From Acetanaerobacterium elongatum (GTDB lineage: Bacteria; Bacillota; Clostridia; Oscillospirales; Ruminococcaceae), in contig NZ_FNID01000016.1 of the NCBI RefSeq assembly GCF_900103835.1, forward strand, positions 1-64,000: a stretch of DNA of 64,000 nucleotides. The letters run 5' to 3'. The notes beneath the pieces are model-generated. The model ran no database searches. It saw nothing but the letters and a program-made list of their open reading frames with translations, and was not told where the DNA came from. Of this stretch, positions 1-64,000 are shown piece after piece. The position numbers were made by a program, and so were the translations under genes. Within the stretch, counting starts at the first letter, position 1; every line of letters begins with the position of its first letter.

Positions 1-131
1 TATCGCTTTTTCCAAAAATAGATATACGATCGGCTTTTGTTATATTTCCGGCTGGCTCGGCTCACGCCATATTTCTCCACATACTTCATTAGGGATTGTC
101 TGTACTTCATGTCTTGTGTTATGCTGTTCAT
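1..131 (-). CDS. IS transposase, N-terminal fragment (partial)
   Basis: Only the first 43 residues are visible; the frame runs off the left edge without a stop. The protein opens MNSITQDMKYRQSLMKYVEK and continues YGVSRASRKYNKSRSYIYFW. This is the helix-turn-helix opening of a DDE transposase/integrase common in Clostridia (IS3/IS481-like superfamily). The HTH at residues 15-42 would bind the element ends. The ATG at 131 (minus strand) is preceded by AAAGGAG about 12 nt upstream. The DDE catalytic core is not in the window, so activity and exact family cannot be judged. Confidence 0.72.
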   Translation of the reverse strand, partial: MNSITQDMKYRQSLMKYVEKYGVSRASRKYNKSRSYIYFWKKR

Positions 132-243
132 GAGAGATGAGGTCTCCTTTCGGCTTGTTAGGTGTGGTAACTCAACAATAACCGATTTCTCCTCATCTTT
201 CATCTTTTTTTATCTACTGTCCAATATGTATTGTAGTCCTACA
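1..243 (-). mobile_element. 5' end of an insertion sequence, cut by the window edge
   Basis: This stretch holds the start of a transposase gene on the minus strand and about 110 bp of leader. A possible element end lies near 243. Read on the minus strand, the sequence there begins TGTAGGACTACAATACATAT, and a TG...CA-type terminus is common in IS3/IS481-like elements. The other end and any target duplication lie outside the window, so the boundary is an inference. A rho-independent terminator at 259-293 on the plus strand has no gene in front of it in this window, which fits the element having landed between a gene and its terminator. Confidence 0.5.
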
Positions 244-258
244 GCTATATAAAATGTT

Positions 259-293
259 AAAGGACCGAAGGTATTGCTCCTTTGGTCCTTTTT
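259..293 (+). terminator. Rho-independent terminator without a visible upstream gene
   Basis: A 13-bp stem (AAAGGACCGAAGG at 259-271 with CCTTTGGTCCTTT at 279-291, one G-U pair) is followed by a short T run. It points along the plus strand, but the only thing upstream is the insertion sequence on the other strand. It probably belonged to a gene now separated from it. The rest of 132-353 shows nothing else I can support. Confidence 0.75.
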
Positions 294-353
294 GTGCTAA
301 AATTAGAAGAAGGTTTTAAGTATCTTTGACATCATGAAAAGAGGCAGTGTGCG

Positions 354-791
354 ATGCAGGAGGTTCTTATCCGCCCGGCAAACCCGCAGGACGGTATGGC
401 AATTTATAAGCTCAACCGTGATGCGTTTGGCTACGAATTCAACCCGCAGAGAACCTGCGAACGCCTAGCTGAGATATTATCCAATGTCAGTAACCATATC
501 TTTGTAGCGGAGCGCGCAGGGCAGGTGATAGGCTACCTTCATGCCGCCGATTATGACTGTACCTACAGCGAGCCGCTGAAAAACATCTTGGCCGTTGCGG
601 TTGAGGAAAGAGAGCGGGGTAATGGGGTGGGCAGGATGCTGCTGCAGGCCGTTGAGGCTTGGGCAAAGGAATCGGGAGCCTGCGGCGTTAGGCTGGCTTC
701 GGGCTTTAACCGTCAGCCGGCGCACCAGTTCTACTTAGCCTGCGGCTATTCCCATCGCAAGGATCAAAAGAATTTCGTCAAGATTTTCTAG
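354..791 (+). CDS. GNAT family N-acetyltransferase
   Basis: A 145-residue protein with the GNAT fold, which transfers an acetyl group from acetyl-CoA to an amine. The acetyl-CoA loop is seen as RGNGVGRMLLQAVEAW at about residues 88-103 (the R/Q-x-x-G-x-G/A signature), and the C-terminal segment FNRQPAHQFYLACGY is the usual end of the domain. The length equals a single GNAT domain. Its substrate cannot be told from sequence. The gene precedes walJ by 54 nt on the same strand and may be co-transcribed. The ATG at 354 has only a weak AAGAGG-like site, so the start is less certain than the family. Confidence 0.85.
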   Translation: MQEVLIRPANPQDGMAIYKLNRDAFGYEFNPQRTCERLAEILSNVSNHIFVAERAGQVIGYLHAADYDCTYSEPLKNILAVAVEERERGNGVGRMLLQAVEAWAKESGACGVRLASGFNRQPAHQFYLACGYSHRKDQKNFVKIF

Positions 792-845
792 TTAATAATG
801 TTGAACATGCGCGAAAGCGTTATACATAAGGAAGGATGCGGGCGG

Positions 846-1637
846 ATGGCAAAGGTTTGCCCTTTATACAGCGGCAGCAGCGGCAATGCCACCTTTGTTG
901 GCAACAGCGAGGGCGGTATTCTCGTAGATGTCGGCGTAAGCTGCAAATCCATTAAAACAGCGCTTGAGGACATCGGCCAGAGCATTGAAACCATCAGGGC
1001 GATCTTCATTACCCACGAGCATATCGACCATATCCGAGGGCTGAAGATACTGCTGAAATACTATTCCATCCCTGTGTTCGCTTCTGCCGGAACGCTCGAT
1101 TATCTTGAGAAGATGGACTATCTTCCCCCCGGCAGCGCGGTTGAGGTGGTGTCCCCAGAAGGGGAATACATAAGCGGTATGGTAGTACGCCCTTTTCGCA
1201 CACCGCACGATGCCGCCGAAAGCCTTGGCTTTTCGATTGAAACGAGTAACGAGCGGCGCATCTGCGTAGCCACCGACCTTGGGCATATCACCGACGAGGT
1301 TCGTTCATACCTGCTCGGCTGTGACCTTGCGGTGATTGAATCCAACTACGATAAGCATATGCTGGAATGCGGCAGCTACCCCTATCCCTTAAAGAGGCGC
1401 ATCCTCGGCAAAACAGGGCATCTCTCTAACGAACACTGTGCGCAGGAGCTTTTGAATCTGGCCAACAATGGCACCACCCGCTTCTTTTTGGCGCACCTGA
1501 GCAAGGAGAATAACATCCCCGAGCTTGCGCTGCAAACGGCGGTAAACGAATTAGCCTGCGGAGGCTTAACCCTTGGGGAGGACTATCTGCTCGAGGTGGC
1601 CAACCGCAGCGCACCCAGCCACCCCATGCTGCTTTAG
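846..1637 (+). CDS. walJ: MBL-fold metallo-hydrolase of the WalJ/YycJ family
   Basis: A 263-residue metallo-beta-lactamase-fold protein. The N-terminus has the YSGSSGNAT element typical of YycJ/WalJ. The metal site THEHIDH lies at about residues 59-65, and a later TDLGH adds metal ligands. WalJ proteins are putative 5'-3' exonuclease-like or DNA-repair hydrolases, often encoded beside the WalRK system and followed by rlmH, as here; walRK itself is not in the window. I chose the ATG at 846 rather than an in-frame ATG at 798 because AAGGAAGG at 828-835 is properly spaced and the family begins just before the SGSSGN element. Cytoplasmic. Confidence 0.88.
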   Translation: MAKVCPLYSGSSGNATFVGNSEGGILVDVGVSCKSIKTALEDIGQSIETIRAIFITHEHIDHIRGLKILLKYYSIPVFASAGTLDYLEKMDYLPPGSAVEVVSPEGEYISGMVVRPFRTPHDAAESLGFSIETSNERRICVATDLGHITDEVRSYLLGCDLAVIESNYDKHMLECGSYPYPLKRRILGKTGHLSNEHCAQELLNLANNGTTRFFLAHLSKENNIPELALQTAVNELACGGLTLGEDYLLEVANRSAPSHPMLL

Positions 1638-1663
1638 TGCGCTTTAGTTAGGATATAATATTT

Positions 1664-2146
1664 ATGATTAGTGTTACGATACTCTGCGTCGGAAAACTGA
1701 AGGAGGATTATCTGCGTGCCGCCTGTGCGGAATACCTTAAAAGGCTTGGTGCGTTCTGCAAGGCATCGGTGGTAGAGCTTAACGAAGCCCGCCTGCCCGA
1801 AAAACCCTCGCAGGCGCAGATAACGGCAGCGCTTGCCGAAGAGGGCAAAAGCATCCTCGCCAAGATTCCCAACGGTTCCTATACGGCAGCGCTCTGCATT
1901 GAGGGCGAGCGCTTCACCAGCGAGCGCCTTGCCGATCGGATGGCCTCGGCTGCGGCTTCGGGAAAGAGCAGCCTTGTATTCATCATCGGCGGTTCGTTCG
2001 GGCTTTCGGATGAAGTAAAGAACGCCTGCGCGCTTCGCCTTTCCATGTCCGACATGACATTTCCCCACCAGCTTGCGCGCGTGATGCTGCTGGAGCAGGT
2101 GTACCGAGCGTTTTCCATTAACGCAAACACAAAATACCATAAGTAA
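1664..2146 (+). CDS. rlmH: 23S rRNA (pseudouridine1915-N3)-methyltransferase
   Basis: A 160-residue SPOUT-class methyltransferase, matching the family length of about 159. RlmH methylates pseudouridine 1915 in helix 69 of 23S rRNA on assembled 70S ribosomes, using S-adenosylmethionine. The knotted AdoMet site is seen as IIGGSFGLSDEV at about residues 106-117, followed by MSDMTFPHQLARVMLLEQVY. The C-terminus ends in YHK, as in nearly all RlmH proteins, where the tail contributes to catalysis. It lies 26 nt after walJ, a common Firmicutes order. A functional dimer is expected in the cytoplasm. Confidence 0.95.
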   Translation: MISVTILCVGKLKEDYLRAACAEYLKRLGAFCKASVVELNEARLPEKPSQAQITAALAEEGKSILAKIPNGSYTAALCIEGERFTSERLADRMASAAASGKSSLVFIIGGSFGLSDEVKNACALRLSMSDMTFPHQLARVMLLEQVYRAFSINANTKYHK

Positions 2147-2184
2147 TTAAATTGACATATTAAAACGGTAAAGGCGGTGACAGC

Positions 2185-3717
2185 TTGTTTGCACGTCTTG
2201 ACAGCTTAGGGCTTTTCGGAGTGGATTCCTACCCCGTAACGGTGGAGGCCGATGTTTCACGCGGCATGCCGTCGTTTGACATCGTGGGCCTGCCGGATGC
2301 CTCTGTCCGCGAGTCGCGCGACAGGGTACGCTCGGCGGCAAAGAACAACGGCTTTGATTTCCCCGTAGGCAAAATCACCGTCAACCTTGCGCCTGCTGAT
2401 ATTAAGAAGGCGGGCCCGCTATACGACCTGCCTATTCTGCTCAGTATCCTCTGCGCCTCCGACCAGATGGAGCTGCCAAAAGAGAAAACCGCGTTTTTAG
2501 GCGAGCTTTCTCTGTCAGGCGAGGTAAAGGCGGTAAACGGCGTGCTCCCTATGGCGATACAGGCGCTGCATGAGGGCATTCAAACGCTGTATATCCCCGC
2601 CGAAAACGCCGCCGAGGCCTCGGTGGTAGAGGGGATAGACATCTACGCCGTAAACACCTTTACCGAGATTATTAATCATTTGAACGGTGAGGCGACACTT
2701 GAAACGGTTCAATGCAAAAAGTACCCCGAGCCGCCCCAAAGGCCGTTTTTAGACTTTGCAGACGTAAAAGGTCAGCATGAAGCCAAGCGCGCCCTGGAGA
2801 TTGCTGCTGCCGGGGGGCATAATGTCCTGCTTATCGGCAGCCCGGGCGCAGGTAAGAGCATGCTCGCCAAGCGGCTGATTGGTATACTCCCTGACATGAC
2901 CTTCGAGGAGTCGATTCAAACCACCAAGCTGCATTCCATCGCGGGCCTGCTGCCTAAAGAGCAATCCATTATCAAGGAACGCCCCTTCCGCAGCCCGCAC
3001 CATACCGTTTCCCCCGCAGCACTTTCGGGTGGCGGCACCATCCCCAAGCCGGGCGAGATTTCACTGGCGCATAACGGCATTTTGTTCTTAGACGAGCTGC
3101 CCGAGTTCTCGCGCGCCGCTATTGAGGTGATGCGCCAACCGGTGGAGGACGGCACCGTTACCATCGCACGGGTAAACGGAACACTCAGCTACCCTTGCAG
3201 TATCACACTGGTGGCAGCCATGAACCCCTGCCCCTGCGGCTTTTTTGGGCACCCCTCCAAACCCTGCCGCTGCAACCCCAAGGCGGTCGCAGCCTATCTT
3301 TCACGGATCTCCGGACCATTGTTAGATCGGATCGATCTCCATGTGGAAGTTATGCCCGTGGATTACAACGAGCTTTCGGGCACACAGAAGGAAGAAAGCT
3401 CCGCCGAAATCAAGGCACGGGTAAACAAGGCGCGCGCGGTGGCACTTTCAAGAGCCGAAAAAACAGGCGCTACCTGCAACGCCCGCCTGCCGGACGCGAT
3501 GGTAGGCGAGGTATGTCTATTAAGCAGCGAGGCCTCTCGTATGCTTGAGCGTTCGTTTGAAAAGCTGGGGCTTTCGGCGCGTGCATACAACCGCATTCTG
3601 AAGGTGGCACGTACCATCGCAGATATGGACGAAAGTGAAAAGATCGAGGCACGGCATATCTCCGAGGCCATTCAATACCGCAGCTTAGACCGTAAATACT
3701 GGCAACCAATAGGTTGA
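2185..3717 (+). CDS. comM: YifB/ComM family Mg-chelatase-like AAA ATPase
   Basis: A 510-residue protein with the three-part build of YifB/ComM: an N-terminal Lon-S5-like domain (about 1-170, with MPSFDIVGLPDASVRESRDR), a Mg-chelatase/MCM-type AAA+ core (about 195-400) and a C-terminal helical domain. Walker A is GSPGAGKS near residue 220 and Walker B is ILFLDE near 300. A zinc-type cluster CPCGFFGHPSKPCRC follows at about 349-363. ComM acts as a helicase promoting branch migration during natural transformation; its role in Clostridia is inferred. The start is TTG at 2185, supported by AAGGCGGTGA at 2171-2180. Tight spacing with the next gene suggests one transcript. Confidence 0.93.
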   Translation: MFARLDSLGLFGVDSYPVTVEADVSRGMPSFDIVGLPDASVRESRDRVRSAAKNNGFDFPVGKITVNLAPADIKKAGPLYDLPILLSILCASDQMELPKEKTAFLGELSLSGEVKAVNGVLPMAIQALHEGIQTLYIPAENAAEASVVEGIDIYAVNTFTEIINHLNGEATLETVQCKKYPEPPQRPFLDFADVKGQHEAKRALEIAAAGGHNVLLIGSPGAGKSMLAKRLIGILPDMTFEESIQTTKLHSIAGLLPKEQSIIKERPFRSPHHTVSPAALSGGGTIPKPGEISLAHNGILFLDELPEFSRAAIEVMRQPVEDGTVTIARVNGTLSYPCSITLVAAMNPCPCGFFGHPSKPCRCNPKAVAAYLSRISGPLLDRIDLHVEVMPVDYNELSGTQKEESSAEIKARVNKARAVALSRAEKTGATCNARLPDAMVGEVCLLSSEASRMLERSFEKLGLSARAYNRILKVARTIADMDESEKIEARHISEAIQYRSLDRKYWQPIG

Positions 3718-3731
3718 AAGGATGATAAATT

Positions 3732-4028
3732 ATGATCAGACACATCGTATTCTGGAGTTTTAAAGAAAACGCAAACGGCCTAACCAAGCCCGAAATACTG
3801 GCGAAGGTGAAGCATGACCTTGAAGCCCTTGTAGGCGTGGTACCCGGGCTGTTAAAGGCCGAGGTGGGCATCGGCTTTAACGAAAAGGGCTTTGATGCCT
3901 GCCTGTATTCCGAGTTCTCCTCCAAAGAGGCGCTTAACGGCTATCAGGTACACCCTGAGCACGCAAAGGTTCGCGATTTTATTACCGAGGTTCGCACCGA
4001 ACGCGCGGTTTGCGACTACGAAGTGTAA
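3732..4028 (+). CDS. Dabb (stress-responsive A/B barrel) domain protein
   Basis: A 98-residue protein that is a single Dabb domain (PF07876). It opens MIRHIVFWSFKENA and has the LKAEVGIGF and HPEHAKVRDF elements; the ferredoxin-like half-barrel dimerises in characterised members. Members range from plant stress proteins to polyketide cyclases, so no reaction can be given. It starts 14 nt after comM, with GAAAGGATG upstream, and ends before a hairpin at 4039-4060, so it is probably the last gene of the walJ-rlmH-comM transcript. Confidence 0.85.
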   Translation: MIRHIVFWSFKENANGLTKPEILAKVKHDLEALVGVVPGLLKAEVGIGFNEKGFDACLYSEFSSKEALNGYQVHPEHAKVRDFITEVRTERAVCDYEV

Positions 4029-4038
4029 GTTTAGCAAG

Positions 4039-4061
4039 AGGGCAGACGCTAGTCTGCCCTT
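4039..4061 (+). terminator. Hairpin after the walJ-rlmH-comM cluster
   Basis: AGGGCAGAC (4039-4047), loop GCTA, GTCTGCCCT (4052-4060): a perfect 9-bp stem. Only two T residues follow, so termination may be partial. The rest of the gap to 4250 is AT-rich with no clear gene. Confidence 0.6.
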
Positions 4062-4249
4062 CACTATGGTTCACCCATCCCTGTTAATTGAGTAAAATGA
4101 TTAGAAAATGGTCTTTTCTTTTCTATTGATTTTTTCAAACTTAACAGATAAAATATTTTTGTTAGAATAGTTTTAATATTTAATCCAATGTTGATTTTAT
4201 TATAATAGAATCTGTCTCAAGGTAAAGGATAGAATGGAGCTTACAATTT

Positions 4250-5140
4250 ATGCATACTGACCTTTTACAGCATATTCAGTTTAAGATGGGTGATTTCTCT
4301 AAGGGGCAGCGCGCCATAGCCGCCTACATGACCGATCATTACGATAAAGCCGCCTTTATGACCGCCTCGAAGCTGGGTGCAACCGTCGGGGTTAGCGAGT
4401 CTACCGTTGTGCGCTTTGCCTCGGAGATTGGCTACGAGGGCTACCCTGAGCTGCAGCATGCCATGCAGGAGATGATTCGCAACAAGCTTACCGCCGTTCA
4501 GCGTATGGAGGTTACCACCGAGCAGATCGGCAGCGGAGATGTGCTGGAGAAGGTGCTCAATTCCGATATCGAAAAGATTCGCCGCACCCTGGAGAAAACC
4601 TCTAAAAAGGATTTTGCAAGCGCAGTGGACGCAATCATCGGTGCGAAGACCATCTATATCATGGGCGGACGCAGCGCTGCGGCATTGGCCGGTTTTTTAA
4701 ATTTCTATTTCAATCTTATCTTCCCCAATGTAAGGATGGTGAGCACCAGCAGCGCCAGCGAGGTGTTTGAACAGATTCTGCGCATCGGTGAGGGGGATGT
4801 GCTTATCGCCATCAGCTTCCCTCGTTATTCCAAAAGAACGGTGCGTGCCAGCAACTATGCTTCCAAATCGGGTGCGAAGGTGATCGCTGTTACAGACAGT
4901 GAGGCTTCGCCGCTCGCCGCGAACGCCGACCATCTGCTGCTGGCCAGAAGCGACATGGCCAGCTTTGTAGATTCGCTGGTAGCACCCTTAAGCCTTATTA
5001 ACGCACTGATTATCGCAGTGGGAATATCTAAAAAGGAAGAAATCTCGCAAACCTTCACAAAGCTTGAAAATATATGGGATACCTATCACGTTTACGAGAA
5101 AAACGACGTAACCTTAAACGAAGAAAGTCAGATGGATTAG
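4250..5140 (+). CDS. MurR/RpiR family transcriptional regulator
   Basis: A 296-residue regulator with an N-terminal HTH_6 domain (about 1-80; TASKLGATVGVSESTVVRFA is the recognition region) and a C-terminal SIS domain (about 115-245; AKTIYIMGGRSAAALAGF and ISFPRYSKRTVRASNYA) that binds phosphosugars. Such proteins control amino-sugar, phosphosugar or cell-wall sugar genes in response to sugar phosphates. No sugar gene adjoins it. The next gene, 38 nt downstream, is a flavoprotein, so the regulon cannot be read from context. The stretch before it, GGTAAAGGATAGAATGGAGC, gives acceptable ribosome-binding sequence for the ATG at 4250. Confidence 0.9.
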   Translation: MHTDLLQHIQFKMGDFSKGQRAIAAYMTDHYDKAAFMTASKLGATVGVSESTVVRFASEIGYEGYPELQHAMQEMIRNKLTAVQRMEVTTEQIGSGDVLEKVLNSDIEKIRRTLEKTSKKDFASAVDAIIGAKTIYIMGGRSAAALAGFLNFYFNLIFPNVRMVSTSSASEVFEQILRIGEGDVLIAISFPRYSKRTVRASNYASKSGAKVIAVTDSEASPLAANADHLLLARSDMASFVDSLVAPLSLINALIIAVGISKKEEISQTFTKLENIWDTYHVYEKNDVTLNEESQMD

Positions 5141-5178
5141 CTTTGTTTATCACTTAAGGAAGGGCGTAATTATAAAGG

Positions 5179-6414
5179 ATGGCCAACCGATACGATATAC
5201 TGGTAATTGGCGCGGGTGCCGCCGGGTTGATGGCGGCAGGGCAGGCGGCGGAGCTTGGCAAAAGCGTGCTGCTGCTCGAAAAGAATGAACGCCCCGCCAG
5301 AAAGGTGATGATTACCGGCAAGGGGCGCTGCAATGTCACCAACAACTGCGACGAAACAGCGTTTATCTCCAAGGTGAAAACCAACGGGCGGTTTCTTTAC
5401 AGTGCCATCTCCACGTTCCCGCCGCGCGATACCATCGCATTTTTTGAAGAGCATGGGCTCAAGCTCAAAACAGAACGCGGCAACCGCGTATTTCCGGTTT
5501 CGGATAAGGCGGTGGATGTAGTGGATTGCCTTGTTCGATATGTAAAAGAGCAGGGCGTTCATCTTGTTCAGGGCACCGTAAAAAGCCTGATGATTGAAAA
5601 CCAAGCCGTCTGCGGCGTTGTACTTGAAGACGGCAGCAGAATACAAGCCTCCTCGGTGGTGGTAGCTACGGGAGGGCTTTCCTATCCGCTTACCGGCTCC
5701 ACCGGCGACGGTTATCGGCTGGCGCGCCAGGCGGGGCATACCATTATTGAGCCCACGCCGTCGTTGGTGCCCATCGTCACACAGGAGAGCTGGTGTAAGG
5801 ATGTGATGGGCCTTTCCCTTAAAAACGTAACGTTAACGGTGCACGAAAAGGGCAAGAGCAAGCCTGTATTCAGTGAGCTGGGCGAGATGCTGTTCACCCA
5901 TTTCGGGGTATCCGGCCCGCTGGTGCTCAGTGCGTCTTCCGTCATGGATGCCCGTCGCATTCCGGATTATACCCTTTCGATTGACCTCAAACCGGGGCTG
6001 AGCGAGGAACAGCTGGATAAGCGCCTGCAACGGGATTTTTCCATTAATTTAAACAAGGATTTTATCAATTCTCTTGGCGACCTGTTGCCCAAAAAGCTCA
6101 TTCCTGTTATAGTATATCTATGCAATATTGCGCCCGGCACCAAGGTGAATCAGCTTACCCGTGAGATGCGCAAAACCCTTGTTGATACCATAAAATCTGT
6201 AAACCTTACGCCCAAGGAATTCCGCCCCATCGAGGAGGCGGTTATCACCAGCGGTGGGGTAAAGGTGACCGAGATTAACCCCAAAACCATGCAGTCCAAG
6301 CTGTGCCTGGGGTTGTATTTTGCGGGCGAGGTTATTGATGTGGATGCCTTTACGGGCGGATACAACCTGCAGATTGCCTTCAGCACGGGCGTTCTGGCGG
6401 GAAGAAATGCATAA
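5179..6414 (+). CDS. HI0933-family NAD(P)/FAD-dependent oxidoreductase
   Basis: A 411-residue flavoprotein of the HI0933/YhiN family. The N-terminal Rossmann motif IGAGAAGLMAAGQAAE lies at about residues 10-25, followed by KVMITGKGRCNVTN, which is diagnostic of this family, and a late FAD contact GEVIDVDAFTGGYNLQ. The family includes BaiN of bile-acid 7-dehydroxylating clostridia, but the physiological substrate of most members is unknown, so the reaction is left open. In many Clostridia it precedes cmk, plsC and ispH-rpsA, exactly as here. AAGGAAGGG lies about 16 nt upstream of the ATG and AAAGG immediately before it, so the ribosome binding site is not textbook. Confidence 0.88.
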   Translation: MANRYDILVIGAGAAGLMAAGQAAELGKSVLLLEKNERPARKVMITGKGRCNVTNNCDETAFISKVKTNGRFLYSAISTFPPRDTIAFFEEHGLKLKTERGNRVFPVSDKAVDVVDCLVRYVKEQGVHLVQGTVKSLMIENQAVCGVVLEDGSRIQASSVVVATGGLSYPLTGSTGDGYRLARQAGHTIIEPTPSLVPIVTQESWCKDVMGLSLKNVTLTVHEKGKSKPVFSELGEMLFTHFGVSGPLVLSASSVMDARRIPDYTLSIDLKPGLSEEQLDKRLQRDFSINLNKDFINSLGDLLPKKLIPVIVYLCNIAPGTKVNQLTREMRKTLVDTIKSVNLTPKEFRPIEEAVITSGGVKVTEINPKTMQSKLCLGLYFAGEVIDVDAFTGGYNLQIAFSTGVLAGRNA

Positions 6415-6530
6415 ATAGGCGGCTGAATTGTTTTTGAGTATATTGTATAGTTTACAGATTACTTTCAAGCATTTTGGTTATGGCGTTTTGACCTTTTTGG
6501 CCAAGACGCCCGAAAGGAATGGTCATACTC

Positions 6531-7211
6531 ATGAATTCAACAAGGTCTGTAGCCATCGATGGTCCTTCAGGAGCCGGAAAAAGCACGATTGCCCGGGCTG
6601 TATCTAAAATGTTGGGCTTTATCTATGTGGATACGGGTGCGTTATACCGTGCTATTGGGCTGTATGCGCTCACCTGCGGTGCAGACACCAAGAATCCCGC
6701 ACAGGTGGTGCCGTTGCTCAAGCGGATAGATGTTTCGCTGCGGTTTGTCAAGGACGAGCAGCGCGTCATCCTTAACGGCGAGGATGTTTCGCAGCGTATA
6801 CGCGAAAACGCGGTTTCCATGGCGGCCTCGAATGTTTCGGCCATCCCCGAGGTGCGTGCTTTTTTATTTGACCTTCAGCGCAGTATTGCGGCGGCAAACA
6901 ATGTGATAATGGACGGGCGAGATATCGGCACCGTGGTTTTGCCCAATGCCGATGTGAAGATTTTTCTTACCGCTACCCCTGAAGACCGTGCCATGCGCCG
7001 TTGCGATGAGCTTGCGGCAAAAGGGCAGACAATTGATTATGAAACAATACTCAAGGAGATTAAGGAACGCGATTACAACGATTCTCATCGTGACATTGCC
7101 CCACTCAAAAAGGCCGGCGACGCAGTTGTTGTTGATACAACCGGCTATCTGCTGGAGGATTCCATTGCCGAGATTTCTGCGCTGATTAAGTCCCGTTTGG
7201 GAATTCACTGA
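6531..7211 (+). CDS. cmk: Cytidylate kinase
   Basis: A 226-residue (d)CMP kinase, which phosphorylates CMP and dCMP with ATP in pyrimidine nucleotide recycling. The P-loop DGPSGAGKST is at residues 8-17, VDTGALYRAIGL is the substrate-binding segment near 30-41, and IMDGRDIGTVVLP near 125-137 is characteristic. The family usually has 215-230 residues. I start at the ATG at 6531, because AAAGGA at 6513-6518 sits 12 nt upstream; an in-frame ATG at 6519 directly abuts that site. A 9-bp hairpin (6482-6490 with 6502-6510) lies in the leader. plsC follows after 60 nt. Confidence 0.95.
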   Translation: MNSTRSVAIDGPSGAGKSTIARAVSKMLGFIYVDTGALYRAIGLYALTCGADTKNPAQVVPLLKRIDVSLRFVKDEQRVILNGEDVSQRIRENAVSMAASNVSAIPEVRAFLFDLQRSIAAANNVIMDGRDIGTVVLPNADVKIFLTATPEDRAMRRCDELAAKGQTIDYETILKEIKERDYNDSHRDIAPLKKAGDAVVVDTTGYLLEDSIAEISALIKSRLGIH

Positions 7212-7271
7212 TATCTGCGACAAAGCTTCAAATGATAGCTTTCAAGCCCTGAAGAAAGGATCTGAAATCTT

Positions 7272-7886
7272 ATGAGCCTATATCCGTTGGGAGTCGTCTT
7301 AATGACTGGTGTTACCGGTCTGCTTTACAAGACTAAAATAACGGGCGGGGAAAAACTAAAGCGTGAGGGCGGCTTTATCTTAGCCAGCAACCACATCTCT
7401 GATTACGACCCTATTTTTCTCTCACTCGGTGCATATAAGTCAAAACGCAAGGTAAACTACATGGCGAAAGCCGAACTATTGAAGATACCTCTTGTAGGGC
7501 TGCTCTTAAAAGCACTGGGTGCATTTCCCGTAAAGCGCGGAAAGAGTGATCGCGGGGCAATCGAAAAGGCAGTTAATTTGGTGGAAGAGGGTAGAATACT
7601 CGGTATCTTCCCTGAGGGTACCCGTTCCAAAACAGGCGAGCTTTTGCCGTATAAATCCGGTGCCGCCGTAGTGGCTGCCAGAACCCATTGTGATGTAGTG
7701 CCGGTTTCTATTCAGGCAGAGGGCGGAAAGCTGAGGTTTCGTTCGCGGGTAACCGTGCGTTTTGGCGATTTGATTCCCTTTAGCGATCTGAATCTCCCCG
7801 AAGATTTTACCACGCAGCAGCTAAAGGAAGCGGCAGCCTACATACGGGAAAAAACACTTAGGCTGCGCGAACAGAGCGACAGCTGA
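7272..7886 (+). CDS. plsC: 1-acyl-sn-glycerol-3-phosphate acyltransferase
   Basis: A 204-residue membrane-associated acyltransferase that makes phosphatidic acid from lysophosphatidic acid, the second acylation of phospholipid synthesis. Motif I, NHISDYD (H-x4-D), is at about residues 41-47, and motif III, FPEGTRS, at about 115-121. The hydrophobic N-terminus (MSLYPLGVVLMTGVTGLLY) would seat it in the membrane. AGAAAGGATCTG precedes the ATG. Between cmk and ispH-rpsA in a tight row, it is probably part of one operon; its stop is 9 nt before the next start. Confidence 0.93.
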   Translation: MSLYPLGVVLMTGVTGLLYKTKITGGEKLKREGGFILASNHISDYDPIFLSLGAYKSKRKVNYMAKAELLKIPLVGLLLKALGAFPVKRGKSDRGAIEKAVNLVEEGRILGIFPEGTRSKTGELLPYKSGAAVVAARTHCDVVPVSIQAEGGKLRFRSRVTVRFGDLIPFSDLNLPEDFTTQQLKEAAAYIREKTLRLREQSDS

Positions 7887-7894
7887 AATGGAGC

Positions 7895-9859
7895 ATGATG
7901 AAAGAGATTATCCTTGCCAAAACCGCAGGCTTCTGCTTTGGGGTAGATCGTGCGGTAAACATGGTAGATGATTTGGTTGGTAAGGGGAAAAAGGTGGCTA
8001 CCTTAGGCCCTATTATCCACAACCAACAGGTGATCGATTCACTGCAGCGCAAGGGTGTGCGGATTATCCAAACCCCTCAAAAGGCACAGCCGGGAGAAAC
8101 GGTAGTGATTCGCTCACACGGCATTTCACAGAAAATCTATAATGAACTTGCCCTCACCGGCAGCACGATAGTGGATGCTACCTGCCCGTATGTGGCCAAG
8201 ATACACCGCATTGTAACTGAGAAATCACACGAAGGCGGTATCATTCTAATTGCAGGCGATCCATCGCACCCGGAGGTGCAGGGCATTGTCGGGCACTGCC
8301 CAAACGGTGCATTTGTATTTCAAAATGAACAGCAGCTTGAACAGTTAGTTGTCGATCAGGGCGATTTTGGAGGAAAAGACAAATTTCTGGTTTCACAGAC
8401 CACATTTAATCAGCAGATTTTCGAAAAATGCTTGAAAACTGCGAAAAAAGTGTATACAAATCTCACAATTTTTGATACAATATGTAAGGCTACTGTACTT
8501 CGACAGCAAGAGGCAATGCAGCTTTCCAAGCAAGTCGACCTCATGGTTGTTATCGGCGGAAGGCAAAGCTCCAACACCGCCAAGCTTGGTGAGATCTGTT
8601 CTCAGAATTGCAGGACAATTGTTATTGAAACAGAAGCCGAATTATCCTACGAAATTTTGAAAAATGCAAATAAAATTGGTGTTACTGCCGGCGCTTCTAC
8701 TCCGGCTTGCATAATTAAGGAGGTACAAACAGCAATGAGTGAAATTTTGAACAATATCGATGCCGAGGACGTAAGCTTTGAAGAGGCTCTTGAACAGTCT
8801 CTTAAAAGTGTGCAGAACGGCGACAAAGTAAAGGGCACTGTATCGGGCATCTTCCCTACAGAAATTGCAGTGGAGATCGGCACGAAGCATGCCTGCTATG
8901 TTCCGCTCTCCGAGCTTACTGACGACGCGAGTCTGAAACCGGAGGATATTGTCAAAAAGGGCGATGAGCTTGACCTTATTGTAGTGCGTGTAAACGATGT
9001 TGACGGTACCGTTATGCTCTCCAAGAAACGTTTTGACGCGATCGCCGGTTACGAGAAGGTATGCAACGCGGTTGATACCCAAGAGGTTTTGGAAGGTAAG
9101 GTATTAGAGGTTGTTAAGGGCGGCGTGCTTGCTACCACCAACGGCGTGCGCGTGTTTATCCCTGCTTCCCAGGCCACCGTTTCTAAGGATGAGCCGCTGG
9201 AAAGCCTGCTGCGTAAAACCGTTCGCTTCCGCATCCTTGAGGTAAACCGTCAGCGCGGCCGTGCGGTTGGTTCCATCCGCTCCGTTGCCAAGGAAGAGCG
9301 CAAAGAGGCTGAGGAGAAAATCTGGAACGAGATTGCCGAAGGCCAGACCTATAAGGGCGCTGTAAAATCCATTGTTAATTTCGGTGTGTTTGTAGATATC
9401 GGCGGTGTAGACGGCTTGGTACATATCTCCGAGCTGTCGTGGAACCGCATTAAGCATCCTTCTGAGGTTGTTAAGATTGGCGATGTTCTCGAGGTATTCG
9501 TTAAGGGTATCGACAAAGAGAACAAGCGCATCTCGCTGGGCTACAGAAAGACCGAGGACAACCCTTGGGAAATATTTAAGCGTGACTTTAAGGTGGATGA
9601 CGTCGTAACTGTAAAAATTGCTTCACTTACCCAGTTTGGCGCCTTTGCCACCATCATCCCCGGCATTGACGGCCTGATTCACGTTTCCCAGATTTCCAAC
9701 GAGCGTGTAGCAAAGCCGCATGATGTGCTCAAGGTAGGCCAGCAGGTGGAAGCGAAGATTACCGAGATTGACCTCGAGAAGAAGCGCATCAGCCTTTCAA
9801 TGAAGGCTCTGCTGCCCGATGCCCCCGCAACTGAAGAATTCGTTGAAGTTGCCGAGTAA
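7895..9859 (+). CDS. ispH: IspH-ribosomal protein S1 fusion (HMBPP reductase with four S1 domains)
   Basis: A 654-residue fusion. Residues 1-285 are 4-hydroxy-3-methylbut-2-enyl diphosphate reductase, the last step of the MEP isoprenoid pathway. The three Fe-S cysteines are visible at about C14 (AGFCFGV), C97 (DATCPYV) and C197 (ICKATV), close to E. coli positions. Residues 300-645 hold four S1 RNA-binding domains, the third and fourth with GVFVDIGGVDGLVHISEL and GAFATIIPGIDGLIHVSQ. The fusion is known from Clostridia, where it is taken to supply the S1-like function. The N-terminus reads Met-Met, so the start could also be 7898. It ends before a strong terminator and closes the flavoprotein-cmk-plsC row. 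Confidence 0.95.
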   Translation: MMKEIILAKTAGFCFGVDRAVNMVDDLVGKGKKVATLGPIIHNQQVIDSLQRKGVRIIQTPQKAQPGETVVIRSHGISQKIYNELALTGSTIVDATCPYVAKIHRIVTEKSHEGGIILIAGDPSHPEVQGIVGHCPNGAFVFQNEQQLEQLVVDQGDFGGKDKFLVSQTTFNQQIFEKCLKTAKKVYTNLTIFDTICKATVLRQQEAMQLSKQVDLMVVIGGRQSSNTAKLGEICSQNCRTIVIETEAELSYEILKNANKIGVTAGASTPACIIKEVQTAMSEILNNIDAEDVSFEEALEQSLKSVQNGDKVKGTVSGIFPTEIAVEIGTKHACYVPLSELTDDASLKPEDIVKKGDELDLIVVRVNDVDGTVMLSKKRFDAIAGYEKVCNAVDTQEVLEGKVLEVVKGGVLATTNGVRVFIPASQATVSKDEPLESLLRKTVRFRILEVNRQRGRAVGSIRSVAKEERKEAEEKIWNEIAEGQTYKGAVKSIVNFGVFVDIGGVDGLVHISELSWNRIKHPSEVVKIGDVLEVFVKGIDKENKRISLGYRKTEDNPWEIFKRDFKVDDVVTVKIASLTQFGAFATIIPGIDGLIHVSQISNERVAKPHDVLKVGQQVEAKITEIDLEKKRISLSMKALLPDAPATEEFVEVAE

Positions 9860-9879
9860 TTAAACTTAATTAAAGATGA

Positions 9880-9912
9880 GCAGGCTCTCCGTTATTACGG
9901 AGAGCCTGCTTT
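9880..9912 (+). terminator. Terminator of the cmk-plsC-ispH/rpsA transcript
   Basis: A perfect 12-bp stem, GCAGGCTCTCCG (9880-9891) with CGGAGAGCCTGC (9898-9909), six-base loop, followed by TTT. Confidence 0.85.
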
Positions 9913-9916
9913 ATGC

Positions 9917-9965
9917 AAAAAACAACTCCTCTGCCTTACAATATGAAAGCAAAGGAGTTTTTTAT
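9917..9965. terminator. Bidirectional terminator between ispH-rpsA and spo0A
   Basis: AACTCCT-C-TGC (9924-9934) pairs with GCA-A-AGGAGTT (9949-9959). T runs follow on both strands: TTTTTATTTT on plus and GTTTTTTGC on minus. It would end spo0A on the minus strand and back up the preceding terminator on the plus strand. Confidence 0.7.
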
Positions 9966-9976
9966 TTTAAAGTTTT

Positions 9977-10765
9977 TTACACTGCATTTCGCGTTCTCAA
10001 CCGCAGCTTATCCGAGATCATCGCAATGAATTCGGAGTTGGTGGGCTTGCCGCGAACACCGTTGATGGTATAGCCGAAATAGGAATTCAGGGTGTCGATA
10101 TCGCCTCTGTCCCATGCAACCTCTATGGCGTGACGGATGGCACGCTCCACGCGGGAGGAGGTGGTGTCGAAGTGCTTGGCAACGGTGGGGTATAACAGCT
10201 TGGTAACGGAGTTAATCATCTCGCTGTCTTTTACGCTGAGCATAATGGCATCACGAAGATAATGATACCCCTTAATATGAGCCGGTACACCGATCTGGAG
10301 GATGATATCGGTTACCATCAGTTCTAAATCCATAGGCTGCTGACGAACGGCGCGTGTGTCGCCCAAGGTGGTTTTTACACCGGTTTCAGCACCTGCCATG
10401 TTCATAATGCGGTCGGCCAGTATCTCAAGATCAAACGGCTTTAAGAAGTAGAAAGCCGCACCTGCGGTTAGCACCTCACGCTCCAGCATGGGGTTGTCAT
10501 AGCCGGACATAATCATAAACATAGGCTTTTTTAGTATATTCTTGTTGCTCAAAATAGTTTTCATCACACCAATCGCGTCGATGTGAGGCAGGAAAACATC
10601 GGTTAAAACCACATCAGGGTTTAATTCCTCAATCTTTTCCACCAGTTTGCTGCCGTTTTTGGGCGTGGTAATTGGTGTTAAACCGCGTGCTTTCAGAATC
10701 TCGGTGCACAAACCGCCAAATTCCTTGGAATCATCCGCAATTAGAACCTTTAAAGAACCCTCCAT
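9977..10765 (-). CDS. spo0A: Sporulation transcription factor Spo0A
   Basis: A 262-residue master regulator of sporulation. The receiver domain (1-125) has the acidic pair D11-D12, phospho-acceptor D56 in [11 protein letters not shown]87 in MIMSGYD and K109 in FYFLKPFD. The DNA-binding domain (about 145-260) contains the Spo0A-specific recognition region [20 protein letters not shown]. In Clostridia, orphan histidine kinases rather than a full phosphorelay usually phosphorylate Spo0A; no such kinase is adjacent. The ATG is preceded by AAGGAGGAAAG. The gene follows spoIVB in the order conserved across Firmicutes and has its own sigma-A-like promoter at 10947-10975 with 0A-like boxes upstream. 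Confidence 0.98.
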
Positions 10766-10946
10766 GTTACTTTCCTCCTTAATGTCTTTTGGTTTAAACC
10801 AATATTACCATATATTGTTAAATATAGCAAGGTTTAATTTCAATTATTTACCTCTTTTTAACATTACACGGATGATTCTACCTCAACAACAAAACAATTG
10901 GATTTTAATTTCACCAATGCAGGTTCATCAACAACCAATATATGTT

Positions 10947-10975
10947 ATTATATAACTGTTTGTAGAAAGAATCAA
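10947..10975 (-). promoter_or_regulatory. Sigma-A-like promoter of spo0A
   Basis: On the minus strand, TTGATT (10975-10970), a 17-nt spacer and a perfect TATAAT (10952-10947) lie about 180 nt before the spo0A start. I found no convincing sigma-H promoter in the same gap. Confidence 0.65.
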
Positions 10976-11033
10976 TATAGGCTAAACAAGTTTTGTTTAT
11001 TTTGTAACATTTACTTAGAATTATTAGTTAGAA

Positions 11034-11052
11034 TTTGTTGAAAATTGTAGAA
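11034..11052. promoter_or_regulatory. Tandem 0A-box-like sequences upstream of spo0A
   Basis: TGTTGAA (11036-11042) and TGTAGAA (11046-11052) each differ by one base from the Spo0A box TGTCGAA. They are in the same orientation with starts exactly 10 bp apart, the helical spacing for adjacent Spo0A monomers. A third TGTAGAA is at 10961-10967, inside the promoter spacer. Autoregulation of spo0A is known in Bacillus; here it is inferred. Confidence 0.45.
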
Positions 11053-11076
11053 AAACGTTTGATTGATTATTGCTGC

Positions 11077-12321
11077 CTAGGAAGCCTTGTTTTTAATGTC
11101 TGCACTGATGCTGTCTGCAGAAAGTAACATGTTTTCGGCGAAAATGCCGTAACCGCGCGTTGGATCGTTGACGAATACATGAGTTACAGCGCCAACCAGC
11201 ATACCGTCTTGAAGAATGGGGCTTCCGCTCATACCCTGCACGATACCGCCGGAAGCCTTTAACAGGCGTTCGTCGGTAATTCTTACAATCAGGTTTTTGG
11301 TGGGGTTACTGTCATTCATGTTCACCTTTTCAATCACAATGCTGTATTCAATGGGTTCGCTGCCTTCAATGGTGCTTAGTATCGTAGCCTTACCTTCGTG
11401 AACCTGTTGTTTGAGCGCAACCTCAACCGAGCTATGACTGCTTGGGCTGCTGTTTAGCATACCATATAGGCCGGTTTCACTGTTGGTAATCAGGTACCCC
11501 GCCGCCTTGCTGCCATTAAAGCTGCCTCTAAGCTCACCGGGCAAACCGGGGAGCCCCTTATTCACCGAGGTAATGGTCACATCAACTACCTCACCACTCA
11601 TAAGCGGCAGAATCCCCCCTGTATCAATATCACAAACGGGGTGCCCCAACCCGCCGAACAGCTTGGAAGATTCGTCGTAGAAAGTTACCGTTCCAATACC
11701 GGCCGAACTGTCCCGCACCCAAATACCGGCCTTGAATCTGCCGTCGCTCTTGGCTTTTTCGGGGGTAAGCATCGTATCAAAGCAACTACTGCCGCGCCTT
11801 ACAGTTACATTTAAGGGTTCACCCTCTGCATTTACAACCTCTCTTGCAAGGTCTTCGTTGCTTCCGATCTCCTTTCCGTTCACATGTGTGATAATATCAC
11901 CCAGTTTTATACCCGCACACTTTGCGGGGTTGACTAAAGCTGATCCGTTGTCAATGTCCGTTAACCCTACAACCACTACACCATCCGTGAACATTTTTAT
12001 ACCAAAAGGGGTGCCGCAGGGAATCACTCGCCTTGTTTCGACAACAGATACATTCACATCTTTTATCGGTATAATACCAAACATCTTTAGCTGGGTTTTA
12101 TAACTCTTTCCGTTTAATAACGGTTTTTCTGCCGCGGCTGTCTGGCCGGACAATTTATCTTGCAATACTCCGGCTTTTATATTATCATCAACATAAAGCT
12201 GCTGTCCAGTTTCCACCAAAAAGTCATCCGGCAGCTGCAGCGCGATGGCCGCTATCGCTGTAAAAATCGCCAAAGCCATCGCAAAGCATACCGTGCTGGT
12301 TATTCTAACAACCTTTTTCAT
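11077..12321 (-). CDS. spoIVB: SpoIVB serine peptidase
   Basis: A 414-residue sporulation protease. In Bacillus, SpoIVB is made in the forespore under sigma-G, crosses into the intermembrane space and triggers pro-sigma-K processing by cleaving SpoIVFA. The N-terminal hydrophobic segment (about 8-28) serves as signal/anchor. A PDZ domain spans about 105-195 (AGIKLGDIITHVNGKEIGSN). The S55 peptidase domain follows, with the catalytic histidine in GGLGHPVCD and the serine in GMSGSPILQ. GGAAAGG lies 12 nt before the ATG. RecN, the usual upstream neighbour, is absent. Confidence 0.96.
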   Translation of the reverse strand: MKKVVRITSTVCFAMALAIFTAIAAIALQLPDDFLVETGQQLYVDDNIKAGVLQDKLSGQTAAAEKPLLNGKSYKTQLKMFGIIPIKDVNVSVVETRRVIPCGTPFGIKMFTDGVVVVGLTDIDNGSALVNPAKCAGIKLGDIITHVNGKEIGSNEDLAREVVNAEGEPLNVTVRRGSSCFDTMLTPEKAKSDGRFKAGIWVRDSSAGIGTVTFYDESSKLFGGLGHPVCDIDTGGILPLMSGEVVDVTITSVNKGLPGLPGELRGSFNGSKAAGYLITNSETGLYGMLNSSPSSHSSVEVALKQQVHEGKATILSTIEGSEPIEYSIVIEKVNMNDSNPTKNLIVRITDERLLKASGGIVQGMSGSPILQDGMLVGAVTHVFVNDPTRGYGIFAENMLLSADSISADIKNKAS

Positions 12322-12709
12322 TGTTTTCTATTACCTTTCCGGCGTTGCTAAACACATGGGAAAGCACAAACTACTATAGTTTTTACCGGTTTATTATAAT
12401 CTCCGGCGCTTTTCCGGTTTGTGCTTTGGAGCACAGCCTTTCAATTGCAAAGCGTCAATTAAGCTTTGCATAAACTATCTTTGCCGTCGCAACATATTTT
12501 ATTGTAGGCAAAAACAGTGCCGACTGTCGCAACTTCCCTATGCATATGTAGTATTTTACAATCCGGTCTTCATAAGCGCCCCCACGTTGGCGCTTTGACA
12601 TATCGTATAATTTCAGTCTGGCAGTATTTAAGGTGTTTAATCGTCAAAAAGTTCTCAACGGTAAAATTTCATCTGAATTTAAAAATCAGCTTAAGGGGAT
12701 GACAGTTGG
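12322..12709. other. Intergenic region between spoIVB and the SLOG protein
   Basis: This 388-nt gap separates divergently transcribed genes. It contains an 11-bp inverted repeat at 12361-12427 (listed separately) and a 7-bp hairpin AAGCGCC/GGCGCTT at 12574-12595 followed by TTGACA, with TATAAT too close (5 nt) to form a promoter. No coding potential is apparent. Confidence 0.5.
12361..12427. repeat. Long inverted repeat upstream of spoIVB
   Basis: AAAGCACAAAC (12361-12371) and GTTTGTGCTTT (12417-12427) are perfect inverted copies, 45 nt apart. The interior holds a TATAAT and CCGG...CCGG. The words TTTTCCGG and TTGTGCTTT recur in the clpC leader near 18804-18819, so the two regions may share a dispersed element. 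It could also be an operator or RNA hairpin for spoIVB. Confidence 0.5.
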
Positions 12710-13048
12710 ATGAAGGTGGCGGTAATAGGTTCCCGTGGCGCTAAAAACGCGGATACAGACCTTATTCTGCGTAATCTGCCCCATACCTGCACCGAGATTG
12801 TAAGCGGCGGCGCACAGGGGATAGATTGTCTGGCCGAATCCGCAGCGATTATCCTAAAGCTGCCCTTTACCTGCATTACACCCGATTACGCCCGCTACGG
12901 CCGTTTAGCCCCGCTGCAGCGCAATCTCGAGATTATAGAGTACAGCGATATGGTGCTGGCTTTCTGGGATATGAAATCACCCGGCACGCGCTTTGTAATA
13001 AACGAGTGCTTAAAACGGGATAAGCCCCTTAAAATTATTACAATATAA
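12710..13048 (+). CDS. SLOG-fold (DUF2493/DprA-like) protein
   Basis: A 112-residue single-domain Rossmann-like protein. It has the SLOG signatures VIGSRGAKN (5-13) and IVSGGAQGIDCLAES (about 30-44), then LQRNLEIIEYSDMVLAFWD and a terminal beta strand KPLKIIT. The SLOG superfamily includes DprA, LOG proteins and predicted nucleotide-ligand sensors in conflict systems; stand-alone DUF2493 proteins like this have no settled function, and no effector gene lies beside it. The start is the ATG at 12710 with AAGGGGATGA upstream. It is a single-gene unit ending at a bidirectional terminator. Confidence 0.75.
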   Translation: MKVAVIGSRGAKNADTDLILRNLPHTCTEIVSGGAQGIDCLAESAAIILKLPFTCITPDYARYGRLAPLQRNLEIIEYSDMVLAFWDMKSPGTRFVINECLKRDKPLKIITI

Positions 13049-13103
13049 AAAACAAATTTAGTTTTTGTTTCGTAACCGTTTTAATGCTTTAATCAAAAGA
13101 AAA

Positions 13104-13137
13104 ATGCAGAGGTTTTTTATTTCAAAAATCTCTGCAT
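13104..13137. terminator. Bidirectional terminator between the SLOG gene and the P-ATPase
   Basis: ATGCAGAG (13104-13111) pairs with CTCTGCAT (13130-13137), extended inside by a G-U and five T-A pairs. On the minus strand it is followed by TTTTCTTTTG, fitting termination of the ATPase gene; the plus strand has CTATTTGTTT. Confidence 0.8.
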
Positions 13138-13156
13138 CTATTTGTTTATACTGTTT

Positions 13157-15871
13157 TTAAATAATTGTATCATACCCGCTTGCGGGCGGCAGCAGCTTGG
13201 GCGCAGGGGGAACTACCCCCTCCTGTTCGGGCGGATCGATGGTCGTATGCTTGGGCTTAAATAATGATACTATCCATGCAATAACGGGCCCCGCAAAGGT
13301 GTAGCCCAATACCGCCAGCAGTTGAAAGGGCGTAAGGCTGACCGTTTTAAACAACCCGGCAAGCGGCGGAAGGTAAACGGCCGCAGCAGCAATTACACCT
13401 GAAAGCAGCACCGAAAGCACCAGACGGATGTTGCTGAAGATGTTAATCTGGAACAGATTCTTCTTCTCGCTTTTGCATTCAAATACATGGATGAGCTGGC
13501 TGAAGATAAGGGTGAGCAGCGAAGCACTTCTGGCCGCCTCTACACTGCCGCCATACTTGGTTACGGTTACAAAGGTGGCAAGGGTTGCAAGGCCGATGAT
13601 GCAGCCGCGAAAGATGATGGTGGTGAGCAGGCCGTTTGAAAAGATGCTCTCGTTTTTGGGGCGCGGCTTGCGTGTCATCTCATCATTCTCAGGTGGCTCC
13701 AACCCTAGCGCAATAGCGGGTAGGCCGTCGGTCACAAGGTTCACCAGCAGAATCTGTATCGGCAGCAGGATAACGGGCAGGCCCATCAGCATGCCAATAA
13801 ACATGGTAAGCACCTCACCGATATTGCACGAGATAAGGTACCGGATAAACTTGCGGATATTCTGGTAGATAATCCGCCCCTCCTCCACCGCGGCAACCAG
13901 TGTGGCAAAGTTGTCGTCCAACAGAATCAGCGAAGCGGCCTCTTTGGTTACGTCGGTGCCGTTCATACCCATCGAGGCCCCGATGTCGGCCTCCTTGATG
14001 GCGGGAGCATCGTTTACGCCGTCTCCTGTCATAGCCACAATATTGCCGGCCTTCTTTAAGGCGCGTACAATACGAAGCTTGTGCTGGGGCGTAACGCGTG
14101 CGTATACCGCTGTTTTGGCTGCCGCCTTCTCCAGTGCCTCATCATCCATACGGTCGAGCTGAGCACCGGTGAGCACTCCGTCGCCGGGGGTTAACAGCTT
14201 AATCTCCCTTGCAATGGCTTCGGCGGTAAGCGCATGGTCGCCGGTAATCATCACCGGGCGGATACCCGCGCGGCGGCACACACGAATGGCGTCGTAAACC
14301 TCTTTGCGCGGCGGGTCAATCATCCCTGTTAGGCCTACAAAGATGAAGCTGTGCTCATCCTTTTCGCTCAATCCGCCCTCGGGTTTGTATTTATAGGCAA
14401 AGCCCAGTACGCGCAGGGCATTTTTGGCCATATTCTCGGTCTGGGTATTCACCCAGCAAAGGTCGTCGTCGCCCATGGGCATCACCGCGCCGCGCTTTTG
14501 TATGTATGCACATTTTTTAATCACCACATCGGCGGCACCCTTTATCAGCACCTTGTTTCGGCCATCCTGCAGACGCGCCAGTACCGACATGGCCTTGCGC
14601 TCCGAGCTAAACGGAACTTCACCCTCGCGCGTAAACTGCCGCGCAAGGGTTTGCTCTGAAAAGCCGCCTTTACTCGCCGCTATCAGCAGTGCAATTTCAG
14701 TAGGTTCACCCGATGCGGAAAAGTCATCGCTTTCAATGATTAACCGCTGAAATGCGCTCCTTCCTTGAGTGTAAAGGTGCGCGTTGTTGCACAGCGCGGC
14801 TGTTTGCAGCAGCTCGGTAAGGCATTCGTCCTGCCGGGGAGAGGCACCCTTAATGGAGCGGAACACGCCGCTCTTTTCATAGCCGGTACCCGTAACCTCA
14901 TAAACCCCGTTGGGCGTGATAACAGCGGTAACCGTCATCTTGTTTTCGGTGATGGTGCCGGTTTTATCCGAGCAGATTACCCCCGCACAACCCAAGGTTT
15001 CCACCGCGGCCAGCTTGCGGATGAGTGCGTTGCGTTTCAGCATTCGTGAAACTGCCAGAGCCAGCGAGATGGTAACGATGGCAGGCAGCCCCTCGGGCAC
15101 GGCAGCCACCGAAAGCGAGATACCGGTAAGCAGCATATCAAACGGGTTTTCGCCCCGCACAATGCCTGTGAGGGCCACTACCGCGCAGATAATCAGGCAG
15201 CCGATGCCAATGAACTTTCCCAGCTGTGAAAGCCGCTTTTGCAGCGGGGTCATTTCCTCGTCGATCTCCTCAATCATGCCCGCGATTTTGCCCATCTCGG
15301 TCTGCATACCGGTGGCGGTAACCTTTGCGCGTCCGTGCCCGCGTGTAACTACGGTGCCCATAAAGGCGGAGGAACGCACGTCCTTCTTTACGCTTACCGA
15401 TTCACCGGTCAATATCGATTCGTCGGCATACAGCTCTACGCTTTCCAGCAGCATGGCGTCGGCAGCTACACGGTCACCCGCCTCCAGAATAAGAATATCG
15501 TCCGGTACCACCTCATCGGAGGGGATGCTTTCCTCAACCCCGCCACGCAGCACCTTCGCCGAGGGCGCTGCCATCTTCTTAAGCGCCTCCAGCGTTTTTT
15601 CGGTGCGGAACTCCTGAATAAAGCCCAGCAGCGCGTTTAAGAATACGATAATCATAATGGTTACCGCTTCGCTGATCTCGCCCATCACCACCGATAAAAC
15701 CGTCGCCGCCAGCAGAATGCCCACCAGCGCGTCCTTAAACTGCGAGGCAAATATAACCAGCGGCTTTACCTTCTTAGCTTGCACAAGCCGGTTTGGCCCA
15801 AAGCGCTGAAGCTGCTTTCTGGCCTCCTGTGCACTCAGCCCCTTTTCGGCCGGCAGCGTTTCACGTCTCAC
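13157..15871 (-). CDS. Calcium-type cation-translocating P-type ATPase
   Basis: A P2-type ATPase of about 904 residues that would export Ca2+ (or Mn2+) at the cost of ATP. The N-terminal cation-ATPase domain (GLSAQEARKQLQRFGPNRL) is followed by the PEGLPA transmembrane motif near 258, phosphorylation motif DKTGTIT with D302, the nucleotide-binding domain, the hinge MTGDGVNDAPAIKEADIG and a C-terminal transmembrane bundle. I start at GTG 15871, because AGGGGGG lies 8 nt upstream; an in-frame ATG at 15919 has no ribosome binding site and would add 16 residues. The C-terminal tail is Pro-rich. A structured or MITE-like sequence lies 85-220 nt upstream. Ion specificity is inferred from family resemblance. 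Confidence 0.93.
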   Translation of the reverse strand: MRRETLPAEKGLSAQEARKQLQRFGPNRLVQAKKVKPLVIFASQFKDALVGILLAATVLSVVMGEISEAVTIMIIVFLNALLGFIQEFRTEKTLEALKKMAAPSAKVLRGGVEESIPSDEVVPDDILILEAGDRVAADAMLLESVELYADESILTGESVSVKKDVRSSAFMGTVVTRGHGRAKVTATGMQTEMGKIAGMIEEIDEEMTPLQKRLSQLGKFIGIGCLIICAVVALTGIVRGENPFDMLLTGISLSVAAVPEGLPAIVTISLALAVSRMLKRNALIRKLAAVETLGCAGVICSDKTGTITENKMTVTAVITPNGVYEVTGTGYEKSGVFRSIKGASPRQDECLTELLQTAALCNNAHLYTQGRSAFQRLIIESDDFSASGEPTEIALLIAASKGGFSEQTLARQFTREGEVPFSSERKAMSVLARLQDGRNKVLIKGAADVVIKKCAYIQKRGAVMPMGDDDLCWVNTQTENMAKNALRVLGFAYKYKPEGGLSEKDEHSFIFVGLTGMIDPPRKEVYDAIRVCRRAGIRPVMITGDHALTAEAIAREIKLLTPGDGVLTGAQLDRMDDEALEKAAAKTAVYARVTPQHKLRIVRALKKAGNIVAMTGDGVNDAPAIKEADIGASMGMNGTDVTKEAASLILLDDNFATLVAAVEEGRIIYQNIRKFIRYLISCNIGEVLTMFIGMLMGLPVILLPIQILLVNLVTDGLPAIALGLEPPENDEMTRKPRPKNESIFSNGLLTTIIFRGCIIGLATLATFVTVTKYGGSVEAARSASLLTLIFSQLIHVFECKSEKKNLFQINIFSNIRLVLSVLLSGVIAAAAVYLPPLAGLFKTVSLTPFQLLAVLGYTFAGPVIAWIVSLFKPKHTTIDPPEQEGVVPPAPKLLPPASGYDTII

Positions 15872-15955
15872 CCTTACAACCCCCCTGTAATATTGATGCA
15901 CCTTGAGTTTTACGCTCATTTAGGATACATAGCAATAAAAGCAGTATTATTGATG

Positions 15956-16090
15956 CCATAGTGCCAGTCCCATTATATTCTTTTAACCAGCGTTGTATGC
16001 GCGGGGGAGTGCTCAGAATATCCAGAATGGGTGTAGTGCAATTCTTCTATTGTTTTGCACTAAATGAAAATTGGGTCAGGCGCCCTATGG
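15956..16090. other. Structured or MITE-like 135-bp element upstream of the P-ATPase
   Basis: The ends are inverted: CCATAG-T-GCC (15956-15965) against GGC-GCC-CTATGG (16079-16090). Inside are CCCATT/AATGGG (15969-15974, 16026-16031) and the 8-bp hairpin TAGTGCAA/TTGCACTA (16034-16041, 16055-16062). The set can fold as a closing stem with two branches. On the minus strand it would lie in the ATPase leader; TATAAT on that strand (near 15972-15977) offers an internal -10. It fits either a leader RNA or a small inverted-repeat element. No target duplication is visible. Apart from this element, 15872-16197 holds only the terminator at 16125-16159. Confidence 0.45.
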
Positions 16091-16124
16091 TACTGAAACA
16101 ATAAGTTTCTTAAAATAAACCCCC

Positions 16125-16159
16125 GCAAAAAAGGGTGCCGTTAAGGCACCCTTTTTTGC
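16125..16159. terminator. Strong bidirectional terminator
   Basis: A perfect 15-bp stem, GCAAAAAAGGGTGCC (16125-16139) with GGCACCCTTTTTTGC (16145-16159), five-base loop. The T6 run works on both strands. It ends the 42-residue peptide gene on the minus strand. Confidence 0.88.
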
Positions 16160-16197
16160 AGAGGAATGTTTGCCGGATGTAATTTGCAGATGGATTA

Positions 16198-16326
16198 TTA
16201 GCAGCCGCAGCCATTATTGCCACAGCCGTTTCCACAGCCAAAACCATCGCCACAGCAGCAGAACAGAACAACCAGAATGATAATCCACCAGCAGCAGTTA
16301 TTGCCGAAACCGTTGTTACCACACAT
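16198..16326 (-). CDS. 42-residue Cys/Gly/Asn-rich membrane peptide
   Basis: The short frame reads MCGNNGFGNNCCWWIIILVV followed by LFCCCGDGFGCGNGCGNNGC and a terminal GC. It has one hydrophobic segment (residues 13-22) flanked by cysteine clusters, 10 Cys in all, and Gly-Asn runs. GGAGG lies 11 nt before the ATG and a strong terminator lies 40 nt after the stop, so it is a complete transcription unit. The layout recalls short YjcZ-like sporulation peptides and Cys-rich spore-coat peptides, but I do not recognise a named family. A weak sigma-K-like -10 (CATAATATG) with AACC 16 nt upstream precedes it. Metal binding or disulphide cross-linking is a guess. Confidence 0.75.
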   Translation of the reverse strand: MCGNNGFGNNCCWWIIILVVLFCCCGDGFGCGNGCGNNGCGC

Positions 16327-16547
16327 AATGAGAAAACCTCCTTAAAATTTACTTTCAACACATATTATGTATTGACGCAAAGTGTGGTTACAGAAAAAAT
16401 ATCATTATTGAATTTATTGATATTTTACGGCTTGAAGGCATAAACTGATAATTAAAGAAATTCAAAGAATCATAAAGCAAAGAAAAGATAATACAGCATA
16501 TTTTACAGCATTAATGATTAGAATAAATTAAACTGACCTTAATTGAC

Positions 16548-16564
16548 TTTGACTTTTATTGACT
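16548..16564 (-). promoter_or_regulatory. CtsR operator overlapping the -35 element
   Basis: On the minus strand the sequence is AGTCAAT-AAA-AGTCAAA, one mismatch from the CtsR consensus RGTCAAA-NAN-RGTCAAA. A weaker copy (16532-16548) lies just upstream. Confidence 0.65.
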
Positions 16565-16576
16565 TTTAGTTAAAAT
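16549..16576 (+). promoter_or_regulatory. Promoter of the ctsR operon
   Basis: TTGACT (16549-16554), a 16-nt spacer and TAAAAT (16571-16576). It lies between two CtsR operators, the left one covering the -35. The rest of the 16327-16639 gap is AT-rich and, beyond these sites, shows nothing else. Confidence 0.7.
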
Positions 16577-16586
16577 AGTGAGTAAA

Positions 16587-16603
16587 GGTCAAGCAAGGTC
16601 AAA
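16587..16603 (+). promoter_or_regulatory. CtsR operator downstream of the -10 element
   Basis: GGTCAAG-CAA-GGTCAAA matches the CtsR consensus RGTCAAA-NAN-RGTCAAA with one mismatch. It lies where RNA polymerase would start transcription, so binding should block initiation. Confidence 0.85.
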
Positions 16604-16639
16604 CATAGCGGAAGTACTGCAGGGTAAGAGGGTGAACCC

Positions 16640-17089
16640 ATGAATCTTTCCGATATTATCTCGCAATCGATTTTAAAGCTGCTGGAGGAGTACGACGGTA
16701 CGGCCGAGATACAGCGCAACGAGCTGGCCAACAAAATAGGCTGTGTCCCCAGCCAGATTAACTATGTCATCACCTCGCGCTTTACCCCCGAAAAGGGGTA
16801 TCTGGTTGAAAGCAAGCGCGGTGGCGGCGGGTATATCCGCATCTCCAAGATATCACTCAACCCGCGGGATTTGGTGGTGCACCTGATTAACACCATCGGC
16901 AGCAGGCTGGACGAAGGGTCCTGCCGGGCAATACTGCAAAACCTTATCAACGACAAGATACTCGCCGCAGAAACCGCCAGAATGATGTGGAGCGCCTTAA
17001 GCCTCTCGGCGCTGCGGGAGGTTCCGCCGGAGCTGAGAGATAATGTACGAGCCTCCATCTTTAAAAATATGCTGCTGACCATATTATAA
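16640..17089 (+). CDS. ctsR: Heat-shock repressor CtsR
   Basis: A 149-residue repressor of class III heat-shock genes. The winged HTH (about 1-75) includes IGCVPSQINYVITSRFTPEK and the glycine-rich wing KRGGGGYIRI that reads the operator and senses temperature in Bacillus. The C-terminal dimerisation domain spans about 80-149. CtsR represses its own operon until heat inactivates it or McsA/McsB remove it. The promoter carries two matching operators at 16548-16564 and 16587-16603, so autoregulation is well supported here. It heads the four-gene set ctsR-mcsA-mcsB-clpC. Confidence 0.97.
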   Translation: MNLSDIISQSILKLLEEYDGTAEIQRNELANKIGCVPSQINYVITSRFTPEKGYLVESKRGGGGYIRISKISLNPRDLVVHLINTIGSRLDEGSCRAILQNLINDKILAAETARMMWSALSLSALREVPPELRDNVRASIFKNMLLTIL

Positions 17090-17131
17090 AGTTCACGTTT
17101 CCTAAGCGACATGAAAGGGATGATAATCATC

Positions 17132-17647
17132 ATGTTATGTGAAATCTGTAAAAAGAACCATGCCACCACACACCTGCGTCAGGTGATAAACGGTGAGGCC
17201 AAGGAGTATATCCTCTGCAGCGAGTGTGCCTCCAAGCTGGGCTTCACCGCAATGATGAACCCGTTTTCAATGAGCATCAGCGATATGCTGGGCTCTATGC
17301 TTGCACAAACTGCTCCCGCCAAAGAGCAGCTGCCAGCCGAGCAGCGCTGCAAGGGCTGTGGGGCTACCTTTGCCGATATCCGCAATTCCGGAAAGGCAGG
17401 CTGTGCGGAATGCTACGCCACCTTCTATGAGGATTTTGTGCCCTCGCTTCAGCGCATCCATGGGCAGACCGAACATGCGGGCAAGGTGCCGAGCTCTGCG
17501 GGGCCGAAATACAGGCTGCACAACGAGATTCAGTCGCTGCAAAAGGAACTGAAGGAAGCGGTAGCCTCTCAGGATTACGAGCGCGCCGCCGTGCTGCGCG
17601 ACCGAATCAAGGACCTTGAAGCAACGGAGGATAAAGCCGATGAATAA
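17132..17647 (+). CDS. mcsA: McsA, zinc-binding activator of protein-arginine kinase
   Basis: A 171-residue partner of McsB. Zinc-type pairs are seen at the N-terminus (MLCEICKKNH and LCSEC) and in the middle (CKGCGATF and CAECY). A UVR domain (EIQSLQKELKEAVASQDYER, about residues 133-168) ends the protein. McsA activates McsB and helps inactivate CtsR under stress. I start at the ATG at 17132, giving MLCEIC, because AAAGGGATGA is 10 nt upstream; an in-frame ATG at 17111 would add seven residues without homology. Its end overlaps the mcsB start by 8 nt, indicating translational coupling. Confidence 0.94.
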   Translation: MLCEICKKNHATTHLRQVINGEAKEYILCSECASKLGFTAMMNPFSMSISDMLGSMLAQTAPAKEQLPAEQRCKGCGATFADIRNSGKAGCAECYATFYEDFVPSLQRIHGQTEHAGKVPSSAGPKYRLHNEIQSLQKELKEAVASQDYERAAVLRDRIKDLEATEDKADE

Positions 17648-18671
17648 GTGGTATCTTGAACATAACCCAGACGACGATATCGCGGTAAGCACACGCATCC
17701 GCCTTGCGCGAAATTTGCGCGCTTATCCGTTTGAAAACCGCATGACACCCGAGCAGAAAAAGAAGCTGCTCAGCGATGTGAAAACCCTGCTGCAGAATGC
17801 AAGCCTCAAAGAGAAGATGGAGCTTGGCTTTATAGAGCTTGAAAAGCTCACCCCCGAGCAGAACTTCTCGCTGGTGGAAAAGCACCTGATCAGCCCGGCA
17901 TTCTCGCAGAACCCTAAGAATGCGGGCCTTGCGCTTTCACCGGATGAAAGCATTGCAGTGATGATTAACGAAGAAGATCATATCCGTATTCAGACGCTCA
18001 GCTCCGGTCTAAACCTCAAACAGACCTTGCAGGCGGCTAACCGTATTGATGATATTTTAGATGCCTCTTTATTGTATGCCTTTGATGAAAAGCTCGGCTA
18101 TCTCACGCAGTGCCCCACCAACCTCGGCACCGGGCTTCGTGCGTCGGTAATGCTGCACCTGCCCGCACTGGAGGCAAACGGCGTTATCGGGCGCATCTCC
18201 CAGATGGTTTCTAAGCTGGGGCTTACAATCCGGGGCACCTACGGAGAGGGTACGCGCGTAAACGGCGCATTCTACCAGCTTTCCAATCAGGTAACGCTCG
18301 GTATCTCGGAAGAGGGCGCTATCGAAAATCTGCGTGCCATTGCCTCTCAGATTATCGCGCAGGAGCGGGCCTCACGCAGCGCCGAGCTGGGCGATTATAT
18401 GGAAGACAAGGTTTGGCGTGCATACGGTGTGCTCAGCTCGGCAAGACTCCTTACAAACGACGAGTTCATCGAGCTTGTTTCCATTCTGCGCATGGGTGTT
18501 TCGCAGGGTATCCTGAAGGGTATCAGCTACGGCGAGATTAACGCCCTTATCAACACCACCGGCCCGGCCACCATCATGGCGCAGGAAGGCAGAGCCATGG
18601 AAGCAGGCGAACGCGATAAACTGCGTGCCGCCATCGTGCGTGAACGCTTGTATTCCTTAAACGAAAATTAA
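17640..18671 (+). CDS. mcsB: Protein-arginine kinase McsB
   Basis: A 343-residue kinase that phosphorylates arginine residues, marking proteins for ClpC-ClpP degradation. The phosphagen-kinase fold is visible in STRIRLARNLRAYPF (about 18-32) and the nucleotide/active-site region CPTNLGTGLRASVMLHLP (about 159-176). Length matches the usual 340-360. The ATG at 17640 lies inside the end of mcsA with GGAGG 9 nt upstream. In the stress pathway it acts with McsA on CtsR and on damaged proteins, delivering them to ClpC encoded next. Confidence 0.96.
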   Translation: MNKWYLEHNPDDDIAVSTRIRLARNLRAYPFENRMTPEQKKKLLSDVKTLLQNASLKEKMELGFIELEKLTPEQNFSLVEKHLISPAFSQNPKNAGLALSPDESIAVMINEEDHIRIQTLSSGLNLKQTLQAANRIDDILDASLLYAFDEKLGYLTQCPTNLGTGLRASVMLHLPALEANGVIGRISQMVSKLGLTIRGTYGEGTRVNGAFYQLSNQVTLGISEEGAIENLRAIASQIIAQERASRSAELGDYMEDKVWRAYGVLSSARLLTNDEFIELVSILRMGVSQGILKGISYGEINALINTTGPATIMAQEGRAMEAGERDKLRAAIVRERLYSLNEN

Positions 18672-18697
18672 AAGACGATTATTCATACCCTTTCCAC

Positions 18698-18845
18698 GAA
18701 AGGCAAGGTGATAAGTTTGAAAAATAATTTTCAAACTAAGGAAAAATTGTTGTCGGAGTGTAACTCCTCCTGCGGCAAGGCCGCATCGCAATTTTTCATG
18801 ACGTTTTGTGCTTTTCCGGCGCAAGCGCCAGAAAGGTAAGGTGAT
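18698..18845 (+). other. Structured insert in the mcsB-clpC gap, bounded by a 15-bp direct repeat
   Basis: GAAAGGCAAGGTGAT (18698-18712) and GAAAGGTAAGGTGAT (18831-18845) flank a 118-nt sequence made almost wholly of hairpins: 10-bp AGTTTGAAAA/TTTTCAAACT (18714-18737); a closing stem GAAAAATTG/CAATTTTTC (18741-18749, 18789-18797) that holds GGAG/CTCC and TGCGGC/GCCGCA; and GGCG/CGCC extended by CTTTTC/GAAAGG (18811-18836). The last stem pairs the clpC ribosome binding site. The flanking repeat resembles a target duplication at that site. It could be a small mobile repeat, a translation switch, or both. Confidence 0.7.
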
Positions 18846-21327
18846 GATAATGTATAAATTCACAGGTTTTACCGCCAAGGCCAACGAGGCGCTCAACCTC
18901 GCCATCAGCTCCGCCGAAAAGCTGGGGCATACCTATATCGGCACCGAGCATATACTCATGGGGCTGCTTAAAGAGGGCAGCGGCGTTGCGCCCATCGTGC
19001 TTTCCCATAACGGCGTAACCTACGATGATATTGAGCAGAAGCTGGTGGATACGGTAGGCTCCGGCTCTCCAACGCGCCTTACTCCCGCCGATTTTACGCC
19101 GCGCTGCAAACGTATTCTGGAGCTTTCGGTTGCCGAAGCAAAGTCGCTCGGCCACGGCTATGTGGGCACCGAGCATATCCTTATGGCGATGCTGAATGAA
19201 GAAGACAGCTATGCCGTTCGCTTTTTAACCGAGCTTTCGGTAGATCCGAAAGATATCTACAACCAGTGTGCCAAATCCTTAGGGGTAAACGAGAACGGTG
19301 GCAGCCTTTCCTCGGGCGGCAGCGCAAAGGAGCTCAAACGCCCGCAGAATTCCCGAACCCCCACCCTCGACCAGTTTTCCAACGACCTTACCCAGCGGGC
19401 GCGTGAGGGTGCGCTCGACCCGGTAATCGGCCGTGCCAACGAGATTGAGCGTGTGATACAGATACTCTCCCGCCGCACCAAGAACAACCCCTGCTTAATC
19501 GGCGAGCCCGGTGTTGGCAAAACCGCCATCGCAGAGGGGCTTGCACAGAAGATTATTGCGGGAGAGATTCCCGAAACACTCAAGAATAAGCGCGTGGTGT
19601 CGGTGGATATCGGCGGCATGATTGCCGGAACCAAGTATCGCGGTGATTTTGAAGAGCGTATAAAAAAGGCACTGGATGAGGTTAAAAACGCGGGCAACGT
19701 GATTCTGTTTATCGACGAGATGCATACACTGGTGGGCGCAGGAGCCGCCGAGGGCGCGGTGGACGCTGCCAATATCCTTAAGCCGCTGCTTGCCAGGGGT
19801 GACATACAGGTGGTGGGCGCTACCACACTGGATGAATACCGCAAACACGTTGAAACCGATGCGGCGCTTGAACGCAGGTTCCAGCCCGTTACCGTCAACG
19901 AGCCCAGCCCCGAAGAGGCACAGCAGATTCTGTTCGGCCTGCGCGATAAATACGAGGCACACCACAAGGTGAAGATCACCGATGAGGCGGTGAAGGCTGC
20001 CGTTACCCTTTCCTCCCGGTATATTCAGGATCGTTTTCTGCCCGATAAGGCCATCGACCTGATTGACGAGGCCGCCTCCCGCATACGTCTCAAGCAGTAC
20101 ACCGCTCCGCCCGACTTAAAGGAGCTGGAGGAACGCTTAAAGGCGCTAAACGAGGAAAAGGAAGCCGCCGTAAACGCGCAGGACTTCGAGCTTGCCGCCA
20201 AGATACGCGATAACGAAAAAGAGCTGCGTGCACAGCTCGAACGCCAGAAGAACGAGTGGAAGGATGATAACGGCCGCAAGACCGGTGTTGTTACCGAGCA
20301 GACGGTTGCCGAAATCGTCTCGGGCTGGACGGGTATCAATGTGCGCCAGCTTACCGAGGAGGAGAGCAAGCGCCTCTTAAACATGGAGGCGATATTGCAC
20401 GAGCGCGTAATCGGGCAGGATGAGGCTGTAAACTCTGTTTCGCGCGCCATCCGCCGCGGCAGGGTAGGGCTGAAAGACCCCAAGCGCCCCATCGGCTCGT
20501 TCATCTTCTTAGGCCCCACGGGCGTGGGCAAAACCGAGCTGTGCAAGGCGCTTGCGCAGGCACTGTTCGGCGACGACGACGCAATGATCCGCTTGGATAT
20601 GTCAGAGTACATGGAAAAGTTCTCGGTATCCCGCTTAGTCGGCTCCCCTCCGGGATATGTAGGCTTTGAAGAGGGCGGCCAGCTCACCGAAAAGATTCGC
20701 CGCAAACCATACTCTGTGGTGCTGTTTGACGAAATTGAGAAGGCACACCCCGATGTATTCAATATGCTGCTGCAGATCCTGGAGGACGGCATCCTTACCG
20801 ACAGTAAGGGCAGAAGGGTAGACTTTAAAAACGCCGTGGTGATTATGACCTCCAACATCGGCGCGCGGCTGCTTACCGAAAAGATTAAGAACCTTGGCTT
20901 TGCGGGTGCTCCCACCGTAAGCGACGATGAGAATCGCATCAAGCAGAATGTGTTAAGCGAGCTGAAAAAAGCCTTCCGTCCCGAGTTTTTAAACCGCGTG
21001 GACGATATCATCGTCTTCCACCGCCTTACCTCCGCCGAGATAGAGAAGATTGCCGCTAACATGCTTGCCACCCTCAGCGAGCGGGTAAACAAGCTGGGCA
21101 TTACCGTAACCTTTGACCAGAGCGCCGTTACCAAGATTGCCTCGGTGGGCTACGATGATATCTACGGCGCGCGCCCGTTACGCCGTGCCATCACCACTCA
21201 GATCGAGGATAAACTCTCCGAGCAGATGCTGGAGGGTGCCGTGAAGCCGGGCGACAGCGTGGTGTGTGTTTCCACCGAAAACGGTTTTGAGTTCCGGAAA
21301 ACTGCTCTCGCAAATATCCCGAATTAA
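18844..21327 (+). CDS. clpC: ATP-dependent Clp protease ATP-binding subunit ClpC
   Basis: An 827-residue Hsp100 unfoldase that feeds substrates, including arginine-phosphorylated ones, to ClpP. The N-terminal repeat domain (about 1-145; [15 protein letters not shown]) is followed by AAA+ D1 with Walker [10 protein letters not shown] near 220, a UVR-containing middle domain (about 410-450; [20 protein letters not shown]) and D2 with Walker [10 protein letters not shown] near 560, then the D2-small domain. The start is ATG 18844 (AAAGG 7 nt upstream); ATG 18850 is equally possible. The ribosome binding site can pair in a hairpin, so translation may be temperature- or coupling-dependent. It ends the CtsR-controlled operon. 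Confidence 0.96.
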
Positions 21328-21340
21328 ATTCAATCAGTAA

Positions 21341-21379
21341 AAAGCTGCCCCAATGGTTCATTCCACCTGGGGCAGCTTT
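21341..21379 (+). terminator. Terminator of the ctsR-clpC operon
   Basis: AAAGCTGCCCCA (21341-21352) pairs perfectly with TGGGGCAGCTTT (21368-21379). The T run is short. Confidence 0.75.
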
Positions 21380-21503
21380 CGCTATGCCTTATAGAATTGC
21401 CGGATGAAAGGCTGTATTTTTCACGAGATTATGATAAACTTAGACCATAAGAGAATTATTACGAAGAAATCATAGCATTTCTGAAGAAGGCAGATTGATA
21501 AGT

Positions 21504-22355
21504 ATGCAAAAATATGAACTGATTGAGCGAAGTATTATTAAGAAATATAAAAAAGAGATTTGGCACAAATTCATTGCGGCAGTTAAGGAGTATCAGCTCA
21601 TTCAACGGAATGATAGAATTGCTGTCTGTATCTCCGGCGGCAAAGATTCGATGCTTTTGGCCAAGTGCATACAACAGCTGCAAAGGCACAGCGATTTTCC
21701 GTTTGAGGCGGTTTATCTGGTTATGGATCCCGGCTATGCGCCTGCCAACCGCAGGTTAATTGAAGAAAATGCACAGCTTTTAAACCTTCCGGTGCATATC
21801 TTTGAGAGTAATATTTTTCATGTGGTCGACAATACCGACCGTTCGCCCTGCTACCTCTGCGCGAAGATGAGAAGGGGATACCTCTATAGCAAGGCGCAGG
21901 AGCTTGGCTGTAATAAGATTGCTCTGGGGCACCATTTTGACGATGTGGTAGAAACCATTCTCATGAGCATGCTCTACGGCTCTGAAATGCGTACCATGAT
22001 GCCCAAGCTGCACAGCACCAATTTTACGGGCATGGAGCTGATACGCCCGCTGTATATGGTCAAAGAGGCCGACATTCTGGCGTGGAAGCGTTATAATGAG
22101 CTTCAGTTTATCCAATGCGCCTGCAGTTTTACCGAACGTGAGGCGCAAGCTGAAAGTGTTATGGGCTCCAAGCGTCAGGAGATGAAGCAGCTTATCAAGG
22201 AATTCCGACGTATTAACCCAAACATTGACATGAACATCTTTGTAAGTGCGCACAATGTAAACCTTGACGCGGTCATCGGGTATCGTAAAGGCGGAGATAA
22301 GCATAGTTTTTTGGAAAATTACGATATGATTGCCGCTTTACCTGATGAAGAATGA
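21504..22355 (+). CDS. TtcA-family tRNA 2-thiocytidine biosynthesis-like protein
   Basis: A 283-residue PP-loop ATPase. The ATP-pyrophosphatase loop CISGGKDSM is near residues 40-48. CYLC (in SPCYLCAKMRRG) and the later CAC in IQCACSFTE are the cysteines that hold the Fe-S cluster in TtcA-type thiolases. LGHHFDDVVETILMSMLYG is the family signature following the cluster. TtcA thiolates C32 of some tRNAs, but several paralogues occur in Clostridia and the target of this one is unknown. The start is either ATG 21504 or TTG 21495; GAAGG at 21486-21490 is 13 or 4 nt away. A single-gene unit with its own terminator. Confidence 0.85.
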   Translation: MQKYELIERSIIKKYKKEIWHKFIAAVKEYQLIQRNDRIAVCISGGKDSMLLAKCIQQLQRHSDFPFEAVYLVMDPGYAPANRRLIEENAQLLNLPVHIFESNIFHVVDNTDRSPCYLCAKMRRGYLYSKAQELGCNKIALGHHFDDVVETILMSMLYGSEMRTMMPKLHSTNFTGMELIRPLYMVKEADILAWKRYNELQFIQCACSFTEREAQAESVMGSKRQEMKQLIKEFRRINPNIDMNIFVSAHNVNLDAVIGYRKGGDKHSFLENYDMIAALPDEE

Positions 22356-22370
22356 AATAATTAACTTGGG

Positions 22371-22408
22371 CCTGTATATACCAAAGTGTATATGCAGGTT
22401 AATTTTTT
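22371..22408 (+). terminator. Terminator of the TtcA-like gene
   Basis: CCTGTATATAC (22371-22381) pairs with GTATATGCAGG (22388-22398), one G-U pair, followed by TTAATTTTTT. Confidence 0.82.
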
Positions 22409-22496
22409 ATAATAAAGCGGGAGTGTTTGTGCCTGCATAAATCCTTTTTGGCGAAGTACACTAACAAAAAGACTAATGATAAAAGGATGGTGTAGT

Positions 22497-22646
22497 GTGG
22501 ATAACAACAAAAATCGAATGAAAGACAGGCCCAAAAGTAATCCTGAACTGCGGAAGATGAAGCCCAAAGAGAACGCCGATGTCGGAATCATCGACGGCAA
22601 CAAGGTCGGGGTACACGCCTCAAAACGCGAAAAGGGAAGTCATTAA
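22497..22646 (+). CDS. 49-residue basic small protein, unknown
   Basis: The frame opens at GTG 22497 with AAAGGATGG 7 nt upstream. It reads MDNNKNRMKDRPKSNPELRK, MKPKENADVGIIDGNKVGVH and ASKREKGSH. It is rich in Lys, Arg, Asn and Pro, lacks cysteine and has no membrane segment. The good ribosome binding site, full codon structure and place between two terminators argue that it is real. I do not recognise a family. A small basic soluble protein in a spore-former could be a spore-core protein, but nothing here proves that. Position suggests it may share a transcript with the HMA-like gene 58 nt downstream. Confidence 0.55.
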   Translation: MDNNKNRMKDRPKSNPELRKMKPKENADVGIIDGNKVGVHASKREKGSH

Positions 22647-22704
22647 ACTCCTTTATCATAAGCGTTAAAAATAAAGATGTTTTTAGGAAAGGATATGTTT
22701 TATC

Positions 22705-22914
22705 ATGAATACTATTCTGTGCAGTGTTTCCGGTATGCAAAACAAAAACTGCAAAACCCAGCTGAAGAACGCATTGGATAAGGTGCAGGGAGTTCAGGAG
22801 GTGGGGGTGAATCTGGCAGAAGGCACCGTAAAGGTGGGGTACAACGAACCTGCCACTGAAATGCAGATTAAAAACTGCATTGAGCATACCGGTTTTAAAA
22901 TCGTCTACGAATAA
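22705..22914 (+). CDS. Heavy-metal-associated (HMA)-like domain protein lacking one metal cysteine
   Basis: A 69-residue ferredoxin-like HMA domain. The fold is clear: an opening strand, GMQNKNCKTQLKNALDKVQG, then VQEVGVNLAEGTVKVGYN and a terminal strand. Metallochaperones carry GMxCxxC. Here the loop is GMQNKNC, so the first cysteine is Asn and only the second remains. Copper binding in the usual two-thiolate mode is therefore unlikely for a monomer. No copper ATPase or CsoR gene lies nearby. AGGAAAGGAT is 12 nt before the ATG. It may bind another ligand, dimerise through the single cysteine, or have a regulatory role. Confidence 0.82.
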   Translation: MNTILCSVSGMQNKNCKTQLKNALDKVQGVQEVGVNLAEGTVKVGYNEPATEMQIKNCIEHTGFKIVYE

Positions 22915-22931
22915 AATAAGTATGGCTAAAG

Positions 22932-22960
22932 CTTCGATAGCCGGTGGCACACCGGTGAAG
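22932..22960 (+). other. Hairpin between the HMA-like gene and Ku
   Basis: CTTC (22932-22935) and CCGGTG (22941-22946) pair with CACCGG (22950-22955) and GAAG (22957-22960). There is no T run, so it is not a simple terminator. It precedes the terminator at 23004-23040. Confidence 0.4.
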
Positions 22961-23003
22961 TAAAGCCGGAAGGTTGTTATAAAAGATAGCAATATAACAA
23001 ATT

Positions 23004-23040
23004 AAGCTGTCAGGCCTGCGCCCGGCAGCTTTTTGCTTGT
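23004..23040 (+). terminator. Terminator after the HMA-like gene
   Basis: AAGCTGTC-A-GGC pairs with GCC-C-GGCAGCTT (23004-23032), followed by TTTGCTTGTTTT. Confidence 0.7.
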
Positions 23041-23168
23041 TTTAAGCGAGTTTTTATTGAGAGATTAGCCTTATATGGGGCAGAATAATACAAACACAGG
23101 CTTAATAAGCAATGAAAATCTAATATATAGTAATTTATATTTTCTTACAGAAAGGAGCGGTTAAAACA

Positions 23169-23942
23169 ATGCCTGTATCTCATAAAAGCGCCATCTCGTT
23201 CGGGCTGGTGCACATTCCGGTGGCTCTTTATACCGCAACGCAGGATAACGATATCAGCTTCAACCAGCTGCACAAGGAGGACAACCAGCGCGTACGCTAC
23301 AAAAAGGTATGCGGGCACTGCGGTAAGGAGGTTGCGTTCGGTGACATCATCAAGGGCTTTGAATACGATAAGGATAAATATGTAGTGGTGACCGACGAAG
23401 ATTTTGAGACGATTAAAACCGAGAAGGACAAAACCATCCAGATACTGCACTTCGCAAACCTTAACCAGATTAGCCCCGTTTACTACGATAAAACCTATCA
23501 GGCTATCCCCGAGGCGGGCGGCGAAAAGGCCTTTGAGCTGCTGCGCGCCGCTATGATGGCCGAGCAGAAGATCGCCATCGGCAAAACCGTTATGGGCACG
23601 AAGGAAACACTTCTTGCCATCATCCCGCGTGAAGACGGTATCTTAATTGAAACGATGTTTTATGCCGATGAAATCAAAGAACTGCAAAAGCCCTATACCC
23701 GACCGCCGGTAAACGAAGCCGAGCTTGACATGGCAAAAAAGCTCATTGCCTCTATGGATACCGAATTTAGCCCGTCAAAGCACAAGGATGAATATCAGGT
23801 GCGTCTGAGAGCACTAATTGAACAGAAGATCGCGGGTAAAGAGATTATCGCGGCAACACCAAAGCCGCAGAACAATGTCATCGACCTGATGGAGGCGCTC
23901 AAGGCAAGCCTCGAGCAGGGAACCAAGGGCAAAGGCGCGTAA
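23169..23942 (+). CDS. ku: Non-homologous end-joining protein Ku
   Basis: A 257-residue bacterial Ku, which forms a homodimeric ring on double-strand DNA ends. The N-terminus MPVSHKSAISFGLVHIPVAL and RVRYKKVCGHCGKEV, GFEYDKDKYVVVTDEDFE are typical, and the length is that of a minimal Ku core with a short Lys-rich tail. Bacterial Ku normally works with ligase LigD, usually encoded beside it. No ligase is in this window, so LigD must lie elsewhere or another ligase serves. In Bacillus the Ku-LigD pair repairs spore DNA under sigma-G. GAAAGGAGCGG precedes the ATG. Monocistronic by position. Confidence 0.95.
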   Translation: MPVSHKSAISFGLVHIPVALYTATQDNDISFNQLHKEDNQRVRYKKVCGHCGKEVAFGDIIKGFEYDKDKYVVVTDEDFETIKTEKDKTIQILHFANLNQISPVYYDKTYQAIPEAGGEKAFELLRAAMMAEQKIAIGKTVMGTKETLLAIIPREDGILIETMFYADEIKELQKPYTRPPVNEAELDMAKKLIASMDTEFSPSKHKDEYQVRLRALIEQKIAGKEIIAATPKPQNNVIDLMEALKASLEQGTKGKGA

Positions 23943-24084
23943 TCGGTAAAACCTCGCGGTGCCGGATATAAAAAACAGCAGCGATTTTAGCAGTTTTTGA
24001 CCTTTTCTCGTTCCTCAAATTATGTTATTGTAAAAGAAGAAATTTTAAAGAAACAGGGCAAGCTCCTGAAAGGAATGTCAGTTA

Positions 24085-24981
24085 ATGAAGGTATTGAACT
24101 ACGGGTCTTTGAACTACGACTATGTTTATTCCGTACACCACATTGTAGCACCGGGAGAAACCATCACCTCCAGTTCCATGCAGATGTTCTGCGGTGGTAA
24201 GGGCTTAAACCAATCGGTTGCTCTTGCACGCGCGGGGGCAGCCGTTTTCCACGCAGGCATGGTAGGCAGCGACGGCGGTGCTTTAATCGAGGCCTGCGAA
24301 AACAATGGCGTGAATACGCAGTATATCCGCAAGGTCGCTCAGCGCTCGGGCAACGCCATCATACAGGTCAGCGGCAAGGGGCAGAACAGTATCGTGCTTT
24401 TTGCGGGTGCCAACCGGCAGAATACCAAGGAGTTTGTGGACGAAACACTCTCCGCCATGAATGCCGGGGACGTTATCCTGTTACAGAATGAGATCAATCT
24501 GGTGGACTATATTATTGAGCGTGCTTACGAGAAGAAGCTGTACATTGTACTGAACCCCTCGCCGTTTGATGAGGCTATTAAGCAGTGCGACCTTACCAGG
24601 GTTTCACTTTTTCTGCTCAACGAGGTGGAGGGCCTGCAGATTACCGGCTGCGAGGAGCCGCAGGAGATTCTAACCACCATGCACAAGCGCTACCCCAACG
24701 CCACCATTGTGCTTACACTCGGCAGGAACGGTGTGCTCTGCCTGCACGAGAATGCGATTTACCGCCATGGCATCTACGACGTTCCGGTGGTGGACACCAC
24801 AGCGGCGGGCGATACCTTTACCGGCTATTTTGTTTCACAGCTTTTGCAGAAGCGGCCGATGGATGAGGTACTGCGCATTGCCTCGGTTGCGTCCTCCATT
24901 GCCGTATCCCGCAAGGGGGCGGTTGCTTCCATCCCCAACATGCAGGAGGTTTTATCTGCAAACCTTTTACTCAAAGAATAA
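24085..24981 (+). CDS. PfkB-family carbohydrate kinase (ribokinase-like)
   Basis: A 298-residue kinase of the PfkB family, closest by eye to ribokinase. The N-terminal substrate signature is FCGGKGLNQSVALARAG (about 35-51), and the C-terminal PfkB signature with the catalytic aspartate is DTTAAGDTFTGYF (about 241-253). The opening LNYGSLNYDYVY matches sugar kinases of this group. It would phosphorylate a sugar or nucleoside with ATP in the cytoplasm. No transporter or isomerase adjoins it, so the sugar is unknown. GAAAGGAATG precedes the ATG by about 12 nt. Confidence 0.85.
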   Translation: MKVLNYGSLNYDYVYSVHHIVAPGETITSSSMQMFCGGKGLNQSVALARAGAAVFHAGMVGSDGGALIEACENNGVNTQYIRKVAQRSGNAIIQVSGKGQNSIVLFAGANRQNTKEFVDETLSAMNAGDVILLQNEINLVDYIIERAYEKKLYIVLNPSPFDEAIKQCDLTRVSLFLLNEVEGLQITGCEEPQEILTTMHKRYPNATIVLTLGRNGVLCLHENAIYRHGIYDVPVVDTTAAGDTFTGYFVSQLLQKRPMDEVLRIASVASSIAVSRKGAVASIPNMQEVLSANLLLKE

Positions 24982-25054
24982 ATTTATAGGTTCGCAATTT
25001 TGGTCAAGACTTTTTTGCCTTTACACGATATAATCATTCGGTGGGGGTGACAAC

Positions 25055-25960
25055 ATGGAACACATTGACCAGGTAAATGCGGTTCAGGCTATGCAGGACT
25101 ATATCATCAACCATCTGTGTGAGCCCATTACACTCTCGGAGCTTTCCCGCGCGGCGGGGTATTCCCCCTTTCACTGCGCGAGGATGTTTAAAGAGTTCAC
25201 CGGTAAAACGCCTTTTGAGTATATCCGCGCCATGCGCCTGACACGGGCGGCGTTAAAGCTTCGGGATGAACAGCCCAAGGTGCTGGACGTAGCACTCGAT
25301 TATCTGTTCGATTCCCACGAGGGCTTTACACGCGCCTTTTCGCGGGAGTTTGGCATTACACCTGCAAAATACAGCAAAAGTCCGCCGCCCATCAAGCTGT
25401 TTCTGCCAACCCCCGTTGTAGACGAATACACCTTCTATCACCGAGATAGGTCGGAGCCAACGCCAAAGCCGGAGCCGCAGTCGCTTTTCATACAGGTTAT
25501 CGAACGCCCCGCGCGAAAACTTATCCTTAAACGCGCCGCAAAGGCAAACGATTACTTTGAATACTGCGAAGAGGTAGATTGTGATATCTGGGGGCTGTTG
25601 TGCAGTGTCAAAGAGGCCTTGTACGAGCCTATCGGCCTATGGCTGCCGCATCGTTTCCGGCCGGAGGGTACTTCCTATTATGCACAGGGGGTAGAGGTTC
25701 CCGCCGATTACAGCGGTGTGGTGCCGGACGGCTTAGATTTAATCGATCTGCCGCCCTGCCAGATGCTGTTCTTTCAGGGCAGGCCGTTTGCAGACGCCGA
25801 GTTTTTTAAGATAATAGAGGGCGTAAGCGAGAGCATTGATGCTTACAACCCCGAGGTGTTCGGGTTTCGGTGGGCAGATGACGAAGCCCCCCGGTTCCAA
25901 CTGGAGCCGCAGGGTTATCGGGGGTACATCGAAGCAAGGCCGGTTCGTAAAATAAGCTGA
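25055..25960 (+). CDS. AraC-family regulator with GyrI-like ligand-binding domain
   Basis: A 301-residue protein with two AraC-type HTH motifs (about 10-105; ITLSELSRAAGYSPFHCARM and VLDVALDYLFDSHEGFTRAF) and a C-terminal GyrI-like domain (about 145-300; VIERPARKLILKRA, then LPPCQMLFFQGRPF). Proteins of this build (Rob/SoxS-like with an effector domain) often respond to small hydrophobic or toxic compounds and control efflux. The ABC exporter genes begin 133 nt downstream across a terminator, making them a plausible but unproven target. GGGGGTGACAAC supports the ATG at 25055. The N-terminal placement of the HTH fits this subfamily. Confidence 0.9.
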   Translation: MEHIDQVNAVQAMQDYIINHLCEPITLSELSRAAGYSPFHCARMFKEFTGKTPFEYIRAMRLTRAALKLRDEQPKVLDVALDYLFDSHEGFTRAFSREFGITPAKYSKSPPPIKLFLPTPVVDEYTFYHRDRSEPTPKPEPQSLFIQVIERPARKLILKRAAKANDYFEYCEEVDCDIWGLLCSVKEALYEPIGLWLPHRFRPEGTSYYAQGVEVPADYSGVVPDGLDLIDLPPCQMLFFQGRPFADAEFFKIIEGVSESIDAYNPEVFGFRWADDEAPRFQLEPQGYRGYIEARPVRKIS

Positions 25961-25980
25961 TCAATTCATAAGTTACTTCA

Positions 25981-26010
25981 AGCATCCGACGATACATCGG
26001 GTGCTTTTTT
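25981..26010 (+). terminator. Terminator of the AraC-type gene
   Basis: AGCATCCGA (25981-25989) pairs with TCGGGTGCT (25997-26005), one G-U pair, followed by TTTTT. Confidence 0.82.
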
Positions 26011-26092
26011 ATACCCATTTCGCAAGGATTGTCAAGAATTCAGGCATTCAAACCACTAAAATTAAGACACATGAATAGAGAAAGGGTTGAAT

Positions 26093-26833
26093 ATGAGTAT
26101 GTCGACGGCGTTGGTTGTTCAAAACCTTACAAAGTCATATGGGCCGGTAAAAGCGGTTGACGGGCTGAGCTTCAAGGTGGAAAAGGGTGAGATCTTCGGG
26201 CTGCTCGGCCATAACGGTGCGGGCAAAAGCACCAGCATTGAATGTATCCTTGGCGTTAAAAGGTATGATGCAGGCTCGGTAACGGTGTTGGGGTTGAGCC
26301 CGGCTGAAAATCGCAGGCAGTTGTTTGAAAAGGTGGGGGTACAGTTTCAGCACAACAACTACCCCGAAAAGATTACGGTTTCAGAACTGTGCGAGGTGAC
26401 CGGCTCACTGTACAGGCAGCCGGCCGATTGGAAGGAGCTTTTGAAGCGGTTTGGTCTTTTAGGTATGCACAAACGCATGGTAACCGAGCTTTCGGGCGGC
26501 GAGCGGCAGAGGCTTTCGGTAATTCTGGCACTCATCCCCAATCCCGAGCTTGTTTTTTTGGATGAGCTTACTACGGGGTTGGATTCCAAGGCGCGCCGGG
26601 ATGTGTGGAAGTACCTTGAATCGCTCAAAGGCAATGGCCTTACCATTCTGCTCACATCCCATTACATGGACGAGGTGCAGACTCTGTGCGACAGAATCTG
26701 CATCCTGAGAAAAGGGCAGGTGGTATTCATGGGTACGCTCACCGAGGCGATTCAGAACAGCCCCTGCAGCAATCTGGAGGAAGCCTATCTATGGTATTCC
26801 GGCGAGGAGGAAACAACAGATGAAGTCCTTTAG
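26093..26833 (+). CDS. ABC transporter ATP-binding protein (exporter type)
   Basis: A 246-residue ATPase subunit. Walker A is GHNGAGKST (about 41-49), the ABC signature LSGGERQRLS is near 133-142, Walker B is ELVFLDELTTGLD near 153-165, and the switch histidine is in LTSHYMDEV. The CcmA/DrrA-like sequence and its ABC-2 permease partner suggest export of a drug, peptide or lipid. I start at ATG 26093, with AAAGGG 6 nt upstream; an in-frame TTG at 26087 is too close to that site. Its end overlaps the permease gene by 14 nt. The AraC/GyrI-type regulator upstream may control it. Confidence 0.92.
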   Translation: MSMSTALVVQNLTKSYGPVKAVDGLSFKVEKGEIFGLLGHNGAGKSTSIECILGVKRYDAGSVTVLGLSPAENRRQLFEKVGVQFQHNNYPEKITVSELCEVTGSLYRQPADWKELLKRFGLLGMHKRMVTELSGGERQRLSVILALIPNPELVFLDELTTGLDSKARRDVWKYLESLKGNGLTILLTSHYMDEVQTLCDRICILRKGQVVFMGTLTEAIQNSPCSNLEEAYLWYSGEEETTDEVL

Positions 26834-27563
26834 AGCTTTATTTAAATCGGAATTTATTCTCTCTGTACGCGATATGAACCTGTTATTCTTCGGCATCGGG
26901 TTCTCGTTACTGTTCACGGTGGTACTGGGGCTGATTATGGGCAACAAGCCCGCGTTTGACGGCGCAGCCTACAGCTTTATGGAGCAGTCGTTCGGCGGAA
27001 TTATCTCCATTGGTATTGCGGCTACCGGCCTCATGGGCCTGCCGATTGTGCTGGCCGATTACCGCCACCGCAAGATACTCAAGCGCTATCAGGTTACGCC
27101 GGTAAGCCCCATGAAGCTGCTGGTAGTTCAGCTGGTGGTAAACCTTATCTACGCATTAGCCTCGCTGGTATTGGTTTACGGGGTCTGTGCACTCTGCTTT
27201 GGGGTAAGAATCCGGGGCTCAGTCTGGTTGTTTGCCGGGGCCTATCTGCTGGTGCTTGTTTCGATCTATAGCATCGGCATGATGATTGCGAGCATTGCGC
27301 CCAACATCAAAACCGCAAACCTTTTGTGCAGTCTGTTTTACTTTCCAATGCTGCTGCTGTCGGGTGCGACACTGCCCTACGAAATCATGCCGGGCTTTAT
27401 GCAGAAGGCGATGGACTTTCTTCCGCTTACACAGGGCATCAAGCTTCTAAAAGCGGCATCACTCGGGTTGCCAGCCGATAATATGCTGGTTCCGGTAATT
27501 GTTATGCTCGCACTAACGGTAGTGTGCGTGGTGCTGTCACTGAAATTCTTCCGCTGGGAATAA
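26820..27563 (+). CDS. ABC-2 type transporter permease
   Basis: A 247-residue integral membrane protein with six predicted segments (about 22-42, 58-78, 104-127, 138-160, 166-185 and 220-240). FYFPMLLLSGATLPYEIMPG at about 176-195 is the ABC-2 signature between the fifth and sixth helices. It forms the channel for the ATPase encoded just upstream, with which it overlaps by 14 nt, so the two are translationally coupled. The substrate is unknown; ABC-2 systems export antibiotics, peptides, polysaccharides or lipids. It ends 18 nt before a strong GC-rich terminator. Confidence 0.9.
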   Translation: MKSFRALFKSEFILSVRDMNLLFFGIGFSLLFTVVLGLIMGNKPAFDGAAYSFMEQSFGGIISIGIAATGLMGLPIVLADYRHRKILKRYQVTPVSPMKLLVVQLVVNLIYALASLVLVYGVCALCFGVRIRGSVWLFAGAYLLVLVSIYSIGMMIASIAPNIKTANLLCSLFYFPMLLLSGATLPYEIMPGFMQKAMDFLPLTQGIKLLKAASLGLPADNMLVPVIVMLALTVVCVVLSLKFFRWE

Positions 27564-27580
27564 TTCAATCATGAAATAAA

Positions 27581-27613
27581 CGGGCGGCTTTTTATTCAGG
27601 CCGCCCGCTTATT
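27581..27613 (+). terminator. Terminator of the ABC exporter operon
   Basis: CGGGCGGC (27581-27588) pairs perfectly with GCCGCCCG (27600-27607), followed by CTTATTT. The 230 nt from here to the next gene are AT-rich with no feature I can support. Confidence 0.78.
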
Positions 27614-27842
27614 TGTGGATAATTATAGATTGATGATTATAAATATTAAACGGTCGTAACACAATAGATCAGTTTCGTGTTGCATAGGCTGGATAAAAAC
27701 AGAATCAATTATTCATACCAATAGTGAGAAAAACTATAGCTTATTGATATATTTTATTTAACCCCTTGCATTTTTCAAAAAATCTCGGCAAAATGAAAAG
27801 AAGACTCAGACGAATCTTAGTATAAGAAGGGAATGACCGCAT

Positions 27843-28694
27843 TTGAAGCCGCAAAAAAGGGTTTGCGCTGTTCACGATATCTCCTGCTTTGGCAAGTGCT
27901 CCTTAACCGTTGCGTTGCCGATACTCTCTGCCGCGGGTGTGGAAACCAGCGTAATCCCCACGGCCGTACTTTCCACCCATACCGGTGGCTTTACCGGCTA
28001 CACCTACCGCGACCTCACCGAGGATATCCCGGCTATTGGGGCACATTGGAAAACGCTTAATCTGCATTTCGACAGCCTGTATACCGGGTTTCTGGGCTCG
28101 TTTGAACAGCTGGAGCTGGTTGCACGGCTGATAGACGACTTTAAGAGCGGGGACACCCTTGTTCTGGTAGACCCTGTGATGGCGGATAACGGTTCACTCT
28201 ACAAGGTTTTCTCCTCCGATTTTCCAAAGGGGATGGCAAAGCTGTGCGGCAAGGCTGATGTCATCGTGCCCAATATTACCGAGGCAGCGCTACTCACCGG
28301 CCTGGAATACCGCGAAGGGCCGCATACCACAGGATATATCGAGGCTCTGCTCCGGGGTCTGGGTAAACTTGTTACCGGTAAGGTGGTGCTCACCGGTGTA
28401 TGCATGGAGGATAACGCCCTTGGCTGTGCTGCGTACGACCCCCAAACCGGTAAGATTGACTATATCCTCTCGCCGCGTGTGGCGGGAATCTATCATGGCA
28501 CAGGGGATATATTTGCAAGTGCCCTGCTTGGCGCGCTGTTAAATGGTTTTGCACTCTCTCAGGCCGCAAGAGTCGCGGTGGATTTTACGGTTAGCAGCAT
28601 TCTGCGTACCAAAGAGGCGGGCACTGATGTGCGCTTTGGGGTGAACTTTGAATACGGCATTCCAACCTATGTAAAGGCACTGGGGCTCATTTAA
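27843..28694 (+). CDS. Pyridoxamine/pyridoxal kinase
   Basis: A 283-residue PfkB-superfamily kinase of the PdxK/PdxY type that phosphorylates vitamin B6 vitamers for the salvage of pyridoxal phosphate. The opening VCAVHDISCFGKCSLTVALP, the LVDPVMADNGSLY ATP/metal-site motif (about 101-113), PNITEAALLTG and the catalytic GTGDIFASALLG near 220-231 are typical. The start is TTG 27843 with AGAAGGG 11 nt upstream; no ATG in this frame is better placed. It appears monocistronic. The distinction between PdxK and PdxY cannot be made from motifs alone. Confidence 0.88.
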   Translation: MKPQKRVCAVHDISCFGKCSLTVALPILSAAGVETSVIPTAVLSTHTGGFTGYTYRDLTEDIPAIGAHWKTLNLHFDSLYTGFLGSFEQLELVARLIDDFKSGDTLVLVDPVMADNGSLYKVFSSDFPKGMAKLCGKADVIVPNITEAALLTGLEYREGPHTTGYIEALLRGLGKLVTGKVVLTGVCMEDNALGCAAYDPQTGKIDYILSPRVAGIYHGTGDIFASALLGALLNGFALSQAARVAVDFTVSSILRTKEAGTDVRFGVNFEYGIPTYVKALGLI

Positions 28695-28729
28695 AGCGAA
28701 TAAGCTTATGAATCCAAAAATGCATAAAT

Positions 28730-28761
28730 AGGAGGTAAACCTGCTTACGCGCTCCTTTTTT
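28730..28761 (+). terminator. Weak terminator after the pyridoxamine kinase gene
   Basis: AGGAG and GTAA (28730-28738) pair with TTAC and CTCCT (28745-28756) around an internal loop, followed by a T run. It abuts the end of the convergent lipoprotein gene. Confidence 0.55.
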
Positions 28762-29347
28762 AGCTTTTAGCTGTTTCAGAGGTACCGAAGCTTAATTCCG
28801 TTGTCATCTGTTTGATGATATCATCGTACTGTTCTTCTAGTTCTACGGGGTAACGGAACAAAAACCGTACCACCATATCATTCTTTACCAAGCCGTACTC
28901 AAAAAAGTTTATCGTACCGCCTTCATTGTCGTTGCCACTCTGATATAAGATATAAAAGCTGTCGTCCTGAGCGTCCTCCATTACAATCTGCGATACCCTG
29001 GTTTTGGCTTCTTCAAGCATCGCTTTCCCGGTAAGATTGTCAATGTTATAGGCGCCCCATACCTTCAGCTCCTCACCTGTGTCACTCCTGGAAAGGGTTG
29101 CGCCGTCGCCGTTATCGCTTTCGGTAATCGAGGTAAAGTAATCGGGGTAGGGCACCGTAAAGCCGTAACGGGCATTGGCATAGGTTTTATAGTCAAAGTC
29201 TGCTGTTACCTCACTCTGCTCAGAAGACGAAATACTCTCGGTTGCCAAACTGCTTTCGGAAGATGTCTGGTTTACTACGGGCTTAACAATCACGCAGGAG
29301 GTCAGCAATACAAGACTTGCTGCAAGAATAGCTATAACTTTCTTCAT
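28760..29347 (-). CDS. Predicted lipoprotein, unknown function
   Basis: A 195-residue secreted lipoprotein. The signal peptide MKKVIAILAASLVLLTSC ends in a lipobox (LTSC, C18). A Ser/Glu-rich linker (about 28-50) is followed by a globular part with YGFTVPYPDYFTSI, a pattern seen in extracellular PsbP-like or DUF-type surface proteins. The start at 29347 fits GGAG 8 nt upstream; a longer in-frame reading upstream has no such support and no homology to a signal peptide. It is divergent from prfC. I do not recognise a characterised family. Confidence 0.75.
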   Translation of the reverse strand: MKKVIAILAASLVLLTSCVIVKPVVNQTSSESSLATESISSSEQSEVTADFDYKTYANARYGFTVPYPDYFTSITESDNGDGATLSRSDTGEELKVWGAYNIDNLTGKAMLEEAKTRVSQIVMEDAQDDSFYILYQSGNDNEGGTINFFEYGLVKNDMVVRFLFRYPVELEEQYDDIIKQMTTELSFGTSETAKS

Positions 29348-29626
29348 TTTTATTCTCCGTTTCAGGATAAGTATAAGGCAGATAAACCATTTCCCATATT
29401 TACACAAACAGTAAATTTTATTATACTTCTGTAACCAATAGGTGTCAACTTTTACTATACTATTAAGCGGGCAGTTAAATGGCACAACTTTTCCTTTCCT
29501 ATTCTGCTTGAATCTGCTATAATAATAGCTGTTTGGGTAAACGGCTGATTGGTTATCCTCAGCCTGCCTGCAAAGAACGATGAACGATAGAAATTGATTC
29601 ACGATACAGTAAGGAGTAATCATTCA

Positions 29627-31216
29627 GTGGCAAACCGAGAACAGGAAATACTGCGGCGAAGAACCTTCGCCATCATCTCCCACCCCGACGCTGGCAAAAC
29701 CACCCTCACCGAAAAACTGCTGCTCTACGGCGGGGCTATCCATCAGGCAGGCAGTGTTAAAAGCCGCAAGGCAAAAACCTACGCGGTATCCGACTGGATG
29801 GAGATTGAAAAGCAGCGCGGCATTTCGGTAACCTCCAGCGTCATGAACTTTGACTACGACGGCTACCATATCAATATCCTTGATACCCCGGGACATCAGG
29901 ACTTCAGTGAGGATGCCTACCGAACCTTGGTAGCGGCCGACAGTGCTGTTATGCTGCTGGACGGCGCCAAGGGTGTGGAAGAGCAGACCAAGAAGCTGTT
30001 CCACGTGTGCAAGATGCGCGGTATCCCCATCTTCACCTTTGTAAATAAGCTCGACCGTGTATGCAAAAAGCCGTTTGATCTATTAAGCGAGCTGGAACAG
30101 ACCCTTGGCATCAACTCCTACCCAGTTACCTGGCCGGTGGGGGTAGACGGCGTGTTCAAAGGGGTTTACAACCGCGCGTTGAAGAGGCTGGAGCTTTTTG
30201 AAACAGGCGGTGACCACGGCGCGCAGAAGCTTACCTCCTATACCTTGGAACTCAGCGACAGCAAGCTGAAAGAGATTATCGGCGATGAGGCCTATCTGGC
30301 GCTGCAAGAAGATATTTCGCTGCTGGATGAGGCGGGCGAGACGTTTGACATGGAGCGCATCCTTGCGGGGCAGCTCACACCGGTGTTTTTCGGCAGTGCC
30401 ATGACCAACTTCGGCGTGCAGCAGTTCCTTGAGGATTTTATCAAGATGGCCCCGGCCCCCGGCAATCGAAATACCGATAAAGGCCCGGTTAAGCCCGAGG
30501 ACGAGGGCTTTTCCGGCTTTATCTTCAAGATTCAGGCGAACATGGACCCGAAGCACCGTGACCGCCTGGCCTTTATTCGCATCTGCTCCGGCCAGTATGA
30601 GAAGGGTATGAACGTGTATAATACCCGCCTAGGCAAGCAGATTCGCCTTGCCCAGCCACAGCAATTTTTGGCGCAGGATCGCTCCGCGGTGGAGGATGCC
30701 TGTGCGGGCGACATTATCGGCGTGTTTGATTCCGGTATCTTTCACTTGGGTGATACCCTTTGCGGGGAAAAGGAAGCCTTTAAATTCGACCCAATCCCCA
30801 TGTTCCCCGCCGAGCACTTTGCAGAGGTTTCGGCTAAGGATACCAACAAGCGCAAACAGTTCCAGAAGGGAATAGAGCAGCTGCTTGTTGAGGGAGCTAT
30901 TCAGGTGTTTAAAAGCAACTCCTATGGTGTGGATAAGTATATTGTCGGCGTGGCTGGCGCGCTGCAGCTGGATGTGCTCTCCTACCGTATGCTGGGCGAG
31001 TATGGTGTAGAAATGCGTATTGAACCGCTCGCCTTTCAGTATGCACGCTGGATTACCCCGGAGGATGCAGAGCCTGAACTGCCGCAATACTTCAGCGAAA
31101 CTCTTCGGGTGACCGATCATCTCAATCGCCCGGTTGTACTGTTTGAAAACCAGTGGGTGATGCAGCGAGCGGAGGAGAAAAACCCCAAGGTGAAATTTTT
31201 GGATATTGCGCCATAA
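29627..31216 (+). CDS. prfC: Peptide chain release factor 3
   Basis: A 529-residue translational GTPase, the same length as E. coli RF3. It removes RF1/RF2 from the ribosome after termination. The GTPase motifs are clear: SHPDAGKTTLTEKLL (G1), RGISVTSS (G2), LDTPGHQDFSEDAYR (G3) and VNKLDR (G4). Domains II and III follow. I start at GTG 29627 because AAGGAG at 29611-29616 is 10 nt upstream and this gives the canonical ANREQEILRRRTFAI opening. A TATAAT at 29518-29523 lies about 100 nt upstream. It is followed by a strong terminator. Confidence 0.97.
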   Translation: MANREQEILRRRTFAIISHPDAGKTTLTEKLLLYGGAIHQAGSVKSRKAKTYAVSDWMEIEKQRGISVTSSVMNFDYDGYHINILDTPGHQDFSEDAYRTLVAADSAVMLLDGAKGVEEQTKKLFHVCKMRGIPIFTFVNKLDRVCKKPFDLLSELEQTLGINSYPVTWPVGVDGVFKGVYNRALKRLELFETGGDHGAQKLTSYTLELSDSKLKEIIGDEAYLALQEDISLLDEAGETFDMERILAGQLTPVFFGSAMTNFGVQQFLEDFIKMAPAPGNRNTDKGPVKPEDEGFSGFIFKIQANMDPKHRDRLAFIRICSGQYEKGMNVYNTRLGKQIRLAQPQQFLAQDRSAVEDACAGDIIGVFDSGIFHLGDTLCGEKEAFKFDPIPMFPAEHFAEVSAKDTNKRKQFQKGIEQLLVEGAIQVFKSNSYGVDKYIVGVAGALQLDVLSYRMLGEYGVEMRIEPLAFQYARWITPEDAEPELPQYFSETLRVTDHLNRPVVLFENQWVMQRAEEKNPKVKFLDIAP

Positions 31217-31229
31217 ACAACTGTGATAG

Positions 31230-31276
31230 AAGCGAGGCATATCTCCCGCAGCGGGGGATATGCCTCGCTTCTTAAC
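31230..31276 (+). terminator. Terminator of prfC
   Basis: AGCGAGGCATATC (31231-31243) pairs perfectly with GATATGCCTCGCT (31257-31269), with an additional inner CCCGC/GCGGG stem. Confidence 0.8.
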
Positions 31277-31279
31277 AAC

Positions 31280-31320
31280 GCAAGAACCATCCGCTGGCTA
31301 AGCCGACGGATGGTTCTTGC
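31280..31320. terminator. Second long hairpin between prfC and the sugar ABC operon
   Basis: GCAAGAACCATCCG (31280-31293) pairs perfectly with CGGATGGTTCTTGC (31307-31320). It lies 37 nt past the permease stop on the minus strand and probably ends that operon, although no T run follows. Confidence 0.55.
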
Positions 31321-31356
31321 AAAGGACCTATAGAAACAAAGGAGATTAGCTTATTT

Positions 31357-32526
31357 TTAACCCTTAGTACTCTGCTGCTTCTTAGAAAGCACATCAAATA
31401 CAACGGCCGCCAGCAGCACAATACCCTTTACGGCCTTCTGCCAGTTTGCATCGATACCGAGTATTGACATACCGTTATTCAGTACGCCCATGAAGATTGC
31501 ACCTACAACCGCGCCGCCGATGGTACCAGTGCCGCCGTAGGCGGAGGCACCGCCGATGAAGCAGGAGCCGATGGCGTCAAGTTCATAGCCGGTACCGGCG
31601 GAAGGTGCCGCAGAGTTAAAGCGAGCTACACAAACCAGTGCGGCAACCGCGGAAAGGAAGCCCATGTTGGTGTATGCAAAGAAGAGCACTTTATTGGTGT
31701 TAACACCGGAAAGCTTGGCAGCCTTCTCGTTTCCGCCCATTGCATACAGGTGACGTCCGGGTACGGTTTTAGAGGTAAAGTAGCCATATGCGAAAACAAC
31801 AATACCCAGAAGAATAAGCACTACCGGAATACCTTTGTGTTCGCCCAACAAGAATGCTAGGGCTGCAATAACCGCAAACAGCAGCACCAGCTTGATAATT
31901 AACCCGGGCAGCGACGAAACCTCATAGCCCTTCTGCTTTTTCTGAATACGCCCAAGAATCTGAAGAACTGCATATACCAAGAAAACTACGGCGCCCACTA
32001 TTACAGAAACGATCATGGTGTATTTGGGGCTGTTGGGTAAAAAGCTTGTAAAGTATTGCAGATAGTCTTCGGGGAAAGGGGAGATGGTAAGGCCGTTTAG
32101 AAGAACCTGTGCAAGGCCGCGCCAAAGCATCATACCTGCTAAGGTTACAATGAAGGCGGGAATACGTATGTACGCAATCCAAAAGCCCTGCCATGCGCCG
32201 ATGATAACACCAATCAGCAGGCAAACAAAGATGGATACGAAGATGTTCAGCTTCATATTCACAATCATGGTACCGGCCGTAGCGCCCACCAGCACAACAA
32301 TCGAACCAACGGAAAGGTCGATGTTACCGCCGGTGAGGATGCAGAGCAGCATACCTGCTGCAAGAATAACAACGTAGCTGTTTTGTAAAATCAGGTTGGT
32401 AATGTTTGAGGGGGCAAATAACGAACCCTTACCGCTGATAGAAATCAGCACTTGAAACAGCAGCATAACTACGATGAGTGCAATCACCATCGTGTTTTTT
32501 CTTAAGGCCTCTTTTATGTTGAGCAT
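31357..32526 (-). CDS. Multiple-sugar ABC transporter permease (GguB/MmsB type)
   Basis: A 389-residue inner-membrane permease of the ribose/xylose/multiple-sugar class (BPD_transp_2). About ten hydrophobic segments are seen. GGNIDLSVGSIVVLVGATAG (about 67-86) is the conserved motif of this family, and GGASAYGGTGTIGGAVVGA near 325-343 is the second. A large central loop (KKQKGYEVSS) is typical of the GguB/XylH length class. I start at ATG 32526, with AAAGGA 12 nt upstream, rather than TTG 32538. It is the last gene of the binding protein-ATPase-permease operon. Confidence 0.93.
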   Translation of the reverse strand: MLNIKEALRKNTMVIALIVVMLLFQVLISISGKGSLFAPSNITNLILQNSYVVILAAGMLLCILTGGNIDLSVGSIVVLVGATAGTMIVNMKLNIFVSIFVCLLIGVIIGAWQGFWIAYIRIPAFIVTLAGMMLWRGLAQVLLNGLTISPFPEDYLQYFTSFLPNSPKYTMIVSVIVGAVVFLVYAVLQILGRIQKKQKGYEVSSLPGLIIKLVLLFAVIAALAFLLGEHKGIPVVLILLGIVVFAYGYFTSKTVPGRHLYAMGGNEKAAKLSGVNTNKVLFFAYTNMGFLSAVAALVCVARFNSAAPSAGTGYELDAIGSCFIGGASAYGGTGTIGGAVVGAIFMGVLNNGMSILGIDANWQKAVKGIVLLAAVVFDVLSKKQQSTKG

Positions 32527-32571
32527 ATATGTGACCAATCCTTTCTGCAGAAATGAGGGGGAATTACTTCT

Positions 32572-34107
32572 TTATGCTCCCTTACTGGATTGAAGGATGC
32601 TGGACATTATCGCTTCCTGTGTGGCGTTTTCCTTTGTCATTTCCGCGACGATTCTGCCTTCGTTCATTACATAGATTCTATCGCACATACCAAGTATCTC
32701 AGGCATTTCAGAGGAGATCATCACCACAGACTTACCCTGAGCAACAAGCTGGTTGATAATGCAGTAAATTTCATACTTGGCACCTACATCAATTCCACGC
32801 GTCGGCTCATCCATAATAAGAATGTCCGGGTCAGCGAACATCCATTTACTAAGAAGGACTTTTTGCTGGTTGCCGCCCGAAAGATTACCAACCTTCTGCT
32901 CTACGCTCGAGCATTTTGTTGAGAGCTTCTCTTTATATTCGTTAGCTGCATTAACTTCCAAATCCTTGTCCACAACATTGTAGCGGCTGACTTTATCCAT
33001 CTTTGCTAGTGTTGTGTTTTGTATAATAGACATATCCAAGATTAAACCGTTCCCTTTACGGTCTTCAGTTACATAAGCAAGCTTGTTTTCTATAGCGTCC
33101 TTTACACTGCGCATCTTAACATCTTTGCCATTAATTTGAATCTCGCCAGAAATATTCTTGCCGTAGCTGCCGCCGAAGATACTCATTGCAAGCTCGGTGC
33201 GTCCGGCACCCATCAACCCGCTGATGCCCAGAACTTCACCGCGATGTAGCGTAATACTTACATTGTCGCATACCTTCCGGCCTTCATATATTGGGTGATA
33301 GACTGTCCAGTTTTTAACCGCAAGGCTCACATCGCCAATTTTAACATCACGTTTTGGGAAACGATCGGTCAGATCACGCCCAACCATGCCTTTGATAATC
33401 CGCTCTTCGCCGATATCGTCAATTCCTTTGGTTAAGGTTTCTATGGTAGCGCCGTCGCGAAGTATCGTAATCTTGTCGGCGATGCCGGATACCTCGTTGA
33501 GCTTATGGGAGATGATAATGGAGGTCATGCCATGGGTCTTGAATTCCAGCAGCAGGTTTAATAGCTTCTGCGAATCGGATTCATTGAGCGAAGCGGTAGG
33601 CTCGTCAAGAATGAGCAGCTTCACGTTCTTGGCAAGCGCCTTAGAGATTTCAACCAACTGCTGCTTGCCAACACCGATATCCTTAATCAGTGTTCTGGAG
33701 CTATCCTTTAAACCAACACGCTTTAAAAGCTCGTCCGCCTTATTATAGGTTTCATCCCAATCAATGCGTGCCTTGCTGCCGCGTTCGTTCCCAAGGAACA
33801 TGTTTTCGCCTATGGTAAGGTAGGGCACCAATGCAAGCTCCTGATGAATAATAACAATACCTTTATGCTCACTGTCCTTAATACCGTTAAATCTGCAGAC
33901 CTCACCCTCGTAGATGATATCCCCCTCATAGCTTCCGAAAGGGTAGATACCGCTGAGAACATTCATCAGAGTGGATTTGCCCGCGCCGTTTTCACCCACC
34001 AGGGCGTGGATTTCCCCCTTGGTAATCTGGAGGTTAACCTCTTTAAGCGCACGTACACCGGGGAAGTTCTTGTTGATATTCCTCATTTCAAGTAGCGTTT
34101 CTGACAA
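32572..34107 (-). CDS. Multiple-sugar ABC transporter ATP-binding protein (GguA/MmsA type)
   Basis: A 511-residue duplicated ATPase with two ABC domains, as in MglA, XylG and GguA. The first half has Walker [10 protein letters not shown] and the signature [15 protein letters not shown]; the second has [10 protein letters not shown] in place of a Walker A and the signature [15 protein letters not shown], with Walker [13 protein letters not shown]. Only the first site usually hydrolyses ATP efficiently in this family. The start is TTG 34107 with GGAGGG 7 nt upstream. It is separated from the binding-protein gene by an attenuator-like hairpin, which would leave fewer ATPase transcripts than binding-protein transcripts. 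Confidence 0.94.
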
Positions 34108-34125
34108 TGATATTCCCTCCAATGA

Positions 34126-34164
34126 GAAAAATAACAGGCGGGAGGAAGAACTTCCGCCCGCCTG
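34126..34164 (-). terminator. Attenuator-like hairpin between the sugar-binding protein and ATPase genes
   Basis: CAGGCGGG-A-GGAAG (34135-34148) pairs with CTTCC-G-CCCGCCTG (34151-34164), with one internal mismatch. On the minus strand TTATTTTTC follows. Such partial terminators set a high ratio of binding protein to transporter. Confidence 0.75.
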
Positions 34165-34220
34165 CCTAAGGACTAATACATCGGCCAGAAGTGACCGTTT
34201 ATCAGCTTTTAAGGGTGAGA

Positions 34221-35369
34221 TTAAGCAAGATCTGCCTCTGTGTAGTATTTGCTATCGATTAACAGCTTCTTGTAGTTGTCAACGGTAGCGAATACAGGAT
34301 CGCAGAGGAAGGAAGGAATTACTGCAATGCCGTTATTGTAGGTCTTGGTATCGTTAACGGGAACCTCTTTGCCAGCAACGATAGCGTTAACCATCTCAAC
34401 AACCTTGGAAGCCAATGTACGGGTATCCTTGAAGATAGACATACTCTGGAGGCCTGCAATCATGTTCTTAACGGCGGGCTTACCGCAGCCCTGACCGGTG
34501 AGAATCGGGAAGTTATCCTTGGTGTAGCCTGCTGCTACAAGTGCGTTGGTGATACCGTTGGCTACGGAGTCGTTGGAAGAGAGAACAGCGTCAAGCTTGG
34601 TGCCCTTGGGGCCGTAGTTGTTTGCTGTAATCAGGTTCTCCATACGCTTCTGAGATTCCTCGGTAGACCAGCTGGGGGTAGCGCACTGAGCAAGTGTGGT
34701 TTGGCCGGACTTAACAACGAGAACGCCTTTGTCGATGTAAGGCTGCAGAACGGACATAGCACCGCCGAAGAAGAAGTTAACGTTGTTGTCAGCGGGGTCA
34801 CCGGTGAACAGCTCGATGTTGAACGGGCCCTTCTCGGTGTCAAGCTTCAGGGTATCGCGGATGTATTCGCCCTGGATGGTACCAACCTTGGTGTTGTCGA
34901 AGGTTGCATAGTAGGAAACCGCATCACTGTTCATGATAAGACGGTCATAAGCGATAACGGAGATCTTCTTCTCTTTAGCGGTCTTAAGAACTTCGGTAAG
35001 AGAAGAACCGTCGATAGCTGCAATAACAAGTACCTTGCAGTCGCCGGTGATCATGTTTTCAATCTGGGAAACCTGGGTGGGGATATCGTTGTCGCCTGCA
35101 TACTGCAGATCAACGGTATATCCGGCCTTTTCAAACTCTGCCTTCATGTTGGCGCCGTCCTGGTTCCAACGCTGCAGGCTCTGTGTAGGCATCGAGATAC
35201 CAATCTTGGTGCCGGCTGCTGCTGCGGGAGTACTGGCAGCTTCACTTGCCGCTGCGGAACTGGCTGCTTCGGAAGCAGCTGCGGAACTTGCAGGGGAAGG
35301 AGTCTGTGCGCAGGATGCTAATGTAAGCATCATTATAGCCACGAGAAGAACTGCTAAAACTTTTTTCAT
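34221..35369 (-). CDS. Sugar-binding lipoprotein of a ChvE-type ABC transporter
   Basis: A 382-residue substrate-binding protein anchored by lipid outside the cell. The signal peptide ends in the lipobox LASC (about C20), followed by a low-complexity Ala/Ser/Glu linker that repeats SSAAASEAA. The periplasmic-binding-protein-like fold has [19 protein letters not shown] and [20 protein letters not shown]. ChvE-type proteins bind D-xylose, L-arabinose, galactose or glucose; which one applies is not readable. ATG 35369 follows CAGGAG by 8 nt. It is the first gene of the operon. Confidence 0.93.
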
Positions 35370-35558
35370 TCTTTTCACTCCTGATTCTTTATTTATTGCT
35401 ACTGACGGAGAATGTCCGTCAGATTACAATCCTGAAAGTAACACCAATAGAGGGAGATTTTGTGCCCGAGCACAATAGAATGGCAAAATAAAAGCATAAC
35501 AAAGACTATGCTTATTTTAACTGCACACGTTATAGTCGATTGTTAGCTTCCGTACTAA

Positions 35559-35587
35559 ATTTTAATACTAAAAGTAAAAACGGTCAA
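35559..35587 (-). promoter_or_regulatory. Proximal promoter P1 of the sugar ABC operon
   Basis: On the minus strand, TTGACC (35587-35582), a 17-nt spacer and TAAAAT (35564-35559). A box shared with P2 overlaps the -35: CGCAATAAACTCCATTGAC in P1. It lies about 190 nt before the binding-protein start. The 539-nt gap 35370-35908 also holds P2 and the terminator hairpin listed below. Confidence 0.7.
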
Positions 35588-35689
35588 TGGAGTTTATTGC
35601 GAAGATATAGAACTATATTTACTTGATTACAGGCGATTTTTACGTTAAAGATTCTGCCGGGTAATGGACAAAATTGACCGCGATTTTTT

Positions 35690-35717
35690 ATAATATTACA
35701 TTATGTAAAGCTGTCAA
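35690..35717 (-). promoter_or_regulatory. Distal promoter P2 of the sugar ABC operon
   Basis: On the minus strand, TTGACA (35717-35712), a 16-nt spacer and TATTAT (35695-35690). The upstream box CGCAATATAATCCATTGAC matches the P1 box at 17 of 19 positions. The two copies begin 130 bp apart, in the same orientation, each ending in its -35. Confidence 0.6.
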
Positions 35718-35827
35718 TGGATTATATTGCGCTTGAATAGTAAATTTATTACTTGTGTAAACGCAAAAAGATTATTATTTGCACACAACAGGCAGATTAT
35801 ACCTAGAATTTTTTAACCCAAAAGAAA

Positions 35828-35899
35828 AAAGCAATTTTGGATAGTTCCCAAAGTAAGTGATTGATATCATCTTACTAAGTAAAAATACAAAACTGCTTT
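35828..35899 (-). terminator. Terminator of the amidohydrolase gene
   Basis: AAAGCAATTTTG (35828-35839) pairs with CAAAACTGCTTT (35888-35899) around an inner AGTAAG/CTTACT stem. On the minus strand a TTTTCTTTT run follows. Confidence 0.65.
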
Positions 35900-35908
35900 T
35901 AGCTTTAC

Positions 35909-36703
35909 CTATATCCTTAGAACCCGTTTCGCGTTTTGCCCCAGAATCATTTCCTTCTGCTGTTTGGAGAGCGGCAGTGATTGTAATACGGTAATTTCCT
36001 TCTCGGCACTGCTCCAGGGGGAATCGGAGGCAAACAAAATTTTATCGGCGCCATGCCCGTTTACAATTCGCAAAAACTGTTCATGCGGGTAATAGTCAAA
36101 CCCCATTGCGGTATCCAGGTAAATATTTGTCCCTACCAGGTACCGTTCAACATCATCCCATTGTGCGTGTCCGCCAAGATGGGCCGCAACTATCACGCCG
36201 CCTCGCATCGCATCGGCAACCGCTGCAAACTGCCTGGGGCTGCTCTTAAACGGAGCGGGAAAGCCGGGGTCAAACCCTGCATGAAAAAACAGGATAAGCC
36301 CCTTGCTCAGCGCGTAATCATATATCCTCAGCATGCTCTTGTCGTCCAGGATAAAGCTCTGGTATTCCGGGTGAAACTTTAACCCTTTTAAGCCCAGGCC
36401 CGCAACATAATCAATATCCCGTTTATAATCATCCGTATGCGGGTAGATTCCGCCAAAGGATATCAGGCGATCAGAACAGATGCTCCTTGCCCACTCATTA
36501 ATTTTTAGTGTTTGCGATTGTTTTGTAATAACCGGTTGAACCACCGAGACATCAATGCCCCAGTCGTCCATATTCTTTAAAAGACTGTCTTTGGTTCCGT
36601 TGGTTACGGGGGGATAGATTCCGTCTATATTCGACAGCAATGCGGAGAGCGCCTTTGGGGCCAGCTCATCCGGGAAGATATGCGTATGAAAATCAATAAT
36701 CAT
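35909..36703 (-). CDS. Amidohydrolase 2 family metal-dependent hydrolase
   Basis: A 264-residue TIM-barrel protein of the amidohydrolase-2 family (PF04909; ACMSD/decarboxylase type). Metal ligands are seen in MIIDFHTHIFP (H6 and H8), the central FFHAGFD, AHLGGHAQWDD and the late FASDSPW aspartate. Such proteins hydrolyse or decarboxylate small carboxylic or ring compounds; the substrate is not predictable here. It is followed by a terminator and preceded by a 207-nt gap from the lipoprotein gene, so it is probably its own unit. Confidence 0.88.
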   Translation of the reverse strand: MIIDFHTHIFPDELAPKALSALLSNIDGIYPPVTNGTKDSLLKNMDDWGIDVSVVQPVITKQSQTLKINEWARSICSDRLISFGGIYPHTDDYKRDIDYVAGLGLKGLKFHPEYQSFILDDKSMLRIYDYALSKGLILFFHAGFDPGFPAPFKSSPRQFAAVADAMRGGVIVAAHLGGHAQWDDVERYLVGTNIYLDTAMGFDYYPHEQFLRIVNGHGADKILFASDSPWSSAEKEITVLQSLPLSKQQKEMILGQNAKRVLRI

Positions 36704-36910
36704 AAGTCACGTCCTGCAATGGATGAATTAAGCACTTTAGCAGAAATGCTTGTTATATTATTATAAGACGGCGCAATTTATCTGTCAAATTATGACTGGT
36801 TATAGAAGAAGCGGCGGGGCATAAAAGAGAGGCATATCCCTGATAGGAATATACATTTCGGTCCAAGCCAAAGAATCATTTAAAACAATAGCTTCAGGGC
36901 GCTTTTCAGG

Positions 36911-37393
36911 TTAAAGCAGCGAGTTCGCAACTGCCAGAAGGGATTCTTCCGAAGCACCGGACTCAACACTCACACTGTGTAAGAGCTTTTGACTATCGTC
37001 AAACCAGGAGCAATACCCCTGCTTGCCATCAATCAAACGCAGCTGACCGTTATAAGAGCCAACCTTACAATCCTTTTTTGTAGTCCATTCATAATACATA
37101 CCCGAGATATCCAAAAGTGCGTCGGCTTTTTCAATGCGGTAGTTGCAGGCAGTATTGTTCAGTGTAAAATCAGCCTGAGCGGTTTTATCGGCAATAATGG
37201 TGTAAGCAACCTCTGTCGCATCCTTCGGTACAGCAATACTTATTCCTAATTTTGACTGAATCTCCTCTGCGGTGCTTGGGGCAATAGGGTTCGGAACAGC
37301 GGCAGAGGCGTCATTTTTAGGGGTGCCGTTGCCGCAGGCTGCTAAAGTTACAAGCAACATAAGAGATGATAATACAACCAATAGTTTTTTCAT
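36911..37393 (-). CDS. Predicted small lipoprotein
   Basis: A 160-residue secreted lipoprotein with signal peptide MKKLLVVLSSLMLLVTLAAC (lipobox LAAC, C20) and a Pro/Ala/Ser linker, then a globular part of about 115 residues beginning STAEEIQSKLGISIAVPKDA. The globular part keeps repeated hydrophobic strands and two cysteines (in NNTACNYRI and KKDCKVG). It resembles DUF4367-like surface lipoproteins in style, but I cannot place it in a family with confidence. A second similar lipoprotein is encoded at 28760-29347. Confidence 0.75.
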   Translation of the reverse strand: MKKLLVVLSSLMLLVTLAACGNGTPKNDASAAVPNPIAPSTAEEIQSKLGISIAVPKDATEVAYTIIADKTAQADFTLNNTACNYRIEKADALLDISGMYYEWTTKKDCKVGSYNGQLRLIDGKQGYCSWFDDSQKLLHSVSVESGASEESLLAVANSLL

Positions 37394-37531
37394 TTATTAT
37401 TGCCTCCGATAGATTATTTAAAGGAGTAGATGGAAACCTTAATATACTTAATATAGCATATATCTGTCAATGAAGTACTATACTTATCGGGTAGCTTTTA
37501 GATAGAAAGTTAGGAATTTAAAAACTGCCGT

Positions 37532-38566
37532 TTACTCTGTTGCATTTTCCAAAAGCGTAACCGTTTTTTCTTCGCAGTGAATCTTAGCCATAATACCGTA
37601 AGGCAGTACTCCTATCGGTGCGGCATGGCCGAAATTCATATTGTAGAGTATCGGCAGATTCGTTAAATGCTGTTCCCCCGCCACAACCTCCAGAATCGCC
37701 GCCTTGTATTCTTCATAATAGGTCTCATCCTGCGGCTTGCTGACAATAATTCCGCTTAACATATTTAAAATGCCCTGTGCTGCGAGGTTTCGCAGCATCC
37801 ACTTTACAAAGGTGGGGGAGGGCTTGTCCTCGCTGGTTTCAAAAAACAGGATTGCGCCCTTCCATGCTTCGATTGCCGGCCAGATCTCGGTACCGATACA
37901 CATCGTAAAAACATCCAAACAGCCGCCCAGCAGTCGACCGCTTACTGTACCTGTTCCCTGTAAAAGCTCATAGCCGTGTTCCTCCGGCCTCATTTTTTTA
38001 GAGGTATGTATATTCTCTTTGCTCCACGGTACAAAATCATCCGACCACTCAGAACTCGGCATTATTTTATAACCCGCCGTATCACCGAACAAAACATTTT
38101 TGACGGCATTCTTTGTATAATCAAACATAGAAACATATTCGCCAAACTCACACATCACCGACGGGCCGTAGAATGAAACAAGCCCCGCCTTGAACATCAT
38201 GAAATGGTTAATGGTACTATCAGAGTAACCCATAAATACTTTGGGGTTGTTTTTTATCACATCATAGTCAATGTATGGCAGCAAACGTATGGTATCGTCG
38301 CCGCCGATTGCACAGATAACCGCCGCAATAGACGAATCCTTAAAAGCCTCTATCAAATCCTGCGCGCGAAGCTCCGGGTGCTTTGCCACAAAATCACTGC
38401 CCTTAAGCGCATGAGGCATAGCCACAACCTCAAGGCCGAATTCGGTTTCCAGCCGCTCCTTGGCGATATTATATTTGTGGATGAAAGCACTGTCACCAAG
38501 CCCGCCCCAGGATAGGCTTACAACAGCAACTTTATCTCCGCTTTGCAATCGTTTCGGCTTTATCAT
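37532..38566 (-). CDS. S66 peptidase: LD-carboxypeptidase / MccF-like
   Basis: A 344-residue serine peptidase of family S66. The nucleophile serine is in FMGYSDST (about residue 114), the glutamate is in FFETSEDKPSP and the histidine in NFGHA near the end. LD-carboxypeptidases trim murein tetrapeptides for recycling; close relatives (MccF) cleave processed microcin C and give self-immunity. The longer MccF-like form with the EDKPSP motif resembles the immunity branch, but no microcin genes are nearby. Cytoplasmic; no signal peptide. Confidence 0.9.
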   Translation of the reverse strand: MIKPKRLQSGDKVAVVSLSWGGLGDSAFIHKYNIAKERLETEFGLEVVAMPHALKGSDFVAKHPELRAQDLIEAFKDSSIAAVICAIGGDDTIRLLPYIDYDVIKNNPKVFMGYSDSTINHFMMFKAGLVSFYGPSVMCEFGEYVSMFDYTKNAVKNVLFGDTAGYKIMPSSEWSDDFVPWSKENIHTSKKMRPEEHGYELLQGTGTVSGRLLGGCLDVFTMCIGTEIWPAIEAWKGAILFFETSEDKPSPTFVKWMLRNLAAQGILNMLSGIIVSKPQDETYYEEYKAAILEVVAGEQHLTNLPILYNMNFGHAAPIGVLPYGIMAKIHCEEKTVTLLENATE

Positions 38567-38601
38567 ATCCTTTGCCTCTTTCTCTATATATAATGTAAAC
38601 T

Positions 38602-39132
38602 CTATTGTCTGCGTTTTTTCCGTAGTTGCGGCAGATTATCATATAAGACGATATCCTCCGTAATGCTTGCGCCCGCTATCTCATCCTGCCGCTGGCCGAC
38701 AACCTTACCACCCATGTGTTTATAAAAGTCTAAGGAAGGGTTGCCCTTTAAACAGTTAATAATCATGAAATTGTTCCCCTGAAAAAGCAATTCGTCTATT
38801 GCTGCTCCAAACAACGCTTCACCAAGTCCCATTCCCTGAAACCCTTTTAACACATACAAGGCGTAAATTTCCCCGGCATCCGGAAAATCCTCGTTTCTGG
38901 ACTTCCCATAAACACAAAAACCGACAATGGTGTTCTCCACTGCCGCAACAGTAGCATTATTATATAGTGTGATGTCGTTGCTAAACCTCTCGGCTTGTGC
39001 CTTTATTGCAAGAATCAGTTCGTCAATGATATTGTCGGGTATCAATCCGGTGTAGGTTGTTTTCCAGGTATATACCTTTACAAGGGCTATTCCCAATGCG
39101 TCATCGGGTACAGCTTTGCGTATTTGATACAC
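38602..39132 (-). CDS. GNAT family N-acetyltransferase
   Basis: A 176-residue acetyltransferase. The acetyl-CoA loop GFQGMGLGEALFGAAIDELL lies at about residues 100-119, following the strand YALYVLK. The C-terminal NPSLDFYKHMGGKVVGQR is the usual closing motif. The substrate is unknown. I start at GTG 39132, because AAGGAGG lies 6 nt upstream; an earlier GTG at 39150 has no site. It lies 35 nt upstream of the S66 peptidase gene on the same strand and may be co-transcribed with it. Confidence 0.88.
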   Translation of the reverse strand: MYQIRKAVPDDALGIALVKVYTWKTTYTGLIPDNIIDELILAIKAQAERFSNDITLYNNATVAAVENTIVGFCVYGKSRNEDFPDAGEIYALYVLKGFQGMGLGEALFGAAIDELLFQGNNFMIINCLKGNPSLDFYKHMGGKVVGQRQDEIAGASITEDIVLYDNLPQLRKKRRQ

Positions 39133-39286
39133 AATAATCCTCCTTATCACTTTTTGAGGAGCAGTAAGGAACGTATAGCCTTAAATAGTACCAGTATTAT
39201 ACTGTATCTCATTGCCGGTGTCAAACACTGTATTGAATCACATAATTAGCCAGATGTAAGATGATTACAATTATACTATAATATAA

Positions 39287-39322
39287 GAAAACAACGTCTG
39301 CGCATCAAACCGCAGACGTTGT
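39287..39322 (-). terminator. Terminator of hcp
   Basis: ACAACGTCTGCG (39291-39302) pairs perfectly with CGCAGACGTTGT (39311-39322). On the minus strand TTTTCTTATATT follows. Confidence 0.82.
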
Positions 39323-39345
39323 AGGGATATATCAATTTTTACTGC

Positions 39346-40929
39346 TTACCCCAGTATCTTCTTTAAATCCGCCTCAGGGGTGGAAATCGGAGTAAGGTTG
39401 TAGTTATCAACCAGTACCTTGAGTATGTTCGGAGAGATAAATGCCGGCAGGCTGGGCCCGATAAAGATATTCTTAATGCCGAGCGCTAGCAGGGTAAGCA
39501 GGATGCAGACCGCCTTCTGCTCATACCATGAGAGCACCAGCGTCAGCGGCAGCTCGTTTACCGTGCAGTTGAAGGCCTGCGACAAGGCCACCGCCACCCG
39601 TATGGCACTATAGGCGTCATTGCACTGTCCCATATCCATCATACGCGGCAGGCCGCCGATTTCACCGAGGTCAAGGTCGTTGAAACGGTATTTTCCGCAG
39701 GCAAGAGTCAGCACCACGGTATCATTGGGTGTCTGCCTCACAAACTCGGTGTAGTAGTTTCTGCCGGGTTTCGCGCCGTCACAGCCGCCAACAAGGAAGA
39801 AGTGCCTGATTGCCCCGGCCTTCACCGCGTCGATTACCTTATCGGCAACCGATAAAACCGTACCGTGCGCAAAGCCGGTAGTCAGGGTGCTGCCGCCGTT
39901 AATGCCTGTCATCGCGTGATTATCGGCATATCCGCCAAGCTCCAGCGCCTTGTTAATGACGGGCGTAAAGTCCTTGTCGTCGCCGATGTGCTTTATTTCA
40001 GGGTAGTCTACCACGCTGGTTGTGAATACCCTGTCGGCATAGCTTGCCTTTGGGGGCATCAGGCAGTTGGTGGTAAACAGAATCGGAGCGGGGATATTCT
40101 CAAACTCCACCTGTTGGTTTTGCCACGCCGTGCCGAAGTTTCCCTTTAGGTGGGGGTATTTTTTCAGCTCTGGGTAGCCGTGAGCGGGCAGCATCTCGCT
40201 GTGGGTGTAGATATTAATGCCCTTACCCTTTGTCTGCTCCAGCAGCAGCTTTAAATCATGCAGGTCGTGGCCGGAGATTACGATAAACGGGCCCTTTTCA
40301 ATGTTGGTGGTCACGGCAGTGGGAACAGGGGTGCCATAGGTTTCGTTGTTGGCGGCATCAAGCAGTTCCATGCATTTAAGGTTCACATTGCCCAGTTCCA
40401 TCACCAGTGCAAGCAGCTCGTCCGTGCAGCTATCCTTCCCAATAGCGGCAAGTCCCTTGCAGAAGAAACGGTTTACCGTTTCGTCGCTCTTTCCCAATAC
40501 ATAGGCGTGGTGCGCATAGGCAGCCATACCCCTAAGCCCGAAAAGTATCAGTGATTTTAAAGAGCGGATATCTTCGTTGCCGCCCCAAAGCTCGCCCATA
40601 TCGTAGCCGTCTGCTTTCACACACCCACCGGCGCATCCGCTGCAGCTGGGCAGCAGCTTCTCCTTCTCGGCTCGGATATTGTTAATCTTTCGCTGAAGGC
40701 TCTCATTATCGAAGTTGACATTGGTAATGGTGGTGAACAAGCCGTCAATAATAGTGGTATAGGTACTTACGCCAGGAGTATTTTTCTGTGCCGCTTTGGC
40801 CAGTGCAATCAGTTCACCGGTCAGCTCATCCTGATAGTTTGCGGTATCCGCTTTCTTCCCGCATACACCGCCTACTGTGCAGCCGGTACCCTTTGCGGTT
40901 TGCTCACATTGAAAACAAAACATTGACAT
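39346..40929 (-). CDS. hcp: Hydroxylamine reductase / hybrid cluster protein
   Basis: A 527-residue hybrid cluster protein. The N-terminal cluster motif is CFQCEQTAKGTGCTVGGVC, i.e. C-x2-C-x8-C-x5-C, the class I pattern of strict anaerobes. Hybrid-cluster ligands are seen later in CSGCAGGC, NCLMPP, GGCDG and GKYRF-type segments. Hcp reduces nitric oxide and hydroxylamine and is implicated in protein S-nitrosylation control. The ATG at 40929 has GGAGG 8 nt upstream. The partner ferredoxin gene is 90 nt upstream on the same strand, and an HcpR-like regulator is divergent beyond it. Confidence 0.97.
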   Translation of the reverse strand: MSMFCFQCEQTAKGTGCTVGGVCGKKADTANYQDELTGELIALAKAAQKNTPGVSTYTTIIDGLFTTITNVNFDNESLQRKINNIRAEKEKLLPSCSGCAGGCVKADGYDMGELWGGNEDIRSLKSLILFGLRGMAAYAHHAYVLGKSDETVNRFFCKGLAAIGKDSCTDELLALVMELGNVNLKCMELLDAANNETYGTPVPTAVTTNIEKGPFIVISGHDLHDLKLLLEQTKGKGINIYTHSEMLPAHGYPELKKYPHLKGNFGTAWQNQQVEFENIPAPILFTTNCLMPPKASYADRVFTTSVVDYPEIKHIGDDKDFTPVINKALELGGYADNHAMTGINGGSTLTTGFAHGTVLSVADKVIDAVKAGAIRHFFLVGGCDGAKPGRNYYTEFVRQTPNDTVVLTLACGKYRFNDLDLGEIGGLPRMMDMGQCNDAYSAIRVAVALSQAFNCTVNELPLTLVLSWYEQKAVCILLTLLALGIKNIFIGPSLPAFISPNILKVLVDNYNLTPISTPEADLKKILG

Positions 40930-40970
40930 CTTTTATTCCTCCAAAGTTACATTCTATTGTGTAAGCCGAT

Positions 40971-40986
40971 GCCTGCTATAGCAGGC
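40971..40986 (-). other. Small hairpin between ferredoxin and hcp
   Basis: GCCTGC-TATA-GCAGGC, a perfect 6-bp stem with a four-base loop. There is no T run; it may set the ratio of the two genes. Confidence 0.4.
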
Positions 40987-41019
40987 ACATAGTATTAATC
41001 TTCTGAGATGGTATAGAAT

Positions 41020-41715
41020 TTAATTCTCTAAGATTCGCCCGTCGGTGGAAATGGTAACCGACTGCCACTGAATCAACCTGCCACAGTTTTTAAGGGCGGT
41101 CATCACAGCGTTTTCAATACCGCCGCAGCAGGGAACCTCCATCCTTACTACGGTTACCGATTTAATACTGTTCCTCTTTAAAATCTCGGTAAGCTTTTCG
41201 GCATAATCGCCCTCGTCCAGCTTGGGGCAGCCGATAAGGGTTATGCGGTTCTTCATAAAGCGACTGTGGAAGCTGCCGTAGGCATAGGCGGTGCAGTCTG
41301 CCGCAATAAGCAGGTTGGCGTTGTTGAAATAGGGCGCGTTTACCGGTGCCAGCTTAATCTGCACCGGCCACTGGTTGAGCTGCGAAGCGGCAGGCAGTTC
41401 GGCGGTCTCCTGCGCACTGGCGGCATGCTTAATCTCTCTTGATTGTGTTCCCGGGCATCCGCAGGCCGGCGCTGCCGGTTTGGCCGCGTTCTTCTTTACC
41501 TCTGCCTCGTTATATTCGGCTGCTTCACGTTCCTCAAAGTTGATTGCGCCGGTGGGGCAGGTGGGCAGGCAGTTGCCGAGCCCATCGCAGTAATCGTCTC
41601 GCAGCAGCTTTGCCTTGCCGTCAACCAACCCGATTGCGCCTTCGTGGCATGCTGTAACACAAAGCCCGCAGCCGTTACATTTTTCTTCATCGATTTTTAT
41701 AATCTTGCGTATCAT
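41020..41715 (-). CDS. 4Fe-4S ferredoxin, probable electron donor to Hcp
   Basis: A 231-residue protein with a two-cluster N-terminal ferredoxin domain (CNGCGLCVTAC and CDGLGNCLPTC at about 13-54), an Ala/Lys-rich linker with a CGC, and a C-terminal domain of about 120 residues (LLIAADCTAYAYGSFH, LIGCPKLDEGDY, VPCCGGIENA) common to Hcp-linked ferredoxins. It would pass electrons to Hcp. The gene order regulator-ferredoxin-hcp is the FrdX-Hcp-HcpR arrangement seen in many anaerobes. The promoter appears to be embedded in the inverted repeat upstream. Confidence 0.93.
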   Translation of the reverse strand: MIRKIIKIDEEKCNGCGLCVTACHEGAIGLVDGKAKLLRDDYCDGLGNCLPTCPTGAINFEEREAAEYNEAEVKKNAAKPAAPACGCPGTQSREIKHAASAQETAELPAASQLNQWPVQIKLAPVNAPYFNNANLLIAADCTAYAYGSFHSRFMKNRITLIGCPKLDEGDYAEKLTEILKRNSIKSVTVVRMEVPCCGGIENAVMTALKNCGRLIQWQSVTISTDGRILEN

Positions 41716-41723
41716 GTTCTTGT

Positions 41724-41813
41724 ACTAATCACGATTATAAAACCTTAAAAAATCAATCAAAAGTTTTGATTAATGGTTTTTGTGAAGATTTTTAGGTTTT
41801 ATGGGTGATTAGT
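41724..41813. repeat. 90-bp imperfect inverted repeat between ferredoxin and the HcpR-like gene
   Basis: The outer arms ACTAATCAC (41724-41732) and GTGATTAGT (41805-41813) are perfect. Inside, TAAAACCT-AAAAAATC on the left matches GATTTTT-AGGTTTTA on the right. Near the centre is AATCAAAA-G-TTTTGATT (41755-41771). It has no coding capacity. It covers the likely ferredoxin promoter. It could be a regulatory region with paired operators or a MITE; no clear target duplication is seen. Confidence 0.7.
41734..41762 (-). promoter_or_regulatory. Candidate promoter of ferredoxin-hcp
   Basis: On the minus strand, TTTTGA (41762-41757), 17 nt, TATAAT (41739-41734), 19 nt before the ferredoxin start. 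The -35 lies in the central palindrome of the repeat. Confidence 0.5.
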
Positions 41814-41824
41814 GTTACCTCCTC

Positions 41825-41853
41825 TTGACTTTATGAAGTAATCTTATCATAAT
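41825..41853 (+). promoter_or_regulatory. Promoter of the HcpR-like gene
   Basis: TTGACT (41825-41830), 17-nt spacer, CATAAT (41848-41853). Confidence 0.65.
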
Positions 41854-41868
41854 AAAATCAACAATTAC

Positions 41869-41882
41869 GTTGTTATAACAAC
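41869..41882. promoter_or_regulatory. 14-bp palindromic operator in the HcpR-like leader
   Basis: GTTGTTATAACAAC is a perfect palindrome just after the expected transcription start and just before the ribosome binding site. Crp/Fnr dimers bind such palindromes; autorepression is an inference. Confidence 0.6.
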
Positions 41883-41895
41883 AAAAGGAATGGTT

Positions 41896-42558
41896 ATGAA
41901 AGATTTCTTTGAAGTTTTAAAGCACAGCCCATTATTTTATCATATCTCACTTTCTGAGTTTGAAACGATGCATTCCTGTATAGGGGCAAGGGTACAGCGT
42001 TTTTCAAAGAACGAAATTATTCTTCTTACAGGCAACAGGGTGGATTTTATCGGTATCGTTTTGTCGGGAAGCGTAAAAATCCTAAACGAAACCGCCGACG
42101 GCGATGTAAGCATCGACGCAATTCTGTTTGAATCTGAGATGTTTGCCGAATCGCTGGCCTGCGCCGAGATAACTCACAGCCCGGTCACTGTAATGGCAGC
42201 CGAAGACTGTGAGGTGATGTTCTTTGACTATAAAAAGGTAATCAGAAGCTGTAACTCCGCATGCAGCTTTCACTCAAGGTTGGTAGAAAACATGCTGTTG
42301 ATCATGGCCCAAAAGAACCTTATGCAAAAAGAGAAGATTGCGATTCTATCCAGCCACTCTCTCCGCGAACGGCTGTTAATCTTCTTGCAGCTGCAAAGAA
42401 AGCACTATGGCTCAAGCCGATTTGAAATTCCTTATAATCGTGAGGAGCTTGCCGAGTACCTTTGTGTAAACCGCAGCACCATGTCCAGCGAGCTCTCGAA
42501 GATGCGTGACGAAGGGCTTATCAAATTTGAAAAAAACAGGTTTGAACTTATTATATAA
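41896..42558 (+). CDS. Crp/Fnr-family regulator, probably HcpR
   Basis: A 220-residue protein with an N-terminal cyclic-nucleotide-binding-like barrel (about 10-120), a dimerisation helix and a C-terminal HTH (about 150-215; YNREELAEYLCVNRSTMSSE). There is no FNR-type N-terminal cysteine cluster. Its place, divergent from ferredoxin and hcp, marks it as HcpR, which activates those genes in response to nitrosative stress, in some species through heme. The start at ATG 41896 follows AAAGGA by 6 nt; ATG 41890 is too close to that site. It ends at a terminator. Confidence 0.88.
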   Translation: MKDFFEVLKHSPLFYHISLSEFETMHSCIGARVQRFSKNEIILLTGNRVDFIGIVLSGSVKILNETADGDVSIDAILFESEMFAESLACAEITHSPVTVMAAEDCEVMFFDYKKVIRSCNSACSFHSRLVENMLLIMAQKNLMQKEKIAILSSHSLRERLLIFLQLQRKHYGSSRFEIPYNREELAEYLCVNRSTMSSELSKMRDEGLIKFEKNRFELII

Positions 42559-42618
42559 AGGGGTTACTCAGAATAAGTAATTTCTGATCGACACTCTTCA
42601 AGTCTAGCCCAATAAATA

Positions 42619-42658
42619 AAGACCACGCCGAAGGATAAAACCTTTAGTGTGGTCTTTG
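42619..42658 (+). terminator. Terminator of the HcpR-like gene
   Basis: AAAGACCAC (42619-42627) pairs with GTGGTCTTT (42650-42658), with inner AAGG/CCTT. Confidence 0.78.
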
Positions 42659-42783
42659 CTGTTTTGCAAAAACAGCCGCCCGTATATTTATTCTTTCACT
42701 GCGCGAAATTCAGAAACCTCTGGCGCGGACATATGGTAGTATATCACACGGTATTCGGCATCAAACCCGCCTGCTACTCCGTC

Positions 42784-43914
42784 TTAGTAGATATGAATGT
42801 TTATCCCGTTTACCTCTACACCTTCATCAGCACGTATCAGTATATATTTAGTACCATTTATCACACGTGTTTCAACCAGATCACCGCGTTCCGGATTCAC
42901 ATGGATAGTCACATCGGGGGTTCTAACCTCAAATTTTTTGGCATCGACAATATTATGCGGGCTGATTTGTGTATCTGCCCCGAACTCCGCATCATACTTT
43001 TCATCAAATGCAATCATGCTGGAATCAGAGACGCCGCAAGATTTCAGAACACTTTTAACCGTGCTTTTGGAGAGTGCCAGAGGCTCCTCCTCTTTATTGG
43101 CCTTGTGTTCTTCAATCATTTGACGTATTTGCTCGTGAACAGACAGCACTGCTTCATAGCTGCAATTATCGGCAAGCAGATCTCCAAGCAGGGATTGGAA
43201 TACCTCTTTTTGAGCGGCAGCCGGCATCGGAATATCGGTTTTAAACACGGCATCAACAAATTCTGCGTGATTGTCTTCAATATCGTGCGAGTAATAAAGA
43301 GCGTTGTAGATATTGGCGCTGCGATCATCAAAAGCAGGGAACATGAAGCCTAGTGTCGGAGCCGATACAATCCATTCGGCCTTGCGATTATGAAATTCGT
43401 TTTCGGTAACATAGTAGCTCAACGCAGGTTGGGGTGGCTTAATCGAGCAGATGCTGCACAGAATATACGAGAACACTTCAGAGGAGGCGTCGTCCTGTTT
43501 TTCTCCGTCTTGCGAACGGTAGGGAATGTCATAAGTATCATGTGCCAGCAGTATCAGATAGTTACCCTCGATGGCGAGCGCCTGAATCACATGCTGAAAG
43601 AAAGTCTGTACGGCATTCTCATCCTTTAAAGACGAATTTTTAAGTTCCATGAGCAGTTTGTGTTCTTCGCTGTCCACGACCTGCTGAGTAGTAAACGAAA
43701 TATCAACCAGGTTTTTTCCGATTGTTCCGGATAGCGTCCGTTTGATTACGGAGAGAAACATTTCAGATTCTTCCTGTGACATCAAAGCAAGAGATTGATT
43801 GAACTCAGATACAATTTCTCTTTTTTCGTTAACGAAGCACCCGCGAATGTGGGTGATATTGCTTTTGTCTTGACGAAAACGACGGCGAATTTCTGCAACT
43901 TCTTTTTCGTTCAT
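42784..43914 (-). CDS. DUF4317 family protein
   Basis: A 376-residue protein that matches DUF4317 by eye: MNEKEVAEIRRRFRQDKSNI, HIRGCFVNEKREIVSEFNQS and a mid segment YHNRKAEW-like (NEFHNRKAEWIVSAPTLGFMFPAFDDRSAN). The family is confined largely to Clostridia and has no known function. It has no signal peptide, membrane segment or catalytic motif I can name. A promoter (TTGTTA, 18 nt, TATAAT) lies at 44029-44000 on the minus strand. It is a single-gene unit divergent from the giant secreted-protein gene. Confidence 0.85.
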   Translation of the reverse strand: MNEKEVAEIRRRFRQDKSNITHIRGCFVNEKREIVSEFNQSLALMSQEESEMFLSVIKRTLSGTIGKNLVDISFTTQQVVDSEEHKLLMELKNSSLKDENAVQTFFQHVIQALAIEGNYLILLAHDTYDIPYRSQDGEKQDDASSEVFSYILCSICSIKPPQPALSYYVTENEFHNRKAEWIVSAPTLGFMFPAFDDRSANIYNALYYSHDIEDNHAEFVDAVFKTDIPMPAAAQKEVFQSLLGDLLADNCSYEAVLSVHEQIRQMIEEHKANKEEEPLALSKSTVKSVLKSCGVSDSSMIAFDEKYDAEFGADTQISPHNIVDAKKFEVRTPDVTIHVNPERGDLVETRVINGTKYILIRADEGVEVNGINIHIY

Positions 43915-43999
43915 AAGTACCTCTTCAAATTTTATATGTAGTTTTTGGCATTACTTTCGGTTTACATCATACTCGGCGTAATTCTCTGCTTGAATAAAT

Positions 44000-44029
44000 A
44001 TTATAACACAACGAAAATTACAATAACAA
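44000..44029 (-). promoter_or_regulatory. Promoter of the DUF4317 gene
   Basis: TTGTTA (44029-44024), 18-nt spacer, TATAAT (44005-44000), on the minus strand. The 420-nt gap 43915-44334 holds this and the divergent promoter below; nothing else was seen. Confidence 0.55.
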
Positions 44030-44210
44030 GTTGAACTAATTATTGTGAGAAGGAACTTTTCGAAAGAGCGGAGAACCCTAATCGGCAAAAGAAATAATTC
44101 TGAAGAAGCAGTAAAAAGCCAAATGCAGTGCACATGAATTATAGTTGTTTTTATTTGCATTTTTCTTAAAATGTTTGATGGTAAAAATATGGGGAATTAT
44201 ATCGAAGTGA

Positions 44211-44238
44211 TTGTACTTTTATGGATTAGTGGTATAAT
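44211..44238 (+). promoter_or_regulatory. Promoter of the giant Ig-like protein gene
   Basis: TTGTAC (44211-44216), 16-nt spacer, TATAAT (44233-44238), about 95 nt before the start codon. Confidence 0.6.
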
Positions 44239-44334
44239 TAGGAGTAATAATACCACAACATTTTGTAATTATTAATTTGTAATTAAAAACCGCTGCCATT
44301 ATTTTTATTGACATTCATTATTGGAGGAACCACT

Positions 44335-47300
44335 ATGGCAAATTATAAGCATGTTCAAAAGGCCGTTTCTCTCATCGCAACCTTAGTATTGTTATTGACA
44401 ACGGTTTTCTCACCGGTATATGCGGCTGAACCAGAACCGCCGGTAACCGGTGCTGTACCCGGTATTTCTGCTGTTAAGGGGGCCGCAACGCTAAGCGCAG
44501 CCATGCCGGAGGAGCTGATCGGCGCGTCGGCGGTAGCTTTAGGATGGTCAGCCATAGATGAGGGCGGCACCGATTATGCCTCAGTAACCCCCGGCAGTAC
44601 AGCTATCAGCTTCTCTTTAGGGGAAGTTCCTGTTGTTACAGGTGATACAAAGGTTCATATCAGTATCGGTGCGGATGTACCAGTGGGCAGGTATAAAATT
44701 ACCGCAAGGGATATCACCTCCGCTGTAAATAGCGGTAATGCCGCAGATGTGGTTGTATTGGATATAGTAGCACCAGCTATAGGTACTTCTACCGCAATTA
44801 GCGGTATCGACTCAAACTATCTGATTAACGATAAACTTGGAACGGTTACCATCACAGTAGCTGCCGCATCCGGCAGCGCTAAGCCTTCAGGAACCGTTGA
44901 GCTCTTTTGCCAACGTCCCGGCGAATCGAAAGCGAAGGTTATTCCCGGGGGCTCTGCAGTATTGGCAGACGGTGCTGCAAGCATAGCAAAGGATCTAGTT
45001 TCCTTTGATAAAGTGGGCAACTATGTGTTTTCAGCGGGTTTTATCCCGAACGACAGCTCCGTATTTTCAGCCAGTACAAGCGCGCCGGTTGAAGTTTCTG
45101 TTTACGACCCAACAATTAATATCATTAGTATCTCCCCAATTTCCGCCGAGAAGGTTTCAAATACCGATTCGAAGTTCAATCAGAGTGCTATCACTGTCAG
45201 TACAGGCACTAATAGTTTAACAGCAAAGATTACGGTGAATAAACCGCTTAACTCGTTCGTTGCAACCGGAACCGACCGTGAAAAGCTTGGCAGTCAGCAA
45301 TGGATCGGTCTGCTTGTTACCACCAATGTGGAAGTAAGCCAACTGTATTATGGCACCACCCAGGCCGAGATGTTACCGCTCGGGGAATCCGCTGTTCAGG
45401 AGGCGGCCAATCTGGGCGTGCAAGGGTCTAAAACCTTTGTAATCTGGACAAAGAGCTCCGATTACACGGCGAAAAACGGCTATAGCATCTCGCGGTTTAT
45501 TAGAAACGGCGCAAAGGGAACTGTTGCCGAAATAAAGCTAGAATATGTCGATTTCGTTGCTCCTGCCATTACCTGCGCATATGCAGCAAAATCAAACGCT
45601 GACGCGCCAATTGCGGTTTCACAGCAACCGCAACCCTATAAATTAAATCAAAACGCGGTAACGGTTTGGTCCAACACCTATGTAAAAAACTATCTGAATA
45701 TCAATATTCAAGCGAATTCTTCATTGCAGGACTATAAACTTGCCGGCGGCGATGAGGGCAAATGGGTAGGCATTTTGGTTACTACCGATGTGAACGTAAC
45801 CGATCTCTACCTTGGCAGTAGCAGCGTTGCGGAAGGGATGAAGAAACTAACCCAAACCGATATCAATACTGCCAAAGCCTATGGTGCCACCGGGGATAAA
45901 ACCTTCCTTATATGGGTTAAAACGCAGGAATTTAAAGACGGAAGCGCCGCCCGATATATCAAAAACGGTGAGTATGGTACCGTAGTGAAGTTAAATTTGA
46001 ACTATATCCCACCTGCTATTGGTACGGTACATGTCTCGGCGATAACAAAAGAGCGGGTAACCGATGCAAGCAGTAAGCAGAACCAGTCAACGCTTTCTGT
46101 ATTGAATACCTCTTATAACAGCGGTAACAAGGTCAACACCGCCATTACCGCAAACGGCAGACTGGAGGTATTCGGTTATGACTTTGAATATAACTGGAAG
46201 CCAAAGGCGGGCAGATGGATTGGCCTGCTGGTTACTACTACCGATACGGATGTAACCGATCTATACTATGGCACCAGCCCGAATTTGATGAGCGCACTTA
46301 CCGCTGAGGATATTCACAGAGCCGTAGCATTGGGCGCAACCGGTACAAAAACCTTTGTGCTGTGGCTGGATGCCGATGAGCTGAAAGAGAACGGTACTGT
46401 AGCACGCTACATAAAGAACGGTGAAAACGGTATTCCCAAAGAACTGAACTTTACCTTAATTCATAACCATATTATCATTCAGGATGACTCAGAGGTATAT
46501 ACCCTGGATAAGGGCAGCGTTGAAGCGGCTGCTTATACCAATGTAACAGATGCCAAAGTTCGGTTTACCGCTGTTGCGAAGGACGACTCCGGAAAGCTGA
46601 TATCAGCGAATAGTTTTATCGCTATGCAAACTGCGGCCCCCGTATCTGTTGTGAACGAAAAAGCGACAATAAAATATACCGCGCTCAAGGAGGGCAAGGT
46701 AACCGTCACCGCAGAACTGGTGGATGCAAGCGGGCGCTCGTTTTACCCGCCCATCAAGGAAGCCTGCAATCTGAGCATTAAGCCTTCAGCGGTTGTCGAT
46801 TCTTTGGATATAGTTGACAATGTAGTTGTGGATAAGCTTACGCTGGATAAGGGTGTTGCTGCAGATGGAACGGTTTATTATGGCAGCAAGAAGCTTCAAG
46901 CAATGGTGTATACCAAGCCCGATTCGGAGCACTTTAAGGCGGTAACATGGAAGTCCTCCAATGAAAAGGTTGCCAAGGTGGATGCCGACGGATTGGTGAC
47001 AGCAGTGGGTGCAGGCAGCGCTGATATTATCGCAACCACGAATTACAAGAATGCATCGGGCAGTTATATTTCAAAAAAAGTAGTTGTTACCGTAAAACAA
47101 CATCTTACGGGCGCATCACTCTCAATGGGAGTCAACAAAAACAGCGACGGACAGTATATTCTTATCAAGGGCGACAATAAGCTCGGTGCTTCGGTTCCAA
47201 CCAAACTTATGCTTAGCGACGCGGCATCAAAGGATGTTGCGGTTAACTATACCAGCAGTGATAACAATATTGTTAAGGTTAGCGGTGCAGGGGTAATTAC

Positions 47301-50300
47301 CGCTGTTGGTGCGGGAGAGGCGACGGTTACCGCCGCAGTAAACGAAAAGGTTGCCCCAGGCGACTTAAAACTGAAAAAGCTGTTTGAAACCCAGATAAGA
47401 GTTAAGGTTTACGGCAGTCTTGTCAATACCATAGCATTGCAAAAGGAAGGAAACGGTTGCCTGCTTAACGATAGTACGGTTGCACTTGATTACCTGAACA
47501 GCAATAAGTTCACACTCAGTGCAGCAGTGAATGAGAACACCTATAATGCAGTTGCGTTCTCCTATTCCGGCCCCAGCAGTATTTATGTAAGGGATAACGG
47601 CAATAACACCGCAACAATAACGGTTCTTGATTCAGCAAGCGGTATGGGAACCATTACCGCCCGTGCGCTTGACGGCAGTAACAAACAGGCGAGCGTTAAG
47701 GTTACAACCGGCGGAATTCCCGTGGCGGCGGTAACAATTGCTTCCGGCAAAGTAACGGTTGGCGTTGGTAAAAGCGTAAGCCTTACCGCTATGATTACTC
47801 CGCCGGAGGCCACCAATAAAACACTTAAGTGGGTATCTTCCAACCCTGACTATGTAACAGTGGATCAAAAGGGCGTTTTAAAAGGTATACAGCCGACGAC
47901 AGGTGATGAAAGCATAAAGGTTACTGCTTATGCAACAGACGGCAGCGGTTGTTCTGCCCAAGTAGATGTCAAGGTATCAGCGGCTACATCAAGTGTGGCG
48001 ATTACTGCGGTAGAGGATCTAGGCAAAGGTATAATCTACATCAGTAAGAACGACACGGTGTCGGTTGACCTTAAGGATACTCCTGTTGCGGTTCAGCTTA
48101 AGCCAGCGCCTATCCCTGATTCTGCGTCGAAGGAGGTTATTTGGAAGTCCTCCGACAGTAAGGTTGCGTCTGTGGGACCAGACGGAGCAGTGACGGTTAA
48201 TGCAAAGGGAAAAGCAACCATTACCGCCACAACAACCGATGGTTCAGGAAAATCAGATACGATTCAATTGGTGGCAACCCAAAAGGTTTATGGCATTCTT
48301 CTTAAAGAGCCTGCAAAATCGGAGCATGATTTGAACGGCAATGTGTTGGCCAAGTCCGGTACGTCCGTTACTCCGGCTGTTACCTTTAACAACGGTACGG
48401 CTGCTACGGCCCCCGCCAATTCAGGCTATAAGCTCGAAGTAGCTGCCATACCCGAAGATTCCGGCTCAACCTACATAACCATAAGCAAAGACGGCAAGTC
48501 CTTTATCGTTGCCCCCAATGCATTGCCAGGCTGCTATTTCCAAATCAAAGCCGCTTCCACCGAAAATACCGGCATAGTATCACAACCGCTTACCTTTAAG
48601 ACAGTTAGCGCCAAGGGTGAGCTAACCGCGGTTGAAGTAAAGGTTCCTACCTCCGTTTATAAAGATCAAAGCAACAATAATATTCTTCTTGTGGGCAAAA
48701 GCGTAACACTTTCTGCATTGTATAACCAAGGAAAATCTCTACCAAGCGGCATAACCTGCGCATGGAATGCCTACGAAGCCGACAATACCGGCGCATATAC
48801 ATCCGGGCAATCTGAAATGAAGAACCTTATTACAGCAACCGGCGTGCTCGTTGGTAAGGATAGCGGGAATATCGGCAAGTGCATTGCAGTAGAAGTTACC
48901 GCCAAACAGGGCAGCAGTTCTCCCGTATCCAATCATGCTATTTTTAAGGTGTACAGCCCTGTGCAGGGAATGAAGATTAATCTGCCCGTTAATGGCGGAA
49001 AGCTTGCATATGGCGGTACTACCCGTGCGGTATGGGTGTGCAAAAACGGCGAGTTGGGTGATAAGGGTTACTGCCGCAATGTGGTTTGGACAACCTCCAA
49101 CCCATTAGTCGCCGATGTTCAGCCCGATGCGGACGGCTGTAACATTATAGCCGTAGGCAAAGGTACCGCCACAATTACCGTTACTGCCCTCGACGGCAGC
49201 GGTGCAAAGGCCACAGCAACGGTAACGGTAGGGCCAGCCACAGTACCGGTTAACAAGCTGGAGTTAAACTACACCAAGGTTGCTTTAAAACCCAAAGAGT
49301 CACTGGATGTAACCGCCGTACTGTCGGCCAAACCGCCGATACCCGGAGCAAGTATTACCGACAACGGCGTTATTTGGTCAATTAAATCTGCTGCTAAAGG
49401 CAAGGATATCGCAAACTTCGGTAAGTTGGATGACGGTACGCCTGTTTTGCAAATAATAATGCCGAGCGGCACGAATCCTCGTACCATTAAGGTATACGCA
49501 GGGAATGACTGCGGAACAGTCACACTTACCGCCAAGGCCAAAGACGGCAATGGTGCTTTTAAATCCATGGAGGTGGTTGTGGCAGATACCGGAAATATTA
49601 GCGGTATCGCTCTCAGCGCTCCAAAGAGCACAGCAGCTGTTATCAGCGGCGATTCTGTAACCAATGGCACACCGATATTACTGAGAGGCAAGAGCCTGAA
49701 GCTTAATGCACAGATTACGCCTGCGAATGCCATTAATAAAACATTGTCTTATAGTGTAACGGATATTGACGGAAAGGCAGTAAGCGGCGTTACCGTAGAT
49801 GCGGCGGGAAATGTAAAGGCAGATAACAAGGCCGGTGCAGGGTATATTCTGGTAAAAGCAGCTGCCACCGACGGCTCGGGCAAAACCGACACTATCAAGC
49901 TTTATGTTGCCCCGGCGGCAACCGCAATTCAATTAAGCCCTGAAAATCCATCTGTCAAACCGGGAGAATCACTAATCCTTGTGGCAAACGGAGAGAATTG
50001 CGATAAAACCGCCTGCAGCATCAAATGGGTTTCACGCAGTCCAAGCATCGCCTGGTTTACAAACAATATTACAAAAAGCGGCGAGCAGAACTATCTTACT
50101 ATCGCTAAAGATGTTGGAACTACTGCTTCGGTAACGATAGATGTCTGCGCAACCGACGGAAGCGGAAAGCTAAAGACCATCACCGTAAAGCTGGGCGCGC
50201 CGGTTGAGAAAATCATGATCAGCAATTCCGCCTGTAAGAACCCCACCTTGCAGGATGGAGCGTGCAGCACGATACCTGGTGATAGCTATCCTCAAATACT

Positions 50301-51462
50301 GCTGCAGGGTAAAAGCATGCAGTTTACCGCTTCAGTTACGCCCAGCAGCGCACCCAATAAATCAATTGTATATTCGGTAGAACCGGTAGATAATGCAGGG
50401 CAAACCCATTTCGAATTTAATGGAGTAACCATAGATAAAAAGAGCGGTTTACTAAAGGTAACCGCACCCACCGCGAAAGGGGCAACGGTTTACCAAGGAT
50501 TTGTAAAGGTAACGGCAAGGGCAACCGACAAGGTTACCGCTGCTGAAAGCAATCCTATTTACGTTTACATAGCACCGGTAACCAAAAAGGTAGCGATACT
50601 TCCGGCAACCTTAACAGGTGAGCCCAACCGGTTTTATGAGCTTTCCGCTTTAGCAGCAGGGGCAGGGGATTGTTCCGGTGCAGTTGCTTGGAAATCCTCC
50701 AATCCATCCGTTGCAAGCTTAAATAAGGCTGTTACTTTTTCGGGCCGCGATTCTGTTATACTTACCATTGCTGCTAACGCCGCAAGTGTTAAGAGTGTTG
50801 TTATTACTGCAACCATGCTCGACGGAACCAATGTTTCAGCAAGCTTAACGGTGAATATTGGAAAACGTGTTACAGAGGTAACCATTAAACCGACAGCTCC
50901 TGTTATCCATAATGGCTCCACTCTGCAGCTCAGTGCCGAAACCTACCCTGCAATACCGGTTACTCCCGGCGTAAATTGGGAGATTACCAAGGGCAAGGAA
51001 CTGGGTGTTGCCATTGACGACAAAGGTAAGCTTTCAACTCAGAAAATGGTCAAGAACGGAACCATTACCGTTGTAGCGTATGCCAAAGACAACAACGGTG
51101 CTTTAGACATGCTCGATTTGGATGTAAGGCAATATGTCACCTCAGTTGCAATCCTAAAGGATGAGAAACCTGTAAAATCAAACGTTGAGATTCTATCTAC
51201 CGATAAGAAAGGTATCCAGTTTACCGCAAATGCTTCCGGGCCATCTGCTGATTACAAGCCGTTTGATAATACTGTCACATGGCTGCTGAGTACAGCCGAC
51301 CAGAAATATGCGGCGGTAGACCAAACCGGGCTTGTCACCCTGACTCCGGAAGGAACAAAGGTCACCTCCAACGGCAGGGTTCTTACAGTTACAGCAAAAG
51401 CAAATGACGGTTCCGGTAAATTCGCTGCCGTAAAGGTAGTTATTAAATTTCAAAAAGCCTAA
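44335..51462 (+). CDS. Giant secreted Ig-like (Big_2) repeat protein, 2,375 residues
   Basis: A secreted, surface-type protein. The signal peptide (MANYKHVQKA to VYA, cleavage near 30) is clear. Residues 155-262 look like an Ig-like domain. Residues 263-709 hold three copies of an unassigned 140-150-residue domain, each with a W-IGLLVTT core and a RYIKNG-type end. From about 826 to the end are 13-15 Big_2 domains, with strands such as WKSSNEKVAKVDADGLVTA and repeated DGSGK turns. Big_2 proteins often mediate adhesion or wall binding. There is no LPXTG, SLH, choline-binding or LysM anchor, and the chain ends in KVVIKFQKA. ATG 44335 has GGAGG 7 nt upstream. It is a single gene between two terminator/promoter regions. 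Confidence 0.9.
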   Translation: MANYKHVQKAVSLIATLVLLLTTVFSPVYAAEPEPPVTGAVPGISAVKGAATLSAAMPEELIGASAVALGWSAIDEGGTDYASVTPGSTAISFSLGEVPVVTGDTKVHISIGADVPVGRYKITARDITSAVNSGNAADVVVLDIVAPAIGTSTAISGIDSNYLINDKLGTVTITVAAASGSAKPSGTVELFCQRPGESKAKVIPGGSAVLADGAASIAKDLVSFDKVGNYVFSAGFIPNDSSVFSASTSAPVEVSVYDPTINIISISPISAEKVSNTDSKFNQSAITVSTGTNSLTAKITVNKPLNSFVATGTDREKLGSQQWIGLLVTTNVEVSQLYYGTTQAEMLPLGESAVQEAANLGVQGSKTFVIWTKSSDYTAKNGYSISRFIRNGAKGTVAEIKLEYVDFVAPAITCAYAAKSNADAPIAVSQQPQPYKLNQNAVTVWSNTYVKNYLNINIQANSSLQDYKLAGGDEGKWVGILVTTDVNVTDLYLGSSSVAEGMKKLTQTDINTAKAYGATGDKTFLIWVKTQEFKDGSAARYIKNGEYGTVVKLNLNYIPPAIGTVHVSAITKERVTDASSKQNQSTLSVLNTSYNSGNKVNTAITANGRLEVFGYDFEYNWKPKAGRWIGLLVTTTDTDVTDLYYGTSPNLMSALTAEDIHRAVALGATGTKTFVLWLDADELKENGTVARYIKNGENGIPKELNFTLIHNHIIIQDDSEVYTLDKGSVEAAAYTNVTDAKVRFTAVAKDDSGKLISANSFIAMQTAAPVSVVNEKATIKYTALKEGKVTVTAELVDASGRSFYPPIKEACNLSIKPSAVVDSLDIVDNVVVDKLTLDKGVAADGTVYYGSKKLQAMVYTKPDSEHFKAVTWKSSNEKVAKVDADGLVTAVGAGSADIIATTNYKNASGSYISKKVVVTVKQHLTGASLSMGVNKNSDGQYILIKGDNKLGASVPTKLMLSDAASKDVAVNYTSSDNNIVKVSGAGVITAVGAGEATVTAAVNEKVAPGDLKLKKLFETQIRVKVYGSLVNTIALQKEGNGCLLNDSTVALDYLNSNKFTLSAAVNENTYNAVAFSYSGPSSIYVRDNGNNTATITVLDSASGMGTITARALDGSNKQASVKVTTGGIPVAAVTIASGKVTVGVGKSVSLTAMITPPEATNKTLKWVSSNPDYVTVDQKGVLKGIQPTTGDESIKVTAYATDGSGCSAQVDVKVSAATSSVAITAVEDLGKGIIYISKNDTVSVDLKDTPVAVQLKPAPIPDSASKEVIWKSSDSKVASVGPDGAVTVNAKGKATITATTTDGSGKSDTIQLVATQKVYGILLKEPAKSEHDLNGNVLAKSGTSVTPAVTFNNGTAATAPANSGYKLEVAAIPEDSGSTYITISKDGKSFIVAPNALPGCYFQIKAASTENTGIVSQPLTFKTVSAKGELTAVEVKVPTSVYKDQSNNNILLVGKSVTLSALYNQGKSLPSGITCAWNAYEADNTGAYTSGQSEMKNLITATGVLVGKDSGNIGKCIAVEVTAKQGSSSPVSNHAIFKVYSPVQGMKINLPVNGGKLAYGGTTRAVWVCKNGELGDKGYCRNVVWTTSNPLVADVQPDADGCNIIAVGKGTATITVTALDGSGAKATATVTVGPATVPVNKLELNYTKVALKPKESLDVTAVLSAKPPIPGASITDNGVIWSIKSAAKGKDIANFGKLDDGTPVLQIIMPSGTNPRTIKVYAGNDCGTVTLTAKAKDGNGAFKSMEVVVADTGNISGIALSAPKSTAAVISGDSVTNGTPILLRGKSLKLNAQITPANAINKTLSYSVTDIDGKAVSGVTVDAAGNVKADNKAGAGYILVKAAATDGSGKTDTIKLYVAPAATAIQLSPENPSVKPGESLILVANGENCDKTACSIKWVSRSPSIAWFTNNITKSGEQNYLTIAKDVGTTASVTIDVCATDGSGKLKTITVKLGAPVEKIMISNSACKNPTLQDGACSTIPGDSYPQILLQGKSMQFTASVTPSSAPNKSIVYSVEPVDNAGQTHFEFNGVTIDKKSGLLKVTAPTAKGATVYQGFVKVTARATDKVTAAESNPIYVYIAPVTKKVAILPATLTGEPNRFYELSALAAGAGDCSGAVAWKSSNPSVASLNKAVTFSGRDSVILTIAANAASVKSVVITATMLDGTNVSASLTVNIGKRVTEVTIKPTAPVIHNGSTLQLSAETYPAIPVTPGVNWEITKGKELGVAIDDKGKLSTQKMVKNGTITVVAYAKDNNGALDMLDLDVRQYVTSVAILKDEKPVKSNVEILSTDKKGIQFTANASGPSADYKPFDNTVTWLLSTADQKYAAVDQTGLVTLTPEGTKVTSNGRVLTVTAKANDGSGKFAAVKVVIKFQKA

Positions 51463-51470
51463 AAAACAAC

Positions 51471-51502
51471 AAAACGTCCTTACTAATAAGTGAGGACGTT
51501 TT
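51471..51502. terminator. Terminator of the giant Ig-like protein gene
   Basis: AAAACGTCCT-T-ACT pairs with AGT-G-AGGACGTTTT (51471-51502). It works in both directions, also ending the convergent GNAT gene. Confidence 0.82.
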
Positions 51503-51538
51503 GCTATCATCGCCGACTTTAATAGGGATGGTCTTGAC

Positions 51539-52033
51539 TTAATCATCAATTTTATATTCCATATATCTTGCGCCTTCGAGCGGGTTATAAACATAGGGCT
51601 CTATATCATAGAAGCCAAGGGAAAGGTAAAGGCGCTGAGCCGCCTTCATCGAGGAGAGGGTGTCCAGCCTGATGTATTTGTATCCGGCGTTTTTGGCGCT
51701 TGCAATTACTGCCTTTACCAACCGTTTTCCCAGCCCAGCATTTCTGTAGGTTTCCCGCACATACAGCCGTTTCATCTCGCAGATATCGCCATCAAGCCTG
51801 TGCATCGCCACGCAGCCTGCCGTTTTTCCGTCGGCATCCGCTAATATCAGCGCACCCTCGGGCGGGGCATAACGTTTTAAAAGCTCCTGCAGCTCCTTTT
51901 CAAAGCTTTGAAAGCATAGGTTAAAATTCAGTGACCGTGCATACTCCAAAAAGATTTCTTTTACCTCGGGAATCTGCTCCCCGTCGGTTATATAACGCAG
52001 TGATACCTTTGGGCTATGTTCTTTAACTGTCAT
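51539..52033 (-). CDS. GNAT family N-acetyltransferase
   Basis: A 164-residue acetyltransferase. The strand MKRLYVRETYRNAGLGKRLV carries the acetyl-CoA signature (R-x-x-G-x-G-K at about 95-101), followed by AVIASAKNAGYKYIRLDTLS and SMKAAQRLYLSLGFYDIEPY, typical of the family. It resembles small-molecule or amino-acid acetyltransferases; no substrate is assigned. I start at ATG 52033, which has GGGAGAG 6 nt upstream; a longer frame to 52078 has no site. It follows the iscSU operon on the same strand beyond a terminator. Confidence 0.9.
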   Translation of the reverse strand: MTVKEHSPKVSLRYITDGEQIPEVKEIFLEYARSLNFNLCFQSFEKELQELLKRYAPPEGALILADADGKTAGCVAMHRLDGDICEMKRLYVRETYRNAGLGKRLVKAVIASAKNAGYKYIRLDTLSSMKAAQRLYLSLGFYDIEPYVYNPLEGARYMEYKIDD

Positions 52034-52049
52034 ATGAATCTCTCCCAAT

Positions 52050-52088
52050 AAAACAAAGGGTTGATTTCTTTCCGACAATCAACCCTTT
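52050..52088 (-). terminator. Terminator of the iscSU operon
   Basis: AAAGGGTTGAT (52055-52065) pairs perfectly with ATCAACCCTTT (52078-52088). On the minus strand GTTTTATT follows. Confidence 0.82.
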
Positions 52089-52099
52089 TTAATGCTTAT

Positions 52100-52549
52100 T
52101 TAGTGGTGGTCGCAGCCGCCATCACCGGTATGGCAGGCTTCGCAGTCACCGATATCGCCCACAATCGGTCGCGGGTCTACACCCATTCGGGTGTAATAAT
52201 CAGAAATCGCTGCCTTAATTGCCTGCTCGGCGAGCACCGAACAGTGTACCTTTACCGGTGGCAGACCGTCTAGCGCCTCCATAACCGCCTTGTTGGTGAG
52301 CTTTAAGGCATCGTCCATCGATTTGCCCTTAATGAGCTCGGTGGCCATCGAGCTGGTGGCAATGGCCGCACCGCAGCCAAAGGTTTTAAACTTCACGTCC
52401 TCAATCATGCCGTTGTTAATCTTTAAGTACATCTTCATAATGTCGCCGCACTTTGCGTTACCAACCTCACCCACGCCGTTGGCATCGGCAAGCTCGCCCA
52501 CATTGCGCGGGTTCGCAAAATGATCCATAACCTTTTCACTGTATAGCAT
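52100..52549 (-). CDS. iscU: Fe-S cluster scaffold protein IscU/NifU-like
   Basis: A 149-residue scaffold on which Fe-S clusters are built. The three cluster cysteines are seen in GNAKCGD, KTFGCGAAIATSS and VHCSVLAEQA. The family length is about 125-130; this one has a C-terminal extension ending CEACHTGDGGCDHH, with three Cys and three His that could bind metal. It is translated just after iscS (25-nt gap), so the desulfurase delivers sulfur to it. AAAGG lies 9 nt before the ATG at 52549; a longer reading upstream has no support. Cytoplasmic. Confidence 0.95.
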   Translation of the reverse strand: MLYSEKVMDHFANPRNVGELADANGVGEVGNAKCGDIMKMYLKINNGMIEDVKFKTFGCGAAIATSSMATELIKGKSMDDALKLTNKAVMEALDGLPPVKVHCSVLAEQAIKAAISDYYTRMGVDPRPIVGDIGDCEACHTGDGGCDHH

Positions 52550-52574
52550 TTTAATCAACCTTTCTTCAAATAAA

Positions 52575-53771
52575 TCAGTTGCCTTCGCGGCAGATACGCT
52601 CCCACAACGGCGACATGGAGCGCAGACGCTCAATAATCGGGGGGAGCTTTTCGCAGATATAATCCACCTCGTCGGGGGTAGTCATGTCAGAGAGCGAAAG
52701 ACGCAGCGAACCGTGCGCCACCTCGTGCTTCAGGCCCAGTGCCAGCAAAACGTGGCTCGGGTCCAGCGAGCCGGAGGTGCAGGCCGAACCGGAGGAGGCT
52801 GCAATACCGTTCATATCCAGCATCAGCAGTAGCGATTCCCCTTCAACACCCTCCACCGAAACATTCACGTTTCCGCATAGCCGGCGGGTTCTGTCGCCGT
52901 TTAAGCGGGTGCGGTCAATCTTCAGCAGAGTATCTATCAGCTTATCACGCATTGGTGTAATAACGGCAACCTTTTTCTCAATGTTTTGTGTCGCAAGCTC
53001 CAGTGCCTTCGCAAGCCCCACAATGCCCGCCACGTTTTCGGTGCCCGCGCGCTTACCGCGCTCCTGCTGGCCGCCGTCGATATAGTTCGGCAGAATAACG
53101 CCTTTGCGGCAGTAGAGCAAGCCTACACCCTTGGGCCCATGAATCTTGTGTGCCGACATCGAGAGCATATCGATATTCTGAGCAACTACGTCAATCTCCA
53201 CATTACCTGCGGCCTGCACGGCGTCGGTGTGGAACAGCACCCCAGCCTCCTTGCAGATTGCGCCGATCTCGGCAATCGGTTGAATGGTGCCGATTTCGTT
53301 ATTGGCGTACATAATGGTAACCAGTGCGGTATCTGAACGGATAGCCGCCTTTACGTCCGCGGGGTTTACAATTCCGTCTTTTCCAACGGGAAGAAAGGTT
53401 ACATCAAAGCCTTCCTTTGTCAGAGTGTCCATGGTGTGAAGCACCGCATGATGCTCAAACACCGTGGTGATAACATGCTTCTTGCCCTTTTTCGCAAGCT
53501 GGTGTGCGCAGCCCTTGATAGCCCAGTTATCGGCCTCCGAGCCGCCGGAGGTAAAATAAATCTCCTGCGGCTGGGCGTTAAATGCCTTGGCGGCTGTAGC
53601 GCGGGCATGCTCCACCGCAATCTTCGCCTCACGCCCGATGGAATATATACTGGAGGCGTTGCCGTACTTTTCTTTTAAGTAGGGCAGCATCGCCTCAAAA
53701 ACCTCGTCCGATATCTTGGTGGTGGCAGCGTTATCCGCATACACAAAGGGTTTGCCGTTTATATAGTTCAT
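52575..53771 (-). CDS. iscS: Cysteine desulfurase IscS/NifS
   Basis: A 398-residue PLP enzyme that takes sulfur from cysteine for Fe-S cluster assembly. The opening [12 protein letters not shown], the PLP-lysine motif [12 protein letters not shown] (about residue 203) and the active-site cysteine loop [14 protein letters not shown] (about 325-338) are diagnostic; the short GSACTSG loop is the NifS/IscS type. AAAGGA lies about 13 nt before ATG 53771. It heads the iscS-iscU operon. No IscR gene lies adjacent, although a palindrome sits in the promoter. Confidence 0.95.
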
Positions 53772-53811
53772 GGTACTGTTCTGGTCCTTTCCTAAAGTCA
53801 ATCATAACCTA

Positions 53812-53825
53812 TATACTATGGTATA
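53812..53825. promoter_or_regulatory. Palindrome in the iscS leader
   Basis: TATAC-TATG-GTATA, perfect 5-bp arms, about 45 nt before iscS. It could be a regulator site. Confidence 0.35.
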
Positions 53826-53872
53826 CTTACTGACTTTTAAATTATACGGCTTTAGTATTAAACAACATCTAT

Positions 53873-53901
53873 AATATATACCAATTAGGTAGTAAATGCA
53901 A
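53873..53901 (-). promoter_or_regulatory. Promoter of iscSU with an internal palindrome
   Basis: On the minus strand, TTGCAT (53901-53896), 17-nt spacer, TATATT (53878-53873). The spacer holds TACC-N5-GGTA (53879-53891), in the place where a repressor such as an Rrf2/IscR-type protein would bind. Confidence 0.55.
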
Positions 53902-53928
53902 TACCCTTAATAAATTTTTAACGATTAA

Positions 53929-54381
53929 TTATTTGTTTCGGTGTTTTTCGGTTTCGGCAACTGCAAGGCGGTCACACCGCTCGTTCTCCGGGTGCCCGGC
54001 ATGGCCCTTTACCCATACCACGGTAACCTCCTGCTGCTCCAGCAGTGCAAGCAGGCGTTCCCACAGGTCTGGGTTTAAAGCGGGCTCATTGCCTCCGCGC
54101 TTCCACCCGTTTTTTTGCCATTTTTTCGCCCAGCCCTTGGTTATGGCATCGGCGACATATTTGGAATCGGTATATAGTGTAACCCTGCAGCGTTCCTTTA
54201 GTGCCGCAAGCCCTTCAATTACGGCGGTCAGCTCCATACGGTTGTTGGTGGTGCTGTGTTCGCCGCCCGAAAGCTCCTTCTCTTTATCACCATAACGCAG
54301 GATTACGCCGTATCCGCCCGGGCCGGGGTTGCCGCTGCAGGCACCGTCGGTGAAAATTTCAATTTGTTTCAGCTCTGCCAT
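53929..54381 (-). CDS. rnhA: Ribonuclease HI
   Basis: A 150-residue endonuclease that cuts RNA in RNA-DNA hybrids. The active-site acids are seen in [15 protein letters not shown] (D10), NRMELTAV (E48), YTDSKYV (D70) and ENERCDRLA (the last acid). The basic handle [15 protein letters not shown] is present, as in E. coli RNase HI. Length is normal (150-155). It faces away from the ZIP transporter gene across a 188-nt gap. Confidence 0.97.
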
Positions 54382-54569
54382 ATGCGGCCCTCCTGATAAT
54401 GATAGATTCTAAAGCAATCAGCAGTTTTTATTATATTACGTTTTTATTGTGCAGGCAAGCGAGCAGTACGATGCCGGATGAAATTCAGCCATATACAACA
54501 TATAAAAAACCTGCGGCGCGTATATTGTGTCAGGCGTATGAGTCTGCTGCGCCAAAAGGGGAAAAGCCG

Positions 54570-55349
54570 ATGGACTTTATGAAGGTTCTGCCGCCTTTTT
54601 TGCTCACGCTTGCCGCGGGGTTGTGTACGGGATTAGGCGGGTTAGTGGCACTGTTTGTAAAAAAAGAAAACCCGCGCGTGCTGCCTTTCTCGCTTGGGTT
54701 TGCGGCAGGTGTGATGATTATGGTTTCTACCGCCGACCTGCTTCCCGAGGCGGCAAGGCTGATCGGGCGGCATACAAGGCTTTCGTCGGGGCTGATAGCG
54801 CTGTTTGCCATGTCGATAGGCATGCTGCTGGCCTCGCTGATTGAAAAAAAAGTACCGTCCGAAAGCGCATGGCTTAAGGACGGGCAGAACAATCGGGGTA
54901 TTTTTCGGGTAGGCGTTGTCACCGCGCTTGCTATTGTGCTGCATAACCTGCCGGAGGGCGTCGCCACCTTTATGGCAGGGTACAGGCAGATGTCTTTGGG
55001 GCTTTCGGTAGCGGTAGCGATTTCACTGCACAATATTCCCGAGGGTATCTCGATTGCCGTGCCGGTTTACTGTGCAACGGGGAAGAGAGGCAAAGCGCTG
55101 CGCTATGCCTTTCTGTCGGGGCTTTCCGAGCCGTTGGGCGCGCTGCTTGCCATGTTTTTACTGCGCCCGCTTCTCACCGACACCGTGCTGGGCTTTACCT
55201 TTGGCGTGGTGGCTGGGATTATGCTGTACATCTCGTTTGCCGAGCTCGTACCTTCCGCCTACAAAAATGTAAAGATCGGTATCCCGCTGCTGGGTGTTCT
55301 CTTCGGCATAGTTGTGATGGCGGCGGGGCTGCTGATTTTTGGATTATAA
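54570..55349 (+). CDS. ZIP-family divalent metal transporter
   Basis: A 259-residue membrane protein with eight predicted segments. The metal site of ZIP proteins is seen twice, as LHNLPEGVATF (about 124-134) and LHNIPEGISIA (about 153-163), in transmembrane helices 4 and 5. It would import zinc or iron; the bacterial type is ZupT. I start at ATG 54570, with AAGGGG 9 nt upstream and a short N-terminus entering the first helix; a longer frame to 54399 adds 57 residues that look unlike a ZIP. The region between helices 3 and 4 is short. Confidence 0.92.
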   Translation: MDFMKVLPPFLLTLAAGLCTGLGGLVALFVKKENPRVLPFSLGFAAGVMIMVSTADLLPEAARLIGRHTRLSSGLIALFAMSIGMLLASLIEKKVPSESAWLKDGQNNRGIFRVGVVTALAIVLHNLPEGVATFMAGYRQMSLGLSVAVAISLHNIPEGISIAVPVYCATGKRGKALRYAFLSGLSEPLGALLAMFLLRPLLTDTVLGFTFGVVAGIMLYISFAELVPSAYKNVKIGIPLLGVLFGIVVMAAGLLIFGL

Positions 55350-55419
55350 AAGCTATGCGATGTTCAAGGGGCGTTTCCATTACTTGAGGCATGCGCAAAA
55401 TCAAAGCCCTTATTTTGTA

Positions 55420-56322
55420 TTACAACACTAGTTCTGTACAAAATGCAATAACAGCATTGCCCGCTATTTTAACTTCTATCGGCTGATTATTTTTGATTTT
55501 TACTTGTACTTCCATTGTACCAGCCCGCCCAATAGCTTCGCCTTGTACAATATTGAAGGCGAATTGAGTATCATTATGCGGTACAAGGCCATAATGAACT
55601 AGGTAAGCGCCAAGAGGACCGTTTGCATTACCTGTTACGGGATCTTCATTAATGCCAATGGCGGGTGCAAACATTCTGCCATGTATCATTGGTGTTTCAT
55701 TCTGATTCATGGTAAAAACATAGTAACCATTACATCCGATTTCACCGCTCAAATTTGCAAGAATATCCATATTAGGCCGTAAGCTATGCAGCATATTGAT
55801 TTCTTTTATCCCTATCATTACCTTGGAATGTCCCGTCGATGCGATTGCAACAGGGCAGTTCTCCATGATGTCATTAAGACTTATACCCAATGCGGCGGCT
55901 AATGCTTGTTGTACCTTAGGCGAGAGAGCTTCCCTTACCTCGATTTTCCCTTGTGTCATTACTATTTTGTAGTCATCGTTTTCTTGTACGATATCAACCG
56001 GTAAAATGCCTGCGCCTGTTTTTTGCAATACTCTTGTTGTTCCCAGATGGTTTTCAATCGCTCTAGCATAGTGTGCCGCAATTGTTGCATGTCCACAAAT
56101 CGGCACTTCCTTAGTGGGAGTGAAAAAACGAACTTCTACATCATAAGTATCGTCTTCAGAATTAAAAACAAAGGCAGTTTCTGAATTGTTTAATTCGCGT
56201 GCTATTTTCTGCATCTGCTGATCAGACAAACCATTCGCATTGGTAACTACCCCTGCAGGATTACCTGTTAACCTTTCTTTCGTAAAAGAATCAATTTGAT
56301 AAATGCGATATAGGTTTTTCAT
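55420..56322 (-). CDS. PhzF-family isomerase/epimerase
   Basis: A 300-residue protein of the PhzF/diaminopimelate-epimerase fold. The opening YQIDSFTKERLTGNPAGVV, the catalytic glutamate in NNSETAFVF, the turn FFTPTKEVPICGHATIAAHY and the second-half DPVTGNANGPLGAYL are typical. PhzF isomerises an intermediate of phenazine synthesis; most bacterial homologues are stand-alone with unknown substrates, as here. The start at 56322 fits GGAGA 8 nt upstream. Base use looks more AT-rich than neighbouring genes, a mild hint of transfer. Confidence 0.9.
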   Translation of the reverse strand: MKNLYRIYQIDSFTKERLTGNPAGVVTNANGLSDQQMQKIARELNNSETAFVFNSEDDTYDVEVRFFTPTKEVPICGHATIAAHYARAIENHLGTTRVLQKTGAGILPVDIVQENDDYKIVMTQGKIEVREALSPKVQQALAAALGISLNDIMENCPVAIASTGHSKVMIGIKEINMLHSLRPNMDILANLSGEIGCNGYYVFTMNQNETPMIHGRMFAPAIGINEDPVTGNANGPLGAYLVHYGLVPHNDTQFAFNIVQGEAIGRAGTMEVQVKIKNNQPIEVKIAGNAVIAFCTELVL

Positions 56323-56486
56323 ATCAATCATCTCCAATTATATAATTCCGCTTTGTTTACACTCTTACAAATGGTAAACATTATATAAAACTTAGCAGAT
56401 GGTTTCAACAACACGGGTGTACCATAATGACGAGTAAAAATCCCCTTTATCATCACAGCGTAATAAGAGAAACCCTGCTTACAATA

Positions 56487-57482
56487 TTATGTACCTTGCC
56501 GCTCCCTGCGAAGAATATCACGGATATCGCTGCCCACAAACCTCAGCATGCTGTAGCTGCCCGCGAGCCGTGAAACCACCTTTTCGCTGTACGCCTTTTT
56601 CATCAAGTCGAAGGTCAGGTTGGTGCTGATGATGGTAGGCCGGCCGGTAAGCATGCGGGTGTTTACAATATTGTACACCGCCGAAGAGGTAAAGGCGGTT
56701 TGAAACTCGGTGCCAAGGTCATCCATAATCAGCAGGTCGCATTCCAGCAGTGAGGCAAGGCTGTTGCTTTCGTCGGAATCCTTGGAGAAATGCTCCACCT
56801 CCACCGAACGCAGCAGATTTTGCGCAGAGCCGTATACCACCCCGTAGCCCTTGTCGATGGCCTTTGCGGCGATGGAAAGCGACAGATGCGTTTTGCCAAG
56901 ACCCGCCGAACCCAGCATCAGGATGCTGGGAGACTGCAGCGAGAAGGTGTTGGCGTATTTTACGCAGTAGTTGTAAATCTCCAGCATTTTTACGCGGGGA
57001 ACCACCTTAGAAGCATCGGGCTGATCAGAGTAATATTCGAGCTTAAACTGCTCAAACCCCGAGAGGGTGAGGGGGGAGAGCGCATTCAGCCGTTTGTATG
57101 CCTCCGCCTTGAGCTCCTTCTTCATACACTCGCACATCACCCCGTCAACATAGCCGGTATCGCGGCAGCTTGGGCAGTAAAATGGTATCTCCAGATAATC
57201 GGTGGGAATGCCGCATTCCAGAAAAATTTCCTTTCGGGCAGCATCTATTTCAACATTGCGGTTATTCAGCTCATTAAGAATAGCCTCGGTGTCTGCGCCC
57301 GGCATAAGCATAGCCTTTGCGGCTGTTGCACCCGCCTCAAGCTGTTCGCGGTCTAGCACCTCAAGCTCCGGGATATCACTGTAAAGCTGGCGGCGGCGGT
57401 TCTCAGCTATATTGTGAACCGACTGGCGCCGCTGCGAGAGCCTTGATCGAACCGCAGTATAAACTTCTTTAGAATACCCCAT
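56487..57482 (-). CDS. DnaC/DnaI-like helicase loader ATPase
   Basis: A 331-residue AAA+ protein. The N-terminal half carries zinc-type cysteines CPSCRDTGYVDGVMCEC (about 103-119). Walker A is LGSAGLGKTHLS (about 195-206), Walker B is DLLIMDDLGTE near 252-262, and the arginine finger region is near SRLAGSYSMLRF. The protein would load the replicative helicase onto DNA, as DnaI does in Bacillus. The DnaD-like gene lies 52 nt upstream on the same strand; together they make a primosome pair. Confidence 0.9.
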   Translation of the reverse strand: MGYSKEVYTAVRSRLSQRRQSVHNIAENRRRQLYSDIPELEVLDREQLEAGATAAKAMLMPGADTEAILNELNNRNVEIDAARKEIFLECGIPTDYLEIPFYCPSCRDTGYVDGVMCECMKKELKAEAYKRLNALSPLTLSGFEQFKLEYYSDQPDASKVVPRVKMLEIYNYCVKYANTFSLQSPSILMLGSAGLGKTHLSLSIAAKAIDKGYGVVYGSAQNLLRSVEVEHFSKDSDESNSLASLLECDLLIMDDLGTEFQTAFTSSAVYNIVNTRMLTGRPTIISTNLTFDLMKKAYSEKVVSRLAGSYSMLRFVGSDIRDILRRERQGT

Positions 57483-57534
57483 CCGTCAGAACCATTCCTT
57501 TCATTTGAAAAGCGAGTTCAAGATCGATTACTCG

Positions 57535-58542
57535 CTAAATCTTTGGCGTATTAAACAAAATCTCGTTCTCAATCGCATTCGTGTCCAGCGAGGGGGTAAA
57601 TCCGCCTGCCTGCGGCTTTTCCATGCTCTCCTGCATAGCCTGCTCTACGGTAGTAATACCCTTCTTGTGCCAGTTCGAAAGAATCTTGCCCAGATAGGAA
57701 AAGCTCAGCCTGCCGGTATTATCGATTGTTTTATCGTAAGCAATACGGATAATGGACATATCATAGCCGTACTCGTTAAACCATGTGGCGATGGCCTCTC
57801 GCTCCTTGGTGGATAGGCTGCGGCCGGTAATGCCGAAGGCCGATTGCACCAACACCTCATGCGTATGCCGTGCGGCCTGATCCTTTATGTATGCGTCCGC
57901 CTGCTCGTGGGTGATGATTCCGCGGTCTGCCCAAGCTACGCACTGGCGCTCGATGCTGCGCATATCGGTTTTGTTCTGCGAGCAGCAGTACTCAACCGCC
58001 ATCAGGATGACATCGGGTGCAAGGCCAACCCAATCATGAATAGACACCAGCGCAGCCACATCACTTCCCTGAAGCTCCCGCGCAAGCAGCAGCTTGCACT
58101 GTTCTACCAAAAAACGCAAGCCCTCATTCTCCTCCACACGGGTAAAGGCTTCCTTTTGGGTAAAGCGGTAGGCGGTGGTTAGCTTTTTGATGTTTCCGCT
58201 CTCTGCAACAGGTGTCTTCGGCGGCTCAGCAGGTAAAGCAACAGGCTTCTGCAGGGGAACGGCAGCCGGTACTGCTTTTTCTACCGGTGGTACTTCCTGC
58301 CCGGCGTGTTCCGCCAAAACCCCAACCTCTACCCAGTAGTTCACCGCGTCTTTGCAGTCTGCGGGTGAAAAACCAAGCTGAGAAGCCATTGTCTCGTGAC
58401 TTATGGGCTCACCGCTATGTCGCAGCAAAAAAAGCAGTACCTTCAGCTGTGCTGCACCGGCAAGCTTCAGGTGCCTATCCACCACGCTGTTCGGAACAGC
58501 AAAAACCCCTTGCAACAGGCCATAGTTAACCGTAAAATTCAT
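57535..58542 (-). CDS. DnaD domain-containing primosome protein
   Basis: A 335-residue protein with an N-terminal winged-helix part (about 15-85; LLFLLRHSGEPISHETMASQ), a Pro/Ala-rich linker (about 85-115) and one or two DnaD/DnaB_2 C-terminal modules (about 130-225 and 240-310). The C-terminal module has YDMSIIRIAYDKTIDNTGRL and SYLGKILSNWHKKGI, a DnaD-type signature. DnaD-family proteins remodel DNA and help load DnaI/DnaC. ATG 58542 follows GGAGG by 5 nt. It begins the operon with the DnaI-like gene. Confidence 0.9.
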   Translation of the reverse strand: MNFTVNYGLLQGVFAVPNSVVDRHLKLAGAAQLKVLLFLLRHSGEPISHETMASQLGFSPADCKDAVNYWVEVGVLAEHAGQEVPPVEKAVPAAVPLQKPVALPAEPPKTPVAESGNIKKLTTAYRFTQKEAFTRVEENEGLRFLVEQCKLLLARELQGSDVAALVSIHDWVGLAPDVILMAVEYCCSQNKTDMRSIERQCVAWADRGIITHEQADAYIKDQAARHTHEVLVQSAFGITGRSLSTKEREAIATWFNEYGYDMSIIRIAYDKTIDNTGRLSFSYLGKILSNWHKKGITTVEQAMQESMEKPQAGGFTPSLDTNAIENEILFNTPKI

Positions 58543-58639
58543 CGCTGCCTCCGCCACCAACTATAATAATTGAATATATTATAGCATAGATTGCAGTATA
58601 ATAAAATTCAATTTTCCGGCGTACATCATGGGATTTTTG

Positions 58640-58668
58640 TTGACATTCCAATTAAGGTTTGATATAAT
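58640..58668 (+). promoter_or_regulatory. Consensus promoter of tRNA-Gly
   Basis: TTGACA (58640-58645), 17-nt spacer, TATAAT (58663-58668): a perfect sigma-A promoter, about 20 nt before the tRNA. Confidence 0.9.
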
Positions 58669-58687
58669 AAACCAGTACTTCATAACT

Positions 58688-58763
58688 GCGGGTTTAGCTC
58701 ATTTGGTAGAGCGCCACCTTGCCAAGGTGGAGGTAGCGAGTTCGAACCTCGTAACCCGCTCCA
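58688..58763 (+). tRNA. tRNA-Gly (anticodon GCC)
   Basis: A 76-nt cloverleaf. The acceptor stem is GCGGGTT with AACCCGC, discriminator T, and encoded CCA at 58761-58763. The anticodon stem CCACC/GGTGG encloses TTGCCAA, giving anticodon GCC, which reads GGC and GGU codons. The D-arm (GCTC...GAGC) and T-loop (TTCGAAC) are normal. It lies alone between a consensus promoter and a strong terminator. Confidence 0.97.
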
Positions 58764-58768
58764 TTATT

Positions 58769-58796
58769 AGAACAGCGTTAGCTGTTCTTTTTTTAA
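58769..58796 (+). terminator. Terminator of tRNA-Gly
   Basis: AGAACAGC-GTTA-GCTGTTCT (58769-58788) followed by seven T residues. Confidence 0.92.
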
Positions 58797-58966
58797 TTTC
58801 TATTTATTTTTATGTAAACCAATCAACTGTTATAGAACCAGAATAGTTTTTATGAATTTTCCGATTATTAACATATCATTAATGGTATAGAGTTGATTTT
58901 AGGTTGATTCTATGTAATAATATTTCCAGAGCCTATAAATAGTTATAAAGGAGAAGGACAGCACAG

Positions 58967-59650
58967 ATGAATTACGAAATTTTTGGCGGCAATCTCCCCG
59001 CAGTATCCATTCAGCTTGCTCAGGGCGAAAGCATCTTTACCGAGTCGGGCGGCCTTTCGTGGATGACCCCCGCTATCACCATGGAGACAAACATGAAGGG
59101 TGGCCTTATGAAGGGGCTCGGACGTATGTTCTCGGGTGAATCGTTGTTCATGGCCACCTATACTGCAGCGGCTCCCAATCAAGAGATTACCATTGCCTCC
59201 TCGTTCCCCGGCGAGATTAAATGCCTGCAGATTGCACCCGGTAAGGAGTTTATCTGCCAGAAGAATGCTTTCCTGTGTGCGCAGCCTACCGTTGAGCTCG
59301 CTACCGAAGTAAACAGGAATGTTGCCAGCGGTTTGTTTGGCGGCGAGGGCTTTATCATGCAGCGCTTAAGGGGCAACGGCCTTGCGTTTATTGAGATTGA
59401 CGGCAGCCTGAAAGAGATTACACTTGCTCCCGGCCAGCGGATTAAGGTAGACACCGGTAATGTGGCCGCTTATGAGTCTACGGTTGGCTACACCGTTGAA
59501 ACCGTAAAGGGCTTTAAGAACGTGCTGTTCGGCGGAGAGGGCCTTTTCCTTACGATACTTGAGGGCCCCGGCACCGTATACCTGCAAACCATGACTATGC
59601 CCGGCTTTGCCAGCAGAATTATCCCCTATCTGCCCAAGAGCAGCAACTAA
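58967..59650 (+). CDS. TIGR00266 / AIM24 family protein
   Basis: A 227-residue soluble protein. It opens MNYEIFGGNLPAVSIQLAQG and continues MKGGLMKGLGRMFSGESLFM, a glycine-rich turn found in TIGR00266 (DUF124), a beta-rich double-barrel family related to mitochondrial AIM24. Function is not established. GGAGAAGGAC precedes the ATG. It is monocistronic with its own terminator. Confidence 0.88.
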   Translation: MNYEIFGGNLPAVSIQLAQGESIFTESGGLSWMTPAITMETNMKGGLMKGLGRMFSGESLFMATYTAAAPNQEITIASSFPGEIKCLQIAPGKEFICQKNAFLCAQPTVELATEVNRNVASGLFGGEGFIMQRLRGNGLAFIEIDGSLKEITLAPGQRIKVDTGNVAAYESTVGYTVETVKGFKNVLFGGEGLFLTILEGPGTVYLQTMTMPGFASRIIPYLPKSSN

Positions 59651-59674
59651 ACCTCTGGTTCTACATACCCTTTA

Positions 59675-59704
59675 AAGCCGCTCGTTTGAGCGGCTTATTT
59701 CTAT
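59675..59704 (+). terminator. Terminator of the TIGR00266 gene
   Basis: AAGCCGCTC (59675-59683) pairs perfectly with GAGCGGCTT (59688-59696), followed by ATTTCTAT. Confidence 0.8.
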
Positions 59705-59814
59705 GTATGTAAAATCTAGGCCAATCCGGAAGAATATAATTACTTTAAGTTAAATTTATGTTATACTGACTTGTGACGTTAAACATAAATAGACTATCAA
59801 GAGGTGTGAAGATT

Positions 59815-60510
59815 ATGCGGGTATTTTGCTGTGACGATAACGAGATACATCTTTCGCAACTAATCGAACTGCTAAACGAATCATCTGTTGATCAGCCGCT
59901 TGAAATTCAGGGCTTTACCACATCACAGGAACTGCTAGCCGCTGTAAACGAAAACTGCGATATCATCCTGTGCGACATTCTGCTTGGGGATAACAACGGC
60001 ATTGTCACCATGAAGAATGTTCAGGATCGTTTCCCGAATATCAAGATCATCTTTGTCTCCGCATATTCCTACTACTGTGAAGATGTTTACGATGTTGATC
60101 ATGTTGCCTTTTTGCACAAGCCGATCAGCCAGGTAAAACTTCGTGCTGCCCTTACAAGGGCGATTAATGATATCCTGGATGAACAAGGGCAGTACATTAC
60201 CGTTAAAAGCAAAAGTATAACGGCGACTGTCCCGATGTCAAAAATTCTTTATATAGAAACCGTTGGCAAACAACTCAATGTTGTTACCGAGGATAAATTC
60301 TATCTGGTTTCACAAAAAAACGGTATCCTAACAAAGCTTGATAGTCGGTTTATCGACTGTGGAAAGGGCTGCGTGGTTAATATGAGCCGCATACGCACGC
60401 TTGGCCGACAAACCATTACCCTGTTTGACGGTAAAGAGGTGGCGGTTGCCGCAGATCGTATCCCGGCGGTAAAGCAGGCCTTCCTACATTATCTGGGCCC
60501 ACAACTGTAA
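59815..60510 (+). CDS. LytTR-type response regulator
   Basis: A 231-residue AgrA/VirR-type regulator. The receiver has acidic residues D7-D8, phospho-acceptor D54 in IILCDILLGDN, and lysine in FLHKPIS. The LytTR DNA-binding domain (about 130-229) has YIETVGKQLNVVT, FIDCGKGCVVNMSRIRTLGR and the usual GKEVAVAADRI end. Such regulators bind direct repeats and control peptide signalling, bacteriocin or wall genes. ATG 59815 follows GAGGTG by about 8 nt. A TATACT (59763-59768) upstream may be its promoter. It pairs with the histidine kinase gene 67 nt downstream. Confidence 0.92.
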   Translation: MRVFCCDDNEIHLSQLIELLNESSVDQPLEIQGFTTSQELLAAVNENCDIILCDILLGDNNGIVTMKNVQDRFPNIKIIFVSAYSYYCEDVYDVDHVAFLHKPISQVKLRAALTRAINDILDEQGQYITVKSKSITATVPMSKILYIETVGKQLNVVTEDKFYLVSQKNGILTKLDSRFIDCGKGCVVNMSRIRTLGRQTITLFDGKEVAVAADRIPAVKQAFLHYLGPQL

Positions 60511-60577
60511 TACAGGAGAGTTTAGCCTATAAATTTACACCCATCTGATACATATGCCGGAAAGGAGTGACCGCGAT

Positions 60578-61348
60578 ATGGATAACAGCTATCTTCTGGT
60601 ATTGAGCATCCTTTTGGTAATAGCTGCAATAGCCATCGTGGCGCTGCTTGCAAATCAGGAGGTAAAGCTGCATCAGCTGCAGCAGTATGAAAAAGAGCTG
60701 CAGGTGCAGCTTACGTGCCAGAAGGAACTGGATGATTATATGGAGCGCCTGCGCTTTCTTCGCCATGATGCGCGAAACTATCTGCTCACCATGCAAGCAC
60801 TGCTGGGGAGTGGGCAGTATGAAAAGGCAAAGGAGTTTTTGTCTTCAGTGAGCACCAACTTCAAGCTGGGAAGCCGGGGCACGTTCAGCGATAATTACCT
60901 CGTTGACGAGCTTCTTTCAGAGAAATATGAGGAAGCTAAAAAAAACGGCATCCCATGCAGCCTTCATACCGAGATCTCGCACAACGCGCGGGTTGATTAT
61001 GCGATGCTGTGCTGTGCCATCAGTGCCACCTTGAGCGAGGCGTTTTCTCGTTTTAAAGACGCAGATGATACTAAAACGGAGCGAGGCGGCGGCATTGATT
61101 TTTATTGTACCGTATCCGATGAAGCAAAGCTGGATATCCGGTGCACTATTAATATGCAGGGGCTGTCAGTACCACAGTCCCAAAGGGTTTTTGGCCGCAG
61201 AAAGCAAGAAGATAAGCCGCAATCTATTGTATTAAGCAACCTTGCACAAAGCTGTAACGGCTGGTTTGAATACACCTGCGAAAACGGGCAAAAGAATATC
61301 AGCCTTTCATTTACCCTGCCTAAGCCTCCCGAGCCTATGCAGACATAA
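60578..61348 (+). CDS. Sensor histidine kinase of AgrC-like type with degenerate ATP-binding boxes
   Basis: A 256-residue protein. One transmembrane helix (about 5-27) is followed by a coiled coil and the dimerisation/phospho-acceptor helix RFLRHDARNYLLTMQAL, an HPK10-type H box with its histidine intact. The region aligned with the GHKL ATPase has lost its motifs: the N-box reads ISATLSEAF where NLLDNAIEA is normal, and the G-box SIVLSNLAQ lacks the GLGL glycines. A Ser/Lys-rich loop remains. It therefore looks unable to bind Mg-ATP by itself. It has no multi-helix sensor domain. ATG 60578 follows AAAGGAGTG by 8 nt. Confidence 0.82.
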   Translation: MDNSYLLVLSILLVIAAIAIVALLANQEVKLHQLQQYEKELQVQLTCQKELDDYMERLRFLRHDARNYLLTMQALLGSGQYEKAKEFLSSVSTNFKLGSRGTFSDNYLVDELLSEKYEEAKKNGIPCSLHTEISHNARVDYAMLCCAISATLSEAFSRFKDADDTKTERGGGIDFYCTVSDEAKLDIRCTINMQGLSVPQSQRVFGRRKQEDKPQSIVLSNLAQSCNGWFEYTCENGQKNISLSFTLPKPPEPMQT

Positions 61349-61359
61349 GCAGCCGGGTA

Positions 61360-61384
61360 TAAAAAACGCCCTCGGCTGAGGGCG
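61360..61384 (-). terminator. Terminator of the CE7 esterase gene
   Basis: CGCCCTC (61367-61373) pairs perfectly with GAGGGCG (61378-61384). On the minus strand TTTTTTAT follows. Confidence 0.85.
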
Positions 61385-61399
61385 ATAGGTAAAGGATTA

Positions 61400-62368
61400 T
61401 TACAATTCCTGATCCAGCAGCTTAAAGATGATATCGCCCGATTTCGGCAGGTATTCATGGCCGTAATCAGGGTACACCACCAGTTCCTTTTCGCTTTTGA
61501 TGTTGTTATAGATTGCAAACTGGGTGGAAGGCGGGCATACTGTATCGGATAACGCCGTGAACATTACAACTTTTGCCTGAATGCGGTCGGCAAGGTTATG
61601 CAGATCGATGTAGCCTAAACGCGTAAAAACCTCAGCTTCACGCTCGTGCATCGGGTCACGGTAACGAAAATAGTTTTTTATCTCACAGTAGGCGCTGATG
61701 CCGATGTCCATATCCTCCCACACACGGCGGTAATCAGTTAAAAAGGGGTATCCGGTGCAGGCCAGCTTTAAACGGGGTTCAAGGCAGGCACAGGCCACGG
61801 TAAGCGCACCACCCTGCGAAAAACCGGTGGCAGCCACACGATTTGCATCCACATACGGCAGCGCCATCACGATTCTTGCAATCTGCGCCGTATCCAAAAA
61901 CACGTTGCGGTAGAACATCTTCTCGGGGTTTGGGTCGTCCAGCCCCTTAATAATCTGCCCTTCAAGACAAGCCCCCTCTACTGTTAAGGGATCGTTTGAA
62001 AGCCCGCCCTGGCCGCGCGTATCCATAGCGGCCACCACATATCCGAACTTTGCGTAGGCAACCTTGTCCATCCAGTCGCCGCTGTCGCAGTGGTAGCCGT
62101 GGAACATGAGCAGTGCTCGGCAGGGGGAAGGCGTCTGCGCCGGCTTTACAAACTTACAATGTATCTTGGCGCCGCCCACACCGGTAAAATACAGGTGGTA
62201 GCATTCCACCCCTTCGGCCTGAAACGCGGCTGGTTCCAGCTTATATTCAAGGCTCTGTGCATTTAGATCGGCGAGTGCCTTATCCCAATAGATATCAAAA
62301 TCCTTCGGACGTTCATTCTTACCCTTATACTTTTTTAGTTCCTTTAGCGGCATATCAACAATCGGCAT
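61400..62368 (-). CDS. Acetylxylan esterase / cephalosporin-C deacetylase (CE7)
   Basis: A 322-residue alpha/beta hydrolase of carbohydrate esterase family 7. It opens MPIVDMPLKELKKYKGKN, the standard CE7 start, and has RGQGG (in MDTRGQGG), the nucleophile elbow GFSQGGALT (serine near 180), the aspartate in LSDTVCPPS and the histidine in DYGHEYL. CE7 enzymes remove acetyl groups from xylo-oligosaccharides and related esters and are mostly cytoplasmic; no signal peptide is seen, so short imported oligosaccharides are likely substrates. ATG 62368 follows AAAGGA by about 11 nt. Confidence 0.93.
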   Translation of the reverse strand: MPIVDMPLKELKKYKGKNERPKDFDIYWDKALADLNAQSLEYKLEPAAFQAEGVECYHLYFTGVGGAKIHCKFVKPAQTPSPCRALLMFHGYHCDSGDWMDKVAYAKFGYVVAAMDTRGQGGLSNDPLTVEGACLEGQIIKGLDDPNPEKMFYRNVFLDTAQIARIVMALPYVDANRVAATGFSQGGALTVACACLEPRLKLACTGYPFLTDYRRVWEDMDIGISAYCEIKNYFRYRDPMHEREAEVFTRLGYIDLHNLADRIQAKVVMFTALSDTVCPPSTQFAIYNNIKSEKELVVYPDYGHEYLPKSGDIIFKLLDQEL

Positions 62369-62565
62369 TTTATGACCATTCCTTTCCAATGCTGCAGCGG
62401 ATGTGTGCACTGTGTAAATAATTTACAATCGTACATAACCCGACTTAACGTTATATTTTTCTATAATTGCATTATAATATACATTAATTTGAACTACAAC
62501 AGGAAGTAAAAAATAGTATTATTTTTGGATGAGTTTTTTAAAAAAGAAAAATGAAGGTGAAATAT

Positions 62566-63657
62566 ATGTGTAAGCATATCAAAAAAGCTGCCGCTTTATC
62601 TGTAACGTTAGCAGTTCTGCTTTCCGGGTGTGGAGCAAATGGCGCAGCGCCGTTAAAGGAGGCTGCTTCAAGCTCCTCCTCACAGGATATTAGCAGTGAA
62701 ACGCCCGCATCATCACGGGCTGTTGATGAATGGATGCTTTCCGCGACAGCCAGAAATGCCGCGTTTCAGCCTTATATGTCAATACAGGAGTATGACGTGC
62801 TGTTCGGCACCAGCGGTATGATGCCGTCCAGCCCTGTTGTATCACCAAACGGGAAGAAGCTAGCCTATATCTACCCGAATGAGTTTGAGGAACCCTGCGA
62901 CCTTTTCTTATATGATCTCGTTTCAAAAAAAGCCGAAAAGATACTGCCCCAGCAGAAGCTGCCACAATCAAGCGGGTTTAAGCAGGTGGCCTGGGCAGAT
63001 GACGGTTCACTGCTGCTGATTATCGGCTACCGCTATGGCACGGTTACCCCAGGCGGTTCGGTTTACCTTTTAAAGCTTGCCGAGGCTCCTGCCTTGCGCC
63101 TGCTGTATGAGCCCCAAAAGGATACCGAACAGGTGCTTTCAGCGTCGCTGTCCGGCAGTACCCTTACCATGAAAATGGCTGTATTTGATAAGAATATGGA
63201 GAAATACACTGAGGAGCAGCGCACTGCTGAAGTAAACCCGCAATCGGCGTCGGTTTCAGAAGCCCCCGAAAGCAGCCCCGCGGTTGACTCCGATATTCTG
63301 GCAACGCTGTTTAACTTCCCTTCAAAGGAACTGCTGGCGGTGTATACCGCTTTAGATACCTTCGAATATGACCAAAGCGGTGAATCGCTGCTGCTGGTAC
63401 CGAATCAGACGGGAACCAGAGTAATAATTGAAACCCTGGAGTATGATTCCGTAAAAAACGATTTTGTGCCGGTGAAAACAGTTTACGATAAAACCTCAAA
63501 GGACGGATATGCCCTATGGTTGAAGGCGGTCCGCCCAGAGGGCGGGATTCAGCTGCGAATTACGCTAAAGCACGGTAAGGCCATGGCACAGTACGATGTA
63601 ACTTATAACGGCAAGGATGGGAATGAAGGAGAAGAGGTTATTAAAAAGGCCTCATAA
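62566..63657 (+). CDS. Predicted lipoprotein with a partial beta-propeller-like domain (DUF4652-like)
   Basis: A 363-residue secreted lipoprotein. The signal peptide ends in LLSGC (C22), followed by an Ala/Ser linker. Two beta-propeller-like blades follow: SPVVSPNGKKLAYIYPNEFE, LFLYDLVSKKAEKI and VAWADDGSLLLIIGYRYGTV with TPGGSVYLL. The YGTVTPGG pattern resembles DUF4652; that match is from memory and moderate. A second half (about 200-363) is less conserved. Function unknown. ATG 62566 follows AAGGTG by 7 nt. Confidence 0.75.
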   Translation: MCKHIKKAAALSVTLAVLLSGCGANGAAPLKEAASSSSSQDISSETPASSRAVDEWMLSATARNAAFQPYMSIQEYDVLFGTSGMMPSSPVVSPNGKKLAYIYPNEFEEPCDLFLYDLVSKKAEKILPQQKLPQSSGFKQVAWADDGSLLLIIGYRYGTVTPGGSVYLLKLAEAPALRLLYEPQKDTEQVLSASLSGSTLTMKMAVFDKNMEKYTEEQRTAEVNPQSASVSEAPESSPAVDSDILATLFNFPSKELLAVYTALDTFEYDQSGESLLLVPNQTGTRVIIETLEYDSVKNDFVPVKTVYDKTSKDGYALWLKAVRPEGGIQLRITLKHGKAMAQYDVTYNGKDGNEGEEVIKKAS

Positions 63658-63677
63658 TACTCTTTTTAAGCATATAT

Positions 63678-63710
63678 GCCCCCGCATACAGCTTGTCTGT
63701 ATACGGGGGC
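63678..63710 (+). terminator. Terminator between the DUF4652-like gene and the phosphofructokinase
   Basis: GCCCCCG-C-ATACAG (63678-63691) pairs with CTGTAT-A-CGGGGGC (63697-63710), one internal mismatch. The convergent genes may share it. Confidence 0.72.
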
Positions 63711-63716
63711 GTACGT

Positions 63717-64000
63717 TTATGTATGGCTAAGAACAGATTTATTAAAGCTGAAGAATTCCGGAATACCATTTCTGGTAGGAGGCTGTACATCTCCAACAAT
63801 CAACGGAAGCAGGTAGCAAAACACGTCGTCGGTAAGGTTGTTACCCGAAGGGGCAATCCATTCCTTTGGAAAACCACGTTCCAGCCCCGCAACCTCGCGG
63901 ATGGGTACGGTAACCACGTCGCAGATATAGGGTGCATCCGAAATACGTTTTAGCCCTGCCATAACGCCGGTTTGGCCCTGCAGCGCAAACCGAACAGCAA
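63717..64000 (-). CDS. 6-phosphofructokinase, C-terminal fragment (partial)
   Basis: The frame runs off the right edge; its stop is at 63717. About 94 residues are visible. The part AVRFALQGQTGVMAGLKR and ISDAPYICDVVTVPIREVAG matches the C-terminal domain of phosphofructokinases, closest by eye to the pyrophosphate-dependent or mixed type, where a QG(Q/E)TGxM segment precedes the C-terminal substrate-binding loop. It would phosphorylate fructose 6-phosphate in glycolysis. The active site is outside the window. The tail ends FFSFNKSVLSHT. Confidence 0.72.
   Translation of the reverse strand, partial: AVRFALQGQTGVMAGLKRISDAPYICDVVTVPIREVAGLERGFPKEWIAPSGNNLTDDVFCYLLPLIVGDVQPPTRNGIPEFFSFNKSVLSHT

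What the first reader, a model, noticed from the sequence alone, without database searches (positions are those of the whole stretch)
45133..46461. Triplicated unassigned 140-150-residue domain in the giant secreted protein
Residues about 263-709 hold three tandem copies with shared W(I/V)G(I/L)LVTT, (V/L)xDLYxG-like and RYIKNG elements, between Ig-like parts. They do not look like Big_2 or other Ig domains. They may be the binding or catalytic head of the protein.
Basis: seen in the sequence. Interest (0 to 1): 0.55.

Follow-up and report, generated by a model that had tools for sequence, protein, structure and literature searches.

The report
Domain shared with phage head-fibre-like proteins
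A bacterium's giant secreted protein carries three copies of an unnamed domain that also ends a small protein encoded next to the shell gene in many phages, which suggests a shared stick-to-surfaces module rather than an enzyme.

Summary
P1 (2375 aa, window 44335-51462) has three tandem copies of a ~150-aa domain (pairwise Smith-Waterman 204-220; shuffle maximum 61). None has a significant Pfam, NCBIfam or PDB match. A paralogue in the genome has five more.

The eight-copy profile also hits a 207-aa prophage protein in the same genome (E 2.1e-7), encoded directly after the major capsid gene. Its first ~70 residues resemble head-fibre/decoration proteins; the rest is this domain. The same protein is in 26 IMG/VR loci. 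A phage-only profile finds P1 (8.5e-14), the paralogue and three other bacterial proteins, two with SLH repeats, and none of 1000 shuffles. In phages the domain is an optional C-terminal addition: of the 80 best base-bearing loci (of 235), 64 have the base only and 16 base plus this domain.

The predicted fold is Ig-like with a helix, by weak matches. No charged residue is conserved in 80% or more of the eight copies, so binding is likelier than catalysis. Most likely an undescribed adhesive display domain: a new member of a known kind. Ligand unknown.

The parts
44335..51462 (+). P1, giant secreted protein, 2375 aa; signal-peptide-like start (residues 1 to about 30, by eye); no SLH or other anchor among the Pfam matches
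   Evidence: ribosome-binding site GGAGG at 44323-44327 seen
44842..45102 (+). Big_3_5-like Ig domain before the repeats (residues 170-256), below Pfam's cut-off
   Evidence: E 4.7e-6, 27.5 bits against cut-off 35.5
45109..45555 (+). copy 1 of the unnamed domain (149 aa)
   Evidence: E 1.1e-56 to profile A1, which was built with it; phage-only profile i-E 2.7e-4
45559..46011 (+). copy 2 of the unnamed domain (151 aa); AlphaFold model pLDDT 84, pTM 0.81
   Evidence: phage-only profile i-E 2.1e-3
46012..46467 (+). copy 3 of the unnamed domain (152 aa)
   Evidence: phage-only profile i-E 1.5e-6
46870..51459 (+). Big_2 array, limits approximate: starts at the best-scoring stretch and runs to the end of the protein (10 Big_2 stretches pass in the whole protein)

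Best explanation
The three copies are an unnamed, probably Ig-like domain that works as a non-catalytic, surface-displayed binding module. In this bacterium it sits in tandem near the N-terminus of a secreted protein with a long Big_2 stalk (P1) and of its paralogue (P2, five copies). In other bacteria of the phylum it sits on SLH-bearing proteins. In phages it is the optional C-terminal part of a protein encoded beside the capsid gene, whose ~70-aa N-terminal base resembles head-fibre and decoration proteins and presumably binds the capsid as a trimer. Shown: repeats, homology to the phage domain, gene order, presence or absence of the domain on the same base, resemblance of the base to solved head-fibre/decoration proteins, lack of conserved charged residues. 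Inferred: that the phage protein is on the virion, that both settings use the domain for adhesion, most likely to carbohydrate or another cell-surface ligand, and that tandem copies raise avidity. The direction of transfer between phage and bacterium is not resolved.
For: Eight-copy bacterial profile finds the prophage protein (E 2.1e-7); hhalign against it probability 94.5%, E 8e-8, 91 columns. Phage-only profile (21 sequences) finds P1 8.5e-14, P2 3.4e-25, L052 4.7e-16, L055 5e-11, L068 8.4e-30 and 0 of 1000 shuffles. Hhalign of phage against the eight copies gives probability 98.1%, E 8e-14, against 0.3% for a Big_2 control. Among nine head-module genes used as queries, the capsid gene is the nearest upstream in 25 of 26 IMG/VR loci and the gp6-like gene the nearest downstream in 23 of 26. 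The base matches decoration protein gp45 of phage B2 (1e-5) and phi29 head fibre 3qc7 (0.0026) in the PDB, PF11133 head fibre in 14 of 17 members (E up to 1, best 5e-6) and a head-fibre PHROG in 9 of 17. Base only in 64 of 80 and base plus this domain in 16 of 80 loci; genes too short for base plus domain in the same slot in four named phages. No D/E/H/K/R/C column at 80% or more in the eight copies. [quoted passage not shown] PMC10385173, passages).
Against: No ligand or binding site is shown, and the virion location is inferred. The fold matches are weak (best VIA Z 5.5 for the phage model, 3.6 for the window model). Residues conserved across the 32 sequences are mostly of the fold-forming kind and no shared binding site stands out. 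The base profile also matches three depolymerase chains weakly (E 0.029-0.073), so the base motif may be a general trimer-forming piece and not proof of a head fibre. A purely structural spacer role fits the same data. P1 has no recognised anchor, so how it would stay on the cell is unknown.
Confidence: 0.62

Rival explanations
1. Structural spacer: the domain is a rigid or stabilising beta-sandwich unit that only lengthens the stalk or the capsid spike and binds nothing itself.
For: Residues conserved across the family are mostly of the fold-forming type and no D/E/H/K/R/C column reaches 80% in the eight copies; the copies are tandem and flanked by Big-type repeats.
Against: In phages it is the C-terminal end of a small protein and not a linker; in L055 it is the C-terminal end too. 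P1 and P2 already have long Big_2 arrays for length.
Confidence: 0.2
2. Divergent member of a known family: Shr-like haemoglobin-interacting domain (PF07550), i.e. haem or haemoprotein capture.
For: Subthreshold PF07550 matches in 4 of 17 phage proteins (best 0.0092) and 3 of 22 domain sequences (best 0.0032).
Against: Hhalign against an alignment of three PF07550 matches from other genomes gave probability 0.2% (a small alignment, so a weak test). None of the three window copies matches PF07550. No haemoglobin-interacting chain among the PDB matches (none; one, unrelated).
Confidence: 0.05
3. Catalytic head: the domain is an enzyme module.
For: Only its N-terminal position on a long stalk, and the absence of a named match.
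Against: No D/E/H/K/R/C column is conserved in 80% or more of the eight copies; relatives are encoded beside capsid genes. The 21 phage sequences taken alone do keep thirteen such columns, so an activity confined to phages is not excluded.
Confidence: 0.05

Closest known systems
phi29 head fibre gp8.5 (PF11133, PDB 3qc7) and phage B2 decoration protein gp45 (PDB 9d82)
   Same: The phage carrier's residues 29-69 and 34-67 match them by profile (E 0.0026 and 1e-5); B2 gp45 is a capsid-bound homotrimer (PMC11654681, passages).
   Different: The match covers only the base, not this domain, and the window protein P1 shows no PF11133 match at E up to 5.
Hoc of phage T4 and other Ig-like capsid decoration proteins
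   Same: Ig-like domains displayed on a capsid, with attachment to bacteria or mucin glycans reported (PMC10385173 and PMC7602432, passages).
   Different: Only a chance-level structural match to one Hoc (BFVD rank 42, E 0.35) and no Hoc among the rows shown; no binding has been shown for the present domain.
Giant Big_2 and SLH surface proteins of bacteria
   Same: P1 and P2 carry Big_2 arrays (10 and 8 stretches); L052 and L068 carry three SLH repeats.
   Different: The repeated domain itself is not Big_2 and is rare: 1 of 247 genomes of the family searched, the window's own.
Big_2-like insertion domain of the phi29 major capsid protein
   Same: A published precedent for an Ig-like capsid domain with BLAST homologues among SLH-domain and other bacterial proteins (PMC11476376, passages).
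   Different: A different domain, inserted in the coat protein and not on a head-fibre-like base.

Membership tests
Big_2 (PF02368) | profile match of the repeated domain above Pfam's cut-off | tested here: not met
   none for the three copies cut out; 22 members: not among the 16 families listed at E up to 1; hhalign 0.2%
Phage head fibre (PF11133) | Pfam match above cut-off of the phage carrier | tested here: inconclusive
   prophage protein 15.4 bits against 24.6; 14 of 17 viral members match at E up to 1, best 5e-6, bits not listed
Phage head fibre / decoration protein | gene beside the major capsid gene in the head module | tested here: met
   25 of 26 viral loci (the other contig starts 110 bases before the gene), plus L015, L053, L054
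Phage head fibre / decoration protein | present on the capsid surface, usually as a trimer | not testable with these tools
   only similarity of the base to solved capsid proteins
Shr-like haemoglobin-interacting domain (PF07550) | profile match above cut-off | tested here: inconclusive
   13.6 bits against 22.3 for the prophage protein; best E 0.0032 in 3 of 22 members; hhalign 0.2%
Ig-like fold | structural match well above background | tested here: inconclusive
   Foldseek no E <= 0.001; VIA Z 3.6 (2yz8, 81 aligned, 3.6 A) and 5.5 (3hbz, 84 aligned, 3.0 A)
SLH-anchored surface proteins | SLH repeats | tested here: not met
   no SLH among the Pfam matches of P1 and P2; relatives L052 and L068 have three each

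The most novel reading that the evidence does not exclude
A mobile adhesive domain shared by phage capsids and bacterial cell surfaces: the phage copy and the host's giant fibres recognise the same ligand, or each other, so that virions dock on the matrix that the host itself builds. The window's genome holds both forms (eight surface copies and one prophage copy).
Probability: 0.18. Interest if true: 0.72.

Novelty: new member of a known kind. Interest (0 to 1): 0.47.

Why it matters
It points to a domain family that the profile libraries searched here do not name, and it links giant bacterial surface proteins to phage head-module proteins by sequence, not only by a common fold. Because the phage gene exists with and without the domain in the same slot, a role in virion adhesion can be tested directly by comparing natural base-only and base-plus-domain proteins.

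Tried and rejected
Single-protein searches of the domain found nothing in phages, plasmids, genome contigs, viral contigs or 60 relatives besides the own genome; only profiles and then the prophage copy opened the family. L052, L055 and L068 domains as viral-contig queries found no relatives; L038 gave eight loci, most of them known already. Structure searches gave only weak matches; phi29 head-fibre and Shr chains are not among the rows shown, which excludes nothing. PF07550 (haemoglobin-interacting domain) was considered from weak hits and not supported by hhalign, with an alignment of only three sequences. A search of PF07550 in 61 genomes found it in 5 (4 over the cut-off) and not in the window's own. 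Catalysis was considered and disfavoured. That the host's copies came recently from its own prophage was considered and rejected: the eight copies form one clade (100/98) well apart from the phage clade (94/91), with long-branch warnings and a root at the midpoint for drawing only. The organism's name was not determined. The statement that this link was not found in print rests on the paper searches only, in an open-licence library; one paper there reports the parallel case of the phi29 coat domain.

Full report
THE OBSERVATION. The giant protein P1 is encoded at window 44335-51462 + (2375 aa). The 2384-aa listing starts at a TTG; the ATG nine codons later has GGAGG seven bases upstream (stretch printed). 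Three tandem copies of a ~150-aa domain lie at 45109-45555, 45559-46011 and 46012-46467. Pairwise Smith-Waterman scores are 204, 210 and 220; 500 shuffles per pair never exceeded 61. Before them is a Big_3_5-like domain below cut-off, and after them Big_2 domains.

NO NAMED DOMAIN FOUND. None of the three copies has a Pfam match above cut-off. The 22-member family alignment gives no credible NCBIfam family (best E 0.026, one member) or Pfam family (best PF07550, E 0.0032, 3 of 22). Profile searches of the PDB gave nothing with the eight copies and one chance-level match with 22 sequences (E 0.4). Single-sequence tblastn found nothing in 50,697 phage and 72,556 plasmid records.

A PARALOGUE. 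The same genome (G000) encodes P2 (L005:1929-9887 -, 2652 aa), 43.6% identical to P1 over 2156 aligned columns, with five copies. In the tree, copy 1 of P1 pairs with copy 1 of P2 (93/38) and copy 2 of P1 falls with copies 3 and 4 of P2 (98/91); copy 3 of P1 and copy 5 of P2 are in the same weakly supported group (86/61). This fits a common ancestor that already had several copies, but the supports are mixed.

THE PHAGE CONNECTION. The profile of the eight copies (A1) found a ninth place in the genome, G000:C44, E 2.1e-7. It is a 207-aa protein of a prophage (L015:9041-9664 -), directly after the major capsid gene (PF05065, 1.1e-88), with a terminase gene (Pfam) and by eye portal and protease genes upstream and connector genes downstream. 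Its residues 1-68 match PHROG 12102 (unknown function, 6e-26) and weakly a head-fibre family (0.03); its residues from about 75 on align with the domain. A viral-contig scan with that part gave 26 IMG/VR loci with the same protein, 199-239 aa. With nine head-module genes as queries, the nearest upstream gene is the capsid gene in 25 of 26 (the other contig begins 110 bases before the gene), and the nearest downstream one is the gp6-like gene in 23 of 26; gp6 was not detected in L038, L039 and L040.

THE CARRIER LOOKS LIKE A HEAD-FIBRE-TYPE PROTEIN. The alignment of carriers (17 of the 26, chosen to cut redundancy) matches decoration protein gp45 of phage B2 (E 1e-5) and phi29 head fibre 3qc7 (0.0026) in the PDB, and more weakly the 6qvk capsid fibre (0.013), three depolymerase chains (0.029-0.073) and a head-fibre entry (0.16), all through residues within 12-71. 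PF11133 is matched by 14 of 17 (E up to 1, best 5e-6) and head-fibre PHROGs by 9 and 3 of 17. The prophage's own copy is below Pfam's cut-off (15.4 against 24.6 bits). The depolymerase matches warn that the base motif may be a general trimer-forming piece.

AN OPTIONAL C-TERMINAL DOMAIN. Four named phages (Javan630, phi1605 and two from human faeces) have a 74-aa (three) or 109-aa (one) gene in that slot, too short for base plus domain. A scan with the base gave 235 loci, of which the tool kept the best 80: 64 end after the base (69-77 aa counted from the match), 16 continue into this domain, and none carries another addition. The 80 are the closest relatives of the query, so the shares are not those of phages at large.

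INDEPENDENT RECIPROCAL TEST. A profile built from 21 phage sequences only, with no P1 or P2 copy, finds P1 (8.5e-14), P2 (3.4e-25) and three other bacterial proteins, at the expected residues, and none of 1000 shuffled proteins at E 10 or less. Single copies are weak on their own (P1: i-E 2.7e-4, 2.1e-3, 1.5e-6). Hhalign of phage against the eight copies gives probability 98.1%, E 8e-14, with 0.3% for a Big_2 control.

OTHER BACTERIAL CARRIERS. L052 (G451, another family of the phylum): 1917 aa, three SLH, Big_2 and other domains. L068 (G889, same order): 1004 aa, three SLH. L055 (Eubacterium sp. RGIG9300, water-deer rumen): 881 aa, domain at the C-terminus. In none of the three does a Pfam family above cut-off cover the domain; in L055 a chance-level hit (E 0.13) touches it.

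RARITY. Genomes with a match: relatives 1 of 61, class 2 of 391, phylum 3 of 398, class of G451 2 of 46, order 2 of 295, own family 1 of 247, family of G889 1 of 8. These samples overlap, the profile differs (A1, A4, A7 in the rest), and all but searches count G000 itself. Surface-type carriers are G000, G451 and G889; prophage-type are G000, G085, G505 and G835 (for G835 only the 211-aa open frame was seen). Such patchiness fits horizontal spread but does not prove it.

TREE. In a 32-row tree the eight G000 copies form one clade (100/98) and the 21 phage rows another (94/91); the three other surface proteins join at an unresolved fork beside the phage clade. Long branches are flagged and the root is arbitrary. 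The host copies are thus not a recent gift of the resident prophage, and the direction of transfer stays open.

STRUCTURE AND CHEMISTRY. AlphaFold models of copy 2 (pLDDT 84, pTM 0.81, three sequences) and of a phage carrier (pLDDT 82, pTM 0.69; ten-residue blocks from residue 71 on at 90 or more except the last) end in the same order of elements: strands, a helix, then three strands. Best structural matches are Ig-like but weak: Z 3.6 (2yz8, 81 aligned, 3.6 A) and Z 5.5 (3hbz, 84 aligned, 3.0 A); Foldseek found nothing at E 0.001 or less. Across 32 sequences the columns kept in 80% or more are N, Q, L, G, K, W, T, Y, D and A (17 columns). Within the eight G000 copies no D, E, H, K, R or C column reaches 80%; within the 21 closely related phage rows thirteen do, and within the three other surface proteins two do. 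An active site common to the copies is therefore unlikely.

MECHANISM, WITH STATUS. Shown: homology, gene order, modularity. Inferred: the base puts the domain on the capsid; in P1 the Big_2 array is a stalk that presents three copies; both display the domain for adhesion. Published support is by analogy: head fibres and Ig-like decoration proteins are thought to aid attachment (PMC7602432 and PMC10385173, passages read), and Ig-like proteins of gut phages displayed on a capsid raised uptake by epithelial cells (PMC13370021, passages). None of the passages read names this domain.

VERDICT. A real, triplicated, unnamed domain; most likely an adhesive Ig-like module shared with head-fibre-like phage proteins. 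New as a family in the libraries searched, known as a kind.

Noticed in passing
L015:4891-12133 (G000:C44) and L054 (G085:C1): The prophage head module of the window's genome is 95.9% identical over 5732 nt (and 98.5% over 1206 nt) to one in a one-contig 4.8-Mb genome of another family in the class, which suggests recent movement across families.
   Followed up: partly
L005:1929-9887 (-): Paralogue P2 of the giant protein, five copies of the domain and eight Big_2 stretches, on another contig.
   Followed up: yes
L052:4247-10000 and L068:3315-6329: Both SLH proteins have, after the SLH repeats, a similar stretch with repeated short strands that by eye resembles a beta-helix and has no Pfam match.
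   Followed up: no
L055:5394-8039: Rumen Eubacterium protein of 881 aa with a Flg_new_2 (InlB-type) repeat and the domain at its very C-terminus, downstream of what by eye are ABC-transporter genes.
   Followed up: no
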